Shown: piece after piece, positions 1-64,000 of the stretch
How positions within the stretch are numbered: position 1 is the stretch's first letter
Layout of the letters: the number at the start of each line of letters is the position of its first letter
DNA from: Geodermatophilus obscurus DSM 43160
Lineage (GTDB): Bacteria > Actinomycetota > Actinomycetes > Mycobacteriales > Geodermatophilaceae
Direction of reading: 5' to 3'
Length of the DNA: 64,000 nucleotides
NCBI RefSeq assembly: GCF_000025345.1
Contig: NC_013757.1
Span: 2,294,001 to 2,358,000 of the forward strand
The notes under the pieces: model-generated
Databases searched by the model: none
Told to the model about the DNA's origin: nothing
The model's input: only the letters and a program-made list of their open reading frames with translations
Program-made: the position numbers and the translations under genes

Positions 1-1
1 C

Positions 2-85
2 GGGTGGGCTCGGGTACGCGCGCGGCACGACCCGGAGGGGCACGTCGCGGCGCTGCAGGAGGTCTATCGGCGTGTCGCGCGGTGA
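2..85 (+). CDS. C-terminal end of an upstream gene (partial)
   Basis: The window opens inside an open frame that reads GWARVRARHDPEGHVAALQE and ends VYRRVAR before a TGA at 83-85. Second codon positions are mixed and third positions G/C-rich, as expected for coding sequence; the other two frames are not. The ending resembles the last helix of GT4 glycosyltransferases (HVAAL..VYRR), which would fit the glycosyltransferase island that follows at 2.2-7.5 kb, but 27 residues are too few to be sure. The start lies outside the window. Confidence 0.45.
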   Translation, partial: GWARVRARHDPEGHVAALQEVYRRVAR

Positions 86-193
86 GTCGGCGCGGACGGC
101 CTTGTCCCGGAACTGGTACGGCGGGATCCTGCCGTCATCGTCGCGGACGCCGGGTGGACCGGGCTGCCTCGGCGGTTCGGAGAGTGGGTCGTC

Positions 194-607
194 ATGAGGT
201 GGGCGATCATCGCCGTGCTCGGCTTCGGGCTGGAGATCGCGCTGGTCATCGCGATGGCGCGGAGCAACACGGCGCGGTGGGAGCGGGACCACCGGGCCGC
301 CCGGGCGGCCATCCGGGCGCGCGAGGAGGCGGGGCTGCGCGTGCGGGCGGCCGGGCTGGTGGCGCAGCGCGTCCCGCACCCGCACCTGTCGCACCTCCCG
401 CACGTGCACCTGTCGCCGCGGGTCGTCGACCGGCTCGCGCACACCCGCGAGGTCCTGCACGTCCCGCGCCTGCACCTGCCGCGCCTCACCCGGCACCCGG
501 CACGGCCGGACATCCCGGCTCCCGCGCCGGCGCCGGACGACGCGACCGTGGCCGACACGCCGTCCGAGGAGCAGCCCACGTCGTCCGAGGGGCAGCCCAC
601 GCCGTAG
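194..607 (+). CDS. Small membrane-anchored protein, histidine/proline-rich, unknown function
   Basis: A 137-residue protein that I do not recognise. Residues 2-22 form one hydrophobic segment (MRWAIIAVLGFGLEIALVIA), consistent with a single N-terminal membrane anchor. A basic helix rich in Ala and Arg (25-55) follows, then a His/Leu/Pro-rich stretch with recurring PHL, HLP and RLHLP units (about 60-95), and an acidic Pro/Ala tail ending TSSEGQPTP. ATG 194 is chosen because the hydrophobic segment starts there and GGAGAG lies about 9 nt upstream. The His-rich part could bind metal; that is only a guess from composition. Confidence 0.6.
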   Translation: MRWAIIAVLGFGLEIALVIAMARSNTARWERDHRAARAAIRAREEAGLRVRAAGLVAQRVPHPHLSHLPHVHLSPRVVDRLAHTREVLHVPRLHLPRLTRHPARPDIPAPAPAPDDATVADTPSEEQPTSSEGQPTP

Positions 608-722
608 CGCCCGCCGTCGGGTCGCGGTGTGTGCACGCAGCGCTGTCCCGCCGCACTCGGACACGCGATGGGTGCCCACACCGCGAACGGCCTCGCCCCG
701 CGCTCGGACGCCGTCGGACAGC

Positions 723-728
723 TAGCGT
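723..728 (+). promoter_or_regulatory. -10 box TAGCGT for the DinB gene
   Basis: TAGCGT matches the TANNNT form used throughout this window. It lies 30 nt before GTG 759, leaving a short leader that contains the GAGGAGG ribosome binding site. Confidence 0.5.
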
Positions 729-758
729 CCCGGGCGTGCGCAGACGAGGAGGCGAGCG

Positions 759-1280
759 GTGACGCCCGAGGACGACCGCACCGAGGCCCCACTGGTCGGG
801 GACGAGGTCCCGCTGCTGACCGGCTTCCTGGACTTCCAGCGGCAGACGCTGGCCTGGAAGTGCGCGGGGCTCTCGCCGCAGCAGCTGGCGACCCGCGCCG
901 TCGCCACCTCCGACCTCACCCTGCTCGGCATGGTGCGCCACCTCGCAGCCGTCGAGACCGGCTGGCTGGTCGGCTTCGGTGGGCTGCCGTACGACGTGTG
1001 GCCGGACGTGATCCGGGACCGCGACGAGCAGTTCCGGGTCGACCCCGCGACCGTCACGCAGGAGGACGTCGACGCGGCCTGGGCGACCTGGCACGCCGTC
1101 ACCGACGCGGTCGGCACGGTGGTCGACCAGCTCCCGCTCGACACCGCGGACCGGCCGTGGGGCCGCGACGACGAGTTCTCCCTGCGCTGGATCCTGCTCC
1201 ACCTGGTCGAGGAGTACGCCCGGCACAACGGCCACGCCGACCTGCTGCGCGAGGCCCTCGACGGCGCCACCGGCGAGTAG
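759..1280 (+). CDS. DinB/DUF664 family protein (mycothiol-type)
   Basis: A 173-residue protein of the DinB four-helix-bundle superfamily, DUF664 branch, many of whose members are mycothiol-dependent or metal-binding enzymes in actinobacteria. Family features are TLLGMVRHLAAVETGWL with a metal-ligand-type His near residue 67, and the closing signature LHLVEEYARHNGHADLLREA, whose HLxxEYARHxGHADLLRE pattern is typical of DUF664 and supplies further His ligands. GTG 759 has GAGGAGG at 745-751. It is monocistronic, with a convergent neighbour only 15 nt away. The substrate is unknown; S-transferase or hydrolase chemistry on mycothiol adducts is family-level inference. Confidence 0.85.
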   Translation: MTPEDDRTEAPLVGDEVPLLTGFLDFQRQTLAWKCAGLSPQQLATRAVATSDLTLLGMVRHLAAVETGWLVGFGGLPYDVWPDVIRDRDEQFRVDPATVTQEDVDAAWATWHAVTDAVGTVVDQLPLDTADRPWGRDDEFSLRWILLHLVEEYARHNGHADLLREALDGATGE

Positions 1281-1295
1281 CCGGGCAGCTGCCCG

Positions 1296-2093
1296 CTACG
1301 CGGGGAACGGGAGGAGGGGCGGCGCCTCGACCCGGGGGTGGTCCCGCGGCCCCGATGCCGCCCGCTCCGCACACCGGGCGGCACGGCGCGCCGCCTCCCG
1401 CCGGGCGGCCGCGCGCCGGACGTGCAGCGCCCGGGCCTCCGCGGCGCCGGGTGCCTCGAACCCGTCGGCGGTGAGGCGGCAGGCGCCGAGCCGCACCCAG
1501 CGCGTGCCGCCGTCGACGTCGCGGACGCCGACCAGCAGGCCCGTGTTGTGGCGGCGCACCGCGTAGGCGACGCCGCGCACGGCCAGCTCGGTGTCCGCTG
1601 CCGCCTCGGCCGCGGGCCCGTAGAGCCAGGTCACGTGCCGGACCCGCCTGCGGTACCGGTCGTCGCGCTCGCGCCAGGCGGTGTCCGGCAGAGGTGACAG
1701 CTGCACCTCCACCGCGGCGCCGACCTCGGCCACGAGGACGTGCAGGCCGCCGCTCCCGGGCGGACCCGGGACCTCCTCGAGCCGCGGCCGGAGCCCCTGC
1801 GCGGCGAGCCACGCCGCCACCGCACGCCGGTAGCGGAGGTGCTCGTACGCCGGCCCGGCGTCGGACCCGGGAAAGGAGCAGCGCACGTCACCCCAGTGGC
1901 GGAAGTGCGGCCGGGCACCCTCCCGGACCTCCAGGACGAGCCGGCCGCCGCACCCACCGGCCTCCCGGGAGCACCAGAAGCCGCTGCCGCGGTGCAGGCC
2001 GAGCGCCCGGACGGCGGCCCGGTCCTCGGGCAGCGTGACGGCAGCGGTCCCCGCCGGCCCGTCGGTCACCGCCCAGCGCAGCTCGATCGACAC
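1296..2093 (-). CDS. CoiA-like nuclease-fold protein
   Basis: A 265-residue protein resembling the competence protein CoiA-like family. The N-terminal third has a cysteine pair with a following HFRHWGDVRCSF motif (Cys/His zinc-site type), then EHLRYRRAVAAWLAAQGL matching the HLxxK segment, and VEVQLSPLPDTAWRERDDRY, which matches the VEFQ.S.....RE...Y block of the restriction-endonuclease-like core. The C-terminal 60 residues are Ala/Arg-rich and probably disordered. The family is usually linked to DNA handling during natural transformation; the function in actinobacteria is unclear. GTG 2093 sits 6 nt after a -10 box, so the mRNA is probably leaderless. Confidence 0.7.
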   Translation of the reverse strand: MSIELRWAVTDGPAGTAAVTLPEDRAAVRALGLHRGSGFWCSREAGGCGGRLVLEVREGARPHFRHWGDVRCSFPGSDAGPAYEHLRYRRAVAAWLAAQGLRPRLEEVPGPPGSGGLHVLVAEVGAAVEVQLSPLPDTAWRERDDRYRRRVRHVTWLYGPAAEAAADTELAVRGVAYAVRRHNTGLLVGVRDVDGGTRWVRLGACRLTADGFEAPGAAEARALHVRRAAARREAARRAARCAERAASGPRDHPRVEAPPLLPFPA

Positions 2094-2099
2094 GCCGCG

Positions 2100-2105
2100 A
2101 CGGTA
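2100..2105 (-). promoter_or_regulatory. -10 box TACCGT, leaderless start of the CoiA-like gene
   Basis: On the minus strand TACCGT is followed by six bases (CGCGGC) and then the GTG start at 2093, placing the expected transcription start on the start codon. Confidence 0.55.
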
Positions 2106-2137
2106 AGCCGCGGGTCCGACAGGACCGAGCTCGACAG

Positions 2138-2218
2138 GGGCCTCCCTGCAGGGCTCGCCCGCTCCGTCCCGGGTCCCGCCCCCGAGCCTGCCAGGGGTGG
2201 GGAGAACGGGGTCCTTCC
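2138..2218 (-). repeat. Gene-terminal palindromic repeat, copy A
   Basis: It begins right after the stop of the GT2 gene (minus strand). Reading minus: GGAAGGACCCCGTTCTCCCC, then a stem CCCACCCC with loop TGGCAGGCTC and GGGGGCGGG, then GACCCGGGACGGAGC and CCCTGCAGGG. It shares its core (stem, GGCAGGCTC-type loop, GGGACCCGGGACG) with copies near 9.9, 40.1, 42.1, 44.6 and 50.5 kb, always in the same orientation relative to the gene it follows. Confidence 0.7.
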
Positions 2219-4021
2219 TCAGCGGGCGACCGACCGGAACAGGTCCACGACGCGATCGGCGTGCGCGTCGAAGGTGTGCTGCTCCCGCACCGCCAGCGCC
2301 GCCGCCGCACCCCGCCGCGAGGCCAGCTCACCGGCCAGGACGGCGGCCACGTCGTCGGCGTCCCGGTAGAACAGCCCGGTGCCGTCCCGGCGCAGCACCC
2401 GCTCCACCGACACCAGCGACCCCGGGTTCGCCTGCTGCAGCAGTGGCAGCCCGGCGGCCAGGTAGACCGGCAGCCGGGCGGGGGAGTTGAGGTCGTCCCA
2501 GGTCGCCCGCCGCAGGTCGCCGTCGTTGGCGCTGTCGAAGCGGTGCAGCCACCCGGCGTCGTACCGCGACAGCTCGCGCACCCAGGCCTCCGGCCCCACC
2601 GGCGGGTGCACGTGCACGAAGCCCGGCGCGGCGGCGAGCGCGGCGTCCAGCCAGCCGGTCCACGACCCCTTGGGACCCGGCGCGCGCACCTGCCCGTACA
2701 GGTGGGTGTGCACGCCGCGCGCGGCGAGCGCCAGCACCCAGTCGAGGTCGAGCCCGGACGGCCGGCCCGCGACGACGGTGTGCGGCTGGCCGTCGCGGTC
2801 GGAGAGCCGGGGCGAGCGCGGGGCGTCGAGCCAGTCGCGCGGGGGCAGGTCGCCGTCCAGCACACCGAGCCGGGCCGGGTCGACCCGGCCGGACAGTGCC
2901 AGGGCGAACCAGTCGCGCTCCTCCTCGGTGGCGAACAGCGACGCGTCGGCGCGGCACACCAGCTCGGCCAGCAGCGGCCACTCGCCGCGGACGGTGCTGC
3001 GCTGCGGCGCCTCCTTGAACGTCCACACGAACGGCAGCTGCGGGAACGCCGACTGGACCGCGTGCGCGAGGGGCACCGCTCGCCAGTTCAGCTGCGCCCA
3101 CACGACGTCGGGCGCCAGCTCGGCCACCGCGGACCGCCAGCGGTCGCGGTCGAGGTCGGGGACGTGCCCGAACGGCAGCGGGCCCACGGTCGAGTCGCCC
3201 AGGCCGTTCGTGGTCCACAGCCCGGTGAGGGAGTGCCCGCGCCCGGCCAGCGTCAGCACCCGCTCCGGGTTGAGCGCCAGCTCGCCGACCACCAGCACCG
3301 ACAGCCCGTCCGCCGCCGGCGGGTACGACCGCGACCGGAACCGCGCGTAGCGGGCGACCTCGTCGACCTCCCCGCCGTCCGAGGAGGCGAAGCGCAGCGG
3401 CTCGCGCACCCGGTAGCGGCTGCGGAAGACGTTGAGCCCGCCGTCCCGCGACTCCCGCAGCGCGGCCGATCGCTGGCCGGGGTGGCGGGTCCAGGAGCAG
3501 GTGGCCCGGCCGGTGTCCGCCGTCCGCCCGCGGGCCCGCAGTCGGTCCCACATCAGCCGGCCGAGGTCGTCGCTCTCCAGCTCGGGTCGCTCGGTCCACC
3601 GGTCGGTGGTGACCCGGTGCGCCACCTGCACCAGCTGCTCGTACGCGGTGCCCGAGGGCTCGGCGAGCCCGGACCGCGCCAGGACGACGTCCGGCTCGGC
3701 CAGGCGCCGCAGCAGCGCCGCGAGGTGGCCGGGCGACCAGCAGTCGTCGGCCGGCAGGTAGGCGACCAGCGGGGTGTCCAGCGCGTCGAGCCCGGAGTTC
3801 AGCGTCGCGCCGAGCCCGCGGTTGGCCGGCCGGCGCAGCAGCCGCAGCCGGGGGTCGCCCAGCCCGCGCACCACGTCGTCCACCGCGGCGGCGTCCGGCG
3901 AGCCGTCGTCGAGCACCAGCGCCGTCCAGTCGGCGAGGTCCTGGGCGAGCAGCCCCTCCAGCGCGCGGGGCAGGAACGCGGCCTGGTCGTACACGGGGAC
4001 GAGCACGCCGACCGCCGTCAC
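2219..4021 (-). CDS. GT2 glycosyltransferase fused to a GT-B-like domain
   Basis: A 600-residue cytoplasmic protein. Residues 1-125 are a GT-A fold GT2 domain: VGVLVPVYDQAAFLPRALEG start, VLDDGS nucleotide-sugar motif, RRPANRGLGATLNSGLD and the DxD-like LPADDCW. After a linker (about 130-270), residues from about 270 look like a GT-B enzyme: LSVLVVGELALNPERVLTLA as first Rossmann strand, ...LFATEEERDWF, and a C-terminal LLQQANPGSLVSVERVLRRD with GTGLFYRDADD typical of GT4 nucleotide-binding lobes. Two transferases on one chain could add two sugars in sequence. GTG 4021 overlaps the stop of the upstream GT4 gene as GTGA, so translation is probably coupled. Confidence 0.85.
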   Translation of the reverse strand: MTAVGVLVPVYDQAAFLPRALEGLLAQDLADWTALVLDDGSPDAAAVDDVVRGLGDPRLRLLRRPANRGLGATLNSGLDALDTPLVAYLPADDCWSPGHLAALLRRLAEPDVVLARSGLAEPSGTAYEQLVQVAHRVTTDRWTERPELESDDLGRLMWDRLRARGRTADTGRATCSWTRHPGQRSAALRESRDGGLNVFRSRYRVREPLRFASSDGGEVDEVARYARFRSRSYPPAADGLSVLVVGELALNPERVLTLAGRGHSLTGLWTTNGLGDSTVGPLPFGHVPDLDRDRWRSAVAELAPDVVWAQLNWRAVPLAHAVQSAFPQLPFVWTFKEAPQRSTVRGEWPLLAELVCRADASLFATEEERDWFALALSGRVDPARLGVLDGDLPPRDWLDAPRSPRLSDRDGQPHTVVAGRPSGLDLDWVLALAARGVHTHLYGQVRAPGPKGSWTGWLDAALAAAPGFVHVHPPVGPEAWVRELSRYDAGWLHRFDSANDGDLRRATWDDLNSPARLPVYLAAGLPLLQQANPGSLVSVERVLRRDGTGLFYRDADDVAAVLAGELASRRGAAAALAVREQHTFDAHADRVVDLFRSVAR

Positions 4022-5205
4022 GCCACCGCCTCCAGCGCGTCCTCCTGCCGCACCCACGCGTAGACCGACGCCACCCGAGCGGCCAGCCGCGGCCACGCGT
4101 ACTCGGCGGCCCGGGCCCGCGCCCCCGCCGCCAGCCGGGCGCGCAGCCCGGCGTCGGCGGCCAGCCGGTCCAGTGCGGCGGCCAGCGCGTCGACGTCCCC
4201 GGGCGGCACGAGCAGCCCGGTGACGCCGTGGTGCACCACCTCCGGGATGCCGCCGACGTCGCTGGCGACCACGGGCAGCCCCGAGGCCAGGGCCTCGGTC
4301 AGCACCGAGCCCATCTCCTCGTAGGCCGAGGGCAGCACCAGGACGTCGAGCGAGGCCAGCACGGCCGGGACGGCGGTGTGCTCGACGAACCCGGAGAGGT
4401 GCACACGCGGGTGGCCGGCCGCCAGCGCGTGCACCCGCTCGCGGTCCGGGCCGTCGCCGACCACCACCAGGGACGCCGGCTCGCGCATCCGGCCGAAGGC
4501 CTCGACCAGCCGGTCGGCGCGCTTCTGCGGGGCGAGCCGGCCGACGTAGCCGATCCGGGGGCGGCGGGCGGACGGGAACGCGTCGGGGGAGCTGCCGGCG
4601 AACAGGCGCGGGTCGAACCCCGACGGGATGGTGCTGACCCGCTCCGCCGGTACCCCGTCGGCGGCCAGCGCGGCCGCCGTCCGGTCGGTGAGGACGACGA
4701 CGGCGTCGGCCCGGCGCAACGCGGAGCGCTCGACCGCCCCGCCGAGCGCCCGCAGCAGGCGGGTGCGCGGGCCCCGGCCGGTCAGCGTGTGCCCGACGCT
4801 GCAGTGCACGGTCACCACCAGCGGGCAGCGGTGCCGGCGCGCGGCGAGGCGGGCCAGCGGCAGGGTGGCGAGGTCCTCGCCCTGGTGGGCGTGCACGACG
4901 TCGACGGGCCGGGCGGGCCGCCGCAGGGCGACGCGCAGCGCGTCCAGTGCCCACAGCTGGCGCAGCCGTGGCACCGGCAGGCCGGTGCGGTGGACGACGG
5001 CGGAGCGGCCGAGCCGGGTGACGCCGCGCCGGCCGGCCAGCCGCGAGGTGACGACCGTCTGGGCGTGCCCCTGGGCGTCCAGGCAGCGGGTCAGCGTGGC
5101 GGTGTGGTTCTGCATGCCGCCGATCGGGTCGTACCGCGCGGACCGTCCGTCGACCCGCACGGGCTCGAACACGCTGCACAGCCGCAGCACGTGGACGGGG
5201 CGCAC
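4018..5205 (-). CDS. GT4 family glycosyltransferase
   Basis: A 395-residue retaining GT-B glycosyltransferase. The N-terminal lobe begins RPVHVLRLCSVFEPVRVD and carries GGMQNHTATL; VVHAHQGEDL follows. The C-terminal lobe has RIGYVGRLAPQKRADRLVEA, VVGDGPDRERV, the LPSAYEEMGSVLTEALASGL block with the EX7E pair, and VVASDVGGIPEVV. GTG 5205 is preferred because GGAGGT lies just upstream and homologues start at this point; an in-frame ATG at 5238 would add 11 residues. It is divergent from the GT9 gene and coupled (GTGA) to the GT2 fusion downstream. A role in cell-surface glycan or glycolipid assembly is inferred from the island. Confidence 0.9.
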   Translation of the reverse strand: MRPVHVLRLCSVFEPVRVDGRSARYDPIGGMQNHTATLTRCLDAQGHAQTVVTSRLAGRRGVTRLGRSAVVHRTGLPVPRLRQLWALDALRVALRRPARPVDVVHAHQGEDLATLPLARLAARRHRCPLVVTVHCSVGHTLTGRGPRTRLLRALGGAVERSALRRADAVVVLTDRTAAALAADGVPAERVSTIPSGFDPRLFAGSSPDAFPSARRPRIGYVGRLAPQKRADRLVEAFGRMREPASLVVVGDGPDRERVHALAAGHPRVHLSGFVEHTAVPAVLASLDVLVLPSAYEEMGSVLTEALASGLPVVASDVGGIPEVVHHGVTGLLVPPGDVDALAAALDRLAADAGLRARLAAGARARAAEYAWPRLAARVASVYAWVRQEDALEAVA

Positions 5206-5289
5206 GGGACCTCCGGGTTGGACCGACTCCAGCGACATCGGCAGGACCCGCAGTAGAGCAGAGTTGCGGCGGCGTCGCCGCCGGGGAAG

Positions 5290-6378
5290 ATGCCGCAGGT
5301 GACCGCCCTCCTCGCCGACCCGTCGGTGCGCCGGGTGGCCCTCGTGCGGCTGCGCGTGGGCTTGGGCGACCTGCTCTGCTCCCTGCCCGCGATGCGCCGG
5401 CTGCGCGCGGCCCGCCCGGACCTGGCGGTCGGCCTGGTCACCTGGCCCGAGACCGCCGCGGTGGTGGAGCGGATGGGGGACGCCGTCGACGAGCTGCTGC
5501 CCTTCCCCGGGGCGGACGACGTCCCCGACCGCCCGCCGGGCCGCGAGCCGGACCCGGCGACGTGGGCGGCGTTCACCGCGGCGGCGGCCGAGCGGCGCTT
5601 CGACCTGGCGCTGCAGGTGTACGGCGACCGGCCCGCCGCCAACCGGGTCACCGCCGCCCTGGGCGCCCGGCTGGTGGGCGGCTTCGCCCCGACCGGCTGG
5701 ACGCCGCCGCCCGGCACGGAACACCTGCACCTGCGCTACCCGGTGCACCTGCACGAGGCCGAGCGGCACACCCGGCTGTTCGAGCACCTCGGCCTGCCGC
5801 CGGCCGGCCCGCCCGAGATGGCCTTCCCGTCCACGCCCGCCGACGAGGCCGAGCACGCGGCGACGCTGGACCGCGCGGGTCTGGTGCCCGGCGGCTACGC
5901 CGTCCTGCACCCAGGCGCCTCGTCCCCGACCCGCATGTGGCCGGCGGAGCGGTATGCCGCGGTGGGCGACGCGCTGGCCGCCGACGGGCTGGCCGTCGTC
6001 GTCACCGGCGGCCCGGGGGAGCGGGCGGTCGGGGCGGCGGTGGTCGCCGCGATGCGGGCCCCGGCGGTCGACCTGACCGGCGCGACCAGCCTCGGCGGGC
6101 TGGCCGCGCTGCTGCGCGACGCCGCGGTGCTGGTCGGCAACGACACCGGCTCGGCGCACCTGGCCGCCGCCGTCGGCGCCCGCAGCGTCACCGTCTTCCT
6201 GCCCGGCGACCCGGTCCGCTGGGCGCACCGAGGGCCGCGGCACCGCGCGCTGGTGGCCGACGTGCCCTGCGCGCCCTGCCCGCACCTGGTCTGCCCGATC
6301 GACTTCCGCTGCGCCGACTCGGTGCGGCCCTGGGACGTGCTCGCCGCGGCCCGCGAGCTGGTCGGTGTCGTCGGGTGA
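5290..6378 (+). CDS. GT9 (heptosyltransferase-like) glycosyltransferase
   Basis: A 362-residue GT-B enzyme of family GT9, known from ADP-heptose:LPS heptosyltransferases. Diagnostic segments are VRLRVGLGDLLCSLPAMRRL near the N-terminus, VLHPGASSPTRMWPAERYAA, VVVTGGPGERA and LVGNDTGSAHLAAAVGA, where the GNDTG...H block binds the donor. A Cys-rich tail (CAPCPHLVCPIDFRC) is typical of the family. Actinobacteria lack LPS, so the acceptor must be a different surface glycan. ATG 5290 is used; GTG a few codons on is an alternative. Its stop overlaps the next GT4 start (GTGA). Confidence 0.88.
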   Translation: MPQVTALLADPSVRRVALVRLRVGLGDLLCSLPAMRRLRAARPDLAVGLVTWPETAAVVERMGDAVDELLPFPGADDVPDRPPGREPDPATWAAFTAAAAERRFDLALQVYGDRPAANRVTAALGARLVGGFAPTGWTPPPGTEHLHLRYPVHLHEAERHTRLFEHLGLPPAGPPEMAFPSTPADEAEHAATLDRAGLVPGGYAVLHPGASSPTRMWPAERYAAVGDALAADGLAVVVTGGPGERAVGAAVVAAMRAPAVDLTGATSLGGLAALLRDAAVLVGNDTGSAHLAAAVGARSVTVFLPGDPVRWAHRGPRHRALVADVPCAPCPHLVCPIDFRCADSVRPWDVLAAARELVGVVG

Positions 6379-7463
6379 ACCGGGTCTCGCTAGTGTGCGA
6401 CTCCGAGAACTGGGGCGGTGCCGAGGTCTACCTCACCTCCCTGCTGCGCCGCGCCGGCGACCAGGGCTGGACGGCGTCGCTGGTCTGTGCCGAGCCGCTG
6501 GCCGGCCGCTTCACGCCGTTCGTGCCGCCCGGCCGGCTGGCCGTCGTCCCGCTGGCCCGGCACACCGGCGCGGCACCGGCGGTGTCGGCCGCGCTGGCCG
6601 CGCAGCGCCCGGACGTGGTGCTGGTCAACCTCGTCGACCCCGGCTCCAACGCCGCGGCGGTGGCGGCGGCCCTCGAGGTCGCGCCCACGGTCGGCGTCCT
6701 GCACCTGCCGGGCGACGCCGGCGCGGGGGAGTTCCGCGCGCGCCTGGCCGGGCTGTACGGCGCGATGGCCGCCGTCCTCACCCCGGCCGCCGGTGCGCGG
6801 GAGCAGCTGGTAGCCGACCTGGCGGTGCCGGCCGACCGGGTGCACGTCGTCCCGAACGGCGTCGACCTGCCCGCCGATCCGGCCGGACCGGCCGGGCGGG
6901 CGGTGCCGCGGGTCGGCGGGCTGGGCCGGCTGACCGCGCAGAAGGGCTTCGACGTGCTGATCGACGCCGTCCGGTCGCTGACCGACGCCGGCGTGCCGGT
7001 CGAGGTGGTGGTCGGCGGCGAGGGGCGCGACGGCGACCGGCTGCGCGCCGCGGCCGCGGGTCTGCCGATCACCTTCTGCGGCTTCGTCGACGACGTGCGC
7101 GGCTTCCTCGCCGGGCTCGACCTGTTCTGCCTGTCCTCCCGCCAGGAGGCGCTGCCCCTGGTGCTGCTGGAGGCCATGGCCGAGGGCCTGCCGTGCGTGG
7201 CCACCGACGTGGGGGACGTCGCGGTCGCCGTCGGCCGGGACGCCGTGGTCGTCCCGCCCGGGGACGCCGGAGCGCTCGCCGCCGCCCTCGCCGGCCTGCT
7301 CGCGGACCCGGCCGCGCGCGCGGAGCTGGGACGGCGGGCGCGGGCCCGGGCGACCGACGCCTTCGACGCCGATCTCATGGCCCGCCGGACGTCCGCCGTC
7401 CTCGCCCGGGCGGCGGGTGTGCCCGCGACCGGCACGGGGAACGCCCGGGGGCGAGAGAGTTGA
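6375..7463 (+). CDS. GT4 family glycosyltransferase
   Basis: A 362-residue retaining GT-B enzyme. It begins MNRVSLVCDSENWGGAEVYL, where the GGAE motif marks the GT4 N-lobe, and the C-lobe has VGGLGRLTAQKGFDVLIDAV, VVGGEGRDGDRL, FCGFVDDV and the SSRQEALPLVLLEAMAEGLP block with the two family glutamates. GTG 6375 overlaps the GT9 stop as GTGA, so the two are translated together and probably act on one glycan. The C-terminal 20 residues are Ala/Gly/Arg-rich and probably disordered. Confidence 0.9.
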   Translation: MNRVSLVCDSENWGGAEVYLTSLLRRAGDQGWTASLVCAEPLAGRFTPFVPPGRLAVVPLARHTGAAPAVSAALAAQRPDVVLVNLVDPGSNAAAVAAALEVAPTVGVLHLPGDAGAGEFRARLAGLYGAMAAVLTPAAGAREQLVADLAVPADRVHVVPNGVDLPADPAGPAGRAVPRVGGLGRLTAQKGFDVLIDAVRSLTDAGVPVEVVVGGEGRDGDRLRAAAAGLPITFCGFVDDVRGFLAGLDLFCLSSRQEALPLVLLEAMAEGLPCVATDVGDVAVAVGRDAVVVPPGDAGALAAALAGLLADPAARAELGRRARARATDAFDADLMARRTSAVLARAAGVPATGTGNARGRES

Positions 7464-7510
7464 CGCGCGCGGGGCACCGGAGGCCCCGCACCCGAGAGAG
7501 GACGCCGCCC

Positions 7511-8935
7511 ATGGCCATCGCCACGGTCAACCCCGCAACCGGCGAGACGCTCCAGACCTTCGAGCCGCTGTCCGACGAGGCCGTCGAGGAGCGGATCGCC
7601 CGGGCCGCTGCCGCCTTCGACAGTTACCGGCTGACCACCCCGCAGCAGCGGGCCGTCTGGCTGCGGGCCGCCGCCGACGTGCTGGACGCCGACGCCAAGA
7701 GCGTCGCGGAGCTGATGACCACCGAGATGGGCAAGACGCTGGCCTCGGCGCAGGCGGAGGTCGGCAAGTGCGCCAAGGCGCTGCGCTACTACGCCGAGCA
7801 CGGCGAGCAGATGCTGCAGCCCCAGCCGGCCGACGCGCAGGCGGTCGGCGCGGTCGAGGCCTACGTCGTGCACCAGCCGCTGGGTGTGGTGCTGGCGGTC
7901 ATGCCGTGGAACTTCCCGCTGTGGCAGGTGATGCGGTTCGCCGCCCCGGCGCTCATGGCCGGCAACGTCGGGCTGCTCAAGCACGCGTCCAACGTGCCGC
8001 AGACGGCGCTGTACCTGGAGGAGCTGTTCCGCAAGGCCGGCTTCCCCGACGACGTCTTCCAGACCCTGCTCATCGGGTCCGGTGCGGTCGAGCGGGTGCT
8101 CCGCGACGACCGGGTGGTGGCCGCGACGCTGACCGGCAGCAACGCGGCCGGTCAGGCGGTGGCCACGGTCGCCGGGGACGCGCTGAAGAAGACCGTGCTG
8201 GAGCTGGGCGGGTCGGACCCGTTCATCGTCATGCCCTCGGCCGACCTGGACCGGGCCGCGGAGGTCGCGGTCACCGCTCGCTGCCAGAACAACGGGCAGA
8301 GCTGCATCGCCGCGAAGCGCTTCTTCGTGCACGCCGACGTCGCCGAGGAGTTCACCCGGCTGTTCGCCGAGAAGATGGCCGCCCTGACCGTGGGCGACCC
8401 GATGGACGAGGGGACCAAGGTCGGCCCGCTGGCCACCGAGTCCGGCCGGGAGGACGTCGAGCGCTACATGGCCGACGCCGTCGAGAAGGGCGCCACCGTC
8501 GTCACCGGCGGGAAGCGGGTCGACCGGCCCGGCTGGTTCTACGAGCCGACCCTGGTGACCGAGGTGACCCCGGAGATGGGCATCTGGTCGGAGGAGGTGT
8601 TCGGCCCGGTCGCCGCACTGCACACCGTGGCCGACCTCGACGAGGCGATCCGGCTGGCCAACGAGCACGTCTACGGCCTGGGCTCCAACCTGTGGAGCGA
8701 GGACCAGGGGGAGCGGCTGCGGTTCATCCGCGACATCCAGTCGGGCATGGCGTTCGTCAACGGGATGACCACCAGCTACCCGGAGCTGCCCTTCGGCGGG
8801 GTCAAGCAGAGCGGCTACGGCCGGGAGCTGACCGAGGTGGGCATGTACGAGTTCTGCAACGCCAAGACCGTCTGGATCGGCCCGCCCAGCAGCCAGCAGG
8901 GCGAGGGGGACACCGCGGCGGCCGCGTCCGAGTGA
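7511..8935 (+). CDS. NAD(P)-dependent aldehyde dehydrogenase, succinate-semialdehyde dehydrogenase type
   Basis: A 474-residue soluble ALDH-superfamily enzyme of the length usual for NADP succinate-semialdehyde dehydrogenases. Visible motifs are [10 protein letters not shown] (catalytic Asn), the ELGGSDPF catalytic Glu block, [12 protein letters not shown] with the nucleophilic Cys, [13 protein letters not shown] and [12 protein letters not shown] at the C-terminus. The start [18 protein letters not shown] matches actinobacterial SSADH (gabD1-type). Substrate is inferred from this resemblance only. ATG 7511 has GAGAGAGGA upstream. The stop overlaps the next gene (GTGA), coupling it to a quinone oxidoreductase. 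Confidence 0.9.
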
Positions 8936-9864
8936 CCCGCGTCGTCCTGGCGACCGCCTACGGCGGTCCCGAGGTGCTCACCGTCGCCGACCGGCCGGTC
9001 GGCGACCCCGGCCCCGGGCAGGCGCGGGTCGAGGTCCGCGCCGCCGGGGTCAACCCGGCGGACTGGAAGAGCTACACCGGCGCGTTCGGCACCGACCCGG
9101 CCGCGCTGCCGCGGCGCCTCGGCTTCGAGGTGTCCGGGGTGGTCACCGCGGTCGGTCCGGACGTCGACCTCGCCGTCGGCGACGAGGTCATCGGGTTCCG
9201 GGTGTCCGGCGGGTACGCCGCGGAGCTCGTCGTCCCCGCGACGGCGCTGGTGCCCAAGCCCGCGTCGCTCGGGTGGGCGCAGGCCGCCGGCCTGATGCTC
9301 ACCGGTGCCACCGCGGTGCACGCGCTCACCGCGACCCGTGTCGGCCGGGGCGACACCGTGCTGGTGCACGGCGCCGCGGGCGGGGTGGGGCTGATGGCCG
9401 TCCAGCTCGCGGCGCTGCGCGGTGCGCGGGTGATCGGCACGGTCGGTGGCGACGGCGCCGACCTGGTGCGCCGGTTCGGCGCCGAGCCGGTGCGCTACGG
9501 CGACGGGCTGGCCGGCTGGGTGCGCGAGCTCGCCCCGGGCGGGGTGGACGCGGCGCTGGACCTGGTCGGCAGCGACGAGGCCGTCGACGTCTCCCTGGAG
9601 CTGGTCGCCGACCGGCAGCGCATCGCCACCATCGCCGCCTTCGGCCGGGCCGCGGCCGACGGCATCAGGGCGCTCGGCGGCGGGCCGGGCGCCGACCCCG
9701 GCACGCAGCTGCGGGACGCCGCCCGGCCTGAGCTGGCCGAGGCGGCCGGCGCCGGCCGGCTGGAGGTCGTCGTCGCGGCGACCTTCCCGCTGGAGGACGT
9801 CGCCGAGGCGCACCGGCAGGGGATGGCCGGCCACACCCACGGCAAGCTGGTGCTCGTCCCCTAG
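8932..9864 (+). CDS. NADP-dependent quinone oxidoreductase-like MDR enzyme
   Basis: A 310-residue medium-chain dehydrogenase/reductase without the structural zinc lobe. The N-terminal GroES-like domain has VRAAGVNPADWKSYTG and GFEVSGVVTAVGPDV; the Rossmann domain has VLVHGAAGGVGLMAVQLAA (NADPH loop) and LDLVGSDEAVDVSLEL. The C-terminus HTHGKLVLVP is typical of zinc-independent QOR-type enzymes. GTG 8932 overlaps the aldehyde dehydrogenase stop, so the pair likely handles related reactive carbonyl or quinone substrates; that link is inference. Confidence 0.88.
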   Translation: MTRVVLATAYGGPEVLTVADRPVGDPGPGQARVEVRAAGVNPADWKSYTGAFGTDPAALPRRLGFEVSGVVTAVGPDVDLAVGDEVIGFRVSGGYAAELVVPATALVPKPASLGWAQAAGLMLTGATAVHALTATRVGRGDTVLVHGAAGGVGLMAVQLAALRGARVIGTVGGDGADLVRRFGAEPVRYGDGLAGWVRELAPGGVDAALDLVGSDEAVDVSLELVADRQRIATIAAFGRAAADGIRALGGGPGADPGTQLRDAARPELAEAAGAGRLEVVVAATFPLEDVAEAHRQGMAGHTHGKLVLVP

Positions 9865-9881
9865 GTGGCCCCGTCCAGGGG

Positions 9882-9932
9882 CTTGCCGCAGGCCTCGTCC
9901 CGGGTCCCACCCTGAGCCTGCGAAGGGTGGGG
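9882..9932 (-). repeat. Gene-terminal palindromic repeat, copy B (core)
   Basis: Reading minus, after the terminator hairpin of pdxY comes CCCACCCT - TCGCAGGCTC - AGGGTGGG, a perfect 8-bp stem, then GACCCGGGACGAGGCC. Compared with copies C, E and F (CCCGCC...GGCGGG), the A-T pair here replaces a G-C pair, a compensatory change. Confidence 0.7.
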
Positions 9933-9970
9933 AGGACCCCGTCCTCCCACGGTGAGGAGGACGGGGTCCT
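9933..9970 (-). terminator. 15-bp hairpin between convergent genes
   Basis: AGGACCCCGTCCTCC (9933-9947) pairs perfectly with GGAGGACGGGGTCCT (9956-9970) around an 8-nt loop. It directly follows the pdxY stop (minus) and lies 70 nt beyond the quinone oxidoreductase stop (plus). There is no U-tract, as is common for actinobacterial terminators. Confidence 0.65.
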
Positions 9971-10822
9971 TCAGACCTCCTCGACCGGGAAGGTGTGGCT
10001 CGGCGTCACGAACTCGTCCTGCGCGGCGACCAGCAGAATCTCCCGCGAGCGGGCCTTCTCGGTGGCCTCGAGGAGGCCGTGCACCGAGGCCGCGGCCGCG
10101 CCGAGCGCGGCCCCGGCGTCCCGGCTCGACAGCCAGTGGGCCAGGAAGAGCGCGGCGATGGCGTCGCCGGCGCCGTTGACCGAGACGTCCAGCCGCGGGG
10201 TGCGCACCCGGAAGTGCCGGCCGCCCTCGGAGGCGAGCAGGTCGACGGCGTCCCCCGGGGTGTCGTCGGTGACCAGCGAGGTGGTCAGCACGACCCGCGG
10301 GCCGAACGCCTGGACCGCGTCGACGGCGTCCCGCACCTCGTCGAGGGTCTTCGTCGCCGTCCCGGCGAGGAAGTCGAGCTCGAAGTGGTTGGGCGTGACC
10401 AGGTCGGCGGCGGGGACGGCGACCTCGCGCATGAACTCCGGGATGCCCGGGCGGACGAAGACGCCGCGGCCGACGTCGCCGATGACCGGGTCGCAGCAGT
10501 AGACCGCCGCCGGGTTGACCGAGCGCACCCGCTGCACGGTCTGGACGACGGCGTGGCCGATGTCGGCCGAGCCGAGGTAGCCGGAGAGGACGGCGTCGCA
10601 GCTGCCCAGCACGCCGCGCTCGGCGATGCCGTCGACGACCTCCTCGATCGCCTGGCCGTCGAAGACCCGGCCCTTCCACTCGCCGTAGCCCGTGTGGTTG
10701 GAGAACTGCACGGTGTGCACCGGCCACACCTCGATGCCCAGGCGCTGCAGCGGGAAGACGGCGGAGGAGTTGCCGACGTGGCCGTAGGCGACGTGCGACT
10801 GGATCGAGAGGACGGCGACCAT
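9971..10822 (-). CDS. pdxY: Pyridoxal kinase
   Basis: A 283-residue ribokinase-family enzyme that phosphorylates pyridoxal (B6 salvage). It begins VAVLSIQSHVAYGHVGNSSA, the PdxY/PdxK signature, followed by VQFSNHTGYGEWKG, YCCDPVIGD, LVTPNHFELDFLAG and the anion-hole/catalytic segment VSVNGAGDAIAALFLAHWL with the Asp of GAGD. ATG 10822 is the only sensible start. It is divergent from the MshC-like gene with 59 bp between the start codons. Both neighbours deal with small-molecule cofactors, but no direct link is visible. Confidence 0.92.
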   Translation of the reverse strand: MVAVLSIQSHVAYGHVGNSSAVFPLQRLGIEVWPVHTVQFSNHTGYGEWKGRVFDGQAIEEVVDGIAERGVLGSCDAVLSGYLGSADIGHAVVQTVQRVRSVNPAAVYCCDPVIGDVGRGVFVRPGIPEFMREVAVPAADLVTPNHFELDFLAGTATKTLDEVRDAVDAVQAFGPRVVLTTSLVTDDTPGDAVDLLASEGGRHFRVRTPRLDVSVNGAGDAIAALFLAHWLSSRDAGAALGAAAASVHGLLEATEKARSREILLVAAQDEFVTPSHTFPVEEV

Positions 10823-10869
10823 GGGGGAACGGTCGCACAGCGGGTCGGCGGGCCCCACCGCGAGGACGG

Positions 10870-10875
10870 CAGGAT
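10870..10875 (+). promoter_or_regulatory. Possible -10 box CAGGAT for the MshC-like gene
   Basis: CAGGAT is followed by six bases (GGCGGC) and then ATG 10882, the leaderless spacing seen elsewhere in the window. The first base deviates from TANNNT, so confidence is limited. Confidence 0.35.
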
Positions 10876-10881
10876 GGCGGC

Positions 10882-12057
10882 ATGGCCCTGCCCCCTCCGA
10901 TCTCAACTGGCATCGTCGGCGTCGCCGGCCGCGTGGCCGAGCCGGTCGACGTCCGCACCGCCGACCTGCGGCTGGGTGGGCGACCAGTGCCGGTGACCAG
11001 CCCCGCGCGCGTGTACGTCTGCGGCATCACGCCCTACGACGTGACCCACCTCGGGCACGCGGCGACGTTCGTGTGGGCCGACGTCCTCGGGTCGGTGCTG
11101 CGGCTGGCCGGTGCCGACGTGGTCACCAGCCGGAACGTGACCGACGTCGACGACGTGCTGACCCGGGCCGCCGACGCCCGCGGCCGGCACTTCGACGAGT
11201 TCGCGCTGGGCCAGGAGTTCGCCTTCGAGCAGGACCTGCGCGCCCTCGGCGTCCGGCCGCCGACGCACGTGCCCCGCGCCCGCCACCACGTGACGCACGT
11301 GCAGCAGCTGGCGGCGGCGCTGCTGCAGGCCGGCCGGGCGTACGAGCGCGAGGGGCACGTGTTCTTCCGCGGCGCCGGGGTGGTGGGCGCCTCCGGGCTG
11401 GACGCCGGGCGGGCGCGCGAGCTGGCCGCGGAGTTCGGTGACGACCCGGACGACCCGCTGCGCGAGGACCCCTTCGACGTGCCGGTGTGGCGGCCCTCCG
11501 GCGAGCGGGACCCCGCGTGGCCGTCGCCGTGGGGCTGGGGGCGGCCGGGCTGGCACGCGGAGTGCGCGGCGATGGCGACCGCGACGCTGGGCCGAGGGGT
11601 GGACGTCCTGGTGGGTGGCGCCGACCTGGCCTTCCCGCACCACGCGCACCAGGCAGCGATGGCGGAGGCGGCGTCCGGGGTGGCGCCGTTCGCGCGCAGC
11701 CGGGTGCACGTCGGGGCGGTGTCCCAGGACGGCGCCAAGATGGCGAAGTCGACCGGCAACCTGACGCTCGTGTCCGACCTGCTGCGGGGAACCACCGGGC
11801 CGGTGCTGCGACTGCTCGTGCTCGACCGGCCGTGGTCGCAGCCGTGGGAGTACCGGCCGGAGCTGCTCGAGACGGCGTCCGCGCGGCTGGACGAGCTGTT
11901 CGCCGCCGCCGGTCGTCCCGGCTCGTCGCCGGCGGCCAGCCGCGCGGTGGTCGACCGGCTGCTCGACGACCTCGACGTCTCCGCCGCCCTCGACGTCGCC
12001 CTCACCGACGGCGGAGACGCCGCTCGGCAGCTGGTTCGGGTGCTCGCGCTCGGCTGA
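10882..12057 (+). CDS. MshC/CysS-like class I ligase (paralogue)
   Basis: A 391-residue class I aminoacyl-tRNA-synthetase-fold protein. It has YVCGITPYDVTHLGHAATF (MshC-style HIGH region with zinc Cys), NVTDVDD, GWHAECAAMATATLG (second zinc Cys), GGADLAFPHHAHQAA (zinc His pair) and DGAKMAKSTGNLTLV (KMSKS-type loop). Length and CGITPYD..HLGHA favour MshC, the cysteine:glucosaminyl-inositol ligase of mycothiol synthesis, over cysteinyl-tRNA synthetase. However, the KMAKS loop and the divergent N-terminus suggest a paralogue of the housekeeping enzyme. Acceptor specificity is unknown. Confidence 0.75.
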   Translation: MALPPPISTGIVGVAGRVAEPVDVRTADLRLGGRPVPVTSPARVYVCGITPYDVTHLGHAATFVWADVLGSVLRLAGADVVTSRNVTDVDDVLTRAADARGRHFDEFALGQEFAFEQDLRALGVRPPTHVPRARHHVTHVQQLAAALLQAGRAYEREGHVFFRGAGVVGASGLDAGRARELAAEFGDDPDDPLREDPFDVPVWRPSGERDPAWPSPWGWGRPGWHAECAAMATATLGRGVDVLVGGADLAFPHHAHQAAMAEAASGVAPFARSRVHVGAVSQDGAKMAKSTGNLTLVSDLLRGTTGPVLRLLVLDRPWSQPWEYRPELLETASARLDELFAAAGRPGSSPAASRAVVDRLLDDLDVSAALDVALTDGGDAARQLVRVLALG

Positions 12058-12164
12058 CGCCACCCGCCTGCCTCCGCGGGCGCCTGCCGTGTCGATCGGA
12101 CCCGCCCGATCCGCCGACCCGCGCGGCGGGCGTGGATCAGCACCGCGGGCGGTCGTCGGCTCGG

Positions 12165-13706
12165 TCAGAACGGTGGTGGGTCGTCGGCGGGGTCGGGTGC
12201 CGCTGGCGGCTGGTCCGGTGGCCGGGTGAGCACTCGGGGGCCGGTGAGGTGCAGGCCAGGTGGTCGGCTGGTGCGGGTCACGCCGGCGGGTGTGGTGACG
12301 GTGAGGATGCCGTCGGCGGTCATGGCGTAGGTCCAGCCCGGGGCGAAGGTCTTGAGCCGGTGGTGCCGGCGGCACAGGCAGCACAGGTTGGCGCAGTCGG
12401 TCTCTCCGCCCTGGGCGTAGGGGATGACGTGGTCGGCGTCGGCCCACCCGGCGCGGTTGCTGCAGCCCGGGTGCCGACAGGTGCGGTCGCGGGTGGTGAG
12501 GAAGCGGCCTTGCGCGGCGGTGGGTGCGTAGGCGTCGGTGGCCTCGGGGCGGTCGATGACCGCGCAGTCACAGGCGCCGTCGCGGTGGACAGGGCAACCC
12601 CGGCTGGCAGCCTGCCGCAGTTCGCGCAGGGTCGCGACCGCCCGCAGCGCCCCGCGGTCGTCGGCGAAGGAGAAGCTGATCGACCCACCCGGCGGGGCCT
12701 GCAGGCCGATCGCGTCAAACTGGGCGAGCAGGTTGCGGACGTGCGCGGCGGTGATCGGTACCCCCGCCACCGCGCCGGTGGGTCCGGCCACCGACCCCGG
12801 CCGGGTGTAGGCCGGCGGCAGCGGGGAGCCCTGCGCCAGGAACCCGCCGGGGGTGAGCGCACGCAGCGGCACCTGCACCTCGACGTGGGCGGCCACCGGC
12901 TCGGGCACCAGCCAGGGCCGCTGGATCAGGTCGGCGAGCACCCCGACCCGCAGCATCCCGATCGGACGGTCGTCGCCGGCCTTCTTCGCCCTCCAGGCCA
13001 GCTCGTCGATCGTCGCCTGACACGCCGCGGCCAGCTCGTCGGGCATGCCGGCGATCAGCTCGCTGACGCCGCCGCCCACCGGCCGGCGGCGCACGGTCAC
13101 CGCCCGTTGGGCATCCTCGCGCGCCCGGTCGGAGGCCGCGGCGTCCCGGGCGGCCAGCTCCTGGCGCAGCCGGTCCTTGAGCCGGCGGACGGACAGCGAC
13201 GGCGCCTCGGGCAGCACCGCGGCCTCGACCGCGGCGATCACCTGCGGGTGAGTGCCGCCCACCTTCTCGCCCAGCTCCTCGGCCATGGTCCGGGCGCGGG
13301 GCCAGTCCAGTCGGCTCTGCGCCAGCTCCTCCAGCGTGGCCCGCAGCGAGCCGGTGAGCGTGAGCGCGTGCTCGGTCAGCGTGGTCGCCGACGCCCGGGC
13401 GCAGTTCAGCGTCAACGCCAGCTCGTCGGCGAAGAACTCCGACACACCGTCCGGCGTCGAGTCATCTCCGGCGGCGGCGCCCGGTTGCCCGGGCCGGCGA
13501 TCGAGCTGAGCCGGGCGGTCGGCAGCGAACGACGCGATCAGCTCCAGCTTGTAGGCGGCGAGTCCGGATTCCAGCTGCTGCACCCGTTGCAGCTCCGCGA
13601 CCTTCTCCTCCGCCGTCCGCGCGTACACCGGCAGCACCTCGGCCAGCGCCGGTGGGGAGTTGGCCGGTGGGCCGAACCCAGGGGGCGGCGGCGTCCGGTC
13701 GGCCAC
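12165..13706 (-). CDS. DUF222 / 13E12-repeat family protein with C-terminal HNH domain
   Basis: A 513-residue member of the 13E12 repeat (DUF222) family, abundant in actinobacteria and often multicopy. Residues about 30-370 are the helical DUF222 region. The C-terminus has CRHPGCSNRAGWADADHVIP, GGETDCANLCCLCRRHHRLK: an HNH nuclease site with Asp-His, Asn and His-His plus a zinc-binding Cys set. GTG 13706 is chosen because MADRTPPPPG gives a sensible start with a purine-rich stretch upstream; frames reaching 13772 run through the promoter (TAGCGT at 13750-13755). Nuclease activity is expected from the motif; the biological role of the family is unsettled. Confidence 0.85.
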   Translation of the reverse strand: MADRTPPPPGFGPPANSPPALAEVLPVYARTAEEKVAELQRVQQLESGLAAYKLELIASFAADRPAQLDRRPGQPGAAAGDDSTPDGVSEFFADELALTLNCARASATTLTEHALTLTGSLRATLEELAQSRLDWPRARTMAEELGEKVGGTHPQVIAAVEAAVLPEAPSLSVRRLKDRLRQELAARDAAASDRAREDAQRAVTVRRRPVGGGVSELIAGMPDELAAACQATIDELAWRAKKAGDDRPIGMLRVGVLADLIQRPWLVPEPVAAHVEVQVPLRALTPGGFLAQGSPLPPAYTRPGSVAGPTGAVAGVPITAAHVRNLLAQFDAIGLQAPPGGSISFSFADDRGALRAVATLRELRQAASRGCPVHRDGACDCAVIDRPEATDAYAPTAAQGRFLTTRDRTCRHPGCSNRAGWADADHVIPYAQGGETDCANLCCLCRRHHRLKTFAPGWTYAMTADGILTVTTPAGVTRTSRPPGLHLTGPRVLTRPPDQPPAAPDPADDPPPF

Positions 13707-13749
13707 CGTCAGGCCGACCCCGAAACCCCCGCCGAGGGAACACGCCCTC

Positions 13750-13755
13750 ACGCTA
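13750..13755 (-). promoter_or_regulatory. -10 box TAGCGT for the HNH gene
   Basis: TAGCGT on the minus strand, about 44 nt before GTG 13706. It argues against the longer in-frame starts, which would lie upstream of or inside the promoter. Confidence 0.45.
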
Positions 13756-13831
13756 GGCCGGGGGTACGACACTTTCCGGCTCTGACCAGCGATTACGTCC
13801 CACCGATCGCTGCTAGGGAGTCGCCGTCCGC

Positions 13832-13849
13832 GACACGCGCAGACGCGCC
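13832..13849 (+). repeat. 18-bp direct repeat, first copy
   Basis: GACACGCGCAGACGCGCC at 13832-13849 recurs exactly at 13940-13957, where it forms the loop of a long inverted repeat. Start-to-start spacing is 108 bp. The unit has an internal GCGC..GCGC flavour. Confidence 0.7.
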
Positions 13850-13918
13850 AGGTCGTGCGACGTCAGGTGGCGCGAGCCCACGGTGGTCGTACCGGCCGTG
13901 TCACCGCGACCCGACCTC

Positions 13919-13984
13919 GATCATGGGGTTGTTGCCGGTGACACGCGCAGACGCGCCGCACCGAGCGGCGACAACCCCATGATC
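13919..13984. repeat. 18-bp inverted repeat with a 30-nt loop
   Basis: GATCATGGGGTTGTTGCC (13919-13936) faces GGCGACAACCCCATGATC (13967-13984), differing from a perfect complement at one base. The loop holds the second copy of the 18-bp direct repeat. It is the most conspicuous structure of the gene-free stretch 13.76-14.16 kb, where I see no protein-coding frame. Function unknown: a palindromic repeat element or a bidirectional hairpin are the likeliest options. Confidence 0.7.
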
Positions 13985-14165
13985 AACGACCGAGGGGGGG
14001 CGCAGCCGCCTGCCAGGAGCCGCGAGGAGCCGCGAGCCGAGCGGGTCGACGGAGGAGTCGGTGAGACGAGCGTCGATGGCCCGAGCGGGTGACCGCGGGT
14101 GCGGACGGATCGAGCCGTTCCGTCGCCGAGCCGAGCACCAAGGGTCGGTCGGGACGACGAAGGGG

Positions 14166-14315
14166 TCAGGCGGCGCGCAGCGTCGACGGTGCGGTCGCGG
14201 GCTGCGCCGTCGGCTGGACCTGTGTCGGCATGCTCCAGCGCATCTCCATGTGCCGGTGCCCGGCGCTGTCCACGACGGGGACCCAACGCACCTGCGGACA
14301 CGGGTTGATACGCAT
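14166..14315 (-). CDS. 49-residue small protein, unknown function
   Basis: A short gene on the minus strand: MRINPCPQVRWVPVVDSAGH, then RHMEMRWSMPTQVQPTAQPA and a short Ala/Thr/Pro tail ending RAA. ATG 14315 has an excellent binding site (GAGAGGTGG) 5-6 nt upstream and a plausible promoter (CACAAT at 14348-14353). The first 29 residues look folded and are followed by a Pro/Gln/Thr-rich tail. A small protein starting MR.NPCP.VRWVPVVD and ending in a tail of this type seems familiar from related actinobacteria, but I cannot give it a function. A single Cys at position 6 is the only reactive residue. Codon use at the third position is less G/C-biased than in its neighbours. Confidence 0.7.
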   Translation of the reverse strand: MRINPCPQVRWVPVVDSAGHRHMEMRWSMPTQVQPTAQPATAPSTLRAA

Positions 14316-14329
14316 GGCAGCCACCTCTC

Positions 14330-14353
14330 GTTCACCTGTTGTTCACCATTGTG
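14330..14353 (-). promoter_or_regulatory. Promoter and GGTGAAC direct repeat of the 49-residue gene
   Basis: On the minus strand CACAAT (14348-14353) is followed by GGTGAAC at 14347-14341 and again at 14336-14330, start-to-start 11 bp, i.e. one helical turn. The repeat lies between the expected transcription start and the ribosome binding site, a position suited to an operator or a leader-acting signal. Confidence 0.4.
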
Positions 14354-14410
14354 ACAGCAGGCACTCCCCGCGTGCACGCGACGCGACGCAGGGAACCCGA
14401 AAGAGTGGGC

Positions 14411-15004
14411 TCAGAGCCAGCCGACCACCGAGGCGCCGATGCCGACGTGCAGCACCGCGCCCGGCACCACGCCGACGGCGGTCCCCAGCGTCGCGGGCAG
14501 CCAGCGGATGCTCGACAGGCCGGCGGCGTAGCTGACGATCCAGAACGGCACCGGGCTGATCCGCGCGAGGACGACGGCGAGGAAGCCGCGGTCCCGGAAC
14601 AGCCGGTCGGCGCGCGCCACCCGCGAGCCGGTGAGCCGGGCGACGGCGTCGCGGCCCAGGTGGCGGCCGAGGGCGAACCCGCCCATCCCGCCCAGCCAGC
14701 CGGCGAGCACGGCCACCGCGAGCCCTGCAGGGAACCCGGCGGCGGCGCCGAGCAGCAGCGACAGCGCCGTCCGGGGGACCGGTGCCATCAGCGCGCCGGA
14801 CACGGCCAGGACGACGGCGGCCCAGCCGAGCGGCCCCGCGTCGTCCAGCCAGCCCTGCAGCGCCGGGACGCCGGGCCGCTCGACCGTCAGCGCCACGACC
14901 GTCGCGCCCGCGAGCAGCACCCCGAGGACGGCGAGCCGCAGCCACGGCCGGCTGGTCGGCGGACTCTCCGGCTCCGGTCGAGGGGAGCCGGACCCGAGGC
15001 GCAC
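14411..15004 (-). CDS. TVP38/TMEM64 (DedA-related) membrane protein
   Basis: A 197-residue integral membrane protein of the SNARE-associated/VTT domain family. After a Pro/Ser-rich N-terminus come hydrophobic segments around residues 27-45, 62-82, 88-112, 142-170 and 175-195. Family-typical features are VPRTALSLLLGAAAGFPAGL, GGMGGFALGRHLGR (the G..G.Y.LGR-type reentrant region) and ARISPVPFWIVSYAAGLSSI. Such proteins act in lipid or small-solute transport across membranes. GTG 15004 lies 7 nt after TAGCGT, so the mRNA is probably leaderless; GTG 15013 overlaps the -10 box and is rejected. Confidence 0.82.
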   Translation of the reverse strand: MRLGSGSPRPEPESPPTSRPWLRLAVLGVLLAGATVVALTVERPGVPALQGWLDDAGPLGWAAVVLAVSGALMAPVPRTALSLLLGAAAGFPAGLAVAVLAGWLGGMGGFALGRHLGRDAVARLTGSRVARADRLFRDRGFLAVVLARISPVPFWIVSYAAGLSSIRWLPATLGTAVGVVPGAVLHVGIGASVVGWL

Positions 15005-15011
15005 GACGTCC

Positions 15012-15017
15012 ACGCTA
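15012..15017 (-). promoter_or_regulatory. -10 box TAGCGT, leaderless start of the TVP38 gene
   Basis: TAGCGT (minus) - 7 nt - GTG 15004. It lies back to back with the promoter of the LysE gene in a 54-bp intergenic region. Confidence 0.6.
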
Positions 15018-15046
15018 CGGCGGGCCGCCGACCCGACCCGCACGGC

Positions 15047-15052
15047 TAGCGT
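15047..15052 (+). promoter_or_regulatory. -10 box TAGCGT, leaderless start of the LysE gene
   Basis: TAGCGT - GGCTCG - GTG 15059: six-base spacing puts the transcription start on the start codon. Confidence 0.6.
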
Positions 15053-15058
15053 GGCTCG

Positions 15059-15688
15059 GTGACCTGGGCGACCTACGGCTCCTTCCTCGTCTTCACCGTC
15101 GCGCTGGTGCTCGTCCCCGGCCCGGACGTCGCGGTCACCACCCGCAACACCCTCGCGGGCGGGCGGACCCGGGGCGCGTGGACGGCGGTCGGCATCACCA
15201 GCTCCAACGCCGTGCAGGGCCTCGCGGCCGCGGCGGGGCTGGGCGCGCTCGTCGTCCGCTCGCAGCCGCTGTTCGAGGTGATCCGCTGGGCCGGTGTCGG
15301 TTACCTGGCGTACCTCGGCGTGCAGGCGCTGCGCTCGGCGGTCGCCGACCGCTACCCGGCCGACGAGCTCACCGCCGGCACCGGGACGGCGCAGCGGCTG
15401 GCCGGGTGGCGCCAGGGGTTCCTCTCCAACATCACCAACCCGAAGGTGCTGGTCTTCTACCTCGCGGTGCTCCCGCAGTTCCTGACCCCGGACTCCGGCG
15501 TCCCGACGCTGGTGCTGCTCGCCCTGACCCACGCGGTGCTGGGGCTGCTGTACCTGCTGCTGCTCGTCGCCGGGATGCACCGTGCCCGCGCGGTGCTCGG
15601 CCGCCGCCGGGTGCGGCGGGCGCTCGACGCGGTCACCGGAACGGTCCTGCTGGGCTTCGGCGTCCGCCTGGCGACCGAGCGCGGCTGA
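15059..15688 (+). CDS. LysE/RhtB family exporter
   Basis: A 209-residue inner-membrane protein of the LysE/RhtB amino-acid exporter family, which expels amino acids or related metabolites. It opens with the family signature LVLVPGPDVAVTTRNTLAGG (PGP followed by a charged loop), continues with GYLAYLGVQALRSA and has the conserved GFLSNITNPKVLVFYLAVLP, where the N.TNPK motif is diagnostic. About six hydrophobic segments fit the family. It is divergent from the TVP38-like gene; both appear leaderless. Confidence 0.9.
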   Translation: MTWATYGSFLVFTVALVLVPGPDVAVTTRNTLAGGRTRGAWTAVGITSSNAVQGLAAAAGLGALVVRSQPLFEVIRWAGVGYLAYLGVQALRSAVADRYPADELTAGTGTAQRLAGWRQGFLSNITNPKVLVFYLAVLPQFLTPDSGVPTLVLLALTHAVLGLLYLLLLVAGMHRARAVLGRRRVRRALDAVTGTVLLGFGVRLATERG

Positions 15689-15703
15689 CCGGGGGAGGCC
15701 CGG

Positions 15704-16300
15704 TTGGATGACCGGGTGGGCACCGACTGGCTGGTCAGGGACGCGACAGGGGACGACGCCGCGGCGTGCGCCCGCATCTACGAGCCCTACGTCCGCGACA
15801 CCGTCGTCTCCTTCGAGCTCGAGCCGCCGACGGCCGCGGAGGTGGCCGGCCGTATCGCGGCCGCCCTCGCCCGGCACGCCTGGCTGGTGCTGGAGGACGA
15901 CGGCCGGGTGGTGGGGTACGCCTACGGCTCGACCTTCAACGCCCGCGCCGCCTACGACTGGACGACGTCGGTCAGCGTCTACACCGAGCCCGGTCGTCGC
16001 CGTACCGGCGCCGGTCGTGCCCTCTACACCGCGCTGCTCGACCGGCTGGCCGCCCGCGGCTACCGGACCGCGCTCGCCGGCATCGCGCTGCCGAACGACG
16101 CCAGCGTCGGCCTGCACACGGCGATGGGCTTCGAGCTCGTGGGCACCTACCGCCGGGTGGGTTGGAAACTCGGCCGCTGGAACGACGTGGCCAGGTACCA
16201 GCGCCCGCTCGGCGAGCCGACGGACGACGCGCCGCCCGAGCGCCCCGGAGGCACCGTGGACACGGCCGTCGGCGAGGGAGATACTAGGACGTCCAACTAA
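15704..16300 (+). CDS. GNAT acetyltransferase, phosphinothricin-acetyltransferase type
   Basis: A 198-residue GNAT enzyme that transfers acetyl from acetyl-CoA to an amine. It has the Pat-family opening LVRDATGDDAAACARIYEPY with RDTVVSFELEPPTAAEV, the motif-A segment SVYTEPGRRRTGAGRALYTA (R.GxG CoA loop) and IALPNDASVGLHTAMGFELV. ATG 15704 has GGGGGAGG upstream. Relatives acetylate phosphinothricin, methionine sulfoximine or sulfone. The C-terminal 20 residues are acidic and disordered, and their coding sequence overlaps a palindromic operator candidate for icmF. Confidence 0.87.
   Translation: MDDRVGTDWLVRDATGDDAAACARIYEPYVRDTVVSFELEPPTAAEVAGRIAAALARHAWLVLEDDGRVVGYAYGSTFNARAAYDWTTSVSVYTEPGRRRTGAGRALYTALLDRLAARGYRTALAGIALPNDASVGLHTAMGFELVGTYRRVGWKLGRWNDVARYQRPLGEPTDDAPPERPGGTVDTAVGEGDTRTSN
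16282..16299. promoter_or_regulatory. 18-bp near-palindrome upstream of icmF (candidate operator)
   Basis: TACTAGGAC|GTCCAACTA is centred on GACGTC; 7 of 9 arm positions are complementary. It overlaps the stop of the acetyltransferase gene and lies 46 nt before the icmF start, a position suited to a TetR-type repressor. No regulator gene is adjacent. Confidence 0.5.
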
Positions 16301-16344
16301 TCCGGCGCGGCCACGCAGGTCGGCGTCCGACCCCCGGGAGCGGC

Positions 16345-19300
16345 ATGCCGTCCGACCTGCACGTCCCCACCCACCCGGTCCGCTTCGTCACCGCGGCGAG
16401 CCTGTTCGACGGCCACGACGCGGCGATCAACGTGATGCGCCGGCTGCTGCAGAGCCAGGGCGCGGAGGTGGTGCACCTCGGCCACGACCGCAGCGTCGAC
16501 AGCGTCGTCCGGGCGGCGCTGGAGGAGGACGTGCAGGGGGTGGCGATCTCCTCCTACCAGGGCGGGCACGTCGAGTACTTCGGCTACCTGGTGGAGCGGC
16601 TGGCCGAGGCCGGCGCCGGGCACGTGAAGGTCTTCGGCGGCGGCGGGGGCGTGATCGTCCCCGAGGAGATCGCCGCGCTGCGGGAGCGGGGCGTGCGGAT
16701 CTTCAGCCCCGAGGACGGCCAGCGCCTCGGCCTGCCCGGCATGATCAACGAGCTGATCCGCGAGTGCGACGTCGACCTGACAGAGCACGGCCCGGACGTC
16801 GACGCGCTGCTCACCGGCGACCCCGCGGCGCTGGCCCGCGCGATCACCGTGCTGGAGTCCGGCCGCGACCCGCAGCTCGCGACCAGGGTGCGTTCGGCGG
16901 CCGAGGGCCGGACGGTGCCGGTCCTGGGCATCACCGGCACCGGCGGCTCGGGCAAGTCCTCGCTCACCGACGAGCTGCTGCGCCGGCTGCGCACCGACCA
17001 GGAGGACAAGCTGCGGGTCGCGGTCCTCGCGATCGACCCCACCCGGCGCCGCGGCGGCGGAGCGCTGCTCGGCGACCGGATCCGGATGAACGCCCTGGAG
17101 ACGGGGGAGGGTGGCCACACCTTCTTCCGTTCGCTGGCCACCCGGTCGGCCGGCGCGGAGACGCCCGAGCACCTGGACGACGTGCTGTGCGCGGTCAAGG
17201 CCGCCGGCTTCGACCTGGTCATCGTCGAGACGCCCGGCATCGGGCAGGGCGACGCCGGGATCGTGCCGTTCTCTGACGTCGCGCTGTACGTGATGACGCC
17301 GGAGTTCGGCGCCGCGTCGCAGCTGGAGAAGATCGACATGCTCGACTTCGCCGACGTCGTCGCGATCAACAAGTACGAGCGGCGCGGCGCCGAGGACGCC
17401 CGCCGCGACGTCGCCCGGCAGATGGTCCGCAACCGCGAGGCGTTCGGGCAGCCCTGGGAGGACATGCCGGTCTTCGGCACCAGCGCCGCCCGGTTCAACG
17501 ACGACGGGGTCACCGCGCTCTACCAGCACCTGCTCGGCCTGCTGGTCGAGAAGGGCCTGCCCGCCGGTGCCGGCGTCCTGCCGCGGGTCGACGTCAAGGC
17601 GTCGTCCGGCCTGACCAGCGTCGTCCCCGCGCAGCGCGCGCGGTACCTCGCCGAGATCACCGAGGCGGTGCGCGGGTACCACGCGGCCACCGCGGCGCAG
17701 GCGGAGGTCGTGCGACGGCGGCAGCACCTGACCACGGCCGCCGACGTCCTCGACGGGGACGCCGCGGAGGCCGCCCGCGCCGCGGTCGAGGCCGCGGACC
17801 GGGAGCTGCTGCCCGAGGTGCGCGAGCTGCTCGACGAATGGCCGGCCCGGGTCGAGGCCTACTCCGGCGACGAGTACGTCTACACCGTCCGCGGCAAGGA
17901 GGTCCGCACCCCGCTGACCCGCGAGACGCTGTCGGGGTCGAAGGTGCGGCGGGTGGCGCTGCCGCGCACCCAGGACCAGGCCGAGCTGCTGGGCTTCCTG
18001 CGCCGGGAGAACCTGCCCGGCGGCTACCCGTTCACCGCCGGCGTCTTCCCGTTCAAGCGCTCCGGCGAGGCGCCCGCGCGGATGTTCGCCGGCGAGGGAG
18101 ACGCGTTCCGCACCAACCGCCGCTTCAAGCTGCTCAGTGCCGGCAACGAGGCGACCCGGCTGTCGACGGCGTTCGACTCGGTCACCCTCTACGGCCGCGA
18201 CCCCGACCCGCGCCCCGACGTCTACGGCAAGGTCGGCACCTCCGGTGTCTCCATCGCCACGCTCGACGACATGGAGGTCCTCTACGCCGGGTTCGACCTC
18301 TGCGACCCGACCACGTCGGTGTCCATGACGATCAACGGTCCGGCCCCGGCGGTGCTCGCGATGTTCCTCAACACCGCGATCGACCAGCGGCTGGACCGGT
18401 TCCGCGAGGAGGAGGGCCGCGAGCCCGACGCCGCCGAGGCCGAGGAGATCCGGGCGTTCGTGCTGGCCACCGTCCGGGGCACGGTGCAGGCCGACATCCT
18501 CAAGGAGGACCAGGGCCAGAACACCTGCATCTTCTCGACCGAGTTCGCGCTGCGCTGCATGGCCGACATCCAGCAGTGGTTCATCGAGCACCGGGTGCGC
18601 AACTTCTACTCGGTCTCGATCTCCGGCTACCACATCGCCGAGGCCGGGGCGAACCCGATCAGCCAGCTGGCCTTCACCCTCGCCAACGGGTTCACCTACG
18701 TCGAGGCCTACCTGGCGCGCGGCATGGCGATCGACGACTTCGCGCCCAACCTGTCCTTCTTCTTCTCCAACGGCATGGACGCCGAGTACTCGGTGATCGG
18801 CCGGGTCGCCCGCCGCATCTGGGCGGTGGCGATGAAGGAGCGCTACGGCGCCGGGCCGCGGTCGCAGCAGCTGAAGTACCACGTGCAGACCTCGGGCCGG
18901 TCGCTGCACGCGCAGGAGATGGACTTCAACGACATCCGGACGACGCTGCAGGCCCTCTGCGCCATCTACGACAACGCCAACAGCCTGCACACCAACGCCT
19001 ACGACGAGGCCGTGACCACCCCGAGCGAGCACTCCGTCCGCCGGGCGCTGGCCATCCAGATGATCATCGACAAGGAGTGGGGGCTCGCCGGCAACGAGAA
19101 CCCGCTGCAGGGCTCGTTCGTCATCGACGAGCTCACCGACCTGGTCGAGGAGGCGGTGCTGGCCGAGTTCGACCGGATCGCCGAGCGCGGCGGCGTGCTG
19201 GGCGCGATGGAGACCGGCTACCAGCGCGGCAAGATCCAGGACGAGTCGATGCTCTACGAGCACCGCAAGCACGACGGCAGCCTGCCGATCGTCGGCGTCA

Positions 19301-19578
19301 ACACCTTCCTCGACCCGCACCGCGACGAGGCGCCTCCGCAGAAGCTTGAGCTCGCCCGGGCCACGGAGGCGGAGAAGCAGTCGCAGCTGAAGCGGCTGGC
19401 GGACTTCCACGCCCGGCACGCCGACGAGGCGCCGGCCGCGCTCGCCGAGCTGCAGCGGGCGGCCACCGAGGGCGGGAACGTGTTCGCCGCGCTCATGGAC
19501 GCCGTCCGGGTGTGCTCGCTGGGTCAGATCAGCGACGCCTTCTTCGAGGTCGGGGGGCAGTACCGCCGGAATGTCTGA
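16345..19578 (+). CDS. icmF: Fused isobutyryl-CoA mutase (IcmF)
   Basis: A 1077-residue cytosolic adenosylcobalamin enzyme that interconverts isobutyryl-CoA and n-butyryl-CoA. Residues about 12-145 form the B12-binding domain with SLFDGHDAAINVMRRLL (cobalt-ligand His) and VFGGGGGVIVPEE. Residues about 195-420 are the MeaB/ArgK-type G-protein chaperone: P-loop GITGTGGSGKSSL, IDPTRRRGGGALLGDRIRM, ETPGIGQGD and base-recognition NKYE. From about 530 the mutase barrel follows: LPGGYPFTAGVFPFKR, RMFAGEGD, SVSISGYHIAEAGANP. Length and domain order match IcmF. ATG 16345 has GGGAG upstream. The stop overlaps the next gene by 8 nt. Confidence 0.95.
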   Translation: MPSDLHVPTHPVRFVTAASLFDGHDAAINVMRRLLQSQGAEVVHLGHDRSVDSVVRAALEEDVQGVAISSYQGGHVEYFGYLVERLAEAGAGHVKVFGGGGGVIVPEEIAALRERGVRIFSPEDGQRLGLPGMINELIRECDVDLTEHGPDVDALLTGDPAALARAITVLESGRDPQLATRVRSAAEGRTVPVLGITGTGGSGKSSLTDELLRRLRTDQEDKLRVAVLAIDPTRRRGGGALLGDRIRMNALETGEGGHTFFRSLATRSAGAETPEHLDDVLCAVKAAGFDLVIVETPGIGQGDAGIVPFSDVALYVMTPEFGAASQLEKIDMLDFADVVAINKYERRGAEDARRDVARQMVRNREAFGQPWEDMPVFGTSAARFNDDGVTALYQHLLGLLVEKGLPAGAGVLPRVDVKASSGLTSVVPAQRARYLAEITEAVRGYHAATAAQAEVVRRRQHLTTAADVLDGDAAEAARAAVEAADRELLPEVRELLDEWPARVEAYSGDEYVYTVRGKEVRTPLTRETLSGSKVRRVALPRTQDQAELLGFLRRENLPGGYPFTAGVFPFKRSGEAPARMFAGEGDAFRTNRRFKLLSAGNEATRLSTAFDSVTLYGRDPDPRPDVYGKVGTSGVSIATLDDMEVLYAGFDLCDPTTSVSMTINGPAPAVLAMFLNTAIDQRLDRFREEEGREPDAAEAEEIRAFVLATVRGTVQADILKEDQGQNTCIFSTEFALRCMADIQQWFIEHRVRNFYSVSISGYHIAEAGANPISQLAFTLANGFTYVEAYLARGMAIDDFAPNLSFFFSNGMDAEYSVIGRVARRIWAVAMKERYGAGPRSQQLKYHVQTSGRSLHAQEMDFNDIRTTLQALCAIYDNANSLHTNAYDEAVTTPSEHSVRRALAIQMIIDKEWGLAGNENPLQGSFVIDELTDLVEEAVLAEFDRIAERGGVLGAMETGYQRGKIQDESMLYEHRKHDGSLPIVGVNTFLDPHRDEAPPQKLELARATEAEKQSQLKRLADFHARHADEAPAALAELQRAATEGGNVFAALMDAVRVCSLGQISDAFFEVGGQYRRNV

Positions 19579-20326
19579 GGACGATCTCGGCCACCCGGTC
19601 GAGCTGCCTCGGCCGCCCCGGCGGGTGGTCTCGCTGGTGCCGTCGCTCACCGAGGCGCTGGCGGTCACCGTCCCCGAGCGGCTGGTGGGCGCCACCGACT
19701 GGTGCACCCACCCGGCCGGCCTCGAGGTGGCCCGCGTGCGGGGCACCAAGAACCCCGACCGCGCGGCGATCGCGGCGCTCGAGCCGGACCTCGTCGTCTG
19801 CAACCGCGAGGAGAACCGGCGGCTGGACGTCGACCGGCTGCGGGCCGCCGGCGTCCCGGTGTGGGTGACGGTCATCGAGTCGGTCGACGAGGCGCTCGCC
19901 TCGATGCGCCGGCTGTTCGACGAGGTGCTCGACGTCGGCGAGCCCGGCTGGCTGGCGGACGCCGTGGCGGTGTGGGCGCAGCCGGCGCCCACGAGCGGGC
20001 TGCGGGTCGCCGTCCCGGTGTGGCGCGACCCGTGGATGGTCGTCGGCCCGCGCACCTTCACCGGGGACGTGCTCGCCCGGCTCGGGCTGGTCAACGTCTT
20101 CGGCGCGGGGGAGGACCGCTACCCGCACGTGTCGGTCGAGGCCCTGCGGACGGCGGGAGCGGACGTGGTCCTCCTCCCCGACGAGCCGTACGTGTTCACC
20201 GCCGACGACGGGCCCGAGGCCTTCCCCGGGATCCGCACCGCGCTGGTGTCCGGCCGCGACCTGACCTGGTACGGCCCCTCGCTCGGCCCCGCCCGCGCGC
20301 GGCTGCTGGCGGCGATCGCCCGGTAG
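19571..20326 (+). CDS. BtuF-like helical-backbone metal/cobalamin receptor without signal peptide
   Basis: A 251-residue protein of the periplasmic-binding (helical backbone metal receptor) fold. It begins PPRRVVSLVPSLTEALAVTV, the BtuF-family opening, and has RVRGTKNPDRAAIAALEPDL, VVCNREENRR and VLLPDEPYVFTADD. No signal peptide or lipobox is present, so it should stay in the cytoplasm. The start ATG 19571 overlaps the icmF stop by 8 nt, which ties it to a B12-dependent enzyme. A cytosolic cobalamin-binding or delivery role is my inference; it could also be an uncharacterised metal-chelate binder. Confidence 0.82.
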   Translation: MSEDDLGHPVELPRPPRRVVSLVPSLTEALAVTVPERLVGATDWCTHPAGLEVARVRGTKNPDRAAIAALEPDLVVCNREENRRLDVDRLRAAGVPVWVTVIESVDEALASMRRLFDEVLDVGEPGWLADAVAVWAQPAPTSGLRVAVPVWRDPWMVVGPRTFTGDVLARLGLVNVFGAGEDRYPHVSVEALRTAGADVVLLPDEPYVFTADDGPEAFPGIRTALVSGRDLTWYGPSLGPARARLLAAIAR

Positions 20327-20357
20327 TGCCGAGCCCCCACGGAACGCGGACGGTCGC

Positions 20358-20363
20358 TACGGT
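20358..20363 (+). promoter_or_regulatory. -10 box TACGGT for the globin/DivIVA operon
   Basis: TACGGT fits TANNNT and lies 48 nt before ATG 20411, in the 84-bp gap after the BtuF-like gene. Confidence 0.4.
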
Positions 20364-20410
20364 CGTCCCCGGCCAACCGGACGTCACCGGCCGGTGGAAC
20401 GGAGGTGCTG

Positions 20411-21550
20411 ATGGACATCCCTGCCATGCGGGCGAGCTTCGCCAAGGCGGCGGCCGCCGGAGACGAGGCGCCGCTGTACTTCTACGCCCACCTGTTCCTG
20501 AGCCATCCCGATACCCGGCGGCTCTTCCCCGTCTCGATGGCCCACCAGCGAGACCGGCTGTTCCAGGCGCTCGGCGACGTGGTGGCCTACGTCGACGACC
20601 TCGATCGGCTGGTGCCCATCCTGCAGGCCCTGGGCCGCGACCACCGCAAGTTCGGGACCGTCGCCGACCACTACCCGGCCGTCGGCGCCAGCCTGATCGC
20701 CACCCTCAGGCACTTCGACGACGAGTGGAACCCCGCGCTGGAGCAGAGCTGGACCGACGCGTACGGGCTGGTGGCGCAGGTGATGGTCGAGGCGGCCGAG
20801 AAAGCCTCCGACCAACCGCCGTGGTGGGACGCCGAGGTCGTCGCGCACGAGCGCCGCACGATCGACACCGCGGTCATGTGGCTGCGGCCCGAGCCGGAGT
20901 TCCCCTACGCGGCGGGACAGTCGGTATCGCTGGAGACCGACTTTCGGCCCAAGTTGTGGCGCTACTACTCCCCGGCCAACGCGCCACGGCCGGACGGGTT
21001 GATGGAGATCCACGTCCGGGCCTACGACGGCGGCCCGGTCAGCGCCGCCCTCGTCCGCCGGGTCGACAAGGGGGACGTACTGCACATGGGGCCGCCGCTG
21101 GGCCACATTGCCTTCGAGGCCGAATCCGACCGCGACCTCCTGCTCGTCGCCGGGGGCACCGGCCTGGCCCCGCTCAAGGCAGTCGTCGACCACGTCGCCC
21201 GGATCGGGCCCCCGCGGCGGGTCGACCTGTTCGTCGGCTCCCGTACCGAGGAGCGGATCTACGACCGGGTCGACCTCGAGCGCCTGGCGCAGGAGCACGG
21301 CTGGCTGACCGTGAGCTTCGCCGTCTCGGACGACAACCTGTCTCCGCTGGAGCAGGGCGACGTGGGGGAGGTCGTGGTCCGGCACGGCCCGTGGTCGAGC
21401 CGCGACGTCTACGTCGCCGGGCCGGCTCGCATGGTCGAGGACACGACGACGCGGCTGGTCGAGACCGGCGTCCCCCCGGGACGGATCCGCAGCGAGGTGT
21501 TCGCTCCCAGCCGGCTGGGACCCAGCCTTGACGGAGAGGTGACCGAATGA
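20411..21550 (+). CDS. Flavohemoglobin-like protein (globin + ferredoxin reductase domains), type II-like
   Basis: A 379-residue globin-reductase. The globin part (1-135) has LYFYAHLFLSHPDTRRLFPV (B/C/CD region, Phe CD1) and LGRDHRKFGTVADHYPAVG with the likely proximal His. The reductase part has an FAD-binding strand KLWRYYSPANAP in place of the RxYS of Hmp, and NAD-binding LLLVAGGTGLAPLKAVVD and DVYVAGPARMVEDT. The RKFG heme pocket and altered flavin site resemble actinobacterial type II flavohemoglobins, which are poor NO dioxygenases. ATG 20411 has GGAGG 5 nt upstream. It overlaps a DivIVA-domain gene by ATGA. Confidence 0.88.
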   Translation: MDIPAMRASFAKAAAAGDEAPLYFYAHLFLSHPDTRRLFPVSMAHQRDRLFQALGDVVAYVDDLDRLVPILQALGRDHRKFGTVADHYPAVGASLIATLRHFDDEWNPALEQSWTDAYGLVAQVMVEAAEKASDQPPWWDAEVVAHERRTIDTAVMWLRPEPEFPYAAGQSVSLETDFRPKLWRYYSPANAPRPDGLMEIHVRAYDGGPVSAALVRRVDKGDVLHMGPPLGHIAFEAESDRDLLLVAGGTGLAPLKAVVDHVARIGPPRRVDLFVGSRTEERIYDRVDLERLAQEHGWLTVSFAVSDDNLSPLEQGDVGEVVVRHGPWSSRDVYVAGPARMVEDTTTRLVETGVPPGRIRSEVFAPSRLGPSLDGEVTE

Positions 21551-22320
21551 CCACCAACCCCCAGGAGCCGGAGCGCGCCGGGTGGCGGCTGAGCCCCGGT
21601 GACGTGCGCGGCGTGTACCTGCCGCGTGCCACCTTCCTGCGGCCCGGGTACAACGACGTCGAGGTCGACCGCTTCCTGGAGCGGGTTGCCGAGGAGCTGG
21701 CGCGACTGCACGCGGACAAGGCCGAGCTCCGCGACCAGGTCCGCGCGCTGCAGGACCAGGTGGCCGGGGCGGCCACGCAGGAGGCGCCGAGTGACCAGGC
21801 CGTGCGCATCCTGGCCGTCGCACAGCAGACCGCCGACAGCTACGTCGCCGAGGCCGAGGACTTCAGCCGGCAGATGACCGCGGACGCGAGGGCACAGTAC
21901 GAGGAGCACGTGCGACAGGCGCGGGAGAACGCCGGCGCCATCATCCAGGCGGCGCAGGAGGCCGCGGCCCGGATGGCCGCTGGGGAGCGACCCCGTTCGG
22001 CCGACGCCCCCGAGCGCAGCGCCCAGGAGCTCGGTGACCAGGTGGCCTATCTCAAGGCCTTCGGGCAGGCCTGCCGCACGCAGTTGCGTGCTTACCTCGA
22101 GGCGCTGCTCGTAGACGTCGAGACCGAGTGGGGCCGCGCCGACCCGGGCGCGCTCCCGCTGGCGCCCGGCCAGTCACCGGTGCAGCCAGGGGCCTCGGCC
22201 GGGACCCGCCGGCCACCGGAACCGAACGTGGCCAAGGAGGTGCCGCCCGACGACAGCCGGGACGGCGACGAGGTCGCCAGGACCGGCCAGGACAGCGGGG
22301 CCACGCACGTGGCGCGGTGA
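21547..22320 (+). CDS. DivIVA-domain protein
   Basis: A 257-residue protein. Residues 13-50 match the DivIVA N-terminal domain: LSPGDVRGVYLPRATFLRPG then YNDVEVDRFLERVAEELARL, which in DivIVA/Wag31 proteins senses negative membrane curvature. Coiled coil follows (about 45-75 and 85-150, Ala/Glu/Gln-rich heptads). A second helix DQVAYLKAFGQACRTQLRAY resembles the C-terminal segment of SepIVA/DivIVA-like proteins. The last 70 residues are Pro/Gly-rich and disordered. Its ATG overlaps the flavohemoglobin stop, so it belongs to that operon; a scaffolding role for the globin is inference. Confidence 0.88.
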   Translation: MTTNPQEPERAGWRLSPGDVRGVYLPRATFLRPGYNDVEVDRFLERVAEELARLHADKAELRDQVRALQDQVAGAATQEAPSDQAVRILAVAQQTADSYVAEAEDFSRQMTADARAQYEEHVRQARENAGAIIQAAQEAAARMAAGERPRSADAPERSAQELGDQVAYLKAFGQACRTQLRAYLEALLVDVETEWGRADPGALPLAPGQSPVQPGASAGTRRPPEPNVAKEVPPDDSRDGDEVARTGQDSGATHVAR

Positions 22321-22416
22321 CTCCCGCACGGGTACGTCACTAACCATCCACGGATACACGGATCGACGGCCGGGGCACGGGACGCCTGCGGCCCAGGACG
22401 ACGAGGAGAGTGCTGC

Positions 22417-23646
22417 ATGCTGTCCGACCGTGCCCGCCCGGTGGTGGAGGCGACGCTGCCCGTGGTGGCCGAGAACATCGGCGAGATCGCGCAGCGGTTC
22501 TATCGGCACCTGTTCGACGCCCATCCGCAGCTGCTGGATGGGGTGTTCAACCGGGGCAACCAGGCCGAGGGCACCCAGCAGGTGGCGCTGGCCGGGTCCG
22601 TGGCCGCGTTCGCCAGCACCCTGGTGAAGTCCCCGGAGCAGCTGCCCGAGCAGTTGCTGAACCGGATCGCGCACAAGCACGCCTCGCTCGGCATCCGGCC
22701 CGAGCAGTACCAGGTGGTGCACGAGCACCTGTTCTGGGCGATCGCCGACGTGCTCGGCGACGCGGTCACCCCGGAGGTCGCCGCCGCCTGGGACGAGGTG
22801 TACTGGCTGATGGCCTATGCCCTGATCCACCAGGAGCGGGGTCTCTACAGCGCGCGCGGGGTGAGCCCCGAGCGGGTGTGGCGGGACTGGCGCGTCGAGG
22901 AGAAGGTCACCGAGACCGACGACGTGGTCACCTTCCGGGTGCGTCGGGTCGACGACCGGCTGGTGAAGACCTCCCTGCCGGGGCAGTACGTGTCGGTCAA
23001 GGTGCGCATGCCCGACGGGGTCCACCAGCCGCGGCAGTACAGCCTGACGCGCGCCGACGACGGGGAGCACCGCTACTTCTCGGTCAAGCGCGTCCGCGGC
23101 GACGGGAAGCCCGACGGCGAGGTCTCCAACCACCTCTGCGACCGCGTGCAGGTCGGGGACGTCCTGGCCCTGTCCCTGCCCTTCGGTGACGTGGTGCTCG
23201 ACGACGGACGGCCGGCGGTGTTCCTCAGCGCGGGCATCGGCGTCACCCCGATGGCCGGCATGCTCTCCCACCTGCGGCACGCCGGCTCCGAGCTGCCGAT
23301 CACGCTGCTGCACGCCGACAGTGACGAGGCGTCCTTCGCCCTGCGCGGTCAGGTGCTCGACGACATCCGGGCGCTGCCGAACGCCGCGGTGCACGTCTGG
23401 TACGAGGCCGGCGGGAACAGCGCACTGCCGGTCGACGGCGTGCACGCCGGGACGATGGACGTCAGCGCCATCGACCTCCCCGCCGGGGCGGCCTACTACC
23501 TGTGCGGCCCGCTGCCGTTCATGCAGGCCGTGCGCAGCGCGCTGATCGAGCGCGGGGTCCCGCCCCGGGACGTCCAGTACGAGGTGTTCGGCCCCGACCT
23601 GTGGCAGGCCGACTTCCAGAGCGAGCCCTCGCCCGACGCGGCCTGA
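22417..23646 (+). CDS. hmp: Flavohemoglobin (nitric oxide dioxygenase)
   Basis: A 409-residue flavohemoglobin that oxidises NO to nitrate with O2 and NAD(P)H. The globin domain (1-140) has RFYRHLFDAHPQLLDGVFNR (Tyr B10, Phe CD1), LLNRIAHKHASLGIRPEQY (proximal His) and EVYWLMAYALIHQERGLY. The FAD domain has SLPGQYVSVKV and QPRQYSLTR (RxYS), and the NAD domain VFLSAGIGVTPMAGML and YLCGPLPFMQAVR. All key residues of active Hmp are visible. It lies 97 bp after the DivIVA-domain gene, with a possible regulatory stretch (CCACGGATACACGGAT, a short direct repeat) in between. Confidence 0.95.
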   Translation: MLSDRARPVVEATLPVVAENIGEIAQRFYRHLFDAHPQLLDGVFNRGNQAEGTQQVALAGSVAAFASTLVKSPEQLPEQLLNRIAHKHASLGIRPEQYQVVHEHLFWAIADVLGDAVTPEVAAAWDEVYWLMAYALIHQERGLYSARGVSPERVWRDWRVEEKVTETDDVVTFRVRRVDDRLVKTSLPGQYVSVKVRMPDGVHQPRQYSLTRADDGEHRYFSVKRVRGDGKPDGEVSNHLCDRVQVGDVLALSLPFGDVVLDDGRPAVFLSAGIGVTPMAGMLSHLRHAGSELPITLLHADSDEASFALRGQVLDDIRALPNAAVHVWYEAGGNSALPVDGVHAGTMDVSAIDLPAGAAYYLCGPLPFMQAVRSALIERGVPPRDVQYEVFGPDLWQADFQSEPSPDAA

Positions 23647-23647
23647 A

Positions 23648-23667
23648 CCTCCCGCTGCAGCGGGAGG
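23648..23667. terminator. 20-bp perfect palindrome after hmp
   Basis: CCTCCCGCTGCAGCGGGAGG starts two bases after the hmp stop. As RNA it folds into a hairpin with no U-tract, of the same PstI-centred style (CTGCAG) seen in the gene-terminal repeats. Confidence 0.5.
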
Positions 23668-23749
23668 AGGACCCGCCTCCGCACCCTGCGCCGACTCGGG
23701 CCACCGTCCGGACCGATGAGTCCGGCCGGTGGCCGGGGTCTCCCTCCAC

Positions 23750-24871
23750 ATGAGACTCGCGCCGGTCCGGGACCTCCTGCAGCGCCAGGTCGACGAGGGC
23801 CGGCTGCCCGGCTTCGTCGCCGCCGTCCGGCACCGTGGCGCCACGGAGGTGTTCTGCGGCGGCACGACCACCGCGGGAGGGACGCAGCCGGTGCGCCCGG
23901 ACACGCTGTTCCGCATGTCCTCGGTGACCAAGCCGGTCGCCGGCGCGCTCACCCTCGCGCTCTGGGAGGACGGCGTGCTGGGCCTCGACGACCCGGTCGG
24001 GGAGTGGCTGCCCGAGCTGGCCGCGCCGCGGGTGCTGCGAGACCGCACCGGGCCGTTGGCCGACACCGTGCCCGCCGAGCGACCGATCACCGTGCGGCAC
24101 CTGCTCACCAGCACGCCCGGCTTCGGCGGGGTCTGGGACGGCAGCCCGCTGGCCCGCGCCATCGACGAGCGCGGCATCGGCCCCGGACCCTGGCCGCCGG
24201 CGTTGACCCCCGACGAGTACCTGCGCCGGCTGGCGGAGGTCCCGCTCGCCGCCCAGCCCGGCGAGGTCTGGCTCTACCACCTGCCCGCCGACGTGCTCGG
24301 CGTGCTGCTCGCGCGCGCCGCCGGCCGGCCGGTGTCGGCCCTGCTGGCCGAGCGCGTCACCGGGCCGCTGGGGCTGACCGACACCGCGTTCACCGCGGTC
24401 GACCCCGCCCGGCTGGCGACCGTCCACGCGACCACCCCCGACGGCCTCGTCCCGGTCGAGGCCCCCGACGCCGCCGTCCCGCCGGCGTTCGAGGGCCTGG
24501 CGGCCGGCCTGGTCTCCACGGCGCCGGACGTGCTCGCCCTCCTGGCCGCGCTGGCCGACGGCGGCGCTCCGCTGCTGTCCCCGGCGTCGGTGGCCGCGCT
24601 GACCGCCGACGCCCTCACCCCCGCGCAGCGGGCGGGTGCCGCGGACTTCCTGGAGCCCGGGGTCTCCTGGGGCCTGCAGACCGGCGTCTGCGTCGAGCAG
24701 ACCGAGCCGTGGTGCACGCCGGGCCGGTTCGGCTGGGACGGCGGTACCGGCACCAGCGCCTGGGCCGACCCCGCCCGCGACGTGGTCGCGGTCCTGCTCA
24801 CCGGCCGGCTGATGGGCGGCCCGGACGACGGGCCCGAGGAGTTCTGGCGGACCCTCTACGCGTGTCTCTGA
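23750..24871 (+). CDS. Serine hydrolase, beta-lactamase/DD-peptidase family
   Basis: A 373-residue soluble PF00144-type protein (class C beta-lactamase, esterase EstB or D-aminopeptidase relatives). It has LFRMSSVTKPVAGALTLALW with the catalytic SxxK, HLLTSTPGFGG, LYHLPADVLGVLLARAAGRP at the YxN position, and RFGWDGGTGTSAWADPARD with GGTG in place of the HxG/KTG box. No signal peptide is seen, favouring an intracellular esterase over cell-wall activity. ATG 23750 is used; GTG 23729 would add seven residues. Substrate unknown. Confidence 0.85.
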   Translation: MRLAPVRDLLQRQVDEGRLPGFVAAVRHRGATEVFCGGTTTAGGTQPVRPDTLFRMSSVTKPVAGALTLALWEDGVLGLDDPVGEWLPELAAPRVLRDRTGPLADTVPAERPITVRHLLTSTPGFGGVWDGSPLARAIDERGIGPGPWPPALTPDEYLRRLAEVPLAAQPGEVWLYHLPADVLGVLLARAAGRPVSALLAERVTGPLGLTDTAFTAVDPARLATVHATTPDGLVPVEAPDAAVPPAFEGLAAGLVSTAPDVLALLAALADGGAPLLSPASVAALTADALTPAQRAGAADFLEPGVSWGLQTGVCVEQTEPWCTPGRFGWDGGTGTSAWADPARDVVAVLLTGRLMGGPDDGPEEFWRTLYACL

Positions 24872-24930
24872 GCGGGGTGCTCCGCTCCTCGCTGCGGTGC
24901 GCACGCCCCTGTCCGCTCACCGGGCGTTGC

Positions 24931-24936
24931 TAGGTT
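24931..24936 (+). promoter_or_regulatory. -10 box TAGGTT, leaderless start of the racemase gene
   Basis: TAGGTT - 7 nt - GTG 24944. This spacing decides the start: the in-frame TTG 24935 lies inside the -10 box. Confidence 0.6.
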
Positions 24937-24943
24937 GGCGGCC

Positions 24944-26098
24944 GTGCTGCCGCCCTCCGGCCCCCTGGCGGGGATCCGCGTCGTCGAGCTGGCCGGCCTG
25001 GGGCCCGTGCCCTACGCCTGCGTACTGCTGGCCGAGCTGGGCGCCGACGTCGTCCGCGTGGACCGCCCGGGCGGCGGCACGCAGCTGGTGCCGCCGGAGC
25101 GGGACGCGCTGAACCGCAGCCGGCCGTCGGTCGCCGTCGACCTGAAGAGCCCGGCCGGCCGGGACGTCGTCCTCCGCCTGGTGGAGTCCGCCGACGTGCT
25201 CGTCGAGGGGCTGCGGCCCGGGGTCACCGAGCGGCTCGGCGTCGGCCCCGACGAGTGCTGGGCCCGCAACCCGCGGCTGGTCTACGCGCGGATGACCGGA
25301 TGGGGCCAGGACGGCCCGCTCGCCGACCGCGCCGGGCACGACATCAACTACCTCGGCCTCACCGGCGCGCTGCACGCCATCGGGACGGCGGAGGCGCCGG
25401 TCCCGCCGCTCAACGCCGTCGCGGACTTCGGCGGCGGCGCGCTGTTCCTCGTCGTCGGCGTGCTCGCCGCGTTGCTCGAGCGGCAGACGAGCGGGCGCGG
25501 CCAGGTGGTCGACGCGGCCATGGTGGACGGCGCCAGCTCCCTGGTCACGATGGTCTACGGCCTGCTCGGCGCCGGCCGCTGGCAGGACCGCCGGGCGGCC
25601 AACCTGCTCGACGGCGGCGCGCCGTTCTACGGCACCTACGCCTGCGCCGACGGCCGGCACGTCGCCGTGGGGTCCATCGAACCGCAGTTCCACGCGCAGC
25701 TGCTCGCGGGCCTGGGCATCGACCCCGGCGAGCACGGCGGCCAGTTCGACGTCGCCCGCTGGCCGGAGCAGCACGAGCGGATCGCCGCCGCCTTTGCCAC
25801 CCGCGATCGTGACGAGTGGGCCGAGGCCTTCGCCGGCACCGACGCCTGCGTGACGCCGGTCCTCGGGCTGACCGAGGCGCCGTCGCACCCGCACCTGGCC
25901 GCCCGCGGCACCTTCGCCGACCGCGGCGGGCACCCGGAGCCGACGCCGGCGCCGCGCTTCTCGCGCACCCCGGGCGCGGTCCGCGGGGAGCCGCGCGCGC
26001 CCGGCCAGGACACCCGCACGGCGCTGGCCGGATGGGGCTTCGGCGAGGACGAGGTGACCGGCCTGCTGGAGGCCGGCGCCGTGGTCCAGGCGGACTGA
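24944..26098 (+). CDS. CaiB/BaiF family, alpha-methylacyl-CoA racemase type
   Basis: A 384-residue family III CoA-transferase-fold enzyme. It begins PLAGIRVVELAGLGPVPYAC, then ELGADVVRVDRPGGG. The segment VYARMTGWGQDGPLADRAGH followed by DINYLGLTGALHAIG is the alpha-methylacyl-CoA racemase signature with the catalytic His, and GQVVDAAMVDGASSLVTM carries the catalytic Asp. Expected role: epimerise 2-methyl-branched acyl-CoAs before beta-oxidation. It is followed at 9 nt by a crotonase gene, so the two form a branched acyl-CoA degradation unit. Confidence 0.9.
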   Translation: MLPPSGPLAGIRVVELAGLGPVPYACVLLAELGADVVRVDRPGGGTQLVPPERDALNRSRPSVAVDLKSPAGRDVVLRLVESADVLVEGLRPGVTERLGVGPDECWARNPRLVYARMTGWGQDGPLADRAGHDINYLGLTGALHAIGTAEAPVPPLNAVADFGGGALFLVVGVLAALLERQTSGRGQVVDAAMVDGASSLVTMVYGLLGAGRWQDRRAANLLDGGAPFYGTYACADGRHVAVGSIEPQFHAQLLAGLGIDPGEHGGQFDVARWPEQHERIAAAFATRDRDEWAEAFAGTDACVTPVLGLTEAPSHPHLAARGTFADRGGHPEPTPAPRFSRTPGAVRGEPRAPGQDTRTALAGWGFGEDEVTGLLEAGAVVQAD

Positions 26099-26107
26099 GG
26101 AGGTTCG

Positions 26108-26869
26108 GTGGACGAGGTGCTGGTGGAGCGGCGGAACGGTGTCCTGCTCGTCACGATCAACCGGCCGGAGGCCAGGAACGCGCTGGACCGGGCCGTCGCG
26201 GAGACGGTGGCCGCGGCGGTCGACGAGCTGGACGCCGACGACGAGTTGCGGGTCGGCGTGCTCACCGGCGCCGGCGGCACCTTCTCCGCCGGCATGGACC
26301 TCAAGGCGTTCCTGCGCGGCGAGACCCCGGCCATCGACGGCCGCGGGCTGTGCGGCATCACCCAGACCCCGCCCCGCAAGCCGCTGATCGCCGCCGTCGA
26401 GGGCTGGGCGCTCGCCGGCGGCTTCGAGCTGGTCCTCGCCTGCGACCTCGTGGTGGCCGCCGAGACCGCGCGCTTCGGGGTGCCGGAGGTCAAGCGCTCG
26501 CTCGTCGCCGCCGGCGGGGGCGCGCTGCTGCTGCCGACGCGGGTGCCGGCCAACGTGGCGATGGAGATGCTGCTCACCGGCGACCCGATCGACGCCCGGC
26601 GGGCCGCGGAGGTCGGCCTGGTCAACCGGCTCACCCCCGAGGGCGGCGCGCTGGACGGCGCGCTGGCGCTGGCCGCGACCGTCGCGGCGAACGGCCCGCT
26701 CGCCCTGGCCGCGACCAAGGCGGTGGTCCGCGGGAGCGCGGACTGGACGACCACGGAGGGGTGGGCGCGGCAGGCCGACCTCGTCGCCCCGGTCTTCGCC
26801 AGCGAGGACGCCCGGGAGGGCGCCGCCGCCTTCGCCGAGAAGCGCCGCCCCGTCTGGCGCGGTCGCTGA
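26108..26869 (+). CDS. Enoyl-CoA hydratase/isomerase (crotonase family)
   Basis: A 253-residue crotonase. Motifs are VTINRPEARNALDRAV, LTGAGGTFSAGMDLKAFLRG (first oxyanion-hole strand, A-G-x-D-L), AAVEGWALAGGFELVLACDL (second oxyanion hole) and RFGVPEVKRSLVAAGGG, where Glu of PEV aligns with one catalytic Glu; the other, in the GG.EL block, is also present. Hydratase activity is therefore plausible. GTG 26108 has GGAGG 7 nt upstream. Operon with the racemase gene. Confidence 0.9.
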   Translation: MDEVLVERRNGVLLVTINRPEARNALDRAVAETVAAAVDELDADDELRVGVLTGAGGTFSAGMDLKAFLRGETPAIDGRGLCGITQTPPRKPLIAAVEGWALAGGFELVLACDLVVAAETARFGVPEVKRSLVAAGGGALLLPTRVPANVAMEMLLTGDPIDARRAAEVGLVNRLTPEGGALDGALALAATVAANGPLALAATKAVVRGSADWTTTEGWARQADLVAPVFASEDAREGAAAFAEKRRPVWRGR

Positions 26870-27084
26870 GGGCGTGCGCCGGCCGCGCGGACGGGCGACG
26901 ATGGTCCCGGTGCACGCGCCGCCGTCGTCCTCGTGGACCCGGTTGCGTGGGGACGCCCTCCGCGGGCCCTCCGCACGGCGCGGTGGGGCTGCGACCTGCG
27001 CAACGGCCCGGTGCGGGACCCTGACGTGTCCTCCCCGGACGGGATCAGCCAGGATGGAGCGCGTGCAGGGGGAGGAGGGCCACC

Positions 27085-27684
27085 GTGGGCAAGCACCGGG
27101 CATCTGACGCTGACCCCACCGACTTCGACGCCGCCACCAGCGCGCTCGTCGACGTCACCGGGGACTACGAGGTCGACGTCGCGCACACGCGCATCGGGAT
27201 CCGTGCCCGGCACGCCATGGTGACCACCGTGCGCGGGTCGTTCGGCGACTTCGCCGGGACGGCGCACCTCGACGTCGCCGATCCGGCGGCCAGCTCGGTG
27301 GCGCTGCGCATCCAGACGGCCAGCATCGACACCGGCCAGGCCGACCGCGACGCGCACCTGCGCTCCGCGGACTTCCTCGACGTGGAGACGTACCCCGAGA
27401 TCGTCTTCGTCTCCACCGACGTGGAGCAGGTCGACGAGGAGACCTACACGGTCACCGGTGACCTCACCATCCGGGAGACCACCCGTCCGGTGTCGGTCGA
27501 CTTCACGCTGACCGGCTCGGCGAAGGACCCGTTCGGCAACACCCGGGTCGGCTTCGAGGGCGCGCTGGCGATCAAGCGCAGCGACTGGGGGCTGACCTGG
27601 AACACGCCCCTGGACACCGGCGGCGTGCTGGTCAGCGACCGCATCCAGATCGAGTTCGACGTCTCCGCCGTCCGCGTCTCCTGA
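27085..27684 (+). CDS. YceI family lipocalin-like protein
   Basis: A 199-residue YceI-domain protein. After a hydrophilic N-terminus comes GDYEVDVAHTRIGIRARHAM, the YceI opening, then VRGSFGDFAGTAHLD, SIDTGQADRDAHLRSADFLD and YPEIVFVSTDVEQ, followed by TVTGDLTIRETTRPVSVDFT. The family forms a lipocalin-like barrel that binds isoprenoid-type lipids. No signal peptide is visible, unlike proteobacterial YceI. GTG 27085 has GGGGGAGGAGGG upstream. The 215 bp before it show no gene. Confidence 0.9.
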   Translation: MGKHRASDADPTDFDAATSALVDVTGDYEVDVAHTRIGIRARHAMVTTVRGSFGDFAGTAHLDVADPAASSVALRIQTASIDTGQADRDAHLRSADFLDVETYPEIVFVSTDVEQVDEETYTVTGDLTIRETTRPVSVDFTLTGSAKDPFGNTRVGFEGALAIKRSDWGLTWNTPLDTGGVLVSDRIQIEFDVSAVRVS

Positions 27685-27687
27685 GGC

Positions 27688-27710
27688 GGGGACCCCTCGC
27701 AGCGGGGCCC
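27688..27710. terminator. Short hairpin between convergent YceI and cysteine dioxygenase genes
   Basis: GGG-(GA)-CCCC, loop TCGCAGC, GGGG-CCC: a 7-bp stem with a 2-nt bulge filling the 26-bp gap. The TCGCAG loop matches the core of the gene-terminal repeats, of which this may be a minimal form. Confidence 0.4.
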
Positions 27711-28214
27711 TCACCAGTCGGCGCCGGCCTCCTCGGTGCCGGTGTGCACCAGCACCCGGCCGTCGACGCGGTAGGTGTTCATGACGGTCAGCCGCGGCGT
27801 GTGGACGTGCACGCTCACCGCCGCGTGCGTGCCGGTGCTGGACACCTGGTGCACGTGGTGCGGGCCGAAGTGGCGCACCCGTCCGGCGGAGAGCTCGGCG
27901 GTTCCCTCCCGGGCGCCCACCCGCTCGTGCAGCGTGCCGCGGACGACGGCGAAGGCGCCGGCCGAGCCGCCGTGGTCGTTCAGGCCGGTGCCCTGTCCGG
28001 GCAGCCAGGACAGCAGCCACACCTGGGCGTGCGACAGGTCCTCGTGCAGGGACGGGTCGAGGGCGTCGGCGGCGGCGTCGCGGGGGAGCAGGGCGGGCCG
28101 GCAGGACGGGAGCGCCGTTAGCGACAGGCGGCGGACCAGACCCGGCCGAGGTCGACGTGCACGCGCCCGGACCAGCCGCGGCAGCGCGGCGGGGACGGTC
28201 GGGACGGCGGGCAC
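27711..28214 (-). CDS. Cysteine dioxygenase family cupin
   Basis: A 167-residue cupin of the cysteine dioxygenase type, which oxidises cysteine to cysteine sulfinate with a mononuclear iron. The segment LLSWLPGQGTGLNDHGGSAG corresponds to cupin motif 1, but the usual HxH reads NDH, so one iron ligand is Asn. Motif 2, VRHFGPHHVHQVSSTG, keeps its His. The C-terminal TPRLTVMNTY matches actinobacterial members. GTG 28214 lies 7 nt after TAGGCA, suggesting a leaderless mRNA. It is divergent from an orphan SAM-IV riboswitch 65 bp away, so sulfur status may affect both. Confidence 0.8.
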   Translation of the reverse strand: MPAVPTVPAALPRLVRARARRPRPGLVRRLSLTALPSCRPALLPRDAAADALDPSLHEDLSHAQVWLLSWLPGQGTGLNDHGGSAGAFAVVRGTLHERVGAREGTAELSAGRVRHFGPHHVHQVSSTGTHAAVSVHVHTPRLTVMNTYRVDGRVLVHTGTEEAGADW

Positions 28215-28221
28215 GGGTCAA

Positions 28222-28227
28222 TGCCTA
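28222..28227 (-). promoter_or_regulatory. -10 box TAGGCA, probable leaderless start of the cysteine dioxygenase gene
   Basis: TAGGCA (minus) - 7 nt - GTG 28214. The last base deviates from TANNNT. Confidence 0.45.
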
Positions 28228-28242
28228 CCACGTCGATCGGGT

Positions 28243-28272
28243 TTGACGGGATTCGGAGCGGCGTGCCAGGCT
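28243..28272 (+). promoter_or_regulatory. Promoter of the SAM-IV riboswitch transcript
   Basis: TTGACG (28243-28248), an 18-bp spacer and CAGGCT (28267-28272) fit a vegetative -35/-10 pair. The expected start, about 7 nt on, coincides with the first base of the riboswitch. Confidence 0.6.
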
Positions 28273-28278
28273 CCCGGC

Positions 28279-28356
28279 GGTCACGAGCGCCAGCGCGGAG
28301 CCCCGGCTCGCTGGCCGGCAACCCTGCTCCGCGATGGGGTGCCCCGGGTGACGACC
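28279..28356 (+). promoter_or_regulatory. SAM-IV riboswitch (orphan, plus strand)
   Basis: The plus-strand sequence follows the actinobacterial SAM-IV aptamer as I know it: GGTCACGAGCGCCAGCG, the CCCCGGCTCGCTGGCCGG arm, GGCAACCC, CTCCGCGATGGGGTGCCCC and the closing GGGTGACGACC. GGTC (28279-28282) pairs with GACC (28353-28356) as P1, and CCCGGCT/GCTGGCCGGCAA gives the internal arm. Such aptamers normally precede methionine or SAM genes. Here the only downstream gene within 1 kb is on the opposite strand, so the transcript runs antisense into the beta-propeller gene at 28439. A GAGGAGG-GTG site at 28419-28432 follows but opens no credible protein. Confidence 0.8.
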
Positions 28357-28438
28357 TGGCGGGCGCCGACCGGTGCCGGCAAGCGCGGGCTCCGGGTAGG
28401 CGGGCGGGCCCCGGACGCGAGGAGGCCCCGTGCCGCGG

Positions 28439-29365
28439 TCAGCCGTCGAGCAGCACCGTGCGCAGCTCGTGCGCGCCGTCGGCCCGGGTGGCCTCGTAGA
28501 ACCAGCGGGCACCGCCTCCCGGCAGCGGCACGACGTCGGCGTAGCGCAGCCCGTGCGGCGGGTGCGGGCTCTGCAGCAGCGGCCCGTCGCCGACCGTGGC
28601 GAACCGGCCGTCGCCGACGGCCGTGGCCAGCCCGGTGCGCTCCTCCCAGTTCTCCCCGGCCGCGGCGCGCCCGTCGTACAGGGCCCAGGTCCGGTCGCCG
28701 TCCAGGACCACGGTGGCGAACCGGACGCCGCGGGCGTCCCAGCTCCCCGGCGTGCCAGCCAGCGCGGTACCGCGCCACGTCCACGCGATCCCGTCCGGGC
28801 TGGTGGCGTGCTCGGTCGTCATCCGGTCGGTCGCGTCCGGGTCGTCGAGCGGGTGGACCGAGGCCCACAGGTTCCACTGCCGCCCGTCGTGCCGGACGAC
28901 CGGGTCCTTGACCCCCTCGGCGGCGCTGCCCGGCAGCACGGTCCGCGGCTCCGCCGTGGCGAGCTCCTCCACGGTGGCCGCCTCCAGCAGGTCGACCCGC
29001 CAGTGCTTCGTGCCCGGGGTCGCGCAGCTGACGTAGAGCCGCCAGCGGCCCTCGGGCGTGTGCACCAGCGCCGGGCGCTCGAGCGACTCGGCGCCGAACC
29101 GGTCCTTGCCGACCGCCACCACCGGGGCGAACCGCACCCCGTCGTCGGACCGCGACACCACGTTGGCGAACCCACGGCCCTCGCCGACCGGGCGGCGCAG
29201 CCGGGCGGCCAGCCACCACGTCCCGTCGACCAGCTGCGCCGAGGGGCCACCGGCCCAGGAGCCCGGCCGCGGGTCCTCGGGCTCCAGCACCACCGCGGCG
29301 TCGGCCCAGAAGCGGTCGGCGACCGGGGGACGGACCAGGGACGTCGGGGCGGGGTGGCTGGGCAC
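28439..29365 (-). CDS. Five-bladed beta-propeller protein, glycosyl hydrolase 43/32/68-superfamily-like
   Basis: A 308-residue protein with repeated propeller blades: FWADAAVVLEPEDPRPGSWA, GTWWLAARLRRPVGEGRGF, LERPALVHTPEGRWRLYVSC, VKDPVVRHDGRQWNLWASVH, TTEHATSPDGIAWTWRGTAL and RTWALYDGRAAAGENWEERT. Acidic residues at D(PE/PV) positions of blades 1 and 4 and the Glu of blade 5 recall GH43-type catalytic sites, but I cannot assign activity. No signal peptide. GTG 29365 has GGAG 8 nt upstream; GTG 29416 is a longer alternative. Its 3' half is covered by antisense RNA from the SAM-IV promoter if that transcript reads through. Confidence 0.75.
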   Translation of the reverse strand: MPSHPAPTSLVRPPVADRFWADAAVVLEPEDPRPGSWAGGPSAQLVDGTWWLAARLRRPVGEGRGFANVVSRSDDGVRFAPVVAVGKDRFGAESLERPALVHTPEGRWRLYVSCATPGTKHWRVDLLEAATVEELATAEPRTVLPGSAAEGVKDPVVRHDGRQWNLWASVHPLDDPDATDRMTTEHATSPDGIAWTWRGTALAGTPGSWDARGVRFATVVLDGDRTWALYDGRAAAGENWEERTGLATAVGDGRFATVGDGPLLQSPHPPHGLRYADVVPLPGGGARWFYEATRADGAHELRTVLLDG

Positions 29366-29433
29366 GCGGCGGCTCCACGGTCGACCGGAGGGGACGCCGC
29401 CCAGTCTGCACAGCACCGAGGAGGAACCACCCC

Positions 29434-30417
29434 GTGACCGGACGCCTGCCCCAGTTCGTCATCGCCGGCGCCCCCAAGGCCGGGACGACGGCGCTGCACG
29501 CCGCGCTGGCCACCCACCCCGGCCTGTACCTCTCGCCGGTCAAGGAGCCGAAGCACTACCTGACCGACGGCCGCCCGCCGCCCCGGTCGCAGCAGCGCGG
29601 GCCCGGCGACGCGCACAGCGCCCGGGAGTGGGTCTGGCGGCGGCAGGACTACCTCGCGCTGTTCGCCGCCGCGCCGGAGGAGGCCGTCCGCGGCGAGAGC
29701 ACGCCGTTCTACCTCTACGACCGCGCGGCCCAGGCCCGGCTGGCCGCCGACGTCCCGGACGTGAAGGTCGTCGCCGTCGTCCGGGACCCGGTGGACCGCG
29801 CCTGGTCCAACTGGGTGCACCTGCGCGCCGACGGCCTGGAGCCCGAGGCCGACTTCCCGACCGCCGTCCGGCTGGAGGAGCGGCGGGTGGTCGACGGGTG
29901 GGCGCCGTTCTGGCACTACCGGGGACTTGGCCGCTACGGCGAGCAGCTGCGCGACCTGTACCGGCACGTGCCCCGGGAGCAGGTCCTGCTGCTGCGCTAC
30001 CGCCAGGTGGTGGACAGCCCGCGGGAGACCCTCGACCGGGTCAGCGCCTTCCTCGGCGTGGCGCCCGGCGTCGCGCACGCCGTCCCCCCGGAGAACGTCA
30101 AGCCGTACGTCGCCGACGGGGCGCGGTACCGCGCGCTGTCCCGGCTGGTCCGCGCCGGCGCGGCCCTGGGCGCGTACGCCCCGCCGCAGGTGTGGCGGCA
30201 GGTGAGCCGCCCGCTGGTCGCCGCGCTGCACGCCGGGCGGGCGTCCCGGCCGCCGATGCCGGTCGAGGTCCGCCGCGAGGTGCTCGAGCCGCTGCTGCCC
30301 GACATCGAGCTGCTCGAGGAGCTGACCGGTGAGTCCTTCGAAGACTGGAAGGGCGACACCGGGCGCGGTGACTTCCGCTCCCGGTCGGCCCGCAGCACGC
30401 AGCGCGAGGTCCGGTGA
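29434..30417 (+). CDS. PAPS-dependent sulfotransferase
   Basis: A 327-residue sulfotransferase that moves sulfate from PAPS to a hydroxyl or amine. It starts [20 protein letters not shown] with the 5'-phosphosulfate loop (PKAGTT), then [19 protein letters not shown] and the 3'-phosphate motif [17 protein letters not shown]. The GAPKAGTT..L...L.HP layout is that of heparan-sulfate-type and bacterial carbohydrate/lipid sulfotransferases. GTG 29434 has GAGGAGG about 9 nt upstream. The stop overlaps chrA (GTGA). The acceptor is unknown; a surface glycan or lipid is plausible. Confidence 0.9.
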
Positions 30418-31820
30418 CCGCGCCGCGGGACGATGCCGACGTGCAACGACAGCCCCAGGGGCACGGGCAGACCGTCGTGCCGTTCCCCACCGCGGTGCGG
30501 GCCTGGTTCCTCATCTCGCTGCAGACCTTCGGCGGCCCGGCCGGGCAGATCGCGGTCATGCAGCGCACGCTCGTCGACGAGCACCGGTGGATCGGCCAGC
30601 GCCGGTTCCTGCACGCCATGAACTACTGCATGCTGCTGCCGGGTCCGGAGGCCCAGCAGCTGGCCACCTACGTCGGCTGGCTGCTGCACGGCACGCGCGG
30701 CGGGCTGGTGGCCGGCGGGCTGTTCGTGCTCCCCGGGGTCGTGGCGCTGCTGGTGCTGTCCGCGGTCTACGTGGCCTTCGGCGACACCACCGCCGTCCTC
30801 GCGGTCTTCGCCGGGCTCGCGCCCGCGGTGCTCGCGATCGTCGCCCAGGCGGTGCAGCGGGTCGCGAAGCGCGCACTGGACGGCCGGGCGCTGGTGGCGA
30901 TCGCGGTCGCGGCGTTCCTCGCCCTGGCGCTGTTCGGCGTCCCGTTCCCGCTCGTCGTGGCGCTGGCCGGCGTCGCCGGCTGGGCACTGGGCCGCTGGCG
31001 CCCGGCCGCGCTGCCGCAGAAGGCGGCGGCCGCCGCGGGGGACGACGGCCCGCCGCCGGTGATCAGCGACGACGTCCTGCACTCGGAGCCGCCGACCGCG
31101 CGCCGGACGCTGCGGGTGCTGCTCGTCGGGCTGCTGGTCTGGGGCGTGCCGCTGGCCGCGGTGGCGCTGCTGACCGGCGCGGGCAGCGTCTTCACCCAGC
31201 AGGGACTGTTCTTCTCCGGCGCGGCGGTGGTCACCTTCGGCGGCGCCTACGCGGTGCTGGCCTACGTGGCCCAGCAGGCGGTGGAGACCTACGGCTGGCT
31301 CGGGCCGCGGGAGATGGTGCGCGGGCTGGCGCTGGCCGAGACGACGCCCGGGCCGCTGATCATGGTGGTGCAGTTCGTCGCCTTCCTCGGCGCGTACCGC
31401 GACCCGGGCACGCTCGACCCGTGGGTGGCCGCCGTCCTGGCCTCGCTGCTGGTCACCTGGGTGACCTTCCTGCCGAGCTTCCTGTTCGTGCTGCTCGGTG
31501 CGCCGTACATGGAGCGGCTGCGCGGCAACCGGTCGCTGTCGGCGGCGCTGACCGGCATCACCGCGGCGGTGGTCGGCGTCATCGCCAACCTGGGGGTGTA
31601 CTTCGCCGTCCACACGCTGTTCTCGGAGACGGTGGGCGTCGACCGCGGGCCGCTGCACCTGGAGCTGCCCGACCTCGCCACGCTGCGCCCGGTCCCGCTG
31701 GCGATCGCCGTGGTCGCCGCGGTCCTGCTGTTCCGGGTCAGGTGGTCGGTGCTGCGGACCCTCGGCGGGTGCGCGCTGCTGGGCCTGGCCGCGGGGCTGG
31801 CCGGACTCCCGGTCGGGTGA
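30414..31820 (+). CDS. chrA: Chromate transporter family protein (ChrA)
   Basis: A 468-residue two-domain CHR-superfamily membrane protein. Each half has a CHR motif: [20 protein letters not shown] with [15 protein letters not shown] in the first, and [18 protein letters not shown] with [20 protein letters not shown] in the second. About ten to twelve hydrophobic segments are visible; a charged, Pro-rich linker (about 205-235) separates the halves. Known members export chromate, a sulfate analogue. The GTGA overlap with a sulfotransferase gene raises the alternative that sulfate or a related oxyanion is the real substrate; that is inference. Confidence 0.92.
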
Positions 31821-31858
31821 CACCGATGAGTCCGGACACCGCGCGCGGTCGACAGGGC

Positions 31859-32176
31859 ATGACCACCACGCCTCGCCTCCCCGTCGGCCGGCCCCAGCGC
31901 AACGGCCCGCTGGACACCGCGTTCACCGCGCCGCTGCAGCGCAGCCCGGCACCCGGCGGCTGGACCTACGTGCAGATGCCCGGCTCCGCGGAGTTCTTCG
32001 GCACCCGCGGGCTGGTGAAGGTGCGCGGCACGATCGACGGCCACCCCTTCCGCAGCTCCTTCATGGCCCTGGGCGACGGCACGCACAAGCTGCCGGTGGC
32101 CGCGGAGGTCCGGCAGGTCATCGGCAAGGAGGCCGGGGAGCCGGTGACCGTGCACCTCGAGGAGCGCCTGGGCTGA
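31859..32176 (+). CDS. DUF1905 domain protein
   Basis: A 105-residue protein dominated by a DUF1905 domain: [40 protein letters not shown] and [20 protein letters not shown] with VTVHLEERL at the end. The fold is a small double-psi-like barrel of unknown function, often fused to YdeI-like C-terminal segments, which are missing here. ATG 31859 is used; ATG 31826 would add 11 residues. It lies 38 nt after chrA and may be cotranscribed. Confidence 0.82.
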
Positions 32177-32211
32177 CCCGAGCAGCTCCAGGAGCCGCCG
32201 GGGCGCTGGCG

Positions 32212-32217
32212 TAGATT
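32212..32217 (+). promoter_or_regulatory. -10 box TAGATT for the SpoIIE-type phosphatase gene
   Basis: TAGATT lies 46 nt before GTG 32264 in a short intergenic region. Confidence 0.45.
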
Positions 32218-32263
32218 CCCCCCGTCACTGTCCGTTGCGGTCGACCGGAGGCGTGGGGACGAC

Positions 32264-33940
32264 GTGAGGGATGGCGCAGTGCCCGCGGTGCTCGTCCCGG
32301 AGGGGCGGGCCGCCGATCCGCAGCGGCCCGCCGTCGCGGTCTTCGACGGGAACTGGACGCTGGTGTCGGTCGACCAGGCCACCGCTGACCTGCTCGGCCG
32401 CCGGCGCGAGGAGCTGGCCGGCCGCAACATCTGGATCGCGCTGCCCGAGCTGGCCGGCACGATCTTCCACAGCTTCCTGCTGCACGCCCGCAGCGTCGGC
32501 GACCGGGTGACCTGGCGCGGTTTCTACCCGCCGGCGAGCTGCTGGCTGGACGCCACCGCGCACCGGGTCGGCGACCGGCTGCACGTCACCCTGAGGCCCA
32601 GCGCCGGCCCGGCGCCCGAGGGCGTGTCCGACCTCCCGGCCGGCGCGGCCGAGGACGACCGGCTGCGCTTCCTCGCCGAGGTCAGCGAGTCGATGGTCAG
32701 CACCCTGGACCCGGGCGAGTCGATGGCCACGCTGGTCGACCTCGTCGTCCCCCGGCTGTGCGACTGGGCCCTGGTCAGCGTGCTCGGGGACGACGGCGAC
32801 CCCGCCGGTGAGGGCTGGGCGCACCGGGATCCCGCCCTGGCGGGCGACCTCGACCTGTACCTGAGCAGGAGGGTGCGCGCTGCGGACGACGACAACCCGC
32901 TGGTCAAGGCGCTGCTCACCGGCGAGCCGATCCACCTGCCGGTGATCGACCCGGCGATGGTCGAGCCGGCGATCGGCGGCGACGAGGAGGTCCGCGCGGC
33001 CTGGGAGCGGCTGGACGCGGGCTCGATCACCGTCGTCCCGCTGCGGGCGCGTGCCGAGACCTTCGGCGTCCTCGGGCTGGTCAACGGCTCGGCCCGGCCG
33101 CCGCACAGCGAGATGGAGATCGCCACGGCGGTGGAGGTGGCCCGCCGGGCCTCGCTGGCCATCGACAACGCCCGGCTCTACGGCCGCCAGCTCGCCGTCG
33201 CCGAGACCCTGCAGCGCAGCCTGCTGACCCCGCCGCCGCAGCCCGACGACCTGGAGATCGCCGTCCGCTACCTGCCCGCGTCGAGCACCCTGCACGTCGG
33301 CGGCGACTGGTACGACGCCTTCCAGCAGCCCGACGGCGCGACGCTGCTGGTGATCGGCGACGTCGTGGGCCACAACGTCGACGCGGCCGCGGCGATGGGG
33401 CAGGTGCGCAGCATCCTGCGCGGCATCGCCTACGACCGGCAGGAGGAGCCGGCGCGGGTGCTCACCCGGGTCGACGCCGCGCTCACCGGCCTGCGGATCG
33501 GCACCCTGGCCACCGCGCTGATCGCGCGCATCGAGCAGCCCGGCGAGCTCGCCGGCAGCGGACGGCGGGTGCTGCGCTGGTCCTCGGCCGGGCACCTGCC
33601 GCCGCTGCTGCTGCGCGGGAACGGCCGGGTGGAGCTGCTGGCGAGCGAGCCGCAGACGCTGCTGGGCGCGGAGTCGACCCGGCCGCGGACCGACGCGGTG
33701 GCCGAGGTCGGCCCCGGCGACACGCTGCTCTTCTACACCGACGGGCTGGTCGAGCAGGGCCGCACCGGCATCGACGAGGGCACCGACCGGCTGGTGGCCG
33801 CCGTCCGCGAGCTGGCTGCGGTCCCGGTGCACCGGCTGTGCGACGCGCTGATCGAGCGGATCGTCGGGCGCCGGCCGGAGGACGACGTCGCGATCGTCGC
33901 CGTCCGCTGCTCCGCCCAGGGCGGCGGCCCGGCCGGCTGA
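32264..33940 (+). CDS. PAS-GAF-SpoIIE (PP2C-type) phosphatase
   Basis: A 558-residue cytosolic signalling phosphatase. Residues about 20-125 are a PAS domain (AVFDGNWTLVSVDQATADLL). Residues about 145-310 are a GAF domain starting LRFLAEVSESMVSTLDPGES. Residues about 330-555 are the SpoIIE-type PP2C domain: AETLQRSLLTPPPQPDDLEI, HVGGDWYDAFQQPDGATLLV, IGDVVGHNVDAAAAMGQVRS and LFYTDGLVEQGRTGIDEGTD, with the metal-binding Asp residues in place. Such proteins dephosphorylate STAS anti-anti-sigma factors; the STAS protein at 35.7 kb is a possible partner. No kinase (RsbW) gene is in the window. Confidence 0.9.
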   Translation: MRDGAVPAVLVPEGRAADPQRPAVAVFDGNWTLVSVDQATADLLGRRREELAGRNIWIALPELAGTIFHSFLLHARSVGDRVTWRGFYPPASCWLDATAHRVGDRLHVTLRPSAGPAPEGVSDLPAGAAEDDRLRFLAEVSESMVSTLDPGESMATLVDLVVPRLCDWALVSVLGDDGDPAGEGWAHRDPALAGDLDLYLSRRVRAADDDNPLVKALLTGEPIHLPVIDPAMVEPAIGGDEEVRAAWERLDAGSITVVPLRARAETFGVLGLVNGSARPPHSEMEIATAVEVARRASLAIDNARLYGRQLAVAETLQRSLLTPPPQPDDLEIAVRYLPASSTLHVGGDWYDAFQQPDGATLLVIGDVVGHNVDAAAAMGQVRSILRGIAYDRQEEPARVLTRVDAALTGLRIGTLATALIARIEQPGELAGSGRRVLRWSSAGHLPPLLLRGNGRVELLASEPQTLLGAESTRPRTDAVAEVGPGDTLLFYTDGLVEQGRTGIDEGTDRLVAAVRELAAVPVHRLCDALIERIVGRRPEDDVAIVAVRCSAQGGGPAG

Positions 33941-34050
33941 GCGACGCTGCCGGGGAGCCCTCGGCTGCTCAGGGTGCGGACGGGGTGGCAGCGCGTCACG
34001 ATGGGTTGAGGCACGGGCGTCCGGGCCGAGTCCCCGACGAGGAGGCAGTC

Positions 34051-35340
34051 GTGATCGGACGACCGACGACCCGGCGGGGTCCGGGGGGAGGCCGTCCGGG
34101 CGGCCCCTCGACGGCGACGACGACCGGGCGGTCCGTGGTGGTCTTCGCCGACCCGGACGAGGACGGCGCGGCCACGCTACGCCGGCTGGCCGGGCTCTCG
34201 GACGTCGCCGACTCCCGCGACGCCGAGCCGGGGGACGCCGACGCGCGGGCGCTGCGGCAGGCCGACGCGGTCGTCTTCCCCGGGCTCGGGCTGGCCGTGG
34301 CCGCCGTCGACCCGCAGCGGCTGGCCGGCGACGGGGCGGTGCTCGCCGTGACCCCCGAGCTCGTCCACCACGTGCTCCCGGAGGTCCCCGAGGGCTACCT
34401 CGCCGGGTACCGGGACGCCGTCACCGACCTCACCGGGCGGCTGCTCGACCTCCCCGGGGACAGCGCCGAGCCCAACGCCCCGCCGTTCGCCGACACCCCG
34501 CAGTACACCTGGGGGCTGCAGGCCACCGAGGTGCCGACCTCGCCGCGCACCGGCCACGGCATCCGGGTGGCCGTGCTCGACACCGGCGTCGACCTCACCC
34601 ACCCCGACCTCGCCGGCCGCTCGGTCACCGCCACCTCCTTCGTCGCCGGCCAGTCGCCGCAGGACGGGCACGGTCACGGCACGCACTGCGTGGGCACCGC
34701 CTGCGGCCCGCGCACGCCGCAGGGGACGCGCGGCTACGGCGTCGCCTCCGACGCGGAGGTCTTCGTCGGGAAGGTGCTCAGCGACGAGGGCTCGGGCACC
34801 GACGCGGAGATCCTCGCCGGCATCGCATGGGCGGTCCGCAACGGGTGCCAGGTGATCTCGATGTCGCTGGGCGCCGACGTCGTCGAGCCCAGCCCGGCCT
34901 ACACGGCGGCGGGCCGGCGGGCCCTGGACCAGGGGTCGCTGATCGTGGCGGCCGCGGGCAACAACGCCGACCGGGAGAACGGGGACGTCGGCTTCGTCGG
35001 AGTGCCGGCCAACAGCCCGGAGATCCTGGCCGTCGGCGCACTGGACCCGTTCCTCGCGGTCGCCTGGTTCTCCGCCCGCAGCAGCGCCGTCCCCGGCGGG
35101 CAGGTCGACCTGGCCGCGCCCGGGGTGGACGTGTACTCGGCCTGGCCGCTGCCGGACTGCTACGACACGATCAGCGGCACCAGCATGGCGACGCCGCACG
35201 TCGCCGGCCTGGCCGCGTTGTGGGCCGAGGAGACCGGACTGCGTGGGCGGGAGCTCTGGCAGACCCTGACCGGGGCCGCGCGGCGGCTGACCGCCCCCTC
35301 GGTGGACGTAGGCTCGGGGCTGCCGCTCGCGCCGCGGTGA
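34051..35340 (+). CDS. Subtilisin-like serine peptidase (S8)
   Basis: A 429-residue S8 peptidase with the full triad: Asp in VAVLDTGVDLTHPDLAGRS (about 176), His in GHGHGTHCVGTACGP (about 212) and Ser in TISGTSMATPHVAGLAALWA (about 377), plus oxyanion Asn in VAAAGNNADRENGDV. The first 130 residues (after a basic TTRRGPGGGRPGG start) do not look like a secretion signal and could be a built-in pro-region. GTG 34051 has GAGGAGG 5 nt upstream. It is followed by a separate I9-like gene, suggesting that an inhibitor or chaperone is supplied in trans. Confidence 0.92.
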   Translation: MIGRPTTRRGPGGGRPGGPSTATTTGRSVVVFADPDEDGAATLRRLAGLSDVADSRDAEPGDADARALRQADAVVFPGLGLAVAAVDPQRLAGDGAVLAVTPELVHHVLPEVPEGYLAGYRDAVTDLTGRLLDLPGDSAEPNAPPFADTPQYTWGLQATEVPTSPRTGHGIRVAVLDTGVDLTHPDLAGRSVTATSFVAGQSPQDGHGHGTHCVGTACGPRTPQGTRGYGVASDAEVFVGKVLSDEGSGTDAEILAGIAWAVRNGCQVISMSLGADVVEPSPAYTAAGRRALDQGSLIVAAAGNNADRENGDVGFVGVPANSPEILAVGALDPFLAVAWFSARSSAVPGGQVDLAAPGVDVYSAWPLPDCYDTISGTSMATPHVAGLAALWAEETGLRGRELWQTLTGAARRLTAPSVDVGSGLPLAPR

Positions 35341-35369
35341 GAGCGCGCTCCGGCGGCGACGCCCGGGGC

Positions 35370-35375
35370 TACCGT
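35370..35375 (+). promoter_or_regulatory. -10 box TACCGT, leaderless start of the I9-like gene
   Basis: TACCGT - CCTCCC - GTG 35382. The I9-like gene can therefore be expressed independently of the protease gene. Confidence 0.6.
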
Positions 35376-35381
35376 CCTCCC

Positions 35382-35615
35382 GTGACCGCTGTGATCGTCA
35401 CCGTCGACGACGCGCACCGCGCCCGGCTGGACGCGGTCGCCGAGGCACTGCGCCGGCACGGCCTGCAGGTGGAGCAGGTGCTCTCCGAGGTGGGCCTGAT
35501 CGCCGGGCAGCTGCCCGCCGGGCGGGCGCTCGGGGAGCTGCGGGTGGAGGGCGTGGCCGCGGTCGAGGAGGCCCGCACCGTCCGGTTGCCCCCGCCGGAC
35601 GCGCCGGTCCAGTAG
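35382..35615 (+). CDS. Stand-alone peptidase-inhibitor-I9-like (propeptide-like) protein
   Basis: A 77-residue protein: MTAVIVTVDDAHRARLDAVA, then EALRRHGLQVEQVLSEVGLI, GELRVEGVAAVEEARTVRLP. The beta-alpha-beta-beta-alpha-beta pattern with GxIxG and a final strand after V.GV..VE is that of subtilisin propeptides (inhibitor I9). Similar short proteins beside S8 genes are sometimes labelled ketohydroxyglutarate aldolase, which I consider wrong. It lies 42 nt after the S8 peptidase gene but has its own leaderless promoter. Expected role: folding chaperone or inhibitor of the neighbouring protease, in the cytoplasm. Confidence 0.7.
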   Translation: MTAVIVTVDDAHRARLDAVAEALRRHGLQVEQVLSEVGLIAGQLPAGRALGELRVEGVAAVEEARTVRLPPPDAPVQ

Positions 35616-35667
35616 CCGCTCGGCGCGGGGCGCCGCGACCTGGTCCGTCGCGCCGGGCACGCGTCGT

Positions 35668-35673
35668 CAGCGT
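35668..35673 (+). promoter_or_regulatory. -10-like CAGCGT before the STAS gene
   Basis: CAGCGT - 7 nt (GGGAGGC) - GTG 35681. The first base deviates from TANNNT. Confidence 0.4.
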
Positions 35674-35680
35674 GGGAGGC

Positions 35681-36022
35681 GTGCACCGCCTGAGCGCCGG
35701 GTCCGAGCCGCCGAGCGGCGCCTCCCGGGTGGTGCACGAGGACGCCGGCCCGGTGCTGCACCTGCTCGGTGACGTCGACGGACCCCTGGTCGGGCAGCTG
35801 CGCGCCGAGGGCGTGGACGAGCGCGAGCTGGTCGCGGTGCACGTCGCCTCGGTCGGCTACATCGACTCGGCCGGCCTGTCGCTGCTGGTGCGCTGGGCGC
35901 AGTCCGCGGCTCGCGACGGCCGGCCGGCGGTCCTGCGGCACGCCTCGCCGCGGTTCCGCGAGGTGCTCGACCTCGCCGGTATCTCGGTGCTCTCCACCCT
36001 CGAGGACGACGGCCGCGCCTGA
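35681..36022 (+). CDS. STAS-domain protein (anti-anti-sigma factor-like)
   Basis: A 113-residue STAS protein. The core reads [40 protein letters not shown] and [28 protein letters not shown] carries the Ser that partner kinases phosphorylate in SpoIIAA/RsbV. The start could be GTG 35672 or 35681; 35681 is preferred because CAGCGT ends 7 nt before it and GGGAGG overlaps the spacer. No anti-sigma kinase or sigma gene is adjacent; the SpoIIE-type phosphatase 2 kb upstream is a candidate partner. Confidence 0.85.
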
Positions 36023-36053
36023 CCGGCCCGCACGCCCGCGCACGGCCCCCCTA

Positions 36054-36059
36054 CAGTCC
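36054..36059 (+). promoter_or_regulatory. -10 box TACAGT for the oxidoreductase gene
   Basis: On the plus strand a CTACAGT stretch ends the line before 36060, giving TACAGT about 40 nt upstream of GTG 36100; the leader holds GGGGGAGG. Confidence 0.4.
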
Positions 36060-36099
36060 GCGGGGACGGCCCGCCGGGGGTCGGGGGAGGTGGGCGACC

Positions 36100-36888
36100 G
36101 TGGACCGAGCGCCGGTCATCGCGCTGCTGGGACTGGGGGAGGCCGGGTCGGAGATCGCCCGCGACCTGCTCGCCGCGGGTGCCGACGTCCGTGGGTACGA
36201 CCCGCGGGTCAGCCCGCCGCCCGGGGTGCTGCCGCGGGCCGACGAGGCCGCTGCGGTGGCCGACGCCGATCTGGTGCTCAGCGTCAACAGCGCCGCCGAC
36301 GCCCCCGTCGCGCTGCGCAACGCCCTGCCTGGCCTGCGCCCGGGCACCGTGTGGGCCGACCTCAACACCGCCGCGCCCGGCGTCAAGCGGGACCTGGCCG
36401 CGGCCGTCGCCGGCCGGGGCGTGCCCGTGGCCGACGTGGCGCTGCTGGCCACGGTCCCCGGGCGGGGGCTGCGCACGCCGATGCTGGCCTCCGGGGACGG
36501 CGCCCGCTCCTACGCCCAGGTGCTGGCCGGCTTCGGCGTGACCGTCGACCTGCTGGACGGTCCGCCCGGCGCGGCCATCTCCCGCAAGCTGCTGCGCAGC
36601 GTCTTCTGGAAGGGCGTGGCCGCCGCCGTGGTCGAGGCGATGGAGGGTGCGGAGGCGGCCGGGGTCGCCGACTGGCTGCGCGGCGACATCGGCGCCCAGC
36701 TGGACCGCTTCACGGCCGCCGACGTCGAGACCTTCGTCGCCGGGTCGCAGCTGCACGCCCGCCGCCGGTCGGCGGAGATGGCCGCGGCCGCCGACCAGCT
36801 GCGCGACCTCGGCGTGCCGCCGCGGGTGGCGGAGGCCGCCCGGGACCAGCTCGCCTCCCTGGTCGAGAAGGCAGCCGAGCCCGGCTGA
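36100..36888 (+). CDS. NAD(P)-binding 6-phosphogluconate-dehydrogenase-like oxidoreductase (DUF1932)
   Basis: A 262-residue beta-hydroxyacid-dehydrogenase-superfamily protein. The Rossmann domain opens [20 protein letters not shown] (GxGxxG) and continues [34 protein letters not shown] and [16 protein letters not shown]. The C-terminal helical domain, [20 protein letters not shown], corresponds to DUF1932 with the catalytic-type Lys. Substrate unknown; relatives include imine reductase-like and phosphogluconate dehydrogenase-like enzymes. GTG 36100 follows GGGGGAGG. Confidence 0.87.
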
Positions 36889-36930
36889 GCGTCCGCCCGG
36901 CGCGTCGGGTCGCCGACGGGTCGCGCCGTC

Positions 36931-36953
36931 GTCATGTCGTCATGACGTATCGT
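36931..36953 (+). promoter_or_regulatory. Promoter region of pfkA with GTCATG repeats
   Basis: GTCATGTC GTCATGAC (36931-36946) is a tandem repeat ending in the palindrome GTCATGAC. It abuts TATCGT (36948-36953), a good -10 box 33 nt before GTG 36987. The repeat sits where a repressor or activator would touch the core promoter. Confidence 0.45.
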
Positions 36954-36986
36954 CGTGCACTCCGCCACGACCTGAGGAGCTGCCCG

Positions 36987-38015
36987 GTGCGCATCGGGAT
37001 CCTGACCGGCGGGGGCGACTGCCCCGGCCTCAACGCCGTCATCCGTTCGGTGGTCCGCACCGCGACGACCCAGTACGGCAGCTCGGTGATCGGTTTCCGC
37101 GACGGCTGGCGCGGCTTGCTGGAGGACCGGGCCACGCCGCTGGACGTCGCCGCCGTCGACGGCCTGCTGACCCGGGGCGGGACGACGCTGGGCTCGGCCC
37201 GGGTGGCGCCGGAGAAGCTGCACGCGGGTCTCCGCGACATGACGGCCGTGCTGGCCGCGCACGGCGTCGACGTGCTCATCCCGATCGGCGGCGAGGGCAC
37301 GCTCACCGCGGCGCACCTGTTGTCGGAGGCCGGCGTCCCGGTGGTCGGGATCCCCAAGACCATCGACAACGACATCGACTGCACGGACCTGACCTTCGGG
37401 TTCGACACCGCGGTCAGCATCGCCACGGAGATGATCGACCGGCTGCACACGACCGCCGAGTCGCACCAGCGGGTGCTGCTCGTGGAGGTCATGGGCCGGC
37501 ACGCCGGGTGGATCGCGCTGCACGCGGGCCTGGCCGCCGGCGCGCACCTGACCCTGGTGCCGGAGGAGCCCTTCGACGTCGCCGAGGTGGCGAAGATCGT
37601 CGAGGACCGCTTCGCCCGGGGCGACTCGCACGTCATCGGCGTCGTGGCCGAGGGCGCCGCCCCGCTGCCCGGCACCATGCTCGTCCGCGACGGCGGCGTC
37701 GACGAGTACGGCCACAAGCGGTTCACCGGCGTGGCGCAGCAGCTCGGCGAGGAGCTGGAGCGGCGCACCGGCAAGGAGGTGCGCACCACCGTGCTCGGCC
37801 ACGTGCAGCGCGGCGGCACGCCGACCTCCTTCGACCGGGTGCTGGCCACCCGGTTCGGCCTGCACGCCACCGTCGCCGCGCACGAGGGCAGCGTCGGCCG
37901 GATGGTGGCGCTGCGCGGCACGGAGATCGAGCTGGTGCCGCTGGCCGACGCCGTCGCCCGGCTGAAGACGGTGACGCCGTCCCGGCTCGCGGAGACCCTC
38001 GCCTTCACCGGCTGA
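36987..38015 (+). CDS. pfkA: 6-phosphofructokinase (ATP-type)
   Basis: A 342-residue phosphofructokinase that makes fructose 1,6-bisphosphate in glycolysis. It begins [20 protein letters not shown] (nucleotide loop), has [27 protein letters not shown], where Gly rather than Asp after GGE points to ATP instead of pyrophosphate as donor, the catalytic [20 protein letters not shown], and [19 protein letters not shown] with the substrate-binding MGR. GTG 36987 has GAGGAG 8 nt upstream. Monocistronic, with a hairpin 55 nt after the stop. Confidence 0.95.
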
Positions 38016-38069
38016 ACGAGGACCCCTGCGGACCCGAGGCGCCCGCCCGGCGGTCGCAGCGACGGCTCC

Positions 38070-38093
38070 GGGGCACTGGGATCCCGGCGCCCC
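38070..38093 (+). terminator. Hairpin downstream of pfkA
   Basis: GGGGC-(act)-GGGA / TCCC-(gg)-GCCCC, i.e. two stacked stems of 4-5 bp with small internal loops, followed by GTGTGTTACG. Modest stability, no U-tract. Confidence 0.35.
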
Positions 38094-38264
38094 GTGTGTT
38101 ACGGCCGTGTTTCGAAGGGGCCCGGAGTGGGCACGGCTGCCCGATCCGGTCGGGTGGAGCACGCCGCCATGGTGCCGGAGGACCGCTCCTCGCGATCGGC
38201 GCGCAGCGCAGTTCCGGCCGTGCACCCGTGGGCACGCGGTCGCACCCCACGAGGGATGGCCCCC

Positions 38265-38336
38265 ATGCACGGAGGCACGCTCCTGTCCGACTCCCGGCCC
38301 AGCCGGCGCCCGACCCCCGGCGGTGCCCGATGGTGA
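38265..38336 (+). CDS. Possible 23-residue leader peptide before ngg
   Basis: ATG 38265 follows GAGGGATGG and opens MHGGTLLSDSRPSRRPTPGG ending ARW, stop TGA 38334-38336. The stop overlaps an in-frame ATG of ngg (TGATG at 38334-38338), the arrangement of a translationally coupled leader. There is no other gene in 38016-38329. The peptide shows no regulatory codon run, so it may simply be chance. Confidence 0.3.
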   Translation: MHGGTLLSDSRPSRRPTPGGARW

Positions 38337-40084
38337 TGCGGCCCCCGGTCCGTCGCCGGCCCACGCTGTCGGCCGCCAGCCCGCTCACCGGCGTCCCCTG
38401 GCAGCCGCCGTCGGAGCACCAGCTGCGCGGGATGCGGTCGGGGGTGGCCCTCGACCTGGGCTGGGGACGGCTGGTCTTCGGGCAGACCTTCGCCGACCTC
38501 CGGGGCATCGTCGACGTGCTGCGCGACGAGGCCGCCGGCCGCCGCGACATCTGCATGTACCCGCGGGACCCCCAGGTGCTGGTCGGGCTGGCTCCGGACG
38601 AGCTCTTCGTCGACCCGAGCTACACCTTCCGGCTCGACCTGCACTGCTACCGGCCGCGGCGCGAGCTCATCGAGGGCGTCTTCGTCCGGACGGTGTCCAG
38701 CCCGGCCGACGTCCGCGAGCTCGAGCGGATCCACGACCGCGCCGGCATGGTCCCCGCCGACCCGGCGATCACCTGGCGCAACCAGCGCACCCGCACCGTC
38801 ACCCACCTGGTCGCCGAGGACCGCCGGACCGGTGAGGTGGTCGGGACGGTCACCGGGGTGGACCACGTGCTGGCCTTCGGCGACCCTGAGGGCGGCAGCA
38901 GCCTGTGGTGCCTCGCCGTCGACCCGCAGAGCGCGCCGCCGGGGACGGGGGAGGCGCTGGTGCGGGTGCTGGCGGAGCGGTACGCCGCGCGCGGGCGCGC
39001 CTACCTGGACCTGTCGGTGCTGCACGACAACACCGGCGCGATCGCGCTGTACCGCAAGCTGGGGTTCCGGCAGGTGTCGGCGGTCGTCGTCAAGCGGAAG
39101 AACTCGATCAACGCGCCGCTGTTCGTGGGCGGCCCGCCCGGTCTCGGCGACCTCAACCCCTACGCCCGGATCCTCGCCGACGAGGCGCTGCGCCGGGGCG
39201 TCCGCGTCGAGGTCACCGACGTCGCGTCAGGCGAGATGCGGCTGAGCCTCGGCGGGCGCAGCGTGCTGACCCGGGAGAGCCTCTCGGAGCTGACCACCGC
39301 GGTCGCGATGAGCCGGTGCGACGACAAGCGGGTCACCCGGCGCGTGCTGCAGGGCGCCGGCGTCCGCGTGGCCCGTGGCGCCGAGGTGCCCGGCGGGGAC
39401 CTCACCGCCGCCCTGGGGCTGCTCGACGAGGTGGGGCAGGTGGTGGTCAAGCCGGCCCGCGGCGAGCAGGGCCGGGGCATCACCGTGGGGGTGCAGGACC
39501 CCGCCGCCCTGCGGCGCGCGGTCGACGTGGCCCTTCGGCACTGTCCCGACGTCCTGGTCGAGGAGCTGGTGGCGGGGGAGGACCTGCGGGTCGTCGTCAT
39601 CGACCACGAGGTGGTGGCCGCGGCCGTCCGCCGGCCGGCCGAGGTGGTCGGCGACGGCCACCGGGACGTCACCGCGCTGGTCCGCGAGACCAGTCGCCGA
39701 CGGGAGCGGGCCACCGGCGGGGAGTCGCGCATCCCGCTCGACGAGGTCACCGCCGAGGTGGTGGCCGAGTCCGGCTACGCGATGGGTGACGTCCCACCGT
39801 CGGGGGAGCGCCTCCGCGTCCGGCGGACGGCGAACCTGCACACCGGCGGCACGATCGAGGACGTCACCGCGCGGCTGCACCCGGACGTCGCGGAGGCCGC
39901 CGTCCGGGCCAGCCGGGCCATCGACATCCCGGTCACCGGCCTGGACTTCATCGTCCCGGACGTCGACGGGCCCGAGCACGTGTTCATCGAGGCCAACGAG
40001 CGGCCGGGGCTGGCCAACCACGAGCCCCGGCCGACGGCGCAGCGCTTCGTCGACCTGCTCTTCCCGGAGACCCGCCACCGCTGA
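38330..40084 (+). CDS. ngg: N-acetylglutaminylglutamine synthetase
   Basis: A 584-residue fusion of a GNAT acetyltransferase (about 110-265) and an ATP-grasp ligase (about 300-575), the layout of Ngg, which makes the osmoprotectant precursor N-acetylglutaminylglutamine amide. GNAT motifs are LWCLAVDPQSAPPGTGEALV and LSVLHDNTGAIALYRKLGFR. ATP-grasp motifs are TRRVLQGAGVRVARGAEV, VVVKPARGEQGRGITVGV, VEELVAGEDLRVVVID and HVFIEANERPGLANHEP. Starts at ATG 38330 or ATG 38336 are both possible. The usual partner, the amidotransferase AsnO, is not next to it in this window. Confidence 0.88.
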   Translation: MVMRPPVRRRPTLSAASPLTGVPWQPPSEHQLRGMRSGVALDLGWGRLVFGQTFADLRGIVDVLRDEAAGRRDICMYPRDPQVLVGLAPDELFVDPSYTFRLDLHCYRPRRELIEGVFVRTVSSPADVRELERIHDRAGMVPADPAITWRNQRTRTVTHLVAEDRRTGEVVGTVTGVDHVLAFGDPEGGSSLWCLAVDPQSAPPGTGEALVRVLAERYAARGRAYLDLSVLHDNTGAIALYRKLGFRQVSAVVVKRKNSINAPLFVGGPPGLGDLNPYARILADEALRRGVRVEVTDVASGEMRLSLGGRSVLTRESLSELTTAVAMSRCDDKRVTRRVLQGAGVRVARGAEVPGGDLTAALGLLDEVGQVVVKPARGEQGRGITVGVQDPAALRRAVDVALRHCPDVLVEELVAGEDLRVVVIDHEVVAAAVRRPAEVVGDGHRDVTALVRETSRRRERATGGESRIPLDEVTAEVVAESGYAMGDVPPSGERLRVRRTANLHTGGTIEDVTARLHPDVAEAAVRASRAIDIPVTGLDFIVPDVDGPEHVFIEANERPGLANHEPRPTAQRFVDLLFPETRHR

Positions 40085-40142
40085 AGGAGGACCCCCCTGC
40101 TCCCGCCACTCGCAGGCTCGGGGCGGGACCCGGGACGGGGCC
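40085..40142 (+). repeat. Gene-terminal palindromic repeat, copy C
   Basis: Directly after the ngg stop: AGGAGGACCCCCCTGCTC, stem CCCGCC, loop ACTCGCAGGCTCGG, GGCGGG, then ACCCGGGACGGGGCC. It lies in the 64-bp gap to the convergent QuiC-like gene. Confidence 0.7.
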
Positions 40143-40148
40143 ACTCCG

Positions 40149-42019
40149 CTACCGGGGCGCCGCCTGCTGGCGGCGCCGGCGGTGGGCGGCCATGCGCACC
40201 GGGGCGTCGGCGGTGCCGTAGCCGTCGTAGCCGCCCAGGCGCTGCACCACCTCGAAGAACACCCGGTCGCCGAGCACCTCGGTGGCCAGGTGCAGGTAGC
40301 CGCCGGCGCCGTCCTCCTCGTACATGAGGCCGTGCTCCCGGATCGCGGCCAGCACGTCGGCGGGCAGGTCGAAGCGGGCCTCGAGGTCGTCGGCGTAGTT
40401 GGCCGGCAGCGGCAGCACCGGCGCCCCGGCGTCACGCAGGACCCGGGCGGTGGCGACCAGGTCGTCGGTGGCCAGGGCGACGTACTGCGGCTCGGGCACA
40501 CCGGGCGCCCAGCCGCCGCGGCGCAGCGTCGCGGCCGACAGCGCCAGCCGGACCGACCGGTCGGGATCGGTGACGGCGCGGGTGCGCACCAGCCCGAACG
40601 GCGCGGCGGTCTCGATGACCTCCTGCGCCTCGAGACCCAGCACCGCGCGGTAGAACAGCCCCGCCTCGTCGAAGGAGTCGAACGGCTGGGTCAGTCCCAC
40701 GTGGTCCACGCCGGTGATGCCGGCGCCGGGGCCCGCCTGCTGCCCGGTGGGCAGGAAGTCGGCGGGCCAGCCGTCGGGGACGGTGCGGGTGAAGAAGACC
40801 TGCGTGCCGTCGGGCGCGGCCCACGGCCGACAGCTCCCGCCTCTGCGGCGCCGCGGGTGCGGGGGAGGACCGGGGCGCTCATCGCCTCGGCGCGGGCGGC
40901 CGAGCGGGCGGGGTCGGCGCTCTCCAGGCCGAGCGCGGCGACCGAGGCGACCCCGCTCGCGGCCGGGCGGAGGACGTCGGCCCGGTTGGTGTAGGCGTTG
41001 AGCAGCACCCGCGCGCGGCCCTGCTCCCACAGCTGCACCGGCTTGGAGCGGTGCTGGCCGGTGTGGGTGAAGCCGAGCGCGGCGAGCACCTCGGCGGCCC
41101 GCGGCCCGGACACCCCGTCGACCCCGAGCTCGGTGAACGACCAGCCCGAGAGCGCCGGCGCGGCCGGGGGCGGGACCAGGCCGGTCGCCGGGTCGCGCAG
41201 CGCCAGCGCCTCCTCCAGCCACTGCAGCGAGCGCATGGCGTCGACCGCCGTCCGGGCCGGGTCGGCCTGCCGGTAGACGTCGTTGAAGACCTCCAGCGAC
41301 AGCGGCCCGGCGTAGCCGGTGGCGAGCACGGCGGCGACGAAGCCGGGCAGGTCGAAGGCGCCCTGGCCCGGGAAGAGGCGGTGGTGGCGGCTCCACTGCA
41401 GGACGTCCATGGCCAGCCGCGGCGCGTCGGCCAGCTGCAGGAAGAACAGCTTCTCCCCGGGGACGTCGGCGAAGCCGGCCGGGTCCCCGCCGCGGGAGAG
41501 CACGTGGAAGCTGTCCAGGCACAGCCCGAGGGCGGGGGAGTCCGCGCGCCGGACGGCGTCCCACGACCGCTCCCAGGTCGAGACGTGCCGGCCCCAGGCC
41601 AGCGCCTCGTAGGCGATCCGCAGACCGCGCTCGCCGGCCCGGGCGGCGGCGGTGGCCAGCTGCCCGGCCAGTCGGTCGGCGTCGTCGACGGCGTCCGCCG
41701 CGACCGAGGAGCAGACCAGCACGGTGTCGACGCCGAGCTGCGCCATCACGTCGAACTTGTGCTCGGCCCGGCGCAGGTTACGGGCGAAGCGGTCGTCGTC
41801 GGTGGAGTCGAGGTCCCGGAAGGGCTGGTAGAGGTCGATCGACAGGCCCAGGTCCGCGCAGCGGGCGGCCAGCTCGGCGGGGGACCAGGGGGAGGCGACC
41901 AGGTCGGGCTCGAAGACCTCGATGCCGTCGAACCCGGCGGCTGCCGCCGCGGCGATCTTGTCCTCGAGCGTGCCGGAGAGGCAGACGGTCGCGATCGCCC
42001 GGCGGCCGGCCCCCTGCAG
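40149..42019 (-). pseudogene. QuiC-like sugar-phosphate isomerase/HPPD-fold enzyme (3-dehydroshikimate dehydratase type), frameshifted
   Basis: Two frames together encode a two-domain protein of about 620 residues. N-terminal TIM-barrel part: AIATVCLSGTLEDKIAAAAA, FDGIEVFEPDLV, LCLDSFHVLSRGGDPAGF. C-terminal vicinal-oxygen-chelate (4-hydroxyphenylpyruvate-dioxygenase-like) part: ITGVDHVGLTQPFDSFDEAG, ALATDDLVATARVLRDAGAP, LHLATEVLGDRVFFEVVQRL. The frame breaks near 40825-40845: two extra G residues (minus strand GCG-G-GAG and GTG-G-GCC) would explain it, restoring EAELSAVAAPDGTQ. There is no normal ATG/GTG start at the family's usual position; CTG 42019 and GTG 42121 are the only candidates. 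Function would be conversion of 3-dehydroshikimate to protocatechuate. Confidence 0.75.
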
Positions 42020-42110
42020 GGTCCCGGCGCGGGCCTGGCGGGGGGCAGGGGCGGCCTCGTCCCGGGTCCCGCCCCGATCTCGCGAGGGGTGGGGAAGACG
42101 AGGTCCTTCC
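42005..42110 (-). repeat. Gene-terminal palindromic repeat, copy D, tandem with a second variant
   Basis: Reading minus after the aroE stop: GGAAGGACCTCGTCTTCC, CCCACCCC, loop TCGCGAGATC, GGGGCGGG, ACCCGGGACGAGGCC. The outer CCTCGTC pairs with GACGAGG. A second, E/F-like unit follows: CCCCTGCCCCCCGCC... GGGACCCTGCAGGGGGCC. The pair occupies the site where the QuiC-like start codon and ribosome binding site should be. Confidence 0.65.
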
Positions 42111-42989
42111 TCAGTTGACACGGACGTCGGAGACCAGCGTGGTGAAGTGGGCCAGCATCCGCTCGGCGTCGGGCTCGACGCCGGTGAACAGCCGGAAGGC
42201 GTCGACGGCCTGGAACACCGCCATGCCGCCGCCGTCGAGCACCCGGCAGCCCAGCTCCCGGGCGGTGCGCACCAGCGCGGTCTCCAGCGGCCGGTAGACG
42301 ATGTCGGCCACCCACAACACGGGGCGCAGCAGGCCGGCGTCCAGCGGCAGCCCGGGGTGGGCGGCCATGCCGGTGGGGGTGGCGTGCACCAGCCCGTCGG
42401 CGCCTTCCAGCGCCGCCGGCAGCACGCCGAGGTCGCCACCCTCGGCGCGGTCGGCGCCGAAGCGCCCGCCCAGCGATGCGGCAAGCTCACCGGCCCGCCG
42501 GCCGTCGACGTCCAGGACGGTCAGCCGGCGGGTGCCCAGGGTGAGCAGCGCGTGCGCGACCGCGGCCCCGGCGCCTCCGGCGCCGAGCAGCACCACCCGG
42601 TCCAGCGGGGCCTCGGGCAGCCCCCGGTCGAAGGCCCGCGCGAAGCCGGACCAGTCGGTGTTGTGCCCGACCGCCCGGTCGTCGCGGAGGACGACGGTGT
42701 TCACCGCGCCGAGGGCCGCGGCGTCGGGGGAGAGCTCGTCGAGGTGCTCGAGGACCACCTGCTTGCAGGGGTGGGTGACATTGAGCCCGTCGTACCCCGC
42801 CAGCCGGGCGGCGGCCAGGATCTCGCCGATCGCCGAGGCCGGCTTCTGCAGCCGGTCGAGGTCCAGGCGCCGGTAGAGGTAGCGCAGGCCCAGCTCGTCG
42901 GCCTCGCGCTCGTGCAGCGGTGGGGACAGCGAGGGACCGATGCCGCTGCCGACCAGACCGACCAGGAACCCCTGCGTGCTGTCCGTCAC
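42111..42989 (-). CDS. aroE: Shikimate/quinate 5-dehydrogenase family enzyme
   Basis: A 292-residue NAD(P)-dependent shikimate dehydrogenase-fold enzyme. Substrate domain: LVGSGIGPSLSPPLHEREAD, LNVTHPCKQVVLEHLDEL with the catalytic Lys, AVNTVVLRDDRAVGHNTDWS with the catalytic Asp. Nucleotide domain: VVLLGAGGAGAAVAHALLTL, then LVHATPTGMAAHPGLPLDAG. Position between a 3-dehydroshikimate-dehydratase-like gene and a shikimate-type MFS transporter points to quinate/shikimate catabolism rather than biosynthesis; a housekeeping aroE would be elsewhere. GTG 42989 follows GGGGGCGG. The promoter carries an operator-like motif. Confidence 0.9.
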   Translation of the reverse strand: MTDSTQGFLVGLVGSGIGPSLSPPLHEREADELGLRYLYRRLDLDRLQKPASAIGEILAAARLAGYDGLNVTHPCKQVVLEHLDELSPDAAALGAVNTVVLRDDRAVGHNTDWSGFARAFDRGLPEAPLDRVVLLGAGGAGAAVAHALLTLGTRRLTVLDVDGRRAGELAASLGGRFGADRAEGGDLGVLPAALEGADGLVHATPTGMAAHPGLPLDAGLLRPVLWVADIVYRPLETALVRTARELGCRVLDGGGMAVFQAVDAFRLFTGVEPDAERMLAHFTTLVSDVRVN

Positions 42990-43001
42990 GGGACCGCCCC
43001 C

Positions 43002-43020
43002 TATGTACCAACTGGTGAGT
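43002..43020. promoter_or_regulatory. Candidate operator O1 (ATGTACCAA-ctggt) in the aroE promoter
   Basis: TATGTACCAACTGGTGAGT contains the dyad ACCA-AC-TGGT and overlaps the aroE -10 region (TACATA on minus). Nine bases, ATGTACCAA, are identical to O2. Confidence 0.55.
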
Positions 43021-43114
43021 TGTTGTGCAGCAGACCACATCCGGTCGCCCGACACCAGCCTCCACCGGCGGTGCACGACCGTCCGCGGGCAGGGGCTTGT
43101 GCTCCACGCCACGC

Positions 43115-43135
43115 TAATGTACCAATTAGTTCATT
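43115..43135. promoter_or_regulatory. Candidate operator O2 with -10 box TAATGT of the MFS gene
   Basis: TAATGTACCAATTAGTTCAT overlaps TAATGT (43115-43120), the likely -10 of the MFS gene. It shares ATGTACCAA-T-GT with O1, 113 bp away. The pair flanks a 90-bp stretch without genes between divergent promoters. Confidence 0.55.
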
Positions 43136-43228
43136 GCGGACGTGGTGCCGGTCACCGCGCTCGCTCTCCGCACCGAGCACCGCCGCCCCGCGCCCGCCGG
43201 CGCACCCCCTTCCCTCTCAGGAGGACCG

Positions 43229-44620
43229 ATGCGCGACCGAGTGGTCGAACCCCCCGGCTCGCACGAGCCCAGCGAGTTCCAGAAGACGCCCAAGAAGGCC
43301 GCGGCCAGCGGCTGGATGGGCAGCGCGCTGGAGTACTACGACTTCTTCATCTACGCCCAGGCCGCCGCCCTGGTGTTCCCGACGCTCTTCTTCCCGGAGT
43401 CCGACCCGCAGATCGGGATCATCATCTCGCTGGCCACCTTCGGGGTGGGCTACGTCGCCCGGCCGATCGGAGCGTTCGTCCTCGGCCACTGGGGTGACAC
43501 CCGCGGCCGCAAGAACGTGCTGGTGCTCTGCATGCTGCTGATGGGCGTGTCCACGTTCCTCGTCGCGCTGCTGCCCACCTACCAGCAGGTCGGCCTGCTG
43601 GCCCCGGCGCTGCTGGTGGCGCTGCGACTGGTGCAGGGCTTCGCCGTGGGCGGGGAGATCTCCGGCGCCAGCGCGATGATCGTTGAGCACGCCCCCTTCG
43701 GCCGGCGCGGCTACTACGCCAGCTACACCCTGCAGGGTGTGCAGGCCGGGCAGATCCTCGCCGCCGCGATCTTCCTGCCGCTGGCGGCGATCCTGCCCGA
43801 GGAGGCGTTCCAGTCCTGGGGCTGGCGCATCCCGTTCCTGCTGTCCGCCTTCGTGGTGATCGCCGGCATCATCATCCGGCGCCGGGTCGACGAGACCCCG
43901 GCCTTCCAGGAGGAGGCCGTGCACGGTGAGGTGCCCAAGGCCCCGATCGTCCAGGCGGTCCGGGAGAGCGGCCCGGACATGCTCCGGGTGATCTGCATGG
44001 CGCTGATGAACGCCGTCCCGGTGGCGACCACCGTGTTCGGTGCCACCTACGCCACGCAGGCGGCGTACGGCATCGAGTTCAGCGCCGCCACCTACCTGTG
44101 GATCTCCGTGGTGGGCAACGCGGTCGCCGTGCTGCTGATCCCCTTCGTCGGCAACCTGTCCGACCGCATCGGCCGGCGGCCCTGCATCATCGTCGGCGCG
44201 CTGGGGTCGACGGCGCTGTCCTTCGCCTACCTCTACGCGATCAGCCAGGGGTCCGTGGTCTGGGCCTTCGTCTTCGCGATCCTGATGTGGGGCATCGTCT
44301 ACCAGGGCTACAACGCGGTCTTCCCGGCCTTCTACCAGGAGCTCTTCCCCACCCGGACCCGCGTCACCGCCTTCGCGGTCTCGCAGAACCTGGGCACCAT
44401 GATCACCGCGTTTCTCCCCGCCCTGTACGCGATCATCGCCCCTGGTGACGCGAACGTGCCGCTGATCGTCGGCGGCATCACCTTCGGCATCGGGATCGTC
44501 GCGGCCACGGCCGCCTGGTCGGCCCGGGAGACCCACCGGGTGCACATGGACGACCTGGGTCGCGACGACGCCCCCGTGGTGCCGCGCGAGGAGTACGAGC
44601 GCATCCGCGCCTCGCTCTGA
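43229..44620 (+). CDS. MFS transporter, metabolite:H+ symporter (shikimate type)
   Basis: A 463-residue twelve-helix MFS protein of the MHS family. Motifs are SGWMGSALEYYDFFIYAQAA (family opening), LGHWGDTRGRKNVLVLCMLL (loop 2-3 signature), VQGFAVGGEISGASAMIVEH, RIPFLLSAFVVIAGIIIRRR, and LSDRIGRRPCIIVGALGSTA in the second half. MHS members take up shikimate, alpha-ketoglutarate or proline. Its divergent arrangement with aroE and a shared operator motif favour shikimate or quinate. ATG 43229 has AGGAGG 5 nt upstream. Confidence 0.9.
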   Translation: MRDRVVEPPGSHEPSEFQKTPKKAAASGWMGSALEYYDFFIYAQAAALVFPTLFFPESDPQIGIIISLATFGVGYVARPIGAFVLGHWGDTRGRKNVLVLCMLLMGVSTFLVALLPTYQQVGLLAPALLVALRLVQGFAVGGEISGASAMIVEHAPFGRRGYYASYTLQGVQAGQILAAAIFLPLAAILPEEAFQSWGWRIPFLLSAFVVIAGIIIRRRVDETPAFQEEAVHGEVPKAPIVQAVRESGPDMLRVICMALMNAVPVATTVFGATYATQAAYGIEFSAATYLWISVVGNAVAVLLIPFVGNLSDRIGRRPCIIVGALGSTALSFAYLYAISQGSVVWAFVFAILMWGIVYQGYNAVFPAFYQELFPTRTRVTAFAVSQNLGTMITAFLPALYAIIAPGDANVPLIVGGITFGIGIVAATAAWSARETHRVHMDDLGRDDAPVVPREEYERIRASL

Positions 44621-44685
44621 CCCAGATGACCCCCTGCCCCCGCCACTCGCAGGCTCGCGGCGGGACCCTGCAGGGGGGCCGCCCC
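44621..44685 (+). repeat. Gene-terminal palindromic repeat, copy E
   Basis: After the MFS stop: GACCCCCTGCCC, stem CCCGCC, loop ACTCGCAGGCTCGC, GGCGGG, ACCCTGCAGGGGGGCC. Outer CCCCCTGC pairs perfectly with GCAGGGGG, enclosing the inner stem. Confidence 0.7.
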
Positions 44686-44790
44686 GGTGGCCGGGCCGAC
44701 CTGCGTCGGCCCGGCCACCGGCCTCCGATGCCAGGGAGGCTTCGTGACCGGGGAGCCGGTCGACCTGCCGAGGCCCGCCGCGAGCCGTCC

Positions 44791-44796
44791 TAGGCT
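44791..44796 (+). promoter_or_regulatory. -10 box TAGGCT for the TetR gene
   Basis: TAGGCT lies 36 nt before GTG 44833. No copy of the ATGTACCAA motif is nearby. Confidence 0.5.
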
Positions 44797-44832
44797 CGGG
44801 GGCAGTCCACCGACGTGAAGAGGTCCGCAGCC

Positions 44833-45519
44833 GTGTCGTCCGTCGCCCAGCCGCTGTCCGACGAGTCCGTCCCCTCGGCCGCAGCCGTGCCCGACCCGCC
44901 GCGGCAGCGGGACGCCGAGCGCACCCGTGCCGAGATCCTCGACGTGGCCACCCAGGAGTTCGCCGACCGGGGCTACGCCGGGGCGCGGGTCGACGAGATC
45001 GCCGCCAAGACCAGCACGACCAAGCGGATGATCTACTACTACTTCGGCGGCAAGGAGCAGCTCTACGTCGCCGTCCTGGAGCGGGCCTACAAGCGGATCC
45101 GCAGCCTCGAGCAGCAGCTCGACGTCGAGCACCTGGACCCGGTGCAGGCGGTGCGGGAGCTCGCCTGCCTCACCTTCGACCACCACGAGGCGCACCCGGA
45201 GTTCATCCGGCTGGTGAGCATCGAGAACATCCACCGAGCCGAGCACATCGCCCGTTCCGAGGCGCTGTCCGGGCTGGCCAACCCCGTGCTGGACGTCCTC
45301 GGCCGGATCCTCGCGCGGGGCTGGGACGCCGGGTTGTTCCGGGACGACGTCGACGCCCTTGACGTGCACCAGGTGATCAGCTCGTTCTGCGTCTTCCGGA
45401 CGGCGAACCGGCACACCTGGCGCGTCCTGTTCGGCCGGGACATGCTCGACGCGGAGCGACGCGAGCACCAGCGCCGGATGGTCGGCGACCTCGTCGTCGC
45501 CCACCTCACCGCCCGCTGA
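44833..45519 (+). CDS. TetR family transcriptional regulator
   Basis: A 228-residue TetR regulator. After a Pro/Ser-rich N-terminus (1-30) comes the HTH domain: RTRAEILDVATQEFADRGYA, GARVDEIAAKTSTTKRMIYY and YFGGKEQLYVAVLERAYKRI. The C-terminal part (IRLVSIENIHRAEHIARSEA) resembles TetR_C domains of regulators of aromatic-compound genes. GTG 44833 follows AAGAGGT at 9 nt; GTG 44815 would add six residues. Placed directly after the shikimate-type transporter, it is the best candidate to bind O1/O2. Confidence 0.88.
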   Translation: MSSVAQPLSDESVPSAAAVPDPPRQRDAERTRAEILDVATQEFADRGYAGARVDEIAAKTSTTKRMIYYYFGGKEQLYVAVLERAYKRIRSLEQQLDVEHLDPVQAVRELACLTFDHHEAHPEFIRLVSIENIHRAEHIARSEALSGLANPVLDVLGRILARGWDAGLFRDDVDALDVHQVISSFCVFRTANRHTWRVLFGRDMLDAERREHQRRMVGDLVVAHLTAR

Positions 45520-45605
45520 GCAGGCGCCGTCGCCGGCGAGTGCGACGAACTCGTGGCCATCGAGCGCTGATCACCACGGGTCCGCAGCACTCGACGCGGC
45601 GGGGC

Positions 45606-45953
45606 TCAGTGCAGGCGGGACAGCCAGTCGGCGGGGACCCGGCCGCGTGGCCCGGGAGCCGGCTGGTTCCACGGGCGGTGCTCGGGCGGCGCGAGTTCCG
45701 GGCCCGTCGCGAAGTCCTCGCGGGTGAAGTCCCAGAACCAGCTCTCGCCCGGCTCGTAGCTGCGGATGACCGGGTGCCCGGACTCGCCCGCGTGCCGGCG
45801 GGCGTGCTGGGAGGGGGAGGAGTCGCAGCAGCCGACGTGGCCGCAGGCGGCGCACCGGCGGAGGTGGAACCACCACCCGCCCGTGGCCTCGCACTCCACG
45901 CAGCCCGTGCCGCTCGGAGGCACGGACGGGTCGATCGCAGCGGCAGCGTCCAC
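45606..45953 (-). CDS. UBP-type zinc finger protein
   Basis: A 115-residue protein that is mostly a UBP-type (ubiquitin-hydrolase-type) zinc finger: GCVECEATGGWWFHLRRCAA, CGHVGCCDSSPSQHARRHAG and ESGHPVIRSYEPGESWFWDF, with the CxxC...CxxC..C...H...H ligand set. A basic, Pro-rich tail follows. In eukaryotes the fold binds ubiquitin C-termini; in bacteria the ligand is unknown. GTG 45953 lies 7 nt after TACCGT, indicating a leaderless mRNA. It is divergent from the thioredoxin-fold gene and near the REC-TrxR/histidine-kinase genes, a neighbourhood I associate with this finger. Confidence 0.85.
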   Translation of the reverse strand: MDAAAAIDPSVPPSGTGCVECEATGGWWFHLRRCAACGHVGCCDSSPSQHARRHAGESGHPVIRSYEPGESWFWDFTREDFATGPELAPPEHRPWNQPAPGPRGRVPADWLSRLH

Positions 45954-45960
45954 GACCGTC

Positions 45961-45966
45961 ACGGTA
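45961..45966 (-). promoter_or_regulatory. -10 box TACCGT, leaderless start of the UBP zinc-finger gene
   Basis: TACCGT (minus) - GACGGTC - GTG 45953. Confidence 0.6.
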
Positions 45967-46039
45967 GGGACCACGACCGCTCCCCGGAAGCCGTCGCGCA
46001 GCCGACGGGGCACACTCGGTCCGGGGGACGGAGGGCAGC

Positions 46040-46408
46040 GTGGGGACGGTCAGCCTCTCGGAGGACGACTTCGCGGCGGCGACGCAGGCCGCGGGCATCG
46101 TGCTGGTCGACTTCCGCGACGCCGCGTCGGGATCGAGCCGGGCTTTCGCCGGGGTCTTCGACGCCGTGGCGCAGCGCCACCCGGACCTGCGCTTCACGGC
46201 CGTCAACCTGCCCGCCGAGCCGCGGCTGGCCGCGGCGGTCGGGGTGAAGCGCGCGCCGAGCCTCATGGTCTTCCGCGACGGCGTGCCGGTGTTCGCCGAG
46301 CCGGGGTGGTTCCCCGAGGACTCCGTGGAGCTGCTCATCGCCACCGTCCGCGACCTCGACATGGTCGCCGTCCGGGAGACCTTCCCGGAGCCGGTCACCG
46401 GATCCTGA
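46040..46408 (+). CDS. Thioredoxin-fold protein lacking the CxxC active site
   Basis: A 122-residue thioredoxin-like protein: IVLVDFRDAASGSSRAFAGV occupies the place of VLVDFWAxWCGPCR in thioredoxin, so both active Cys are Ser (SGSS) and the Trp is gone. The rest of the fold is intact: HPDLRFTAVNLPAEPRLAAA and VKRAPSLMVFRDG with the cis-Pro. It cannot do dithiol exchange, but could bind thioredoxin partners or act as a holdase. GTG 46040 has GGAGGG close upstream. Confidence 0.85.
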   Translation: MGTVSLSEDDFAAATQAAGIVLVDFRDAASGSSRAFAGVFDAVAQRHPDLRFTAVNLPAEPRLAAAVGVKRAPSLMVFRDGVPVFAEPGWFPEDSVELLIATVRDLDMVAVRETFPEPVTGS

Positions 46409-46566
46409 GCGCGGCTGTTCGCCCCCGGTCCGGTGACGGATCGGTGGCGGCCCCGTGACGTCGCCCCGGCACGCTCGCCGTCACGGGCGCACTCAGCGGC
46501 ACTGTCCCCGGACGCCGCGAGTGCGGACCGCTCGTTGTCGGGTCATCTCACCGTGGAGGTCGTGGA

Positions 46567-47046
46567 GTGACGCTCTCACCTGCAGACGCGAACGCCGTCG
46601 TCGAGGCGCACAACCGGTACAGGAGGGACGTGACGGTGAACGTCCCCGACTTGGCGTGGTCCGACGCGCTCGCCACCGACGCACAGAAGTGGGCGGACCA
46701 CCTGGCGAGCCTGCCCACGTGGCCGGCCAACCCGCACAGTGGTGTCGGCGGGGAGAACATCGCATGGGCGGCTCCTCCGGGATCGAAGACCCCGGCGGAG
46801 TTCGTGGACCAGTGGGGAGCGGAGAAGGCGAAGTTCATCCCCCCGTGCACGTTCACGGCGAAGGTGCAGGGAGACCCGTGCTCGACGACGGGGGACTGGC
46901 GGCACATCGGTCACTACACGCAGATCGTCTGGCGTCTCACGACCCACGTGGGTTGCGGTCTGGCCACGAGCGTGGCGACCGGGAGGGACATCTTCGTCGC
47001 CCGGTACGCCCCGCCCGGGAACGTCCGCAACAAACTCGTCTACTAG
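46567..47046 (+). CDS. CAP (SCP/PR-1) domain protein without signal peptide
   Basis: A 159-residue single-domain CAP-superfamily protein: ANAVVEAHNRYRRDVTVNVP, LAWSDALATDAQKWADHLAS, GVGGENIAWAAPPG and the signature HIGHYTQIVWRLTTHVGCG, with the His-Glu...His cleft residues. It resembles plant PR-1 and animal CRISP domains more than bacterial YkwD in its GHYTQ..W..T..VGCG block. The N-terminus MTLSPADANAVV is not a secretion signal, unusual for this family. Two Cys (PPCTF, GDPCS) may pair. Third-position bias is weaker than in neighbours, hinting at acquisition. GTG 46567 follows GGAGG. Confidence 0.85.
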   Translation: MTLSPADANAVVEAHNRYRRDVTVNVPDLAWSDALATDAQKWADHLASLPTWPANPHSGVGGENIAWAAPPGSKTPAEFVDQWGAEKAKFIPPCTFTAKVQGDPCSTTGDWRHIGHYTQIVWRLTTHVGCGLATSVATGRDIFVARYAPPGNVRNKLVY

Positions 47047-47189
47047 AGCTCGTGCTCCGGCGCGAGATCCCTCCGAGTGCCACCCAGTGACGGTAGGGAT
47101 CGGTCCCGGGGGGCGGGAGGGCGGCGGAGGTCCGTGGCCGCCGGCGGCGCTCGTGCCCGCGAGGCTGTCACCGCGGCGGCCGTGCGGGC

Positions 47190-47195
47190 TAGCGT
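47190..47195 (+). promoter_or_regulatory. -10 box TAGCGT for the REC-TrxR/histidine kinase operon
   Basis: TAGCGT lies 72 nt before ATG 47268; the leader ends in AGGAGG. Confidence 0.5.
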
Positions 47196-47267
47196 GGCCA
47201 GAGCCGGCGACGACGCCGTCCTCCCGCACCCCATCCCGCCCACGGCGGGCCCGGACAGGAGGCCGCC

Positions 47268-48926
47268 ATGGGCCGACCCGTGCTGCTCACCGTCGACGAC
47301 GACCCGCAGGTCTCCCGCGCCGTCGCCCGGGACCTGCGCCGTCACTACGGCGAGGCGTACCGGGTGCTGCGCGCCGGCTCCGGCGCCGAGGCCCTCGAGG
47401 CGCTCCGCGAGCTCAAGCTGCGCGGCGACCCGGTGGCGGTGCTGCTGGCCGACCACCGGATGCCGGAGATGAACGGCATCGAGTTCCTCGAGCGGGCGAT
47501 GGACCTGGTCCCGCGGGCCCGCCGTGCGCTGCTCACCGCCTACGCCGACACCGACGCCGCCATCGCGGCCATCAACGACGTCGACGTCGACGCCTACCTG
47601 CTCAAGCCCTGGGACCCGCCCGAGGAGAAGCTGTACCCCACGGTCGACGCCATGCTGACCGCCTGGCACGAGACCCCCGACCCCGAGGTGCACGGCGTCA
47701 AGCTGGTCGGCCACCGCTGGTCGGCCCCGTCCTTCCGCGCCCGCGACCTGCTGGCCCGCAACGCCGTCCCGTACCACTGGTTCAACGCCGACGAGCCGGA
47801 CGGACAGCGGGTCCTCGCCGCCGCCGGCGCCGGTCCGGACGACGTCCCCGTCGTCGTCACCCCGGACGCGCGGGTGCTCCGGCACCCGGGCGAGGCCGAG
47901 CTCGCCGCCGTCGTCGGGCTGGCCGTCGACCCGCGGGAGGAGTTCTACGACTTGGTCGTGGTCGGCGGCGGGCCGGCCGGGCTCGGTGCCGCGGTCTACG
48001 GCGCGTCCGAGGGCCTGCGCACCGTGCTCGTCGAGCGGGAGGCCACCGGCGGGCAGGCCGGGCAGAGCAGCCGGATCGAGAACTACCTCGGCTTCCCCGA
48101 CGGCGTGTCCGGTGGGCAGCTCGCCGACCGGGCCCGCCGCCAGGCCGTGAAGTTCGGCGCCGAGCTGCTGCTGGCCCGGGACGTCGTGACGCTCGAGGCG
48201 CACGGGCCCAAGCGGGTGCTCCACCTCGACGACGGCCGCCGCATCGCCGCGCACGCCGTCGTCCTGGCCACCGGCGTCTCCTACCGCAGCCTCGGCGTGG
48301 ACGGCGTGGACGACCTGACCGGCCGCGGCGTGTACTACGGGTCGGCGATGACCGAGGCCGCCGAGTGCGCCGACAGCGACGTCTACATCGTGGGCGGGGC
48401 CAACTCCGCGGGCCAGGCGGCGGTGTTCTTCGCCCGGTACGCGCGCTCGGTGTGCCTGCTGGTCCGGGGGGCCTCGCTGGAGGCCTCCATGTCGGCCTAC
48501 CTGGTCGAGCAGATCGCCGGCATCGGGTCGATCTCCGTCCGCACCTGCACCACCGTGGCCGGCGCGCAGGGCGACGGGCACCTCGAGGCGATCACCGTGG
48601 AGGACGCGCGGACCGGCGAGCGGGAGACGCTGCCGGCCAGCCACCTGTTCGTCTTCATCGGCGGCGCGCCGCGCACCGGGTGGCTGGACGGCGCGGTGGT
48701 CCGCGACGAGCGCGGGTTCATCCCCACCGGTCCGGCGCTGCTGCGCGAGGGGCGCCGTCCCGCCGGCTGGGACGTCGACCGCGACCCGTACCTGCTGGAG
48801 ACCAGCCTGCCGGGGGTGTTCGTCGCCGGCGACGTGCGGGCGGACTCGGTGAAGCGGGTGGCCTCAGCCGTCGGCGAGGGCGCCATGGCGGTCACCCTCG
48901 TGCACCGGTACCTGGAGGAGAGATGA
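47268..48926 (+). CDS. Response-regulator receiver fused to thioredoxin-reductase-like flavoprotein
   Basis: A 552-residue three-part protein. Residues 1-125: receiver domain with VDDDP, phospho-acceptor Asp in LLADHRMPEMNGIEFLERAM, LLTAYAD and LLKPWD. Residues about 135-220: thioredoxin/glutaredoxin-like segment (FRARDLLARNAVPYHWFNAD, VPVVVTPDARVL). Residues about 225-552: TrxR fold with FAD loop LVVVGGGPAGLGAAVYGASE, NADPH loop YIVGGANSAGQAAVFFARYA and GVFVAGDVRADSVKRVASAV. The CxxC of true TrxR is absent (YYGSAMTEAAEC). It should sense or relay redox state under phosphorylation control. It is followed 73 nt later by a histidine kinase. Confidence 0.92.
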   Translation: MGRPVLLTVDDDPQVSRAVARDLRRHYGEAYRVLRAGSGAEALEALRELKLRGDPVAVLLADHRMPEMNGIEFLERAMDLVPRARRALLTAYADTDAAIAAINDVDVDAYLLKPWDPPEEKLYPTVDAMLTAWHETPDPEVHGVKLVGHRWSAPSFRARDLLARNAVPYHWFNADEPDGQRVLAAAGAGPDDVPVVVTPDARVLRHPGEAELAAVVGLAVDPREEFYDLVVVGGGPAGLGAAVYGASEGLRTVLVEREATGGQAGQSSRIENYLGFPDGVSGGQLADRARRQAVKFGAELLLARDVVTLEAHGPKRVLHLDDGRRIAAHAVVLATGVSYRSLGVDGVDDLTGRGVYYGSAMTEAAECADSDVYIVGGANSAGQAAVFFARYARSVCLLVRGASLEASMSAYLVEQIAGIGSISVRTCTTVAGAQGDGHLEAITVEDARTGERETLPASHLFVFIGGAPRTGWLDGAVVRDERGFIPTGPALLREGRRPAGWDVDRDPYLLETSLPGVFVAGDVRADSVKRVASAVGEGAMAVTLVHRYLEER

Positions 48927-48999
48927 CCGAGCTCGCGAGGTCATCCGGGGGCAGGGCACGACTCGGAACGAGTCCGACGAGCGCCAGCGAGGAGGGGTC

Positions 49000-50436
49000 G
49001 TGACGACGGCGGCCGAGCGGCTGTCGGCCGCCGAGCTGCGCGAGCTGTTCCTCTTCACCGACCTCGACGACGGGCAGCTGGCCTGGGTCGCCGACCACGG
49101 CACCGTCGTCGCCTACCCGGCCGGCGCCGAGGTCTCGGTCGAGGGGGAGCCGGCCCGGTGCTTCTCGGTCCTCCTCGAGGGGACGCTGAGCATGTCCCGC
49201 CGGGTCGGCGGCAGCGAGGTCGAGACCGTGCGGACGTCGCACCGCGGCGTCTACTCCGGTGCGGTGCAGTTCTACGTCGGCGAGCGGGTCGACCAGCGCT
49301 ACCCGGCGACGGTCCGCGCCGTGACCGACTGCCGCTTCCTCGAGCTGCCCGCGACCGAGTTCGCCGCGCAGTTCCGGCGCTGGTACCCGATGGCGGTGCA
49401 CCTGCTGGAGGGCATGTTCATCGGCCAGCGGAACTCCGCCGAGCTGGTCGGGCAGCGGGAGCGGCTGCTGGCCCTCGGCAAGCTGACCGCCGGTCTCACC
49501 CACGAGCTCAACAACCCGGCCGCGGCCGCGTCACGGGCCGCCGCGGCGCTGCGCGAGCGGTTCGCCGGGATGCGGCACAAGCTGGCCCTGCTGTCGGAGG
49601 GCCGGCTCGACGGCGCCGTGCTGCGGTCGCTGACCGGGCTGCAGGAGGAGCTGGTGGCCCGGGTCGGCAGCGCCCCGGAGCTCACCGCGCTCGAGCGCGC
49701 CGACCGGGAGGACGAGCTCGGCGACTGGCTCGACGAGCGGGACGTGGACGGCGCGTACGAGCTGGCCGGGGTCTTCGTCGGTGCCGGACTGGGGCCGGCG
49801 GACCTGCAGCGGGTCGCCGACACCGTCGAGCCCGCTGCCCTGGAGCCCGCCCTCCGGTGGCTGGCCTACGCCGTGGAGACCGAGTCGCTGCTCGCCGAGA
49901 TCGCCGACAGCACCGGCCGCATCTCCGGCCTGGTCGACGCCGCCCGCCAGTACTCACAGCTCGACCGGGCACCGCACCAGCCCACCGACCTGCACGCCGG
50001 GCTGGACGCCACGCTGGTCATGCTCAGCGCGAAGACGCCACCGGACGTGCGGGTGGTCAAGGACTACGACCGGACGCTGCCGCCGGTGCCCGGCTACCCC
50101 GGGGAGCTCAACCAGGTGTGGACCAACCTGATCGTCAACGCGCTGGACGCGATGGCGGGGGAGGGGACGCTCACCCTGCGCACCGCCCGGGACGGCGACT
50201 GCGCTCTGGTCGAGGTCGCCGACACCGGCCCGGGCATCCCCGAGGAGCTGCGGCAGCGGGTGTTCGAGCCGTTCTTCACCACCAAGCCGGTCGGCCAGGG
50301 CACCGGCCTGGGCCTCGACGTCTCCTACCGCGTCGTCGTCACCCGGCACGGCGGCGACCTGCGGGTGCGCTCCCGCCCGGGGGACACCCGCTTCCAGGTG
50401 CGCCTCCCGCTGCAGGAACCCCCACCTGCGAGTTGA
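49000..50436 (+). CDS. Histidine kinase with N-terminal cNMP-binding domain
   Basis: A 478-residue soluble kinase. Residues about 15-135 are a Crp-type cyclic-nucleotide-binding domain ([40 protein letters not shown]). The dimerisation/phosphorylation helix has [20 protein letters not shown], with His near 167. A helical insert of about 130 residues follows. The ATPase domain has [18 protein letters not shown] (N box), [12 protein letters not shown] (G1), [23 protein letters not shown] 49000 follows GAGGAGGGG. No membrane segment: it senses a cytosolic ligand. The adjacent REC domain is the obvious phospho-acceptor. Confidence 0.92.
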
Positions 50437-50505
50437 GAGAGGACCCCCTGCCCCCCGCCACTCGCACGCTCGCGGCGGGACCCTGCAGGGGGCCACCCCG
50501 TGATC
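50437..50505 (+). repeat. Gene-terminal palindromic repeat, copy F
   Basis: After the kinase stop: GAGGACCCCCTGCC, stem CCCGCC, loop ACTCGCACGCTCGC, GGCGGG, ACCCTGCAGGGGGCC; outer CCCCCTGC/GCAGGGGG pairs perfectly. It continues into TGATCAACTCGAGAGGGG, which resembles TGATCAACGACCGAGGGG at the 13.98 kb inverted repeat. The gap ends at the convergent methyltransferase gene. Confidence 0.7.
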
Positions 50506-50548
50506 AACTCGAGAGGGGGGTGAGCGGTGGGAGCAGGGGGTCCCCTTC

Positions 50549-51618
50549 TCAGGACGGCGTCCGGGCCACGTAGACCGAGTCGAACGGGTCGTCGGGCACG
50601 TCGTGCACGGTCACGTCCACGAAGCCGGCCTCGTCGAGCATCCGCAGCGCCAGCTGCTCCCCCCACACCGTGCCCAGGCCGGCACCCTCCTCGGCGAGCG
50701 ACACCGTCATGCAGTGCAGCGTGCTCACCGCGTACAGCCAGGGCGCCAGCGGGTGGCCCAGGTTCTCTTCCAGTGCGGAGGCCGCCTTGATGTCCATCAT
50801 CACGAACCACCCGCCGGGCTCCAGCGCCGCCCGCACCCGGGACGGGACGCCGGCCGGGTCGGCCTGGCCGTGGATGGCGTCGAAGGCGAACACCGCGGTG
50901 GACGACGGGTCGCTGGGCAGCCGGGCGACGTCGAGCACCTCGAAGGAGACATTGGTCAGTGCCCAGGCGGCAGCCTCGGTGCGGGCCCGGTCGATCGCGT
51001 CCCCGGCCAGTCGTAGCCGGTGAACGACGACCGCGGGTACGCCCCCGCCATCAGGTTGAGCGCGTGCCCGGTGCCGCAGCCGATCTCGGTGGCCCGGACG
51101 CCGTCGGCCAGCCGCGCGGGTAGCTCGCCGGTCACCGGGAGGATGCCGTCGAGCAGCTGGCCGTCCATCAGACCGCGCGAGATGCCGTCCATGACGTCGG
51201 TGAACTCCGGCCGGAACGCCTCGTACGGCACTCCACCCCCGGTCCGGGAGACCCGGGCGACGTCGGGTACGTGGGGCGCCAGGGAGGTGACCAGGCGGCT
51301 GATCGGCGCCAGGTTGAGCGACCCCTCGCCGGTGAGCAGCAGGGCGTGCTCGGGCGGCAGGGAGTACTGCCGGGTGGCGGGGTCGTACTCGACGATGCCC
51401 GCCGTGACCAGCGACCCGAGGCACTCGCGGACGTAGCGCTCCACCAGGCCCGCCCGCGACGCCACCTCCTCGCCGGTCCCGGGACCGGTGGCGAGGGCAT
51501 CGAGCAGCCCGGTCCGCGAGGCCAGGTCGACCATCAGCGTCACCATGCCGCCGACGTAGGTGCCGACCAGCTTCTCGCCGAAGGCGGCCACCCGGGTCTC
51601 GTCGAGGGACGTGGTCAT
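50549..51618 (-). pseudogene. SAM-dependent methyltransferase with winged-helix N-terminus, frameshifted
   Basis: Two overlapping frames together make one protein of about 356 residues. Frame 1 gives MTTSLDETRVAAFGEKLVGT, a winged-helix-like part, then the SAM motif VRATEIGCGTGHALNLMAGA and PRSSFTGYD. Frame 2 resumes LAGDAIDRARTEAAAWALTN, VFAFDAIHGQADPAGVPSRV, LEPGGWFVMMDIKAASALEE. One C is missing near 51010 (minus strand TACGACTGGCC where TACGACCTGGCC is expected), giving a length of 1070 nt instead of 1071. ATG 51618 has GGAGG 6 nt upstream. Either a real inactivating deletion or a base-call error. Confidence 0.8.
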
Positions 51619-51779
51619 CGTGCACCTCCGCACACATCGGGAACGGCCACGCCAAGAGGGCTCGCGAGGGGGCGGCCAGGGCCGGAGGCCCCGCCCTGCG
51701 GCTCCGGCGGACCCGGCGGACCATCGGGGGACGGCGGGCGCGCACCGGGCGCCGCCGCCCCAGACCCCCGGAGGCGCCC

Positions 51780-53294
51780 GTGACGGCCCGGCCCGACCTC
51801 GACCGGACCGCCCGGACCGCGGGGGACCCCGGCGGTGAGGAGGAGTACCGGCCGGACCCGCGGCGGTGGCGGGCGCTGTCGGTCACCCTCGTCGCCGGCT
51901 TCATGAGCCTGCTCGACGTCAGCATCGTGTCGGTGGCCCTGCCGACGCTGCAGCGCGACCTCGGGGCCTCCGCGGCGGCGGTCCAGTGGGTGGTCTCCGG
52001 CTACGCGCTCACCTTCGCGCTGGTGCTCGTCCCGGCCGGCCGGCTGGGCGACGCCCTCGGCCGGCGGCGGATGTTCCTCGCCGGGCTGGCCGGCTTCGTG
52101 CTGTGCAGCACGGCGGCCGGGGCGGCGCCGTCCGTGGGTCTGCTCATCGCCGCGCGGCTGGCGCAGGGCCTGGCCGCCGGGGTGCTCGCACCGCAGAACT
52201 CCGGGCTGATCCAGCAGCTGTTCCGCGGCGGCGAGCGCGGCCGGGCGTTCGGCCTGTTCGGCGCGGTCGTCGGGGTGTCCACCGCGGTCGGCCCGATCGT
52301 CGGCGGGCTGCTGCTGCAGGTGGCCGACTGGCGCTGGATCTTCTACGTCAACGTGCCGATCGGCGTCGTCGCGTTCGTCCTCGCCTGGCGGCTGCTGCCC
52401 CGCGGCGGCGCCGGCGGGCGCGGGCACATCGACGTCGGCGGGGTGCTGCTGCTCGGCGCCGGGGCACTGGCCCTGCTGCTCCCGCTGGTGCAGGCGGAGG
52501 CCGGCGGCCTGTCCCGGCTGTGGTGGCTCTTCCCGGTCGGCGTGCTCCTGGTGGGCGGCTTCGTCGCCTGGGAGCGGCGGGTGGTCCGGCGCGGTGGGGA
52601 GCCGGTGTTCGACCCGCGGCTGGTCACCGAGACCCGCGGCTACGGCCTCGGGGCGGCGCTGGGCACCGTCTACTTCGTCGGCTTCAGCGGCATCTGGCTG
52701 GTCTTCGCGCTGTTCTTCCAGACCGGCCTGGGGCTCACCCCGCTGCAGTCGGGCCTGGCGGTCACGCCGTTCGCGCTGGGCTCGGCGACCGCGGCGGTGG
52801 TGGCCGGACGGCTGGTCGAGCGCTTCGGGCGGCTGCTCACCGTCATCGGCCTGGTCGGGGTGCTGACCGGCCTCGGGGCGACGGTCGCCGTCCTGCTGCT
52901 CGTGCCGGCCGACGCCGTCCCCTGGGCGGTGGCCCCCGCGCTGCTGGTGGGCGGTCTCGGCGGCGGTTTCGTCATCTCGCCGAACATCACGATGACGCTG
53001 CGCGACGTCCCGGTGCGGATGGCCGGCGCGGCCGGAGGGGGGCTGCAGACGGCGCAGCGCTTCGGCGCGGTCATCGGAACGGCGGCGCTGCCCGGCCTGT
53101 TCTACGTCGTCCTCGGCGCCACCGCCCGGGACTACCCGGCCGCTGCGGCCGCGGGCCTGGCCGTCGCCCTCGCCGGGATCGCCGCGGCCCTCGTGCTCGC
53201 CGTCGTCGACCTGCGCCGCACCCGGCGGCAGGACCGCGCGGACGCGGCCGAGCACGACCGCGACGCCGCCCACGGGCGCGCCGCCCACTCCTGA
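51780..53294 (+). CDS. DHA2 family (EmrB/QacA-type) MFS exporter
   Basis: A 504-residue, 14-helix drug:H+ antiporter. Typical features are VAGFMSLLDVSIVSVALPTL (helix 1 motif D1), LVPAGRLGDALGRRRMFLAG (loop 2-3 motif A), LIAARLAQGLAAGVLAPQNS, FGAVVGVSTAVGPIVGGLLL (motif C of exporters) and WRWIFYVNVPIGVVAF. Exported compound unknown. GTG 51780 has GGAGG 6 nt upstream. Divergent from the frameshifted methyltransferase with 161 bp between them in which I see no gene or clear operator. Confidence 0.92.
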   Translation: MTARPDLDRTARTAGDPGGEEEYRPDPRRWRALSVTLVAGFMSLLDVSIVSVALPTLQRDLGASAAAVQWVVSGYALTFALVLVPAGRLGDALGRRRMFLAGLAGFVLCSTAAGAAPSVGLLIAARLAQGLAAGVLAPQNSGLIQQLFRGGERGRAFGLFGAVVGVSTAVGPIVGGLLLQVADWRWIFYVNVPIGVVAFVLAWRLLPRGGAGGRGHIDVGGVLLLGAGALALLLPLVQAEAGGLSRLWWLFPVGVLLVGGFVAWERRVVRRGGEPVFDPRLVTETRGYGLGAALGTVYFVGFSGIWLVFALFFQTGLGLTPLQSGLAVTPFALGSATAAVVAGRLVERFGRLLTVIGLVGVLTGLGATVAVLLLVPADAVPWAVAPALLVGGLGGGFVISPNITMTLRDVPVRMAGAAGGGLQTAQRFGAVIGTAALPGLFYVVLGATARDYPAAAAAGLAVALAGIAAALVLAVVDLRRTRRQDRADAAEHDRDAAHGRAAHS

Positions 53295-53303
53295 CGCGAC
53301 GAG

Positions 53304-53335
53304 GGCGCCCGGTCCTGGACAGGACCGGGCGCCCC
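53304..53335. terminator. Bidirectional terminator hairpin, 14-bp perfect stem
   Basis: GGGCGCCCGGTCCT (53304-53317), loop GGAC, AGGACCGGGCGCCC (53322-53335). It sits between the convergent MFS and dctA genes. Confidence 0.75.
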
Positions 53336-53354
53336 CGGGGGAACGCGGTGCGGG

Positions 53355-54797
53355 TCAGCGCACCGAGGACTGCGCCAGCTTGGCCTGCGCGTCACCGGCG
53401 TCGCGCTGGCCGGGGCCGGCGTTGGTCGCGTCGGCGGGGAGGTTGTCGTCGCTGGAGCCGCCGCCGTGGCCGTCGTCGTCGAGCATGGTCTCCTCGTCGA
53501 AGGGCCGGTCACCGGCGAGGACGGCGTCGAGCTGCTCGCGGTCGAGCTCCTTGGTCCACGTCGCGATGAGGACGGTGGCGACGGCGTTGCCCGCGAAGTT
53601 GGTCACCGCGCGCGCCTCGGACATGAACCGGTCGATGCCGACGATCAGGCCGACGCCGTCCAGCAGGTCCGGACGGTGGGCCGAGAGCCCGCCGGCCAGC
53701 GTGGCCAGGCCCGCGCCGGTGACGCCCGCCGCGCCCTTCGATGCGATGATCATGAAGGCCAGCAGCCCGATCTGCTCACCGATCGACAGCGGGTCGCCCA
53801 GCGCCTCGGCGATGAACAGAGAGGCCATCGTCAGGTAGATGGCGGTGCCGTCGAGGTTGAACGAGTAGCCCGTCGGGACGACGATGCCGGCGACCGGCTG
53901 GCTGACACCGGCGTGCTCCATCTTGGCGATGAGCCGCGGCAGGGCGGTCTCCGACGACGAGGTGGAGACGATCAGCAGGAACTCGCGGCCCAGGTACTTC
54001 AGCAGCGAGAAGACGTTGATCTTGGCGATCAGGCGCAGCAGGAGGCCGAGGACGACGAACACGAACAGCGCGCAGGTGGCGTAGAAGCCCAGCATGATCA
54101 CCGCGAGGCTCTGCAGGGCGTCGATCCCGGTCTCGCCGACGACGGCGGCGATCGCGCCGAAGGCACCGATCGGGGCGACCCACATGATCATCGAGAGGAT
54201 GCGGAAGACGAGCTTCTGGAAGTGGCCGATGCCGCGCAGCAGCGGCTCGCCCGCACGCCCCATGGCCTGGATGGCGAAGCCGGTGAGCAGGGCGACGAGC
54301 AGCGCCTGCAGCACCGAGCCCTCGGTCAGCGCCGAGATCAGCGTGGTCGGGATCAGGCCGAGGATGAAGTCGGTGGTGCCGCCGGACTCCTCGGCCGTGC
54401 CGGCCAGTTCGGCGCCCTCGCCGCGCAGCTCCTCGGACAGCTGCAGGCCCTCACCGGGGCTCAGGATGTTGCCGACCACCAGACCGATCGCCAGGGCGAT
54501 GGTCGACATGAGCAGGAAGTAGCCCATCGCCAGCCCGCCGATGCGGCCGACCTTGGCCGCCTGCCGGATGGCGCCGATGCCCAGCACGATGGTGCAGAAG
54601 ATGACCGGCGCGATCAGCATCTTGATCAGGCCGACGAACGCGGTGCCGAGCCACTTGAGCGACACGGCGAACTCGGGGAAGGCGAAGCCGACCGCGATGC
54701 CGGCGAGCACCGCGCCGATGACGGCGATGTACAGCCAGTGGGTGCGATCCCGCTTCTTGGTGGCCGGTGGTTGGTCGGCCGCAGTGCCTGACGCCAT
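53355..54797 (-). CDS. dctA: C4-dicarboxylate transporter (DAACS family)
   Basis: A 480-residue Na+/H+:dicarboxylate symporter. After a hydrophilic start comes HWLYIAVIGAVLAGIAVGFA, then FVGLIKMLIAPVIFCTIVLG, the serine-rich re-entrant loop STSSSETALPRLIAKMEHAG, PTGYSFNLDGTAIYLTMASL and ASKGAAGVTGAGLATLAGGL. These are the DctA/GltP substrate-binding segments. About eight transmembrane helices plus two hairpins fit the family. The acidic, Gly-rich tail is longer than in E. coli DctA. ATG 54797 follows AGGAG. Divergent from a CitA/CitB-type two-component system that probably controls it. Confidence 0.94.
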   Translation of the reverse strand: MASGTAADQPPATKKRDRTHWLYIAVIGAVLAGIAVGFAFPEFAVSLKWLGTAFVGLIKMLIAPVIFCTIVLGIGAIRQAAKVGRIGGLAMGYFLLMSTIALAIGLVVGNILSPGEGLQLSEELRGEGAELAGTAEESGGTTDFILGLIPTTLISALTEGSVLQALLVALLTGFAIQAMGRAGEPLLRGIGHFQKLVFRILSMIMWVAPIGAFGAIAAVVGETGIDALQSLAVIMLGFYATCALFVFVVLGLLLRLIAKINVFSLLKYLGREFLLIVSTSSSETALPRLIAKMEHAGVSQPVAGIVVPTGYSFNLDGTAIYLTMASLFIAEALGDPLSIGEQIGLLAFMIIASKGAAGVTGAGLATLAGGLSAHRPDLLDGVGLIVGIDRFMSEARAVTNFAGNAVATVLIATWTKELDREQLDAVLAGDRPFDEETMLDDDGHGGGSSDDNLPADATNAGPGQRDAGDAQAKLAQSSVR

Positions 54798-54890
54798 GAC
54801 TGCTCCTGGAGGTCGGCCCGAGGCGAGAGGCCTGCGGGGTGTGCCGTGCGTGTGTCCGCGGGGGCGGCGTACATCACAGTGCGGGGCCCG

Positions 54891-54904
54891 GTGACCAGGG
54901 TCAC
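54891..54904. promoter_or_regulatory. Inverted repeat GTGACC-AG-GGTCAC between dctA and the sensor kinase
   Basis: A perfect 6+6 dyad with a 2-bp spacer in the 170-bp divergent region, about 94 bp from the dctA start and 64 bp from the kinase start. GCATTCGTTCATTGC follows. A binding site for the response regulator is plausible. Confidence 0.4.
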
Positions 54905-54967
54905 GCATTCGTTCATTGCGTGCACGCGGGGTCCGGTGTGGATCGCTGCCGCGGGACACTCGCGGGC

Positions 54968-56596
54968 GTGACGCTAGCTGCCTTCCTCGCGCACCGCCGC
55001 CGGGGAGATGCCAGCCTGGCCCGGCGGTTGCTGCTGCTCCAGGCGCTGGTCGTGGCCGTGGTCGTCCTGACGGCGACGGCGGTGGCCTACCTCGACGCGC
55101 GCCAGGCGGTCCGGGCCGCCGCCGAGGAGGAGACCACGGGGATCGTCGAGAGCATCGCCGACTCACCACTGGTCGTCGACGCGGTGACCGGTCCCGACCC
55201 GACCGCGGTCCTGCAGCCCTACGTCGAGGCGGTCCGCGCCGACACCGGGACGTCGTTCATCACCGTCCTGGCCCCGGACCGGACCCGGTACACCCACCCC
55301 GACCCCCGCGAGATCGGCCGGCCGTTCATCGGCAGCATCGCGCCGGCCCTGGAGGGGGAGACGTTCACCGAGACCTACACCGGCACCCTCGGCCCGTCGG
55401 TGCGCGCGACCGGACCGGTCGTCGACGCCGACGGCGACGTGGTGGCCGTGGTCTCCGCCGGCGTCACCGTCGAGGTCATCGGGGAGGACCTCGCCGCCGC
55501 CGTCCCCGGCATCGTCGGGACGGCGGCCGCGACCCTCGCCGTCGGCGGGCTGGGCAGCTGGGCGCTGTCCCGGCGGCTGCGGCGGCAGACCCACGGGCTG
55601 TCCCCGGCGCAGCTGGCGCGGATGGTCGACTACCACCACGCGGTCCTGCACGCCGTCCGGGAGGGACTGCTCCTGGTGGACGACGAGCAGCGGGTGCAGC
55701 TGGTCAACGACGAGGCGCGGCGGCTGCTCGGGCTGGACGACGACCCCACCGGCCGGCACGTCGGCGAGCTGGGCCTGCCGCCGGAGCTGACCGCGGCGCT
55801 CACCCAGCAGCGCACCGCCGTCGACGAGGTGCACGTGACCGGCACCCGCGTGCTGGTGGTCAACCAGGCCCCGCCCCGGCCGGGGGGCCGCTCCGCCGGC
55901 GCCGTGGTGACCCTGCGCGACCACACCGACCTGCAGGCGCTGACCGGCGAGCTGGACAGCGTGCGCTCCTTCGCCGAGTCGCTGCGCGCCCAGGCCCACG
56001 AGGCGGCCAACCGGCTGCACACCACGGTGTCGCTGGTCGAGCTCGGCCGCACCCAGGAGGCGATCGACTTCGCGACCGCCCAGCTGGCCTCGGCCCAGCA
56101 GCTCACCGACCGGGTCGTCGACGCCGTCGGCGACCCGGTGCTGTCCGCGCTGCTGCTGGGCAAGGCCGCCACGGCGCACGAGCGCGGCGTGCTGCTGGAG
56201 GTCGACCCGGCGACGGCGGTGGGCGAGACCGGCATCCCCGGTGGCGACCTGGTGACGATCGTCGGCAACCTGCTCGACAACGCCATCGACGCGGCGCTGG
56301 CCGGGGAGCCGCCGCGGGAGGTGCAGTTCGCCGCGGAGGTCGACGGCGGGCGGCTGCAGATCCGGGTCGAGGACACCGGGCCCGGGGTGCGGGAGGAGGA
56401 CCTACCGCGGCTGTTCGAGCGCGGCTGGAGCACCAAGGAGACGACCGCGGCGCCCACCGGGCTCGGTCGCGGGCTGGGGCTGGCGCTGGTCGCCCAGGCC
56501 GTCGCCCGGCACGGCGGCACGCTCACCGTGCGGCCCGGCCCCGGCGCGCTGTTCACCGTCACCCTGCCCGTCGGGGTGCCGGCGGTGTCCCGGTGA
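54968..56596 (+). CDS. CitA/DcuS-type sensor histidine kinase
   Basis: A 542-residue membrane kinase. Helix 1 (about 18-42, LLLLQALVVAVVVLTATAVA) and helix 2 (about 180-200) flank an extracytoplasmic Cache domain with the carboxylate-binding style YTHPDPREIGRPFIGSIAPA and RATGPVVDADGDVVAVVSAG. A PAS domain follows (MVDYHHAVLHAVREGLLLVD). The phosphorylated His lies in LRAQAHEAANRLHTTVSLVE, and the ATPase has LVTIVGNLLDNAIDAALAGE and GRGLGLALVAQAVARHGG. It should sense C4-dicarboxylates or citrate outside the cell. GTG 54968; the stop overlaps the regulator gene (GTGA). Confidence 0.92.
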   Translation: MTLAAFLAHRRRGDASLARRLLLLQALVVAVVVLTATAVAYLDARQAVRAAAEEETTGIVESIADSPLVVDAVTGPDPTAVLQPYVEAVRADTGTSFITVLAPDRTRYTHPDPREIGRPFIGSIAPALEGETFTETYTGTLGPSVRATGPVVDADGDVVAVVSAGVTVEVIGEDLAAAVPGIVGTAAATLAVGGLGSWALSRRLRRQTHGLSPAQLARMVDYHHAVLHAVREGLLLVDDEQRVQLVNDEARRLLGLDDDPTGRHVGELGLPPELTAALTQQRTAVDEVHVTGTRVLVVNQAPPRPGGRSAGAVVTLRDHTDLQALTGELDSVRSFAESLRAQAHEAANRLHTTVSLVELGRTQEAIDFATAQLASAQQLTDRVVDAVGDPVLSALLLGKAATAHERGVLLEVDPATAVGETGIPGGDLVTIVGNLLDNAIDAALAGEPPREVQFAAEVDGGRLQIRVEDTGPGVREEDLPRLFERGWSTKETTAAPTGLGRGLGLALVAQAVARHGGTLTVRPGPGALFTVTLPVGVPAVSR

Positions 56597-57264
56597 TCCG
56601 GGTCCTCGTCGTGGAGGACGAGCCGGTCGCCGCCGAGGCCCACCGCGCCTACGTCGACCGGACGCCGGGCTTCACCACCGCGGCGGTCGCCGGCACCGGG
56701 GCCGCGGCCCTCGACGCGCTGGCCCGGCAGCCGGTCGACCTGGTGCTGCTGGACATGAACCTGCCCGACGCCCACGGCATCGACCTGTGCCGGCGCATCC
56801 GCGGCGCCGGCGCGCAGGTCGACGTCCTCGCCGTCACGTCCGCCCGCGAGCTGGCCACGGTGCGGGCCGCCGCCGCGCACGGCGTCGTGGGCTACCTGCT
56901 CAAGCCGTTCACCTACCCCGCGCTGCGCGACCGGCTGGCCGCCTACGCCGAGTACCGCGAGCGGGTGCACGCCGGTGGGGACGCCGCCGGGCAGGACGAC
57001 GTCGACCGCGTGCTCGGCGGGGTGCGGCCCACCCGGCCGGCGCCGCTGCCCAAGGGGATGGGCCGGGAGACCCTCGACGCCGTCGTCGCCGCCGTCCGCG
57101 CCGCCGGCGAGGGGCTGTCGGCCGCGGAGACCGCCGAGCTGATCGGCGCCTCGCGGATCACCGCCCGGCGCTACCTCGAGTACCTCGCCGACACCGGGCT
57201 GGTCGACCGGGCACCCCGCTACGGCGGCGCGGGCCGCCCGGAGCTGGAGTACCGCTGGCGCTGA
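56593..57264 (+). CDS. CitB/DcuR-type response regulator
   Basis: A 223-residue regulator. Receiver domain (1-120): VLVVEDEPVAAEAHRAYVDR, LVLLDMNLPDAHGIDLCRRI with the phospho-Asp, LAVTSARE and GYLLKPFTYPALRDRLAAY. The C-terminal domain has the CitB-type HTH: GLSAAETAELIGASRITARR then YLEYLADTGLVDRAPRYGGA. Overlaps the kinase by GTGA. It likely activates the divergent dctA. Confidence 0.93.
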   Translation: MIRVLVVEDEPVAAEAHRAYVDRTPGFTTAAVAGTGAAALDALARQPVDLVLLDMNLPDAHGIDLCRRIRGAGAQVDVLAVTSARELATVRAAAAHGVVGYLLKPFTYPALRDRLAAYAEYRERVHAGGDAAGQDDVDRVLGGVRPTRPAPLPKGMGRETLDAVVAAVRAAGEGLSAAETAELIGASRITARRYLEYLADTGLVDRAPRYGGAGRPELEYRWR

Positions 57265-57618
57265 GCCGCGGCAGGCCCGGCCGAGGGCCCTGCTCCTCGC
57301 TTCCCGTACTCGACCCGCCGCGCCGGAGCTCGTTGAGAAAGAGGCACGGGACCGCCTCTGCTGGCAGAGCCTGGCCCCGGGACACCGAGTCCCGCCGTGT
57401 CCCTGAGCAGCCGACTCAGGGACACGGACCCCGGACACTCGACCAGCGGTCTGGAACGTCTCGCTCTCTGTCGACCCTCGTCGGTTCGTCCTCGCTCCGG
57501 CTGTGCGATGCACTGAGGACCACGATGCGAGGGCTGACCGGTGGGCTGACCGATCGAGCCCATCGGGTGCGTGGCCCTCGAGGCGTGTCGAGGGGAGTCC
57601 CTCTTGTGGTCTGCGGAG
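57265..57618. other. Gene-free stretch between the two-component operon and the BBE-type gene
   Basis: No convincing coding frame in 354 bp. It holds one clear hairpin (57397-57425) and base composition less G+C-rich than the flanks. It may mark an insertion boundary for the following gene. Confidence 0.5.
57397..57425. terminator. 11-bp perfect hairpin
   Basis: GTGTCCCTGAG (57397-57407), loop CAGCCGA, CTCAGGGACAC (57415-57425), in the convergent gap between the regulator gene and the BBE-type oxidoreductase. Confidence 0.6.
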
Positions 57619-59019
57619 TCAGGATACGGGCGACGTGATGTTCACGTTGCGGTGGAAGACGTTGTTCGGGTCGTACTTGGCCTTGACCGCAGCCAGCCGT
57701 CCGTACTTGCGGCCGTAGGTGTCCTGGATCCGGGATTCGTCCTGACCTTCCAGGGCGTTGACGTATGTCCCTGCACCCATCATGTGCGGACGCAAGGCGT
57801 CCCACAGCGACCGAACCCATTCGCGCTCGGCAGGGAGCAGGTCGGGCGTGGGGCACAGGCCGATGAAGAAGCCCATGTAGCGGGGGGTTCGCCCGCCGCC
57901 GAACGCAGTGTCGTCCTCGCCGACCTCGCAGTACGCCTCATCGAGCCGGTAGAAGAGCAACACGGACAGCGGCGAGCTCTTGCGGGGGGCGTAGTCACCG
58001 AGGATCTCGATCACCTCGTCGGTGAGGTCCTCGATGTAGGCGCCCTTGTCGTAGCCGTGCGACCCCCAGGCGTTTGCCTCGTCGAGCAGTTGCTGCAACG
58101 CGACGTAGGCCATCGGTGTGACGAGATCGAACAGCGGCGGGAGCGCCGCCCGGATGCGGTCGACCGCCTGCTGGTGCTCGCCCGGGTCACCGAAACCGAC
58201 CAGCAGCAGAGCGCAGCCCAGCTCGTTGTGGTGCTCGACCGGCACGAATGGAGCGGGCGGAGCGGTGAGTGCCGCGGCGGGCATGGCATTGAGGGAGCGT
58301 GGCAGGTCGGCGATGACCTCCCGCATCAGCCGGAGCGCCTCGCGGCTTCGGTCCTGTTCCCAGAAGAACAGCCCGAACTGCACCGTCGGCCCGACCTCGT
58401 GCAACCTGAACTCGAACTCGGTGACCACCCCGAAGTTGCCGCCGCCGCCGCGCAGTGCCCAGAACAGATCGGCGTTCTCATCCTCGGCCGCGCGCAGGAC
58501 TCGCCCGTCGGCGACGACGACCTCGGCCGAGAGGAGGTTGTCGACCGAGAGACCGGCCTGCCGGGTCAGCCATCCCATGCCGCCTCCCAGCGTGAGCCCT
58601 CCTACGCCGGTATGACTGATCGCACCCATCGGAACCGCGAGCCCGTGCGCCTGCGTCGCGGCGTCGAGGTCGGAGATCAATGCCCCGCCCTGCGCGCGGG
58701 CGCGCTTGGCCCCGGGGTCGACGGTCACTCGATTGAGCAGGCTGAGGTCGATCATCAGGCCGTGATCGCACACCGCGTGCCCCGGCATGCTGTGCGCTCC
58801 GCCGCGAACCGAGACCTCCAGGCCTTCCTCACGGGCGAACCGGACAGCGACGGCCACGTCGTCGGCCGAGGTGCACCGAGCCACGACAGCCGGCCTACGG
58901 TCGATGTCGGCGTTCCACACCCTGCGGACCTCGTCGTAACCCGGGTCACCGGGTGCGATGACTGGCCCGTTCATCTCAGCGCGGAGAGCGTCGATGCCTC
59001 CGCTCAGTGTCTGAGTCAT
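57619..59019 (-). CDS. FAD-binding oxidoreductase, berberine-bridge-enzyme (BBE)-like
   Basis: A 466-residue flavoprotein. The FAD-binding domain has RRPAVVARCTSADDVAVAVR, VSVRGGAHSMPGHAVCDHGL (the His that links covalently to FAD), LIDLSLLNRVTVDPG in substance, and SHTGVGGLTLGGGMGWLTRQ. The usual second-link Cys is replaced (GGGMGW), so attachment is probably by His only. The C-terminus KYGRLAAVKAKYDPNNVFH with N..I matches the BBE domain. Relatives oxidise sugars or alkaloid-like metabolites. Codon third positions are less G/C-biased than neighbours, which may indicate acquisition. ATG 59019 follows a GGGGGA stretch. Confidence 0.88.
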   Translation of the reverse strand: MTQTLSGGIDALRAEMNGPVIAPGDPGYDEVRRVWNADIDRRPAVVARCTSADDVAVAVRFAREEGLEVSVRGGAHSMPGHAVCDHGLMIDLSLLNRVTVDPGAKRARAQGGALISDLDAATQAHGLAVPMGAISHTGVGGLTLGGGMGWLTRQAGLSVDNLLSAEVVVADGRVLRAAEDENADLFWALRGGGGNFGVVTEFEFRLHEVGPTVQFGLFFWEQDRSREALRLMREVIADLPRSLNAMPAAALTAPPAPFVPVEHHNELGCALLLVGFGDPGEHQQAVDRIRAALPPLFDLVTPMAYVALQQLLDEANAWGSHGYDKGAYIEDLTDEVIEILGDYAPRKSSPLSVLLFYRLDEAYCEVGEDDTAFGGGRTPRYMGFFIGLCPTPDLLPAEREWVRSLWDALRPHMMGAGTYVNALEGQDESRIQDTYGRKYGRLAAVKAKYDPNNVFHRNVNITSPVS

Positions 59020-59257
59020 GCCTGGTCCCCCTTGCGCCCCAGCCCGACATGCGACAGAGGCTCAGTGTTCTCCTGCCTCCGGTGGGGCGACAGACCTCTC
59101 GGCGGGATGAACGGACCGTCGCCGAACCCGTCGACGTGTCCCTGGAGCCGTCTTCGGGACGAGCTCTCCTCGCGCTGTGCCAGCCGGGCGTCGTCGACCG
59201 CACCTGCCCCTGCCCCGACCTCGGAGGCGAGGAGCGCAGGGCTGCGTCAGGGTCGGT

Positions 59258-59539
59258 CTACGAGGCGCCGGACGACCTGGCGAGCCAGATGGCCCACGCG
59301 TCTCGCGCGATGTCCTCGTAGCGGTCCACGGGGCCGGCGGTGTCCTCGTCGAACCAGCGCACGAACTCCCCGTGCGCCAGCGTGACGACGTCGTCGACGG
59401 ACCGGGCGCGCGGGCGGCGCGCGACGATGCTCCCCGCCTCGGGGCGGTACTCGTCCGGGTTGTCGCCGAAGCCGATGCCCACCGGGTCGTGGCGGTACAG
59501 CAGTGCCTCCACCTCGGCGATCAGCGACGGCGCCCTCAC
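59258..59539 (-). CDS. 93-residue hypothetical protein
   Basis: A small acidic protein: MRAPSLIAEVEALLYRHDPV, then GIGFGDNPDEYRPEAGSIVA, RRPRARSVDDVVTLAHGEFV, RWFDEDTAGPVDRYEDIARD and a C-terminal helix with AWAIWLARSS. The pattern (helix, GIGFGDNPDEY motif, helix, ARDxWxxWL end) looks like a folded domain often found as a short stand-alone actinobacterial protein; I cannot name it. GTG 59539 is 4 nt after the VanZ stop, with GAGGG between, so the two are coupled. Confidence 0.75.
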   Translation of the reverse strand: MRAPSLIAEVEALLYRHDPVGIGFGDNPDEYRPEAGSIVARRPRARSVDDVVTLAHGEFVRWFDEDTAGPVDRYEDIARDAWAIWLARSSGAS

Positions 59540-59543
59540 ACCC

Positions 59544-59996
59544 TCACCGTAGGGCGGGCCCTCCGCCGAGCCGGGCCACCTGACGTCGAGCGGACCGGCC
59601 GGTGGCGAGGGCGACCACCAGCCCGGCCGCGACCGCACCGGTGGCGTTGAGCGCGGCGTCGACCGGGGAGATCACGCGGCCCAGCGGCAGCGCCCACTGC
59701 AGCAGCTCGATGCCGGCGCCGGTGGCGACCGCGAGCGCAGCCAGCCGCGGCGGGGTGCCCAGCCGCGGCCGGCGCAGCACCGCCAGGACGGCGAGCGGGA
59801 CCAGCAGCGCGAGGTTGCCGACCAGCTGCAGGACCGTGGCCTCGAAGTGCAGCCCGGTGGCGTACCAGCGCAGCTCGGTGAGCGGGGCACCCCACGCCCA
59901 GCCGGAGCCCCCGGCCGGGGTGAGGGTCAGCCACGCCACCGCGGAGGCGGGGAGCAGCAGGGCGGCGTCCAGCCCTCTGCGGTGGTCGGCGGCCAT
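59544..59996 (-). CDS. VanZ-like membrane protein
   Basis: A 150-residue protein with four hydrophobic segments: AALLLPASAVAWLTLTP, a second around LHFEATVLQLVGNLALLVPL, LAALAVATGAGIELLQWALP and VDAALNATGAVAAGLVVALA. The NLALLVPLG.L and GIELLQ..LP.GR..D..D...N..GA layout is the VanZ-family signature, seen in a teicoplanin-resistance gene and many uncharacterised homologues. Function here unknown. ATG 59996 has GAGG very close upstream. Confidence 0.85.
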   Translation of the reverse strand: MAADHRRGLDAALLLPASAVAWLTLTPAGGSGWAWGAPLTELRWYATGLHFEATVLQLVGNLALLVPLAVLAVLRRPRLGTPPRLAALAVATGAGIELLQWALPLGRVISPVDAALNATGAVAAGLVVALATGRSARRQVARLGGGPALR

Positions 59997-60086
59997 GACC
60001 TCACGGTGGCCGGCCGGCCCGGCACGGTCCTGCGCGCAGCCTGGACGGTGGCTGGGAGCGGGGTCGGCGCCCGGCGCCCGCTCCCT

Positions 60087-60121
60087 GAGCCGGTGGGCGG
60101 CAGGTGCCTGCCCACCGGCTC
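60087..60121 (-). terminator. 12-bp hairpin after the hydrolase gene
   Basis: GAGCCGGTGGGC (60087-60098) and GCCCACCGGCTC (60110-60121) pair perfectly around an 11-nt loop that itself contains AGGTGCCT. It starts six bases beyond the hydrolase stop (minus). Confidence 0.7.
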
Positions 60122-60127
60122 GGGGGA

Positions 60128-60991
60128 TCAGCCGGACTTGGCCGTCTTCACGCCCTGCAGCGCCTCGAGTGCCTGGATGAGGTAGCGGCGGAAGGTGGCG
60201 TGGTTCTCGCTCATCGGGAAGTGCCCGATCTCGGGCATGGCGATGAACGTGCCGTTCTTGATCTCGCCCGCCGTGCGGGCGCTGTCCTCGGGCGTCGTGA
60301 GGTAGTCGTACTCCCCGGTGAGCATGACCACCGGGCACCGGTCGCCGTCGATCTCGCCGAGCCGGCCCCGCAGGTCGTGGTCCACCGAGTAGAAGTGCAG
60401 GTCGCCCTTGAACGCCTCGGACCCCTGCGAGTAGTAGAACCAGGTCTTCCAGCGGTCGGCCTCGGGGGACTGCGGCGCCATCAGGTCCCAGACCCCGCTC
60501 GCGCACACCTGTGCGGCGTTGGCGTGCGGGTGCTGCCACCAGTCGAGGTAGAAGCCCGGGGAGTAGTCGGCCCCCTCGACCGAGAGGACGCCGGCGAACC
60601 GGTCCGGGTGGCGCAGGGCCAGCTGCAGCGCGACGTTCCCGCCGAACGAGGAGCCCATGAAGATCGGGTCCTCGAGCTCCAGCGCGTCGCAGAGGGCGAC
60701 GATGAAGTTGACGTAGTGGTCGGCGGTGAGCTTGTACTCCTCCTTCCACCACTCGGCGTTCTCCGGCGGGTCCGACTTGCCGTGGCGGGGCAGGTCGTAG
60801 GCGATGACGCGGTAGTCCGCGGTGATCTCGTCGTCCTCCAGCAGGCCGCGCCACTGGTGGTTGTGGCAGCCGGCGGTGTGCTGGCAGACCAGTGGCTGGC
60901 CGCTGCCGTTCTCGAGGTAGAAGACCTTGTACTCGAGGCCGTCGACCTCGAGCGTCACGTAGTGGCCGGTGACGGGGGAGATCCTGCTCAT
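60128..60991 (-). CDS. Alpha/beta hydrolase
   Basis: A 287-residue alpha/beta-hydrolase-fold enzyme. Segments are QPLVCQHTAGCHNHQWRGLL (oxyanion-hole strand), VIAYDLPRHGKSDPPENAEW, the nucleophile elbow PIFMGSSFGGNVALQLALRH (Ser in GSSFGG), CPVVMLTGEYDYLTTPEDSA (acid) and MPEIGHFPMSENHATFRRYL (catalytic His in IGHF). It resembles carbon-carbon or ester hydrolases of ring-cleavage pathways. Paired with the SCP2-like gene 15 nt upstream and divergent from a LysR gene, which probably regulates both. ATG 60991 follows GAGGAAG. Confidence 0.88.
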   Translation of the reverse strand: MSRISPVTGHYVTLEVDGLEYKVFYLENGSGQPLVCQHTAGCHNHQWRGLLEDDEITADYRVIAYDLPRHGKSDPPENAEWWKEEYKLTADHYVNFIVALCDALELEDPIFMGSSFGGNVALQLALRHPDRFAGVLSVEGADYSPGFYLDWWQHPHANAAQVCASGVWDLMAPQSPEADRWKTWFYYSQGSEAFKGDLHFYSVDHDLRGRLGEIDGDRCPVVMLTGEYDYLTTPEDSARTAGEIKNGTFIAMPEIGHFPMSENHATFRRYLIQALEALQGVKTAKSG

Positions 60992-61005
60992 GGCTGTCTT
61001 CCTCC

Positions 61006-61413
61006 TCAGACGGGGGCGCCGACGACGCGCAGCAGCTCGATCTGGCGGGTGATGCACCGCAGGTTCTGCATGAGGACGAGCACCTTGCCCTCCAGGCGCA
61101 TGTCCCGCTGGAACGTGGCCGCCCAGATCCCGTGGAACATGGGGGCCGGCACCGGCTCGCCGAAACCGCGCCACGTCTCCGCGCTGGCCCGGATGGCGAA
61201 GTCGTAGGCCACGTCCAGCGGACCGGGGTCCACCGCGACGTTCGTGACCCGGCCGGACTGCACCTCCACCACGTAGCTGCGCTCGGTGGCGTCGAGCAGG
61301 TACGAACAGGTGAAGTACTTGCCGTGGGCCTGGATCTCCGGGTCGGTGTTGCTGGCCTCGGCGAACGCGTCGGCCCACGCCTGGGCGGACGGCGCGCGGG
61401 TCGCTGCGGTCAT
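61006..61413 (-). CDS. SCP2 sterol-binding-like protein
   Basis: A 135-residue protein with an SCP2-like pattern: FTCSYLLDATERSYVVEVQS, GRVTNVAVDPGPLDVAYDFA, IRASAETWRGFGEPVPAPMF and LEGKVLVLMQNLRCITRQIE. SCP2 domains bind hydrophobic ligands in a tunnel; here it could hold the substrate for the adjoining hydrolase. ATG 61413 follows GGAGAGGAG. First gene of a two-gene operon divergent from LysR. Confidence 0.75.
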   Translation of the reverse strand: MTAATRAPSAQAWADAFAEASNTDPEIQAHGKYFTCSYLLDATERSYVVEVQSGRVTNVAVDPGPLDVAYDFAIRASAETWRGFGEPVPAPMFHGIWAATFQRDMRLEGKVLVLMQNLRCITRQIELLRVVGAPV

Positions 61414-61567
61414 CGGCGTGCTCCTCTCCGAGCAGGTCGGATGTCGTGGCCGCGGGGTCGTGCCGGCGGCCGGTGCCATCAGATCCGTGTGATACGGCTC
61501 ACGTCCAATACCTGTCGGCCACCGATCGATAGGCCAGACGCATTGGTGGAACGGCTGCCACCGCTCC

Positions 61568-61573
61568 TAGGGT
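61568..61573 (+). promoter_or_regulatory. -10 box TAGGGT, leaderless start of the LysR gene
   Basis: TAGGGT - GGGTCC - GTG 61580. Upstream, CCAAT at 61504-61508 and ATTGG at 61541-61545 flank a region suited to LysR binding between the divergent genes. Confidence 0.6.
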
Positions 61574-61579
61574 GGGTCC

Positions 61580-62545
61580 GTGACGGACGCTCCCGAACTC
61601 CGCGTCCTCCGCTACTTCGTCGCCGTCGCCGAGGAGCTCCACTTCGGCCGGGCCGCGGCGCGACTGCACATCAGCCAACCGTCGCTCAGCGTGCAGATCC
61701 GCAAGCTCGAGCACACCCTCGGGGCGCAGCTGCTGGAACGGACGAGCCGGCGCGTGGAGCTGACCCCGGCCGGCGTGGTGCTGCTCGAGGAGGCACACCG
61801 CCTGCTGGTCGGCGTCGAGCGCCTGACCGCGGCCACCCGCAGGGCGGCGGCCAACGGCGGCGGGGGGAGCCTGGTCGTCGGCTTCCAGGCCAACGCGGCG
61901 GCGGAGCTGACCCCTCGGATCCTCGCCGCGTTCCAGGCCCGCTGTCCCCGGGTGCAGCTGGAGATGCGGTCGCACGACTTCGCCGACCCCTACGTCGGTC
62001 TCGCCACCGGCAGCGTCGACGTGGCGTTCGTCCGCCCGCCGGTCCTGGTGCAGAGCTGGCTGTCGATGGAGACCCTGTTCGTCGAACCGCGGGTGCTGGT
62101 GACCTCGAGCGAGTCGCCCCTGGCCACGCGCGACCGCGTCACCGTGGAGGACGTCGTCGACCAGCCCTTCGTCGGCCGGCGGGCACCGGAGTACTGGCGG
62201 GACTTCTGGCTCGCCGTCGACAGCCGGGGTCCGCACACCGTCCGGCTCGGCGCCGAGGTCGTCAGCGTCGACGAGTGCTTCGAGGCGATCCTGTCCCGGC
62301 GCGGGGTCGCCTTCACCCAGGCCTCCACCCAGCGCTACTACGACCGCCCCGGGCTGGCGTTCGTCCCGGTGGAGGGGCTGCCGCCGTCCCCGCTCGCGAT
62401 CGCCTGGCGCAACGACATGGAGGCCCAGCCGGTCCGGGACTTCGTCGACACCGCTCGGGTGCTCGCCGCGCTCGACCTCGTCCCGTCGGCCACCCCGGCA
62501 GTCGGTACGCCGCTGGCCGCCACCATCGCCGCCGTCGCCCGCTGA
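61580..62545 (+). CDS. LysR family transcriptional regulator
   Basis: A 321-residue LysR regulator. The winged HTH reads LRYFVAVAEELHFGRAAARL, HISQPSLSVQIRKLEHTLGA and LLERTSRRVELTPAGVVLLE. The effector domain has LVVGFQANAAAELTPRILAA and VDVAFVRPPVLVQSWLSMET. The sequence resembles the BenM/CatR-like group that answers aromatic-pathway intermediates. Divergent from the SCP2-like/hydrolase operon. GTG 61580 appears leaderless. Confidence 0.92.
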   Translation: MTDAPELRVLRYFVAVAEELHFGRAAARLHISQPSLSVQIRKLEHTLGAQLLERTSRRVELTPAGVVLLEEAHRLLVGVERLTAATRRAAANGGGGSLVVGFQANAAAELTPRILAAFQARCPRVQLEMRSHDFADPYVGLATGSVDVAFVRPPVLVQSWLSMETLFVEPRVLVTSSESPLATRDRVTVEDVVDQPFVGRRAPEYWRDFWLAVDSRGPHTVRLGAEVVSVDECFEAILSRRGVAFTQASTQRYYDRPGLAFVPVEGLPPSPLAIAWRNDMEAQPVRDFVDTARVLAALDLVPSATPAVGTPLAATIAAVAR

Positions 62546-62579
62546 TCCGACGCCGCCAGCACCTCGGGCCCCGGGCCGA

Positions 62580-62804
62580 GTGAGCAGTCGGCGTCGCCCT
62601 GCCGGGCGCTCTGGTGCGGTGTTCGAGGTCGTCGAGCTGTCCGTGACCGCCGGCGCGGATGTCGCCTGGGTGCACGCCCTGCTCCGCTGCGGCACGGAGG
62701 CCGACCTGGCCGAGCACCCCGGGCGCCGGCTCCGAGTCACCCTCGGCCTGCGCCGCAACGGCGGCCGGTGGCGCGTCGCGCACGAGCACCACTCGTTCCC
62801 GCTG
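62580..62804 (+). pseudogene. SnoaL/ketosteroid-isomerase-like remnant
   Basis: The frame VFEVVELSVTAGADVAWVHA, LLRCGTEADLAEHPGRRLRV, TLGLRRNGGRWRVAHEHHSF is clearly the C-terminal part of a SnoaL/DUF4440-type protein, whose family ending is GRW.V.HEH.S.P. The N-terminal half (about 60 residues) is missing. The frame has no stop of its own and runs on antisense through the next gene to the window edge. It is therefore a decayed, doubly truncated copy. Confidence 0.65.
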
Positions 62805-62867
62805 CGGCGACAGCGGCCGGCCGCCGCCCCGACCCCCGGGCGGCAGCCGGGGCGCCGGGCGCGGAGG

Positions 62868-64000
62868 TCAGCTGCCTGCCTTCTCCTTCTCGTACCGCTC
62901 GGTCATCGTGGCGACGGCCTGCATCTGCTGGGCGGCGTAGTCCTCTCGCTTGCCCATCGCGTACTCCTTGGCGTCCAGCGTCTGCTGGGCGTGGGAGACC
63001 TCGCCGCCCTGGAAGTGCGGCACGACGTGCTGGGCGATGAGCTCCCAGGAGCGCTTGGTGGCCTGCGGGTTGGCCCACTCGTGCCCGAGCAGCAGCATGC
63101 AGCCGAATCCGCCGGACTGGTCCCACAGCCGCTGCACCTGCGCGCGGGCGTCCTCCACCGTGCCGATGGCCCCGATCCCGGCCTCGTTGATGAAGTCGAT
63201 CATCTCCTTGGCGTCGCCGCCCTCGACGGCCATCTGCGGGAAGGCGGCCGTCTTCTGGAAGTAGCGGAACCACGTCTCGATGCCGTACTGCACGTCGGCG
63301 TAGGCCTGCTCGCGGGTCTCGGCCACGTGCATGAGCCCGACCAGCCGCCAGTCGCGGCGGGACACCGTCTGGCCGAAGTGCTCGGCGCGCTCCTGGACGA
63401 TGTTCCAGTGGTGGGCGAGGGCGTCGAAGCCCTCCTTGGTGAGCGTGGCGCCGATGGAGAGCAGCCCGATGCCGTGCCGCCCGGCCATCCGCGGTCCGGT
63501 GGGGGAGGCGACCGCCGCGACGGCGACCTCGAAGCGCGGCTGGGTGTAGGGACGCAGGTGCAGGCGGGCGTTCACCAGCTCGTGCGTGCGGGTCTTCTGC
63601 GTCACCGTCTCGCCGCGCAGCAACCGCATGATGATGTCGAGGTCGACCTCGAGCAGCTCGCGGGTGTCGGTGGGGTTGAGCCCCAGCATCATCGAGTCGG
63701 TGGGCAGCGACCCGGGCCCGCAGCCGAGCATCGCCCGGCCTCGCGTGAGGTGGTCGAGCAGCACCATGCGCTCCGCCACCCACAGCGGGTTGTGGTAGGC
63801 GATCGAGGTGACGCCGGTGCCGAGCTTGATGTGCTTGGTCCGCTCCGCCGCGGCGGCGATGAAGATCTCCGGCGAGGCGATGATCTCGGTGCCCGCGGAG
63901 TGGTGCTCGCCGATCCAGGCCTCGTCGTACCCGAGCCGGTCCAGGTGCTCGACCAGCTCCAGGTCCCGCTGCAGGGCCAGTGTGGGGTTCTCCCCGGCGG
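62868..64000 (-). CDS. LLM-class flavin-dependent monooxygenase (5' end beyond the window)
   Basis: At least 377 residues of a bacterial-luciferase-like TIM-barrel monooxygenase; the N-terminus lies past 64000. Visible blocks are HLDRLGYDEAWIGEHHSAGT, EIIASPEIFIAAAAERTKHI, LGTGVTSIAYHNPLWVAERM, LDHLTRGRAMLGCGPGSLPT and PTGPRMAGRHGIGLLSIGAT. The WIGEHH and GRxMLGxGPG segments are diagnostic for LLM oxidoreductases that use reduced FMN or F420. It could act in the same catabolic region as the hydrolase and LysR genes. Confidence 0.9.
   Translation of the reverse strand, partial: AGENPTLALQRDLELVEHLDRLGYDEAWIGEHHSAGTEIIASPEIFIAAAAERTKHIKLGTGVTSIAYHNPLWVAERMVLLDHLTRGRAMLGCGPGSLPTDSMMLGLNPTDTRELLEVDLDIIMRLLRGETVTQKTRTHELVNARLHLRPYTQPRFEVAVAAVASPTGPRMAGRHGIGLLSIGATLTKEGFDALAHHWNIVQERAEHFGQTVSRRDWRLVGLMHVAETREQAYADVQYGIETWFRYFQKTAAFPQMAVEGGDAKEMIDFINEAGIGAIGTVEDARAQVQRLWDQSGGFGCMLLLGHEWANPQATKRSWELIAQHVVPHFQGGEVSHAQQTLDAKEYAMGKREDYAAQQMQAVATMTERYEKEKAGS

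Follow-up and report, generated by a model that had tools for sequence, protein, structure and literature searches.

The window, a stretch of 64,000 nucleotides from the Geodermatophilus obscurus DSM 43160 genome (positions 2294001-2358000 of a single contig of 5.32 Mb), carries a complete SAM-IV riboswitch aptamer behind which the next plus-strand gene, as called by a simple gene finder, begins at 29434, 1,043 nt on. The Rfam covariance model of SAM-IV (RF00634) matches positions 28279-28391 of the plus strand over its complete length (model positions 1-116) with 92.6 bits and an E value of 1.8e-15, the gathering score of the model being 38 bits; besides SAM-IV, comparison of the 64-kb window with Rfam gave no second match at or above gathering score. 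A chance match is rejected by this score and by the homologous copies at the same place in relatives. The element is a true SAM-IV riboswitch, and as an aptamer it is ordinary. A genome-wide search found two SAM-IVs in this genome, the second upstream of metY at a distance of 43 nt (O-acetylhomoserine/O-acetylserine sulfhydrylase, with 813 bits for NF005872). At the same place as the first, G. poikilotrophus (G011), G. siccatus (G017) and G. africanus (G001) also carry the aptamer alone: here, as in the window genome (G000), the class V aminotransferase gene that follows the leader in other relatives, which we call F17, is absent together with a reductase and a monooxygenase gene. These four are referred to below as the orphans. 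The features of the locus, in window coordinates, are:

27711..28214, minus strand: cysteine dioxygenase gene F2, the divergent neighbour (Pfam CDO_I 38.6 bits, residues 64-148)
28118..28231, minus strand: leader-peptide-like ORF upstream of the dioxygenase, ending in VHVDLGRVWSAACR and a stop (coordinates worked out by hand)
28243..28248, plus strand: -35 element TTGACG, read from the sequence, within the conserved box ACCANNNCGATCGGGTTTGACG (28227-28248)
28267..28272, plus strand: putative -10 element CAGGCT, spacer 18 (computed position; not a consensus sigma-70 hexamer)
28279..28391, plus strand: complete SAM-IV riboswitch aptamer
28329..28332, plus strand: 5' strand CCGC of pseudoknot PK-2, pairing with 28385-28388 (four pairs, invariant in the four orphans)
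28359..28380, plus strand: hairpin P5, the last in the Rfam model (in the orphans both partners are changed in two pairs, and unpaired cells occur in two)
28385..28388, plus strand: 3' strand GCGG of PK-2, from the structure string of the model alignment
28419..28425, plus strand: ribosome-binding site GAGGAGG, remnant of the lost gene, at the same place as the F17 site in relatives (GAGGAG unchanged in all four orphans)
28430..28432, plus strand: GTG, by its position the presumed start codon of the lost aminotransferase gene (unchanged in all four orphans)
28433..28438, plus strand: deletion junction CCGCGG, directly before the convergent stop (the same in all four orphans)
28439..29365, minus strand: convergent beta-propeller gene F1 (gene call), whose stop adjoins the deletion junction and which would receive antisense transcription
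29434..30417, plus strand: sulfotransferase gene F0, the first plus-strand gene after the aptamer (Sulfotransfer_3 61.1 bits)

The aptamer, its expression signals and its neighbours

The SAM-IV fold consists of helices P1, P2a/b, P3 and P5 and the pseudoknots PK-1 and PK-2, and the residues of the SAM pocket are 2-4, 7-8, 63-65 and 77 in SAM-IV numbering (PMC6890682). The window aptamer forms the Rfam consensus helices (P1-P3 and P5) and the PK-2 pairing, except for one mismatch in P3 and one in P5, and the PK-1 strands CCCGG and CCGGG are found by direct reading of the sequence. Alignment columns 1-5, 7-17 and 58-78, in our own column numbers and not those of the Mycobacterium RNA, are identical in all four orphans and should cover the region of the pocket residues.

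Much of what the earlier note on this DNA had described is borne out. Its SAM-IV-like aptamer is confirmed by the covariance model, as is the start at 28279; the end that it gave, 28356, was too short, as P5 and the 3' strand of PK-2 reach to about 28388. The GAGGAGG-GTG site is present, and no plus-strand gene follows for 1 kb, both as it had stated. The cysteine dioxygenase and the sulfotransferase that it named on either side are supported by the Pfam matches above, and its sulfur theme fits the dioxygenase and the lost cassette; the beta-propeller gene itself resembles a glycosidase. The -35/-10 pair that it called good is good for TTGACG; CAGGCT is poor by a simple sigma-70 consensus, yet its form recurs in other copies. 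TTGACG stands upstream of the aptamer in all four orphans and in 18 of 24 F17-linked copies (23 with the gene called, and G105 (L180) assigned by its start sequence alone), and the combination TTGACG-16..19-CANNCT in 4 of 4 and 16 of 24, respectively. A simple sigma-70 consensus scan of 27600-29600 returned no promoter-like site. From the placement of the -10 element we infer a transcription start near 28279.

The -35 element is overlapped by the box ACCANNNCGATCGGGTTTGACG (28227-28248, plus strand), which has a CGATCG core and, by eye, resembles the letters before many F17-linked SAM-IVs. It has one exact match in the whole genome and three others with three mismatches (reversed control, 0); a wide regulon was rejected on these counts, and the box may be the operator of a sulfur regulator.

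Behind the aptamer, the orphans retain what a regulated gene would need. F17-linked copies have their ribosome-binding site 19-29 nt behind the aptamer, and the gene starts 30-40 nt after it in 21 of 23 called gene-linked copies, the GTG of the window lying at 38 nt; the upstream DNA, ribosome-binding site and start codon of the orphans align with their F17-linked counterparts. Because no terminator-like site was seen behind the window aptamer in 27600-29600, and because of this position of the ribosome-binding site in gene-linked copies, translational control is the likely mode. A plus-strand ORF of 335 aa runs from 28430 antisense through the beta-propeller gene. We rejected it as coding and regard it as an effect of codon usage, since the same in-register antisense frame of F1 is stop-free in 17 of 18 homologues, most of them with neither a SAM-IV nor a remnant seen there.

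F1 itself found no match in Pfam, nor among solved structures by sequence search. Its predicted structure (AlphaFold, mean pLDDT 87.1) is an all-beta propeller, for which the top Foldseek hits are glycosidases (best E value 5e-11). On this model F1 looks like a GH43/GH130-type glycosidase, with no evident link to SAM or methionine and no evident need for control by SAM. F1 and the sulfotransferase gene are divergent, with a spacer of 68 nt between them, and the pair (28439-30417) is adjacent in 18 of 18 loci in which F1 is called, an adjacency that points to a shared role, perhaps on a sulfated sugar.

On the other side, the true start of the dioxygenase probably lies further inside than the called one. 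The counterpart in G. poikilotrophus of the leader ORF upstream of it scores 23.0 bits against the cis_reg_atten model NF042934 (cut-off 27, thus below it). Compared with G. poikilotrophus, the window species has the 5' part of this ORF in another frame, and the conserved 3' part is readable from other starts. Three genomes without SAM-IV at this place (G002, G006 and G008) have a different peptide there, ending in LTRRSAVDLLRVASALCPA[AG] and a stop, with 31.2 bits to the same model (cut-off 27).

The lost aminotransferase gene and the deletion

Gene order around F1 was compared in the window and 20 fetched stretches, a set of 21 of which 18 have a called F1. G014 and G003 both begin with the dioxygenase, the FMN reductase and a luciferase-like monooxygenase; SAM-IV and F17 follow on the opposite strand, and behind them come F1, convergent with F17, and the sulfotransferase. 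F17 encodes a class V aminotransferase of about 455 aa; in relatives it stands behind the same leader and converges on the same F1. The G014 protein scores 278 bits with Aminotran_5 and 285 bits with SufS, below the NCBIfam cut-off of 475; by these scores it is nearest to SufS and would be a SufS-like PLP enzyme. The genes beside it resemble alkanesulfonate monooxygenase and FMN reductase genes, both below the NCBIfam cut-offs. G013 has the same cassette with F17, and its F1 is reduced to a 75-residue piece; in G007 and G024 the cassette lies elsewhere, away from F1. SAM-IV, F17 and a convergent F1 also occur together in Trujillonella (L076), Blastococcus URHD0036 (L078) and a Modestobacter MAG (L079). 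As the stops of F17 and F1 are 2-20 nt apart in five F17-bearing loci (G014, 5; G003, 2; L076, 20; L078, 5; L079, 8 nt), the convergent layout predates the gene loss. F17 orthologs of at least 76% identity are found in 5 of 26 genus genomes (G003, G007, G013, G014 and G024). A search of the four orphan genomes for F17 gave no close ortholog; outside the five genomes just named, the best full-length match has 49% identity, and that in the window genome 40%, while a short match of 109 residues in G. africanus has 53%.

The junction reads GTGCCGCGG/TCA in each of the four orphans, the leader ending right at the F1 stop. A single deletion in an ancestor of the locus would have extended from just after the F17 start codon to the F1 stop and would have left the promoter, the aptamer, the ribosome-binding site and the start codon in place, a descent to which synteny and the common junction both point. 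That the SAM-IV of the window is by descent a relic leader, and not that of a methionine gene, is strongly supported. One explanation in the earlier note had been a relic leader whose methionine gene was lost: the loss stands, but the gene was the SufS-like aminotransferase, and where a met gene was sought at this position in relatives the SAM-IV leader precedes F17 instead. A lost methionine gene is thus rejected, metY having its own SAM-IV elsewhere in the genome.

The four orphans form one clade in the F1 tree (100/99), in which G. siccatus and G. africanus are sisters, unlike in the rpoB tree (25 of the 26 genus genomes, G021 being without a match). Because the two trees disagree on the branching of the orphans, dating was done locally with neighbouring genes. 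In the 100 nt of F1 beside the junction, the six orphan pairs differ by 4-9 nt, and the junction was therefore not recently shared among them. Between YceI and chrA, three further genomes (G009, G023 and G005) have none of the dioxygenase, SAM-IV, F1 and sulfotransferase. In the rpoB tree the orphan species have G009 and G023 in their midst (fork 90/88), and G005 branches just outside, so from this position the block would have been lost in G009 and G023 or moved between species. A DNA search with window positions 28200-28450 in five block-less genus mates, run without a positive control, gave no match.

Loss of F17 is also seen elsewhere in the family. We collected 88 SAM-IV loci, a selection made up of the genus hits (a few of metY type left out), L077 and mainly high-scoring non-metY hits among the matches listed of a 112-genome family search; 23 lie before a called F17, 16 before metY, and seven face the propeller gene F1 with no F17 called between, which the other 81 do not. 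In L077 (Blastococcus CPCC 205250), 420 nt separate the aptamer from F1, and in G091, 153 nt, both stretches beginning like F17; in G123 (L082, a Modestobacter MAG) 62 nt remain, with ten letters like the F17 start in L079. At the same place in G. sabuli (G015), a stretch equals the G014 aptamer at 82 of 113 positions compared, and the Rfam SAM-IV model does not report it at E values up to 1. No SAM-IV remnant was recognized by eye in the F2-F1 spacers (approximately 220-280 bp) of nine SAM-IV-less genomes, nor was a SAM-IV reported at E values up to 1 in that spacer of G. amargosae (L069). A different outcome is seen in L182 (G108), where no F17 follows the aptamer and an OsmC-family gene (Pfam 52.4 bits) begins 37 nt behind it. 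That gene is 91% identical to the gene after F17 in G028 (Klenkia brasiliensis, with the same genus label as G108), and it is possible that the leader passed to the next gene after loss of F17, a retargeting.

Sequence constraint on the orphan aptamers

The four orphans differ at 12 of the 113 aptamer columns, against 342 of 1020 fourfold sites (33.5%; p = 1e-7) of five neighbouring gene families; this comparison and those that follow were chosen after seeing the data, use four sequences and take columns as independent, though of the changed columns 86 pairs with 97 and 87 with 96. The same families have 298 variable sites out of 3,420 at first and second codon positions. The 78 positions that are invariant in the 24 F17-linked aptamers include three that are variable in the orphans (3.8%; p = 6e-10 against fourfold sites), and the other 35 include nine, like fourfold sites (p = 0.37). 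That the 12 orphan changes avoid the invariant positions (three seen, 8.3 expected; p = 0.0012) is a clock-independent result, and with laxer invariance cut-offs four changes were seen (p = 0.003 and 0.001). Changes affect two of 50 paired and one of 28 unpaired invariant positions (p = 3e-4 for the unpaired).

The surrounding DNA gives the scale for these values. Intergenic DNA differs by 13-28% between orphan pairs: the pairwise difference is 0.035 in the aptamer versus 0.126 in intergenic DNA for G. obscurus and G. poikilotrophus, and 0.018 versus 0.199 for G. siccatus and G. africanus. In the spacer behind the aptamer 13 of 42 columns are variable; none of these is among the nine of the ribosome-binding site and GTG, compared with 13 of the remaining 33 (p = 0.038), and with the six junction letters added 0 of 15 columns vary (p = 0.001). 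The G. sabuli relic differs at 31 of 113 sites; invariant positions account for 18 of these differences against an expectation of 21.4 (P = 0.094), which amounts to near-random decay.

Pairs outside P5 are kept in all four orphans, except one that none of them forms. In P5, two pairs vary in a way that compensation would produce, one being U-A, C-G or C-A and the other G-C, G-U or A-U; covariation among the four orphans is not above that of shuffles (132 of 500 reach it), a level that four rows could hardly exceed. A G-G mismatch in P5 is found in three of the orphans and, by eye, also in the gene-linked L076 and L078, and G. africanus has a C-A mismatch. A hairpin overlapping the PK-2 strand occurs, by our reading of the folds, in 23 of the 24 F17-linked copies; it is kept in G. 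siccatus and G. africanus and refolded in G. obscurus and G. poikilotrophus, the two species that carry most of the orphan changes. The four orphans score 101.4, 100.2, 92.6 and 90.8 bits with the SAM-IV model, the window copy being third. Because the aptamer was conserved after the gene had gone, retained function is favoured, and a near-unchanged switch in four related species suggests that it still does something.

Possible present role of the orphan, and SAM-IV leaders elsewhere in the family

The reading that we consider probable, though well short of secure, is that of an orphaned SAM-IV, the leader of F17 until one deletion removed that gene, which is still under selection and is probably still transcribed and SAM-binding. 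After the loss the aptamer would not have drifted freely, its changes avoiding positions that gene-linked aptamers keep. A SAM-binding leader RNA would start near 28279, and SAM would set the access to the leftover ribosome-binding site and GTG and thereby the reach of the RNA into F1 antisense. Taken by its parts, and judged from sequence comparison, retained function is likely and a specific antisense role on F1 possible, with plain slow decay as the main rival. A SAM-controlled antisense or small RNA, the second explanation in the earlier note, is a possibility.

Slow decay would mean a functionless leader that is intact because too little time has passed or because the stretch mutates slowly, which we regard as somewhat unlikely. 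Its descent from a lost gene is clear, stages of loss are found elsewhere (420, 153 and 62 nt left in L077, G091 and G123, and the decayed aptamer of G. sabuli), and some antisense riboswitches beside pseudogenes have been judged fortuitous (PMC9943018); but fourfold sites vary at 33.5% and intergenic pairs differ by 13-28% where F17-invariant aptamer positions vary at 3.8%, the adjoining spacer is variable at 13 of 42 columns, and near-random decay is visible in G. sabuli. It is rather doubtful that the orphan is a SAM-gated antisense RNA directed against the convergent F1, as in the ubiG case of Clostridium acetobutylicum. The orientation and the 47 nt to the F1 stop are suitable, the element falls within the published definition of antisense and within 500 nt (PMC9943018), and promoter, aptamer, ribosome-binding site and start are retained. 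Weighing against such a role, 27600-29600 holds no terminator-type platform, although a translational one is possible, the GH43/GH130-like propeller has no evident SAM or methionine link, and the convergent layout was inherited from the time of F17. An improbable but explicit form of antisense control is that a translational riboswitch became, through the deletion, an antisense switch gated by SAM, in which ribosomes give shelter from Rho. At low SAM, ribosomes would load at the retained ribosome-binding site and GTG, translate the stop-free antisense frame of F1 and shield the RNA from Rho, giving a long antisense RNA over F1; with SAM present, no ribosome would load and Rho would end the RNA early. 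The retained ribosome-binding site, start and aptamer would then be the trace of selection on an antisense regulator.

Two readings place the target elsewhere. There is a slim chance that the element is a long-range leader that regulates both the sulfotransferase and chrA, its RNA running antisense through F1 to reach them: the two genes are on the plus strand, the first 1,043 nt downstream, and F1 and the sulfotransferase stay together in all 18 loci with F1 called, but the 68-nt spacer between them can hold a promoter of its own, and the pair is kept in species without a SAM-IV there. A very slim chance attaches to a minus-strand element, either the 3' UTR or terminator of F1 or a DNA site of the dioxygenase promoter. 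The stretch adjoins the F1 stop on its 3' side and precedes the dioxygenase leader of the minus strand, and read on that strand the C-A mismatch of G. africanus would become a G-U pair; against this, one of 28 unpaired invariant positions is changed (p = 3e-4), as expected for a ligand-binding plus-strand RNA, and no such element was recognized by eye behind F1 in SAM-IV-less species.

The orphan agrees with known SAM-IV riboswitches (RF00634) in its full model match, in P1-P3, P5 and the PK-2 pairing, and in the columns expected to hold the pocket, which are unchanged in all four orphans; it differs in having no gene behind it, SAM-IV usually being the leader of a sulfur or methionine gene. 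C. acetobutylicum is known to have antisense SAM riboswitches, and in a survey 56 SAM riboswitches were antisense and 8,039 sense (PMC9943018). The ubiG element is likewise a SAM aptamer 3' of a convergent gene and transcribed antisense to it, but it is of the S-box class, with a terminator, and belongs to a methionine-to-cysteine operon, whereas in the window copy no terminator was seen and the facing gene is glycosidase-like. The SAM riboswitches SreA and SreB of Listeria monocytogenes act in trans (PMC8079631) and offer a parallel, a SAM-sensing RNA that may exist independently as a small RNA; SreA, however, still has its operon in cis, and the cis gene of the Geodermatophilus orphan is gone. 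Comparable, too, are the antisense riboswitches beside pseudogenes, which the authors call fortuitous and which also gained a wrong-way neighbour by accident of gene decay (PMC9943018). There the facing gene is the pseudogene, whereas here the gene of the riboswitch itself was lost, and several species show both the junction and the subsequent constraint on the aptamer. In the literature on riboswitches left by gene loss we recognized no report as this case, which is no proof of absence from print. What is unusual is not the aptamer but the traceable survival of a SAM-IV without its gene.

Orphan riboswitches are easily dismissed as annotation gaps or taken for antisense regulators. Here, several genera document the loss of the regulated gene at different stages, among them one older loss after which the aptamer is still constrained. 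If the orphan works, it would show a cis leader becoming a free-standing or antisense RNA sensor, and under the antisense-switch reading one clean deletion would have converted a leader into an antisense regulator. If it is inactive, it offers a measured case of riboswitch persistence after gene loss and a warning for lists of predicted antisense riboswitches.

As a separate observation, 25 of the 88 collected SAM-IVs have an ORF of 30-42 codons within 36 nt that ends in GRPxVDLxRTDSALCR, RRHIDLQLVTSALCP or close to these, followed by a stop, the pattern having been narrow at first (4 of 88) and widened after the peptides had been seen; in controls shifted by 400, 800 and 1100 nt the wide pattern found 0 of 88 each. 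Examples among Geodermatophilaceae loci are L193, L196, L202, L205, L215, L217 and L223, and three of the leader peptides matched NCBIfam cis_reg_atten models below cut-off. A SAM-IV placed on a conserved leader peptide would constitute a two-step leader. G. sabuli (G015; loci L005, L025 and L224) has four SAM-IV matches, one of which precedes metF (MTHFR, 305.7 bits), and two further ones look to precede metE-like genes.
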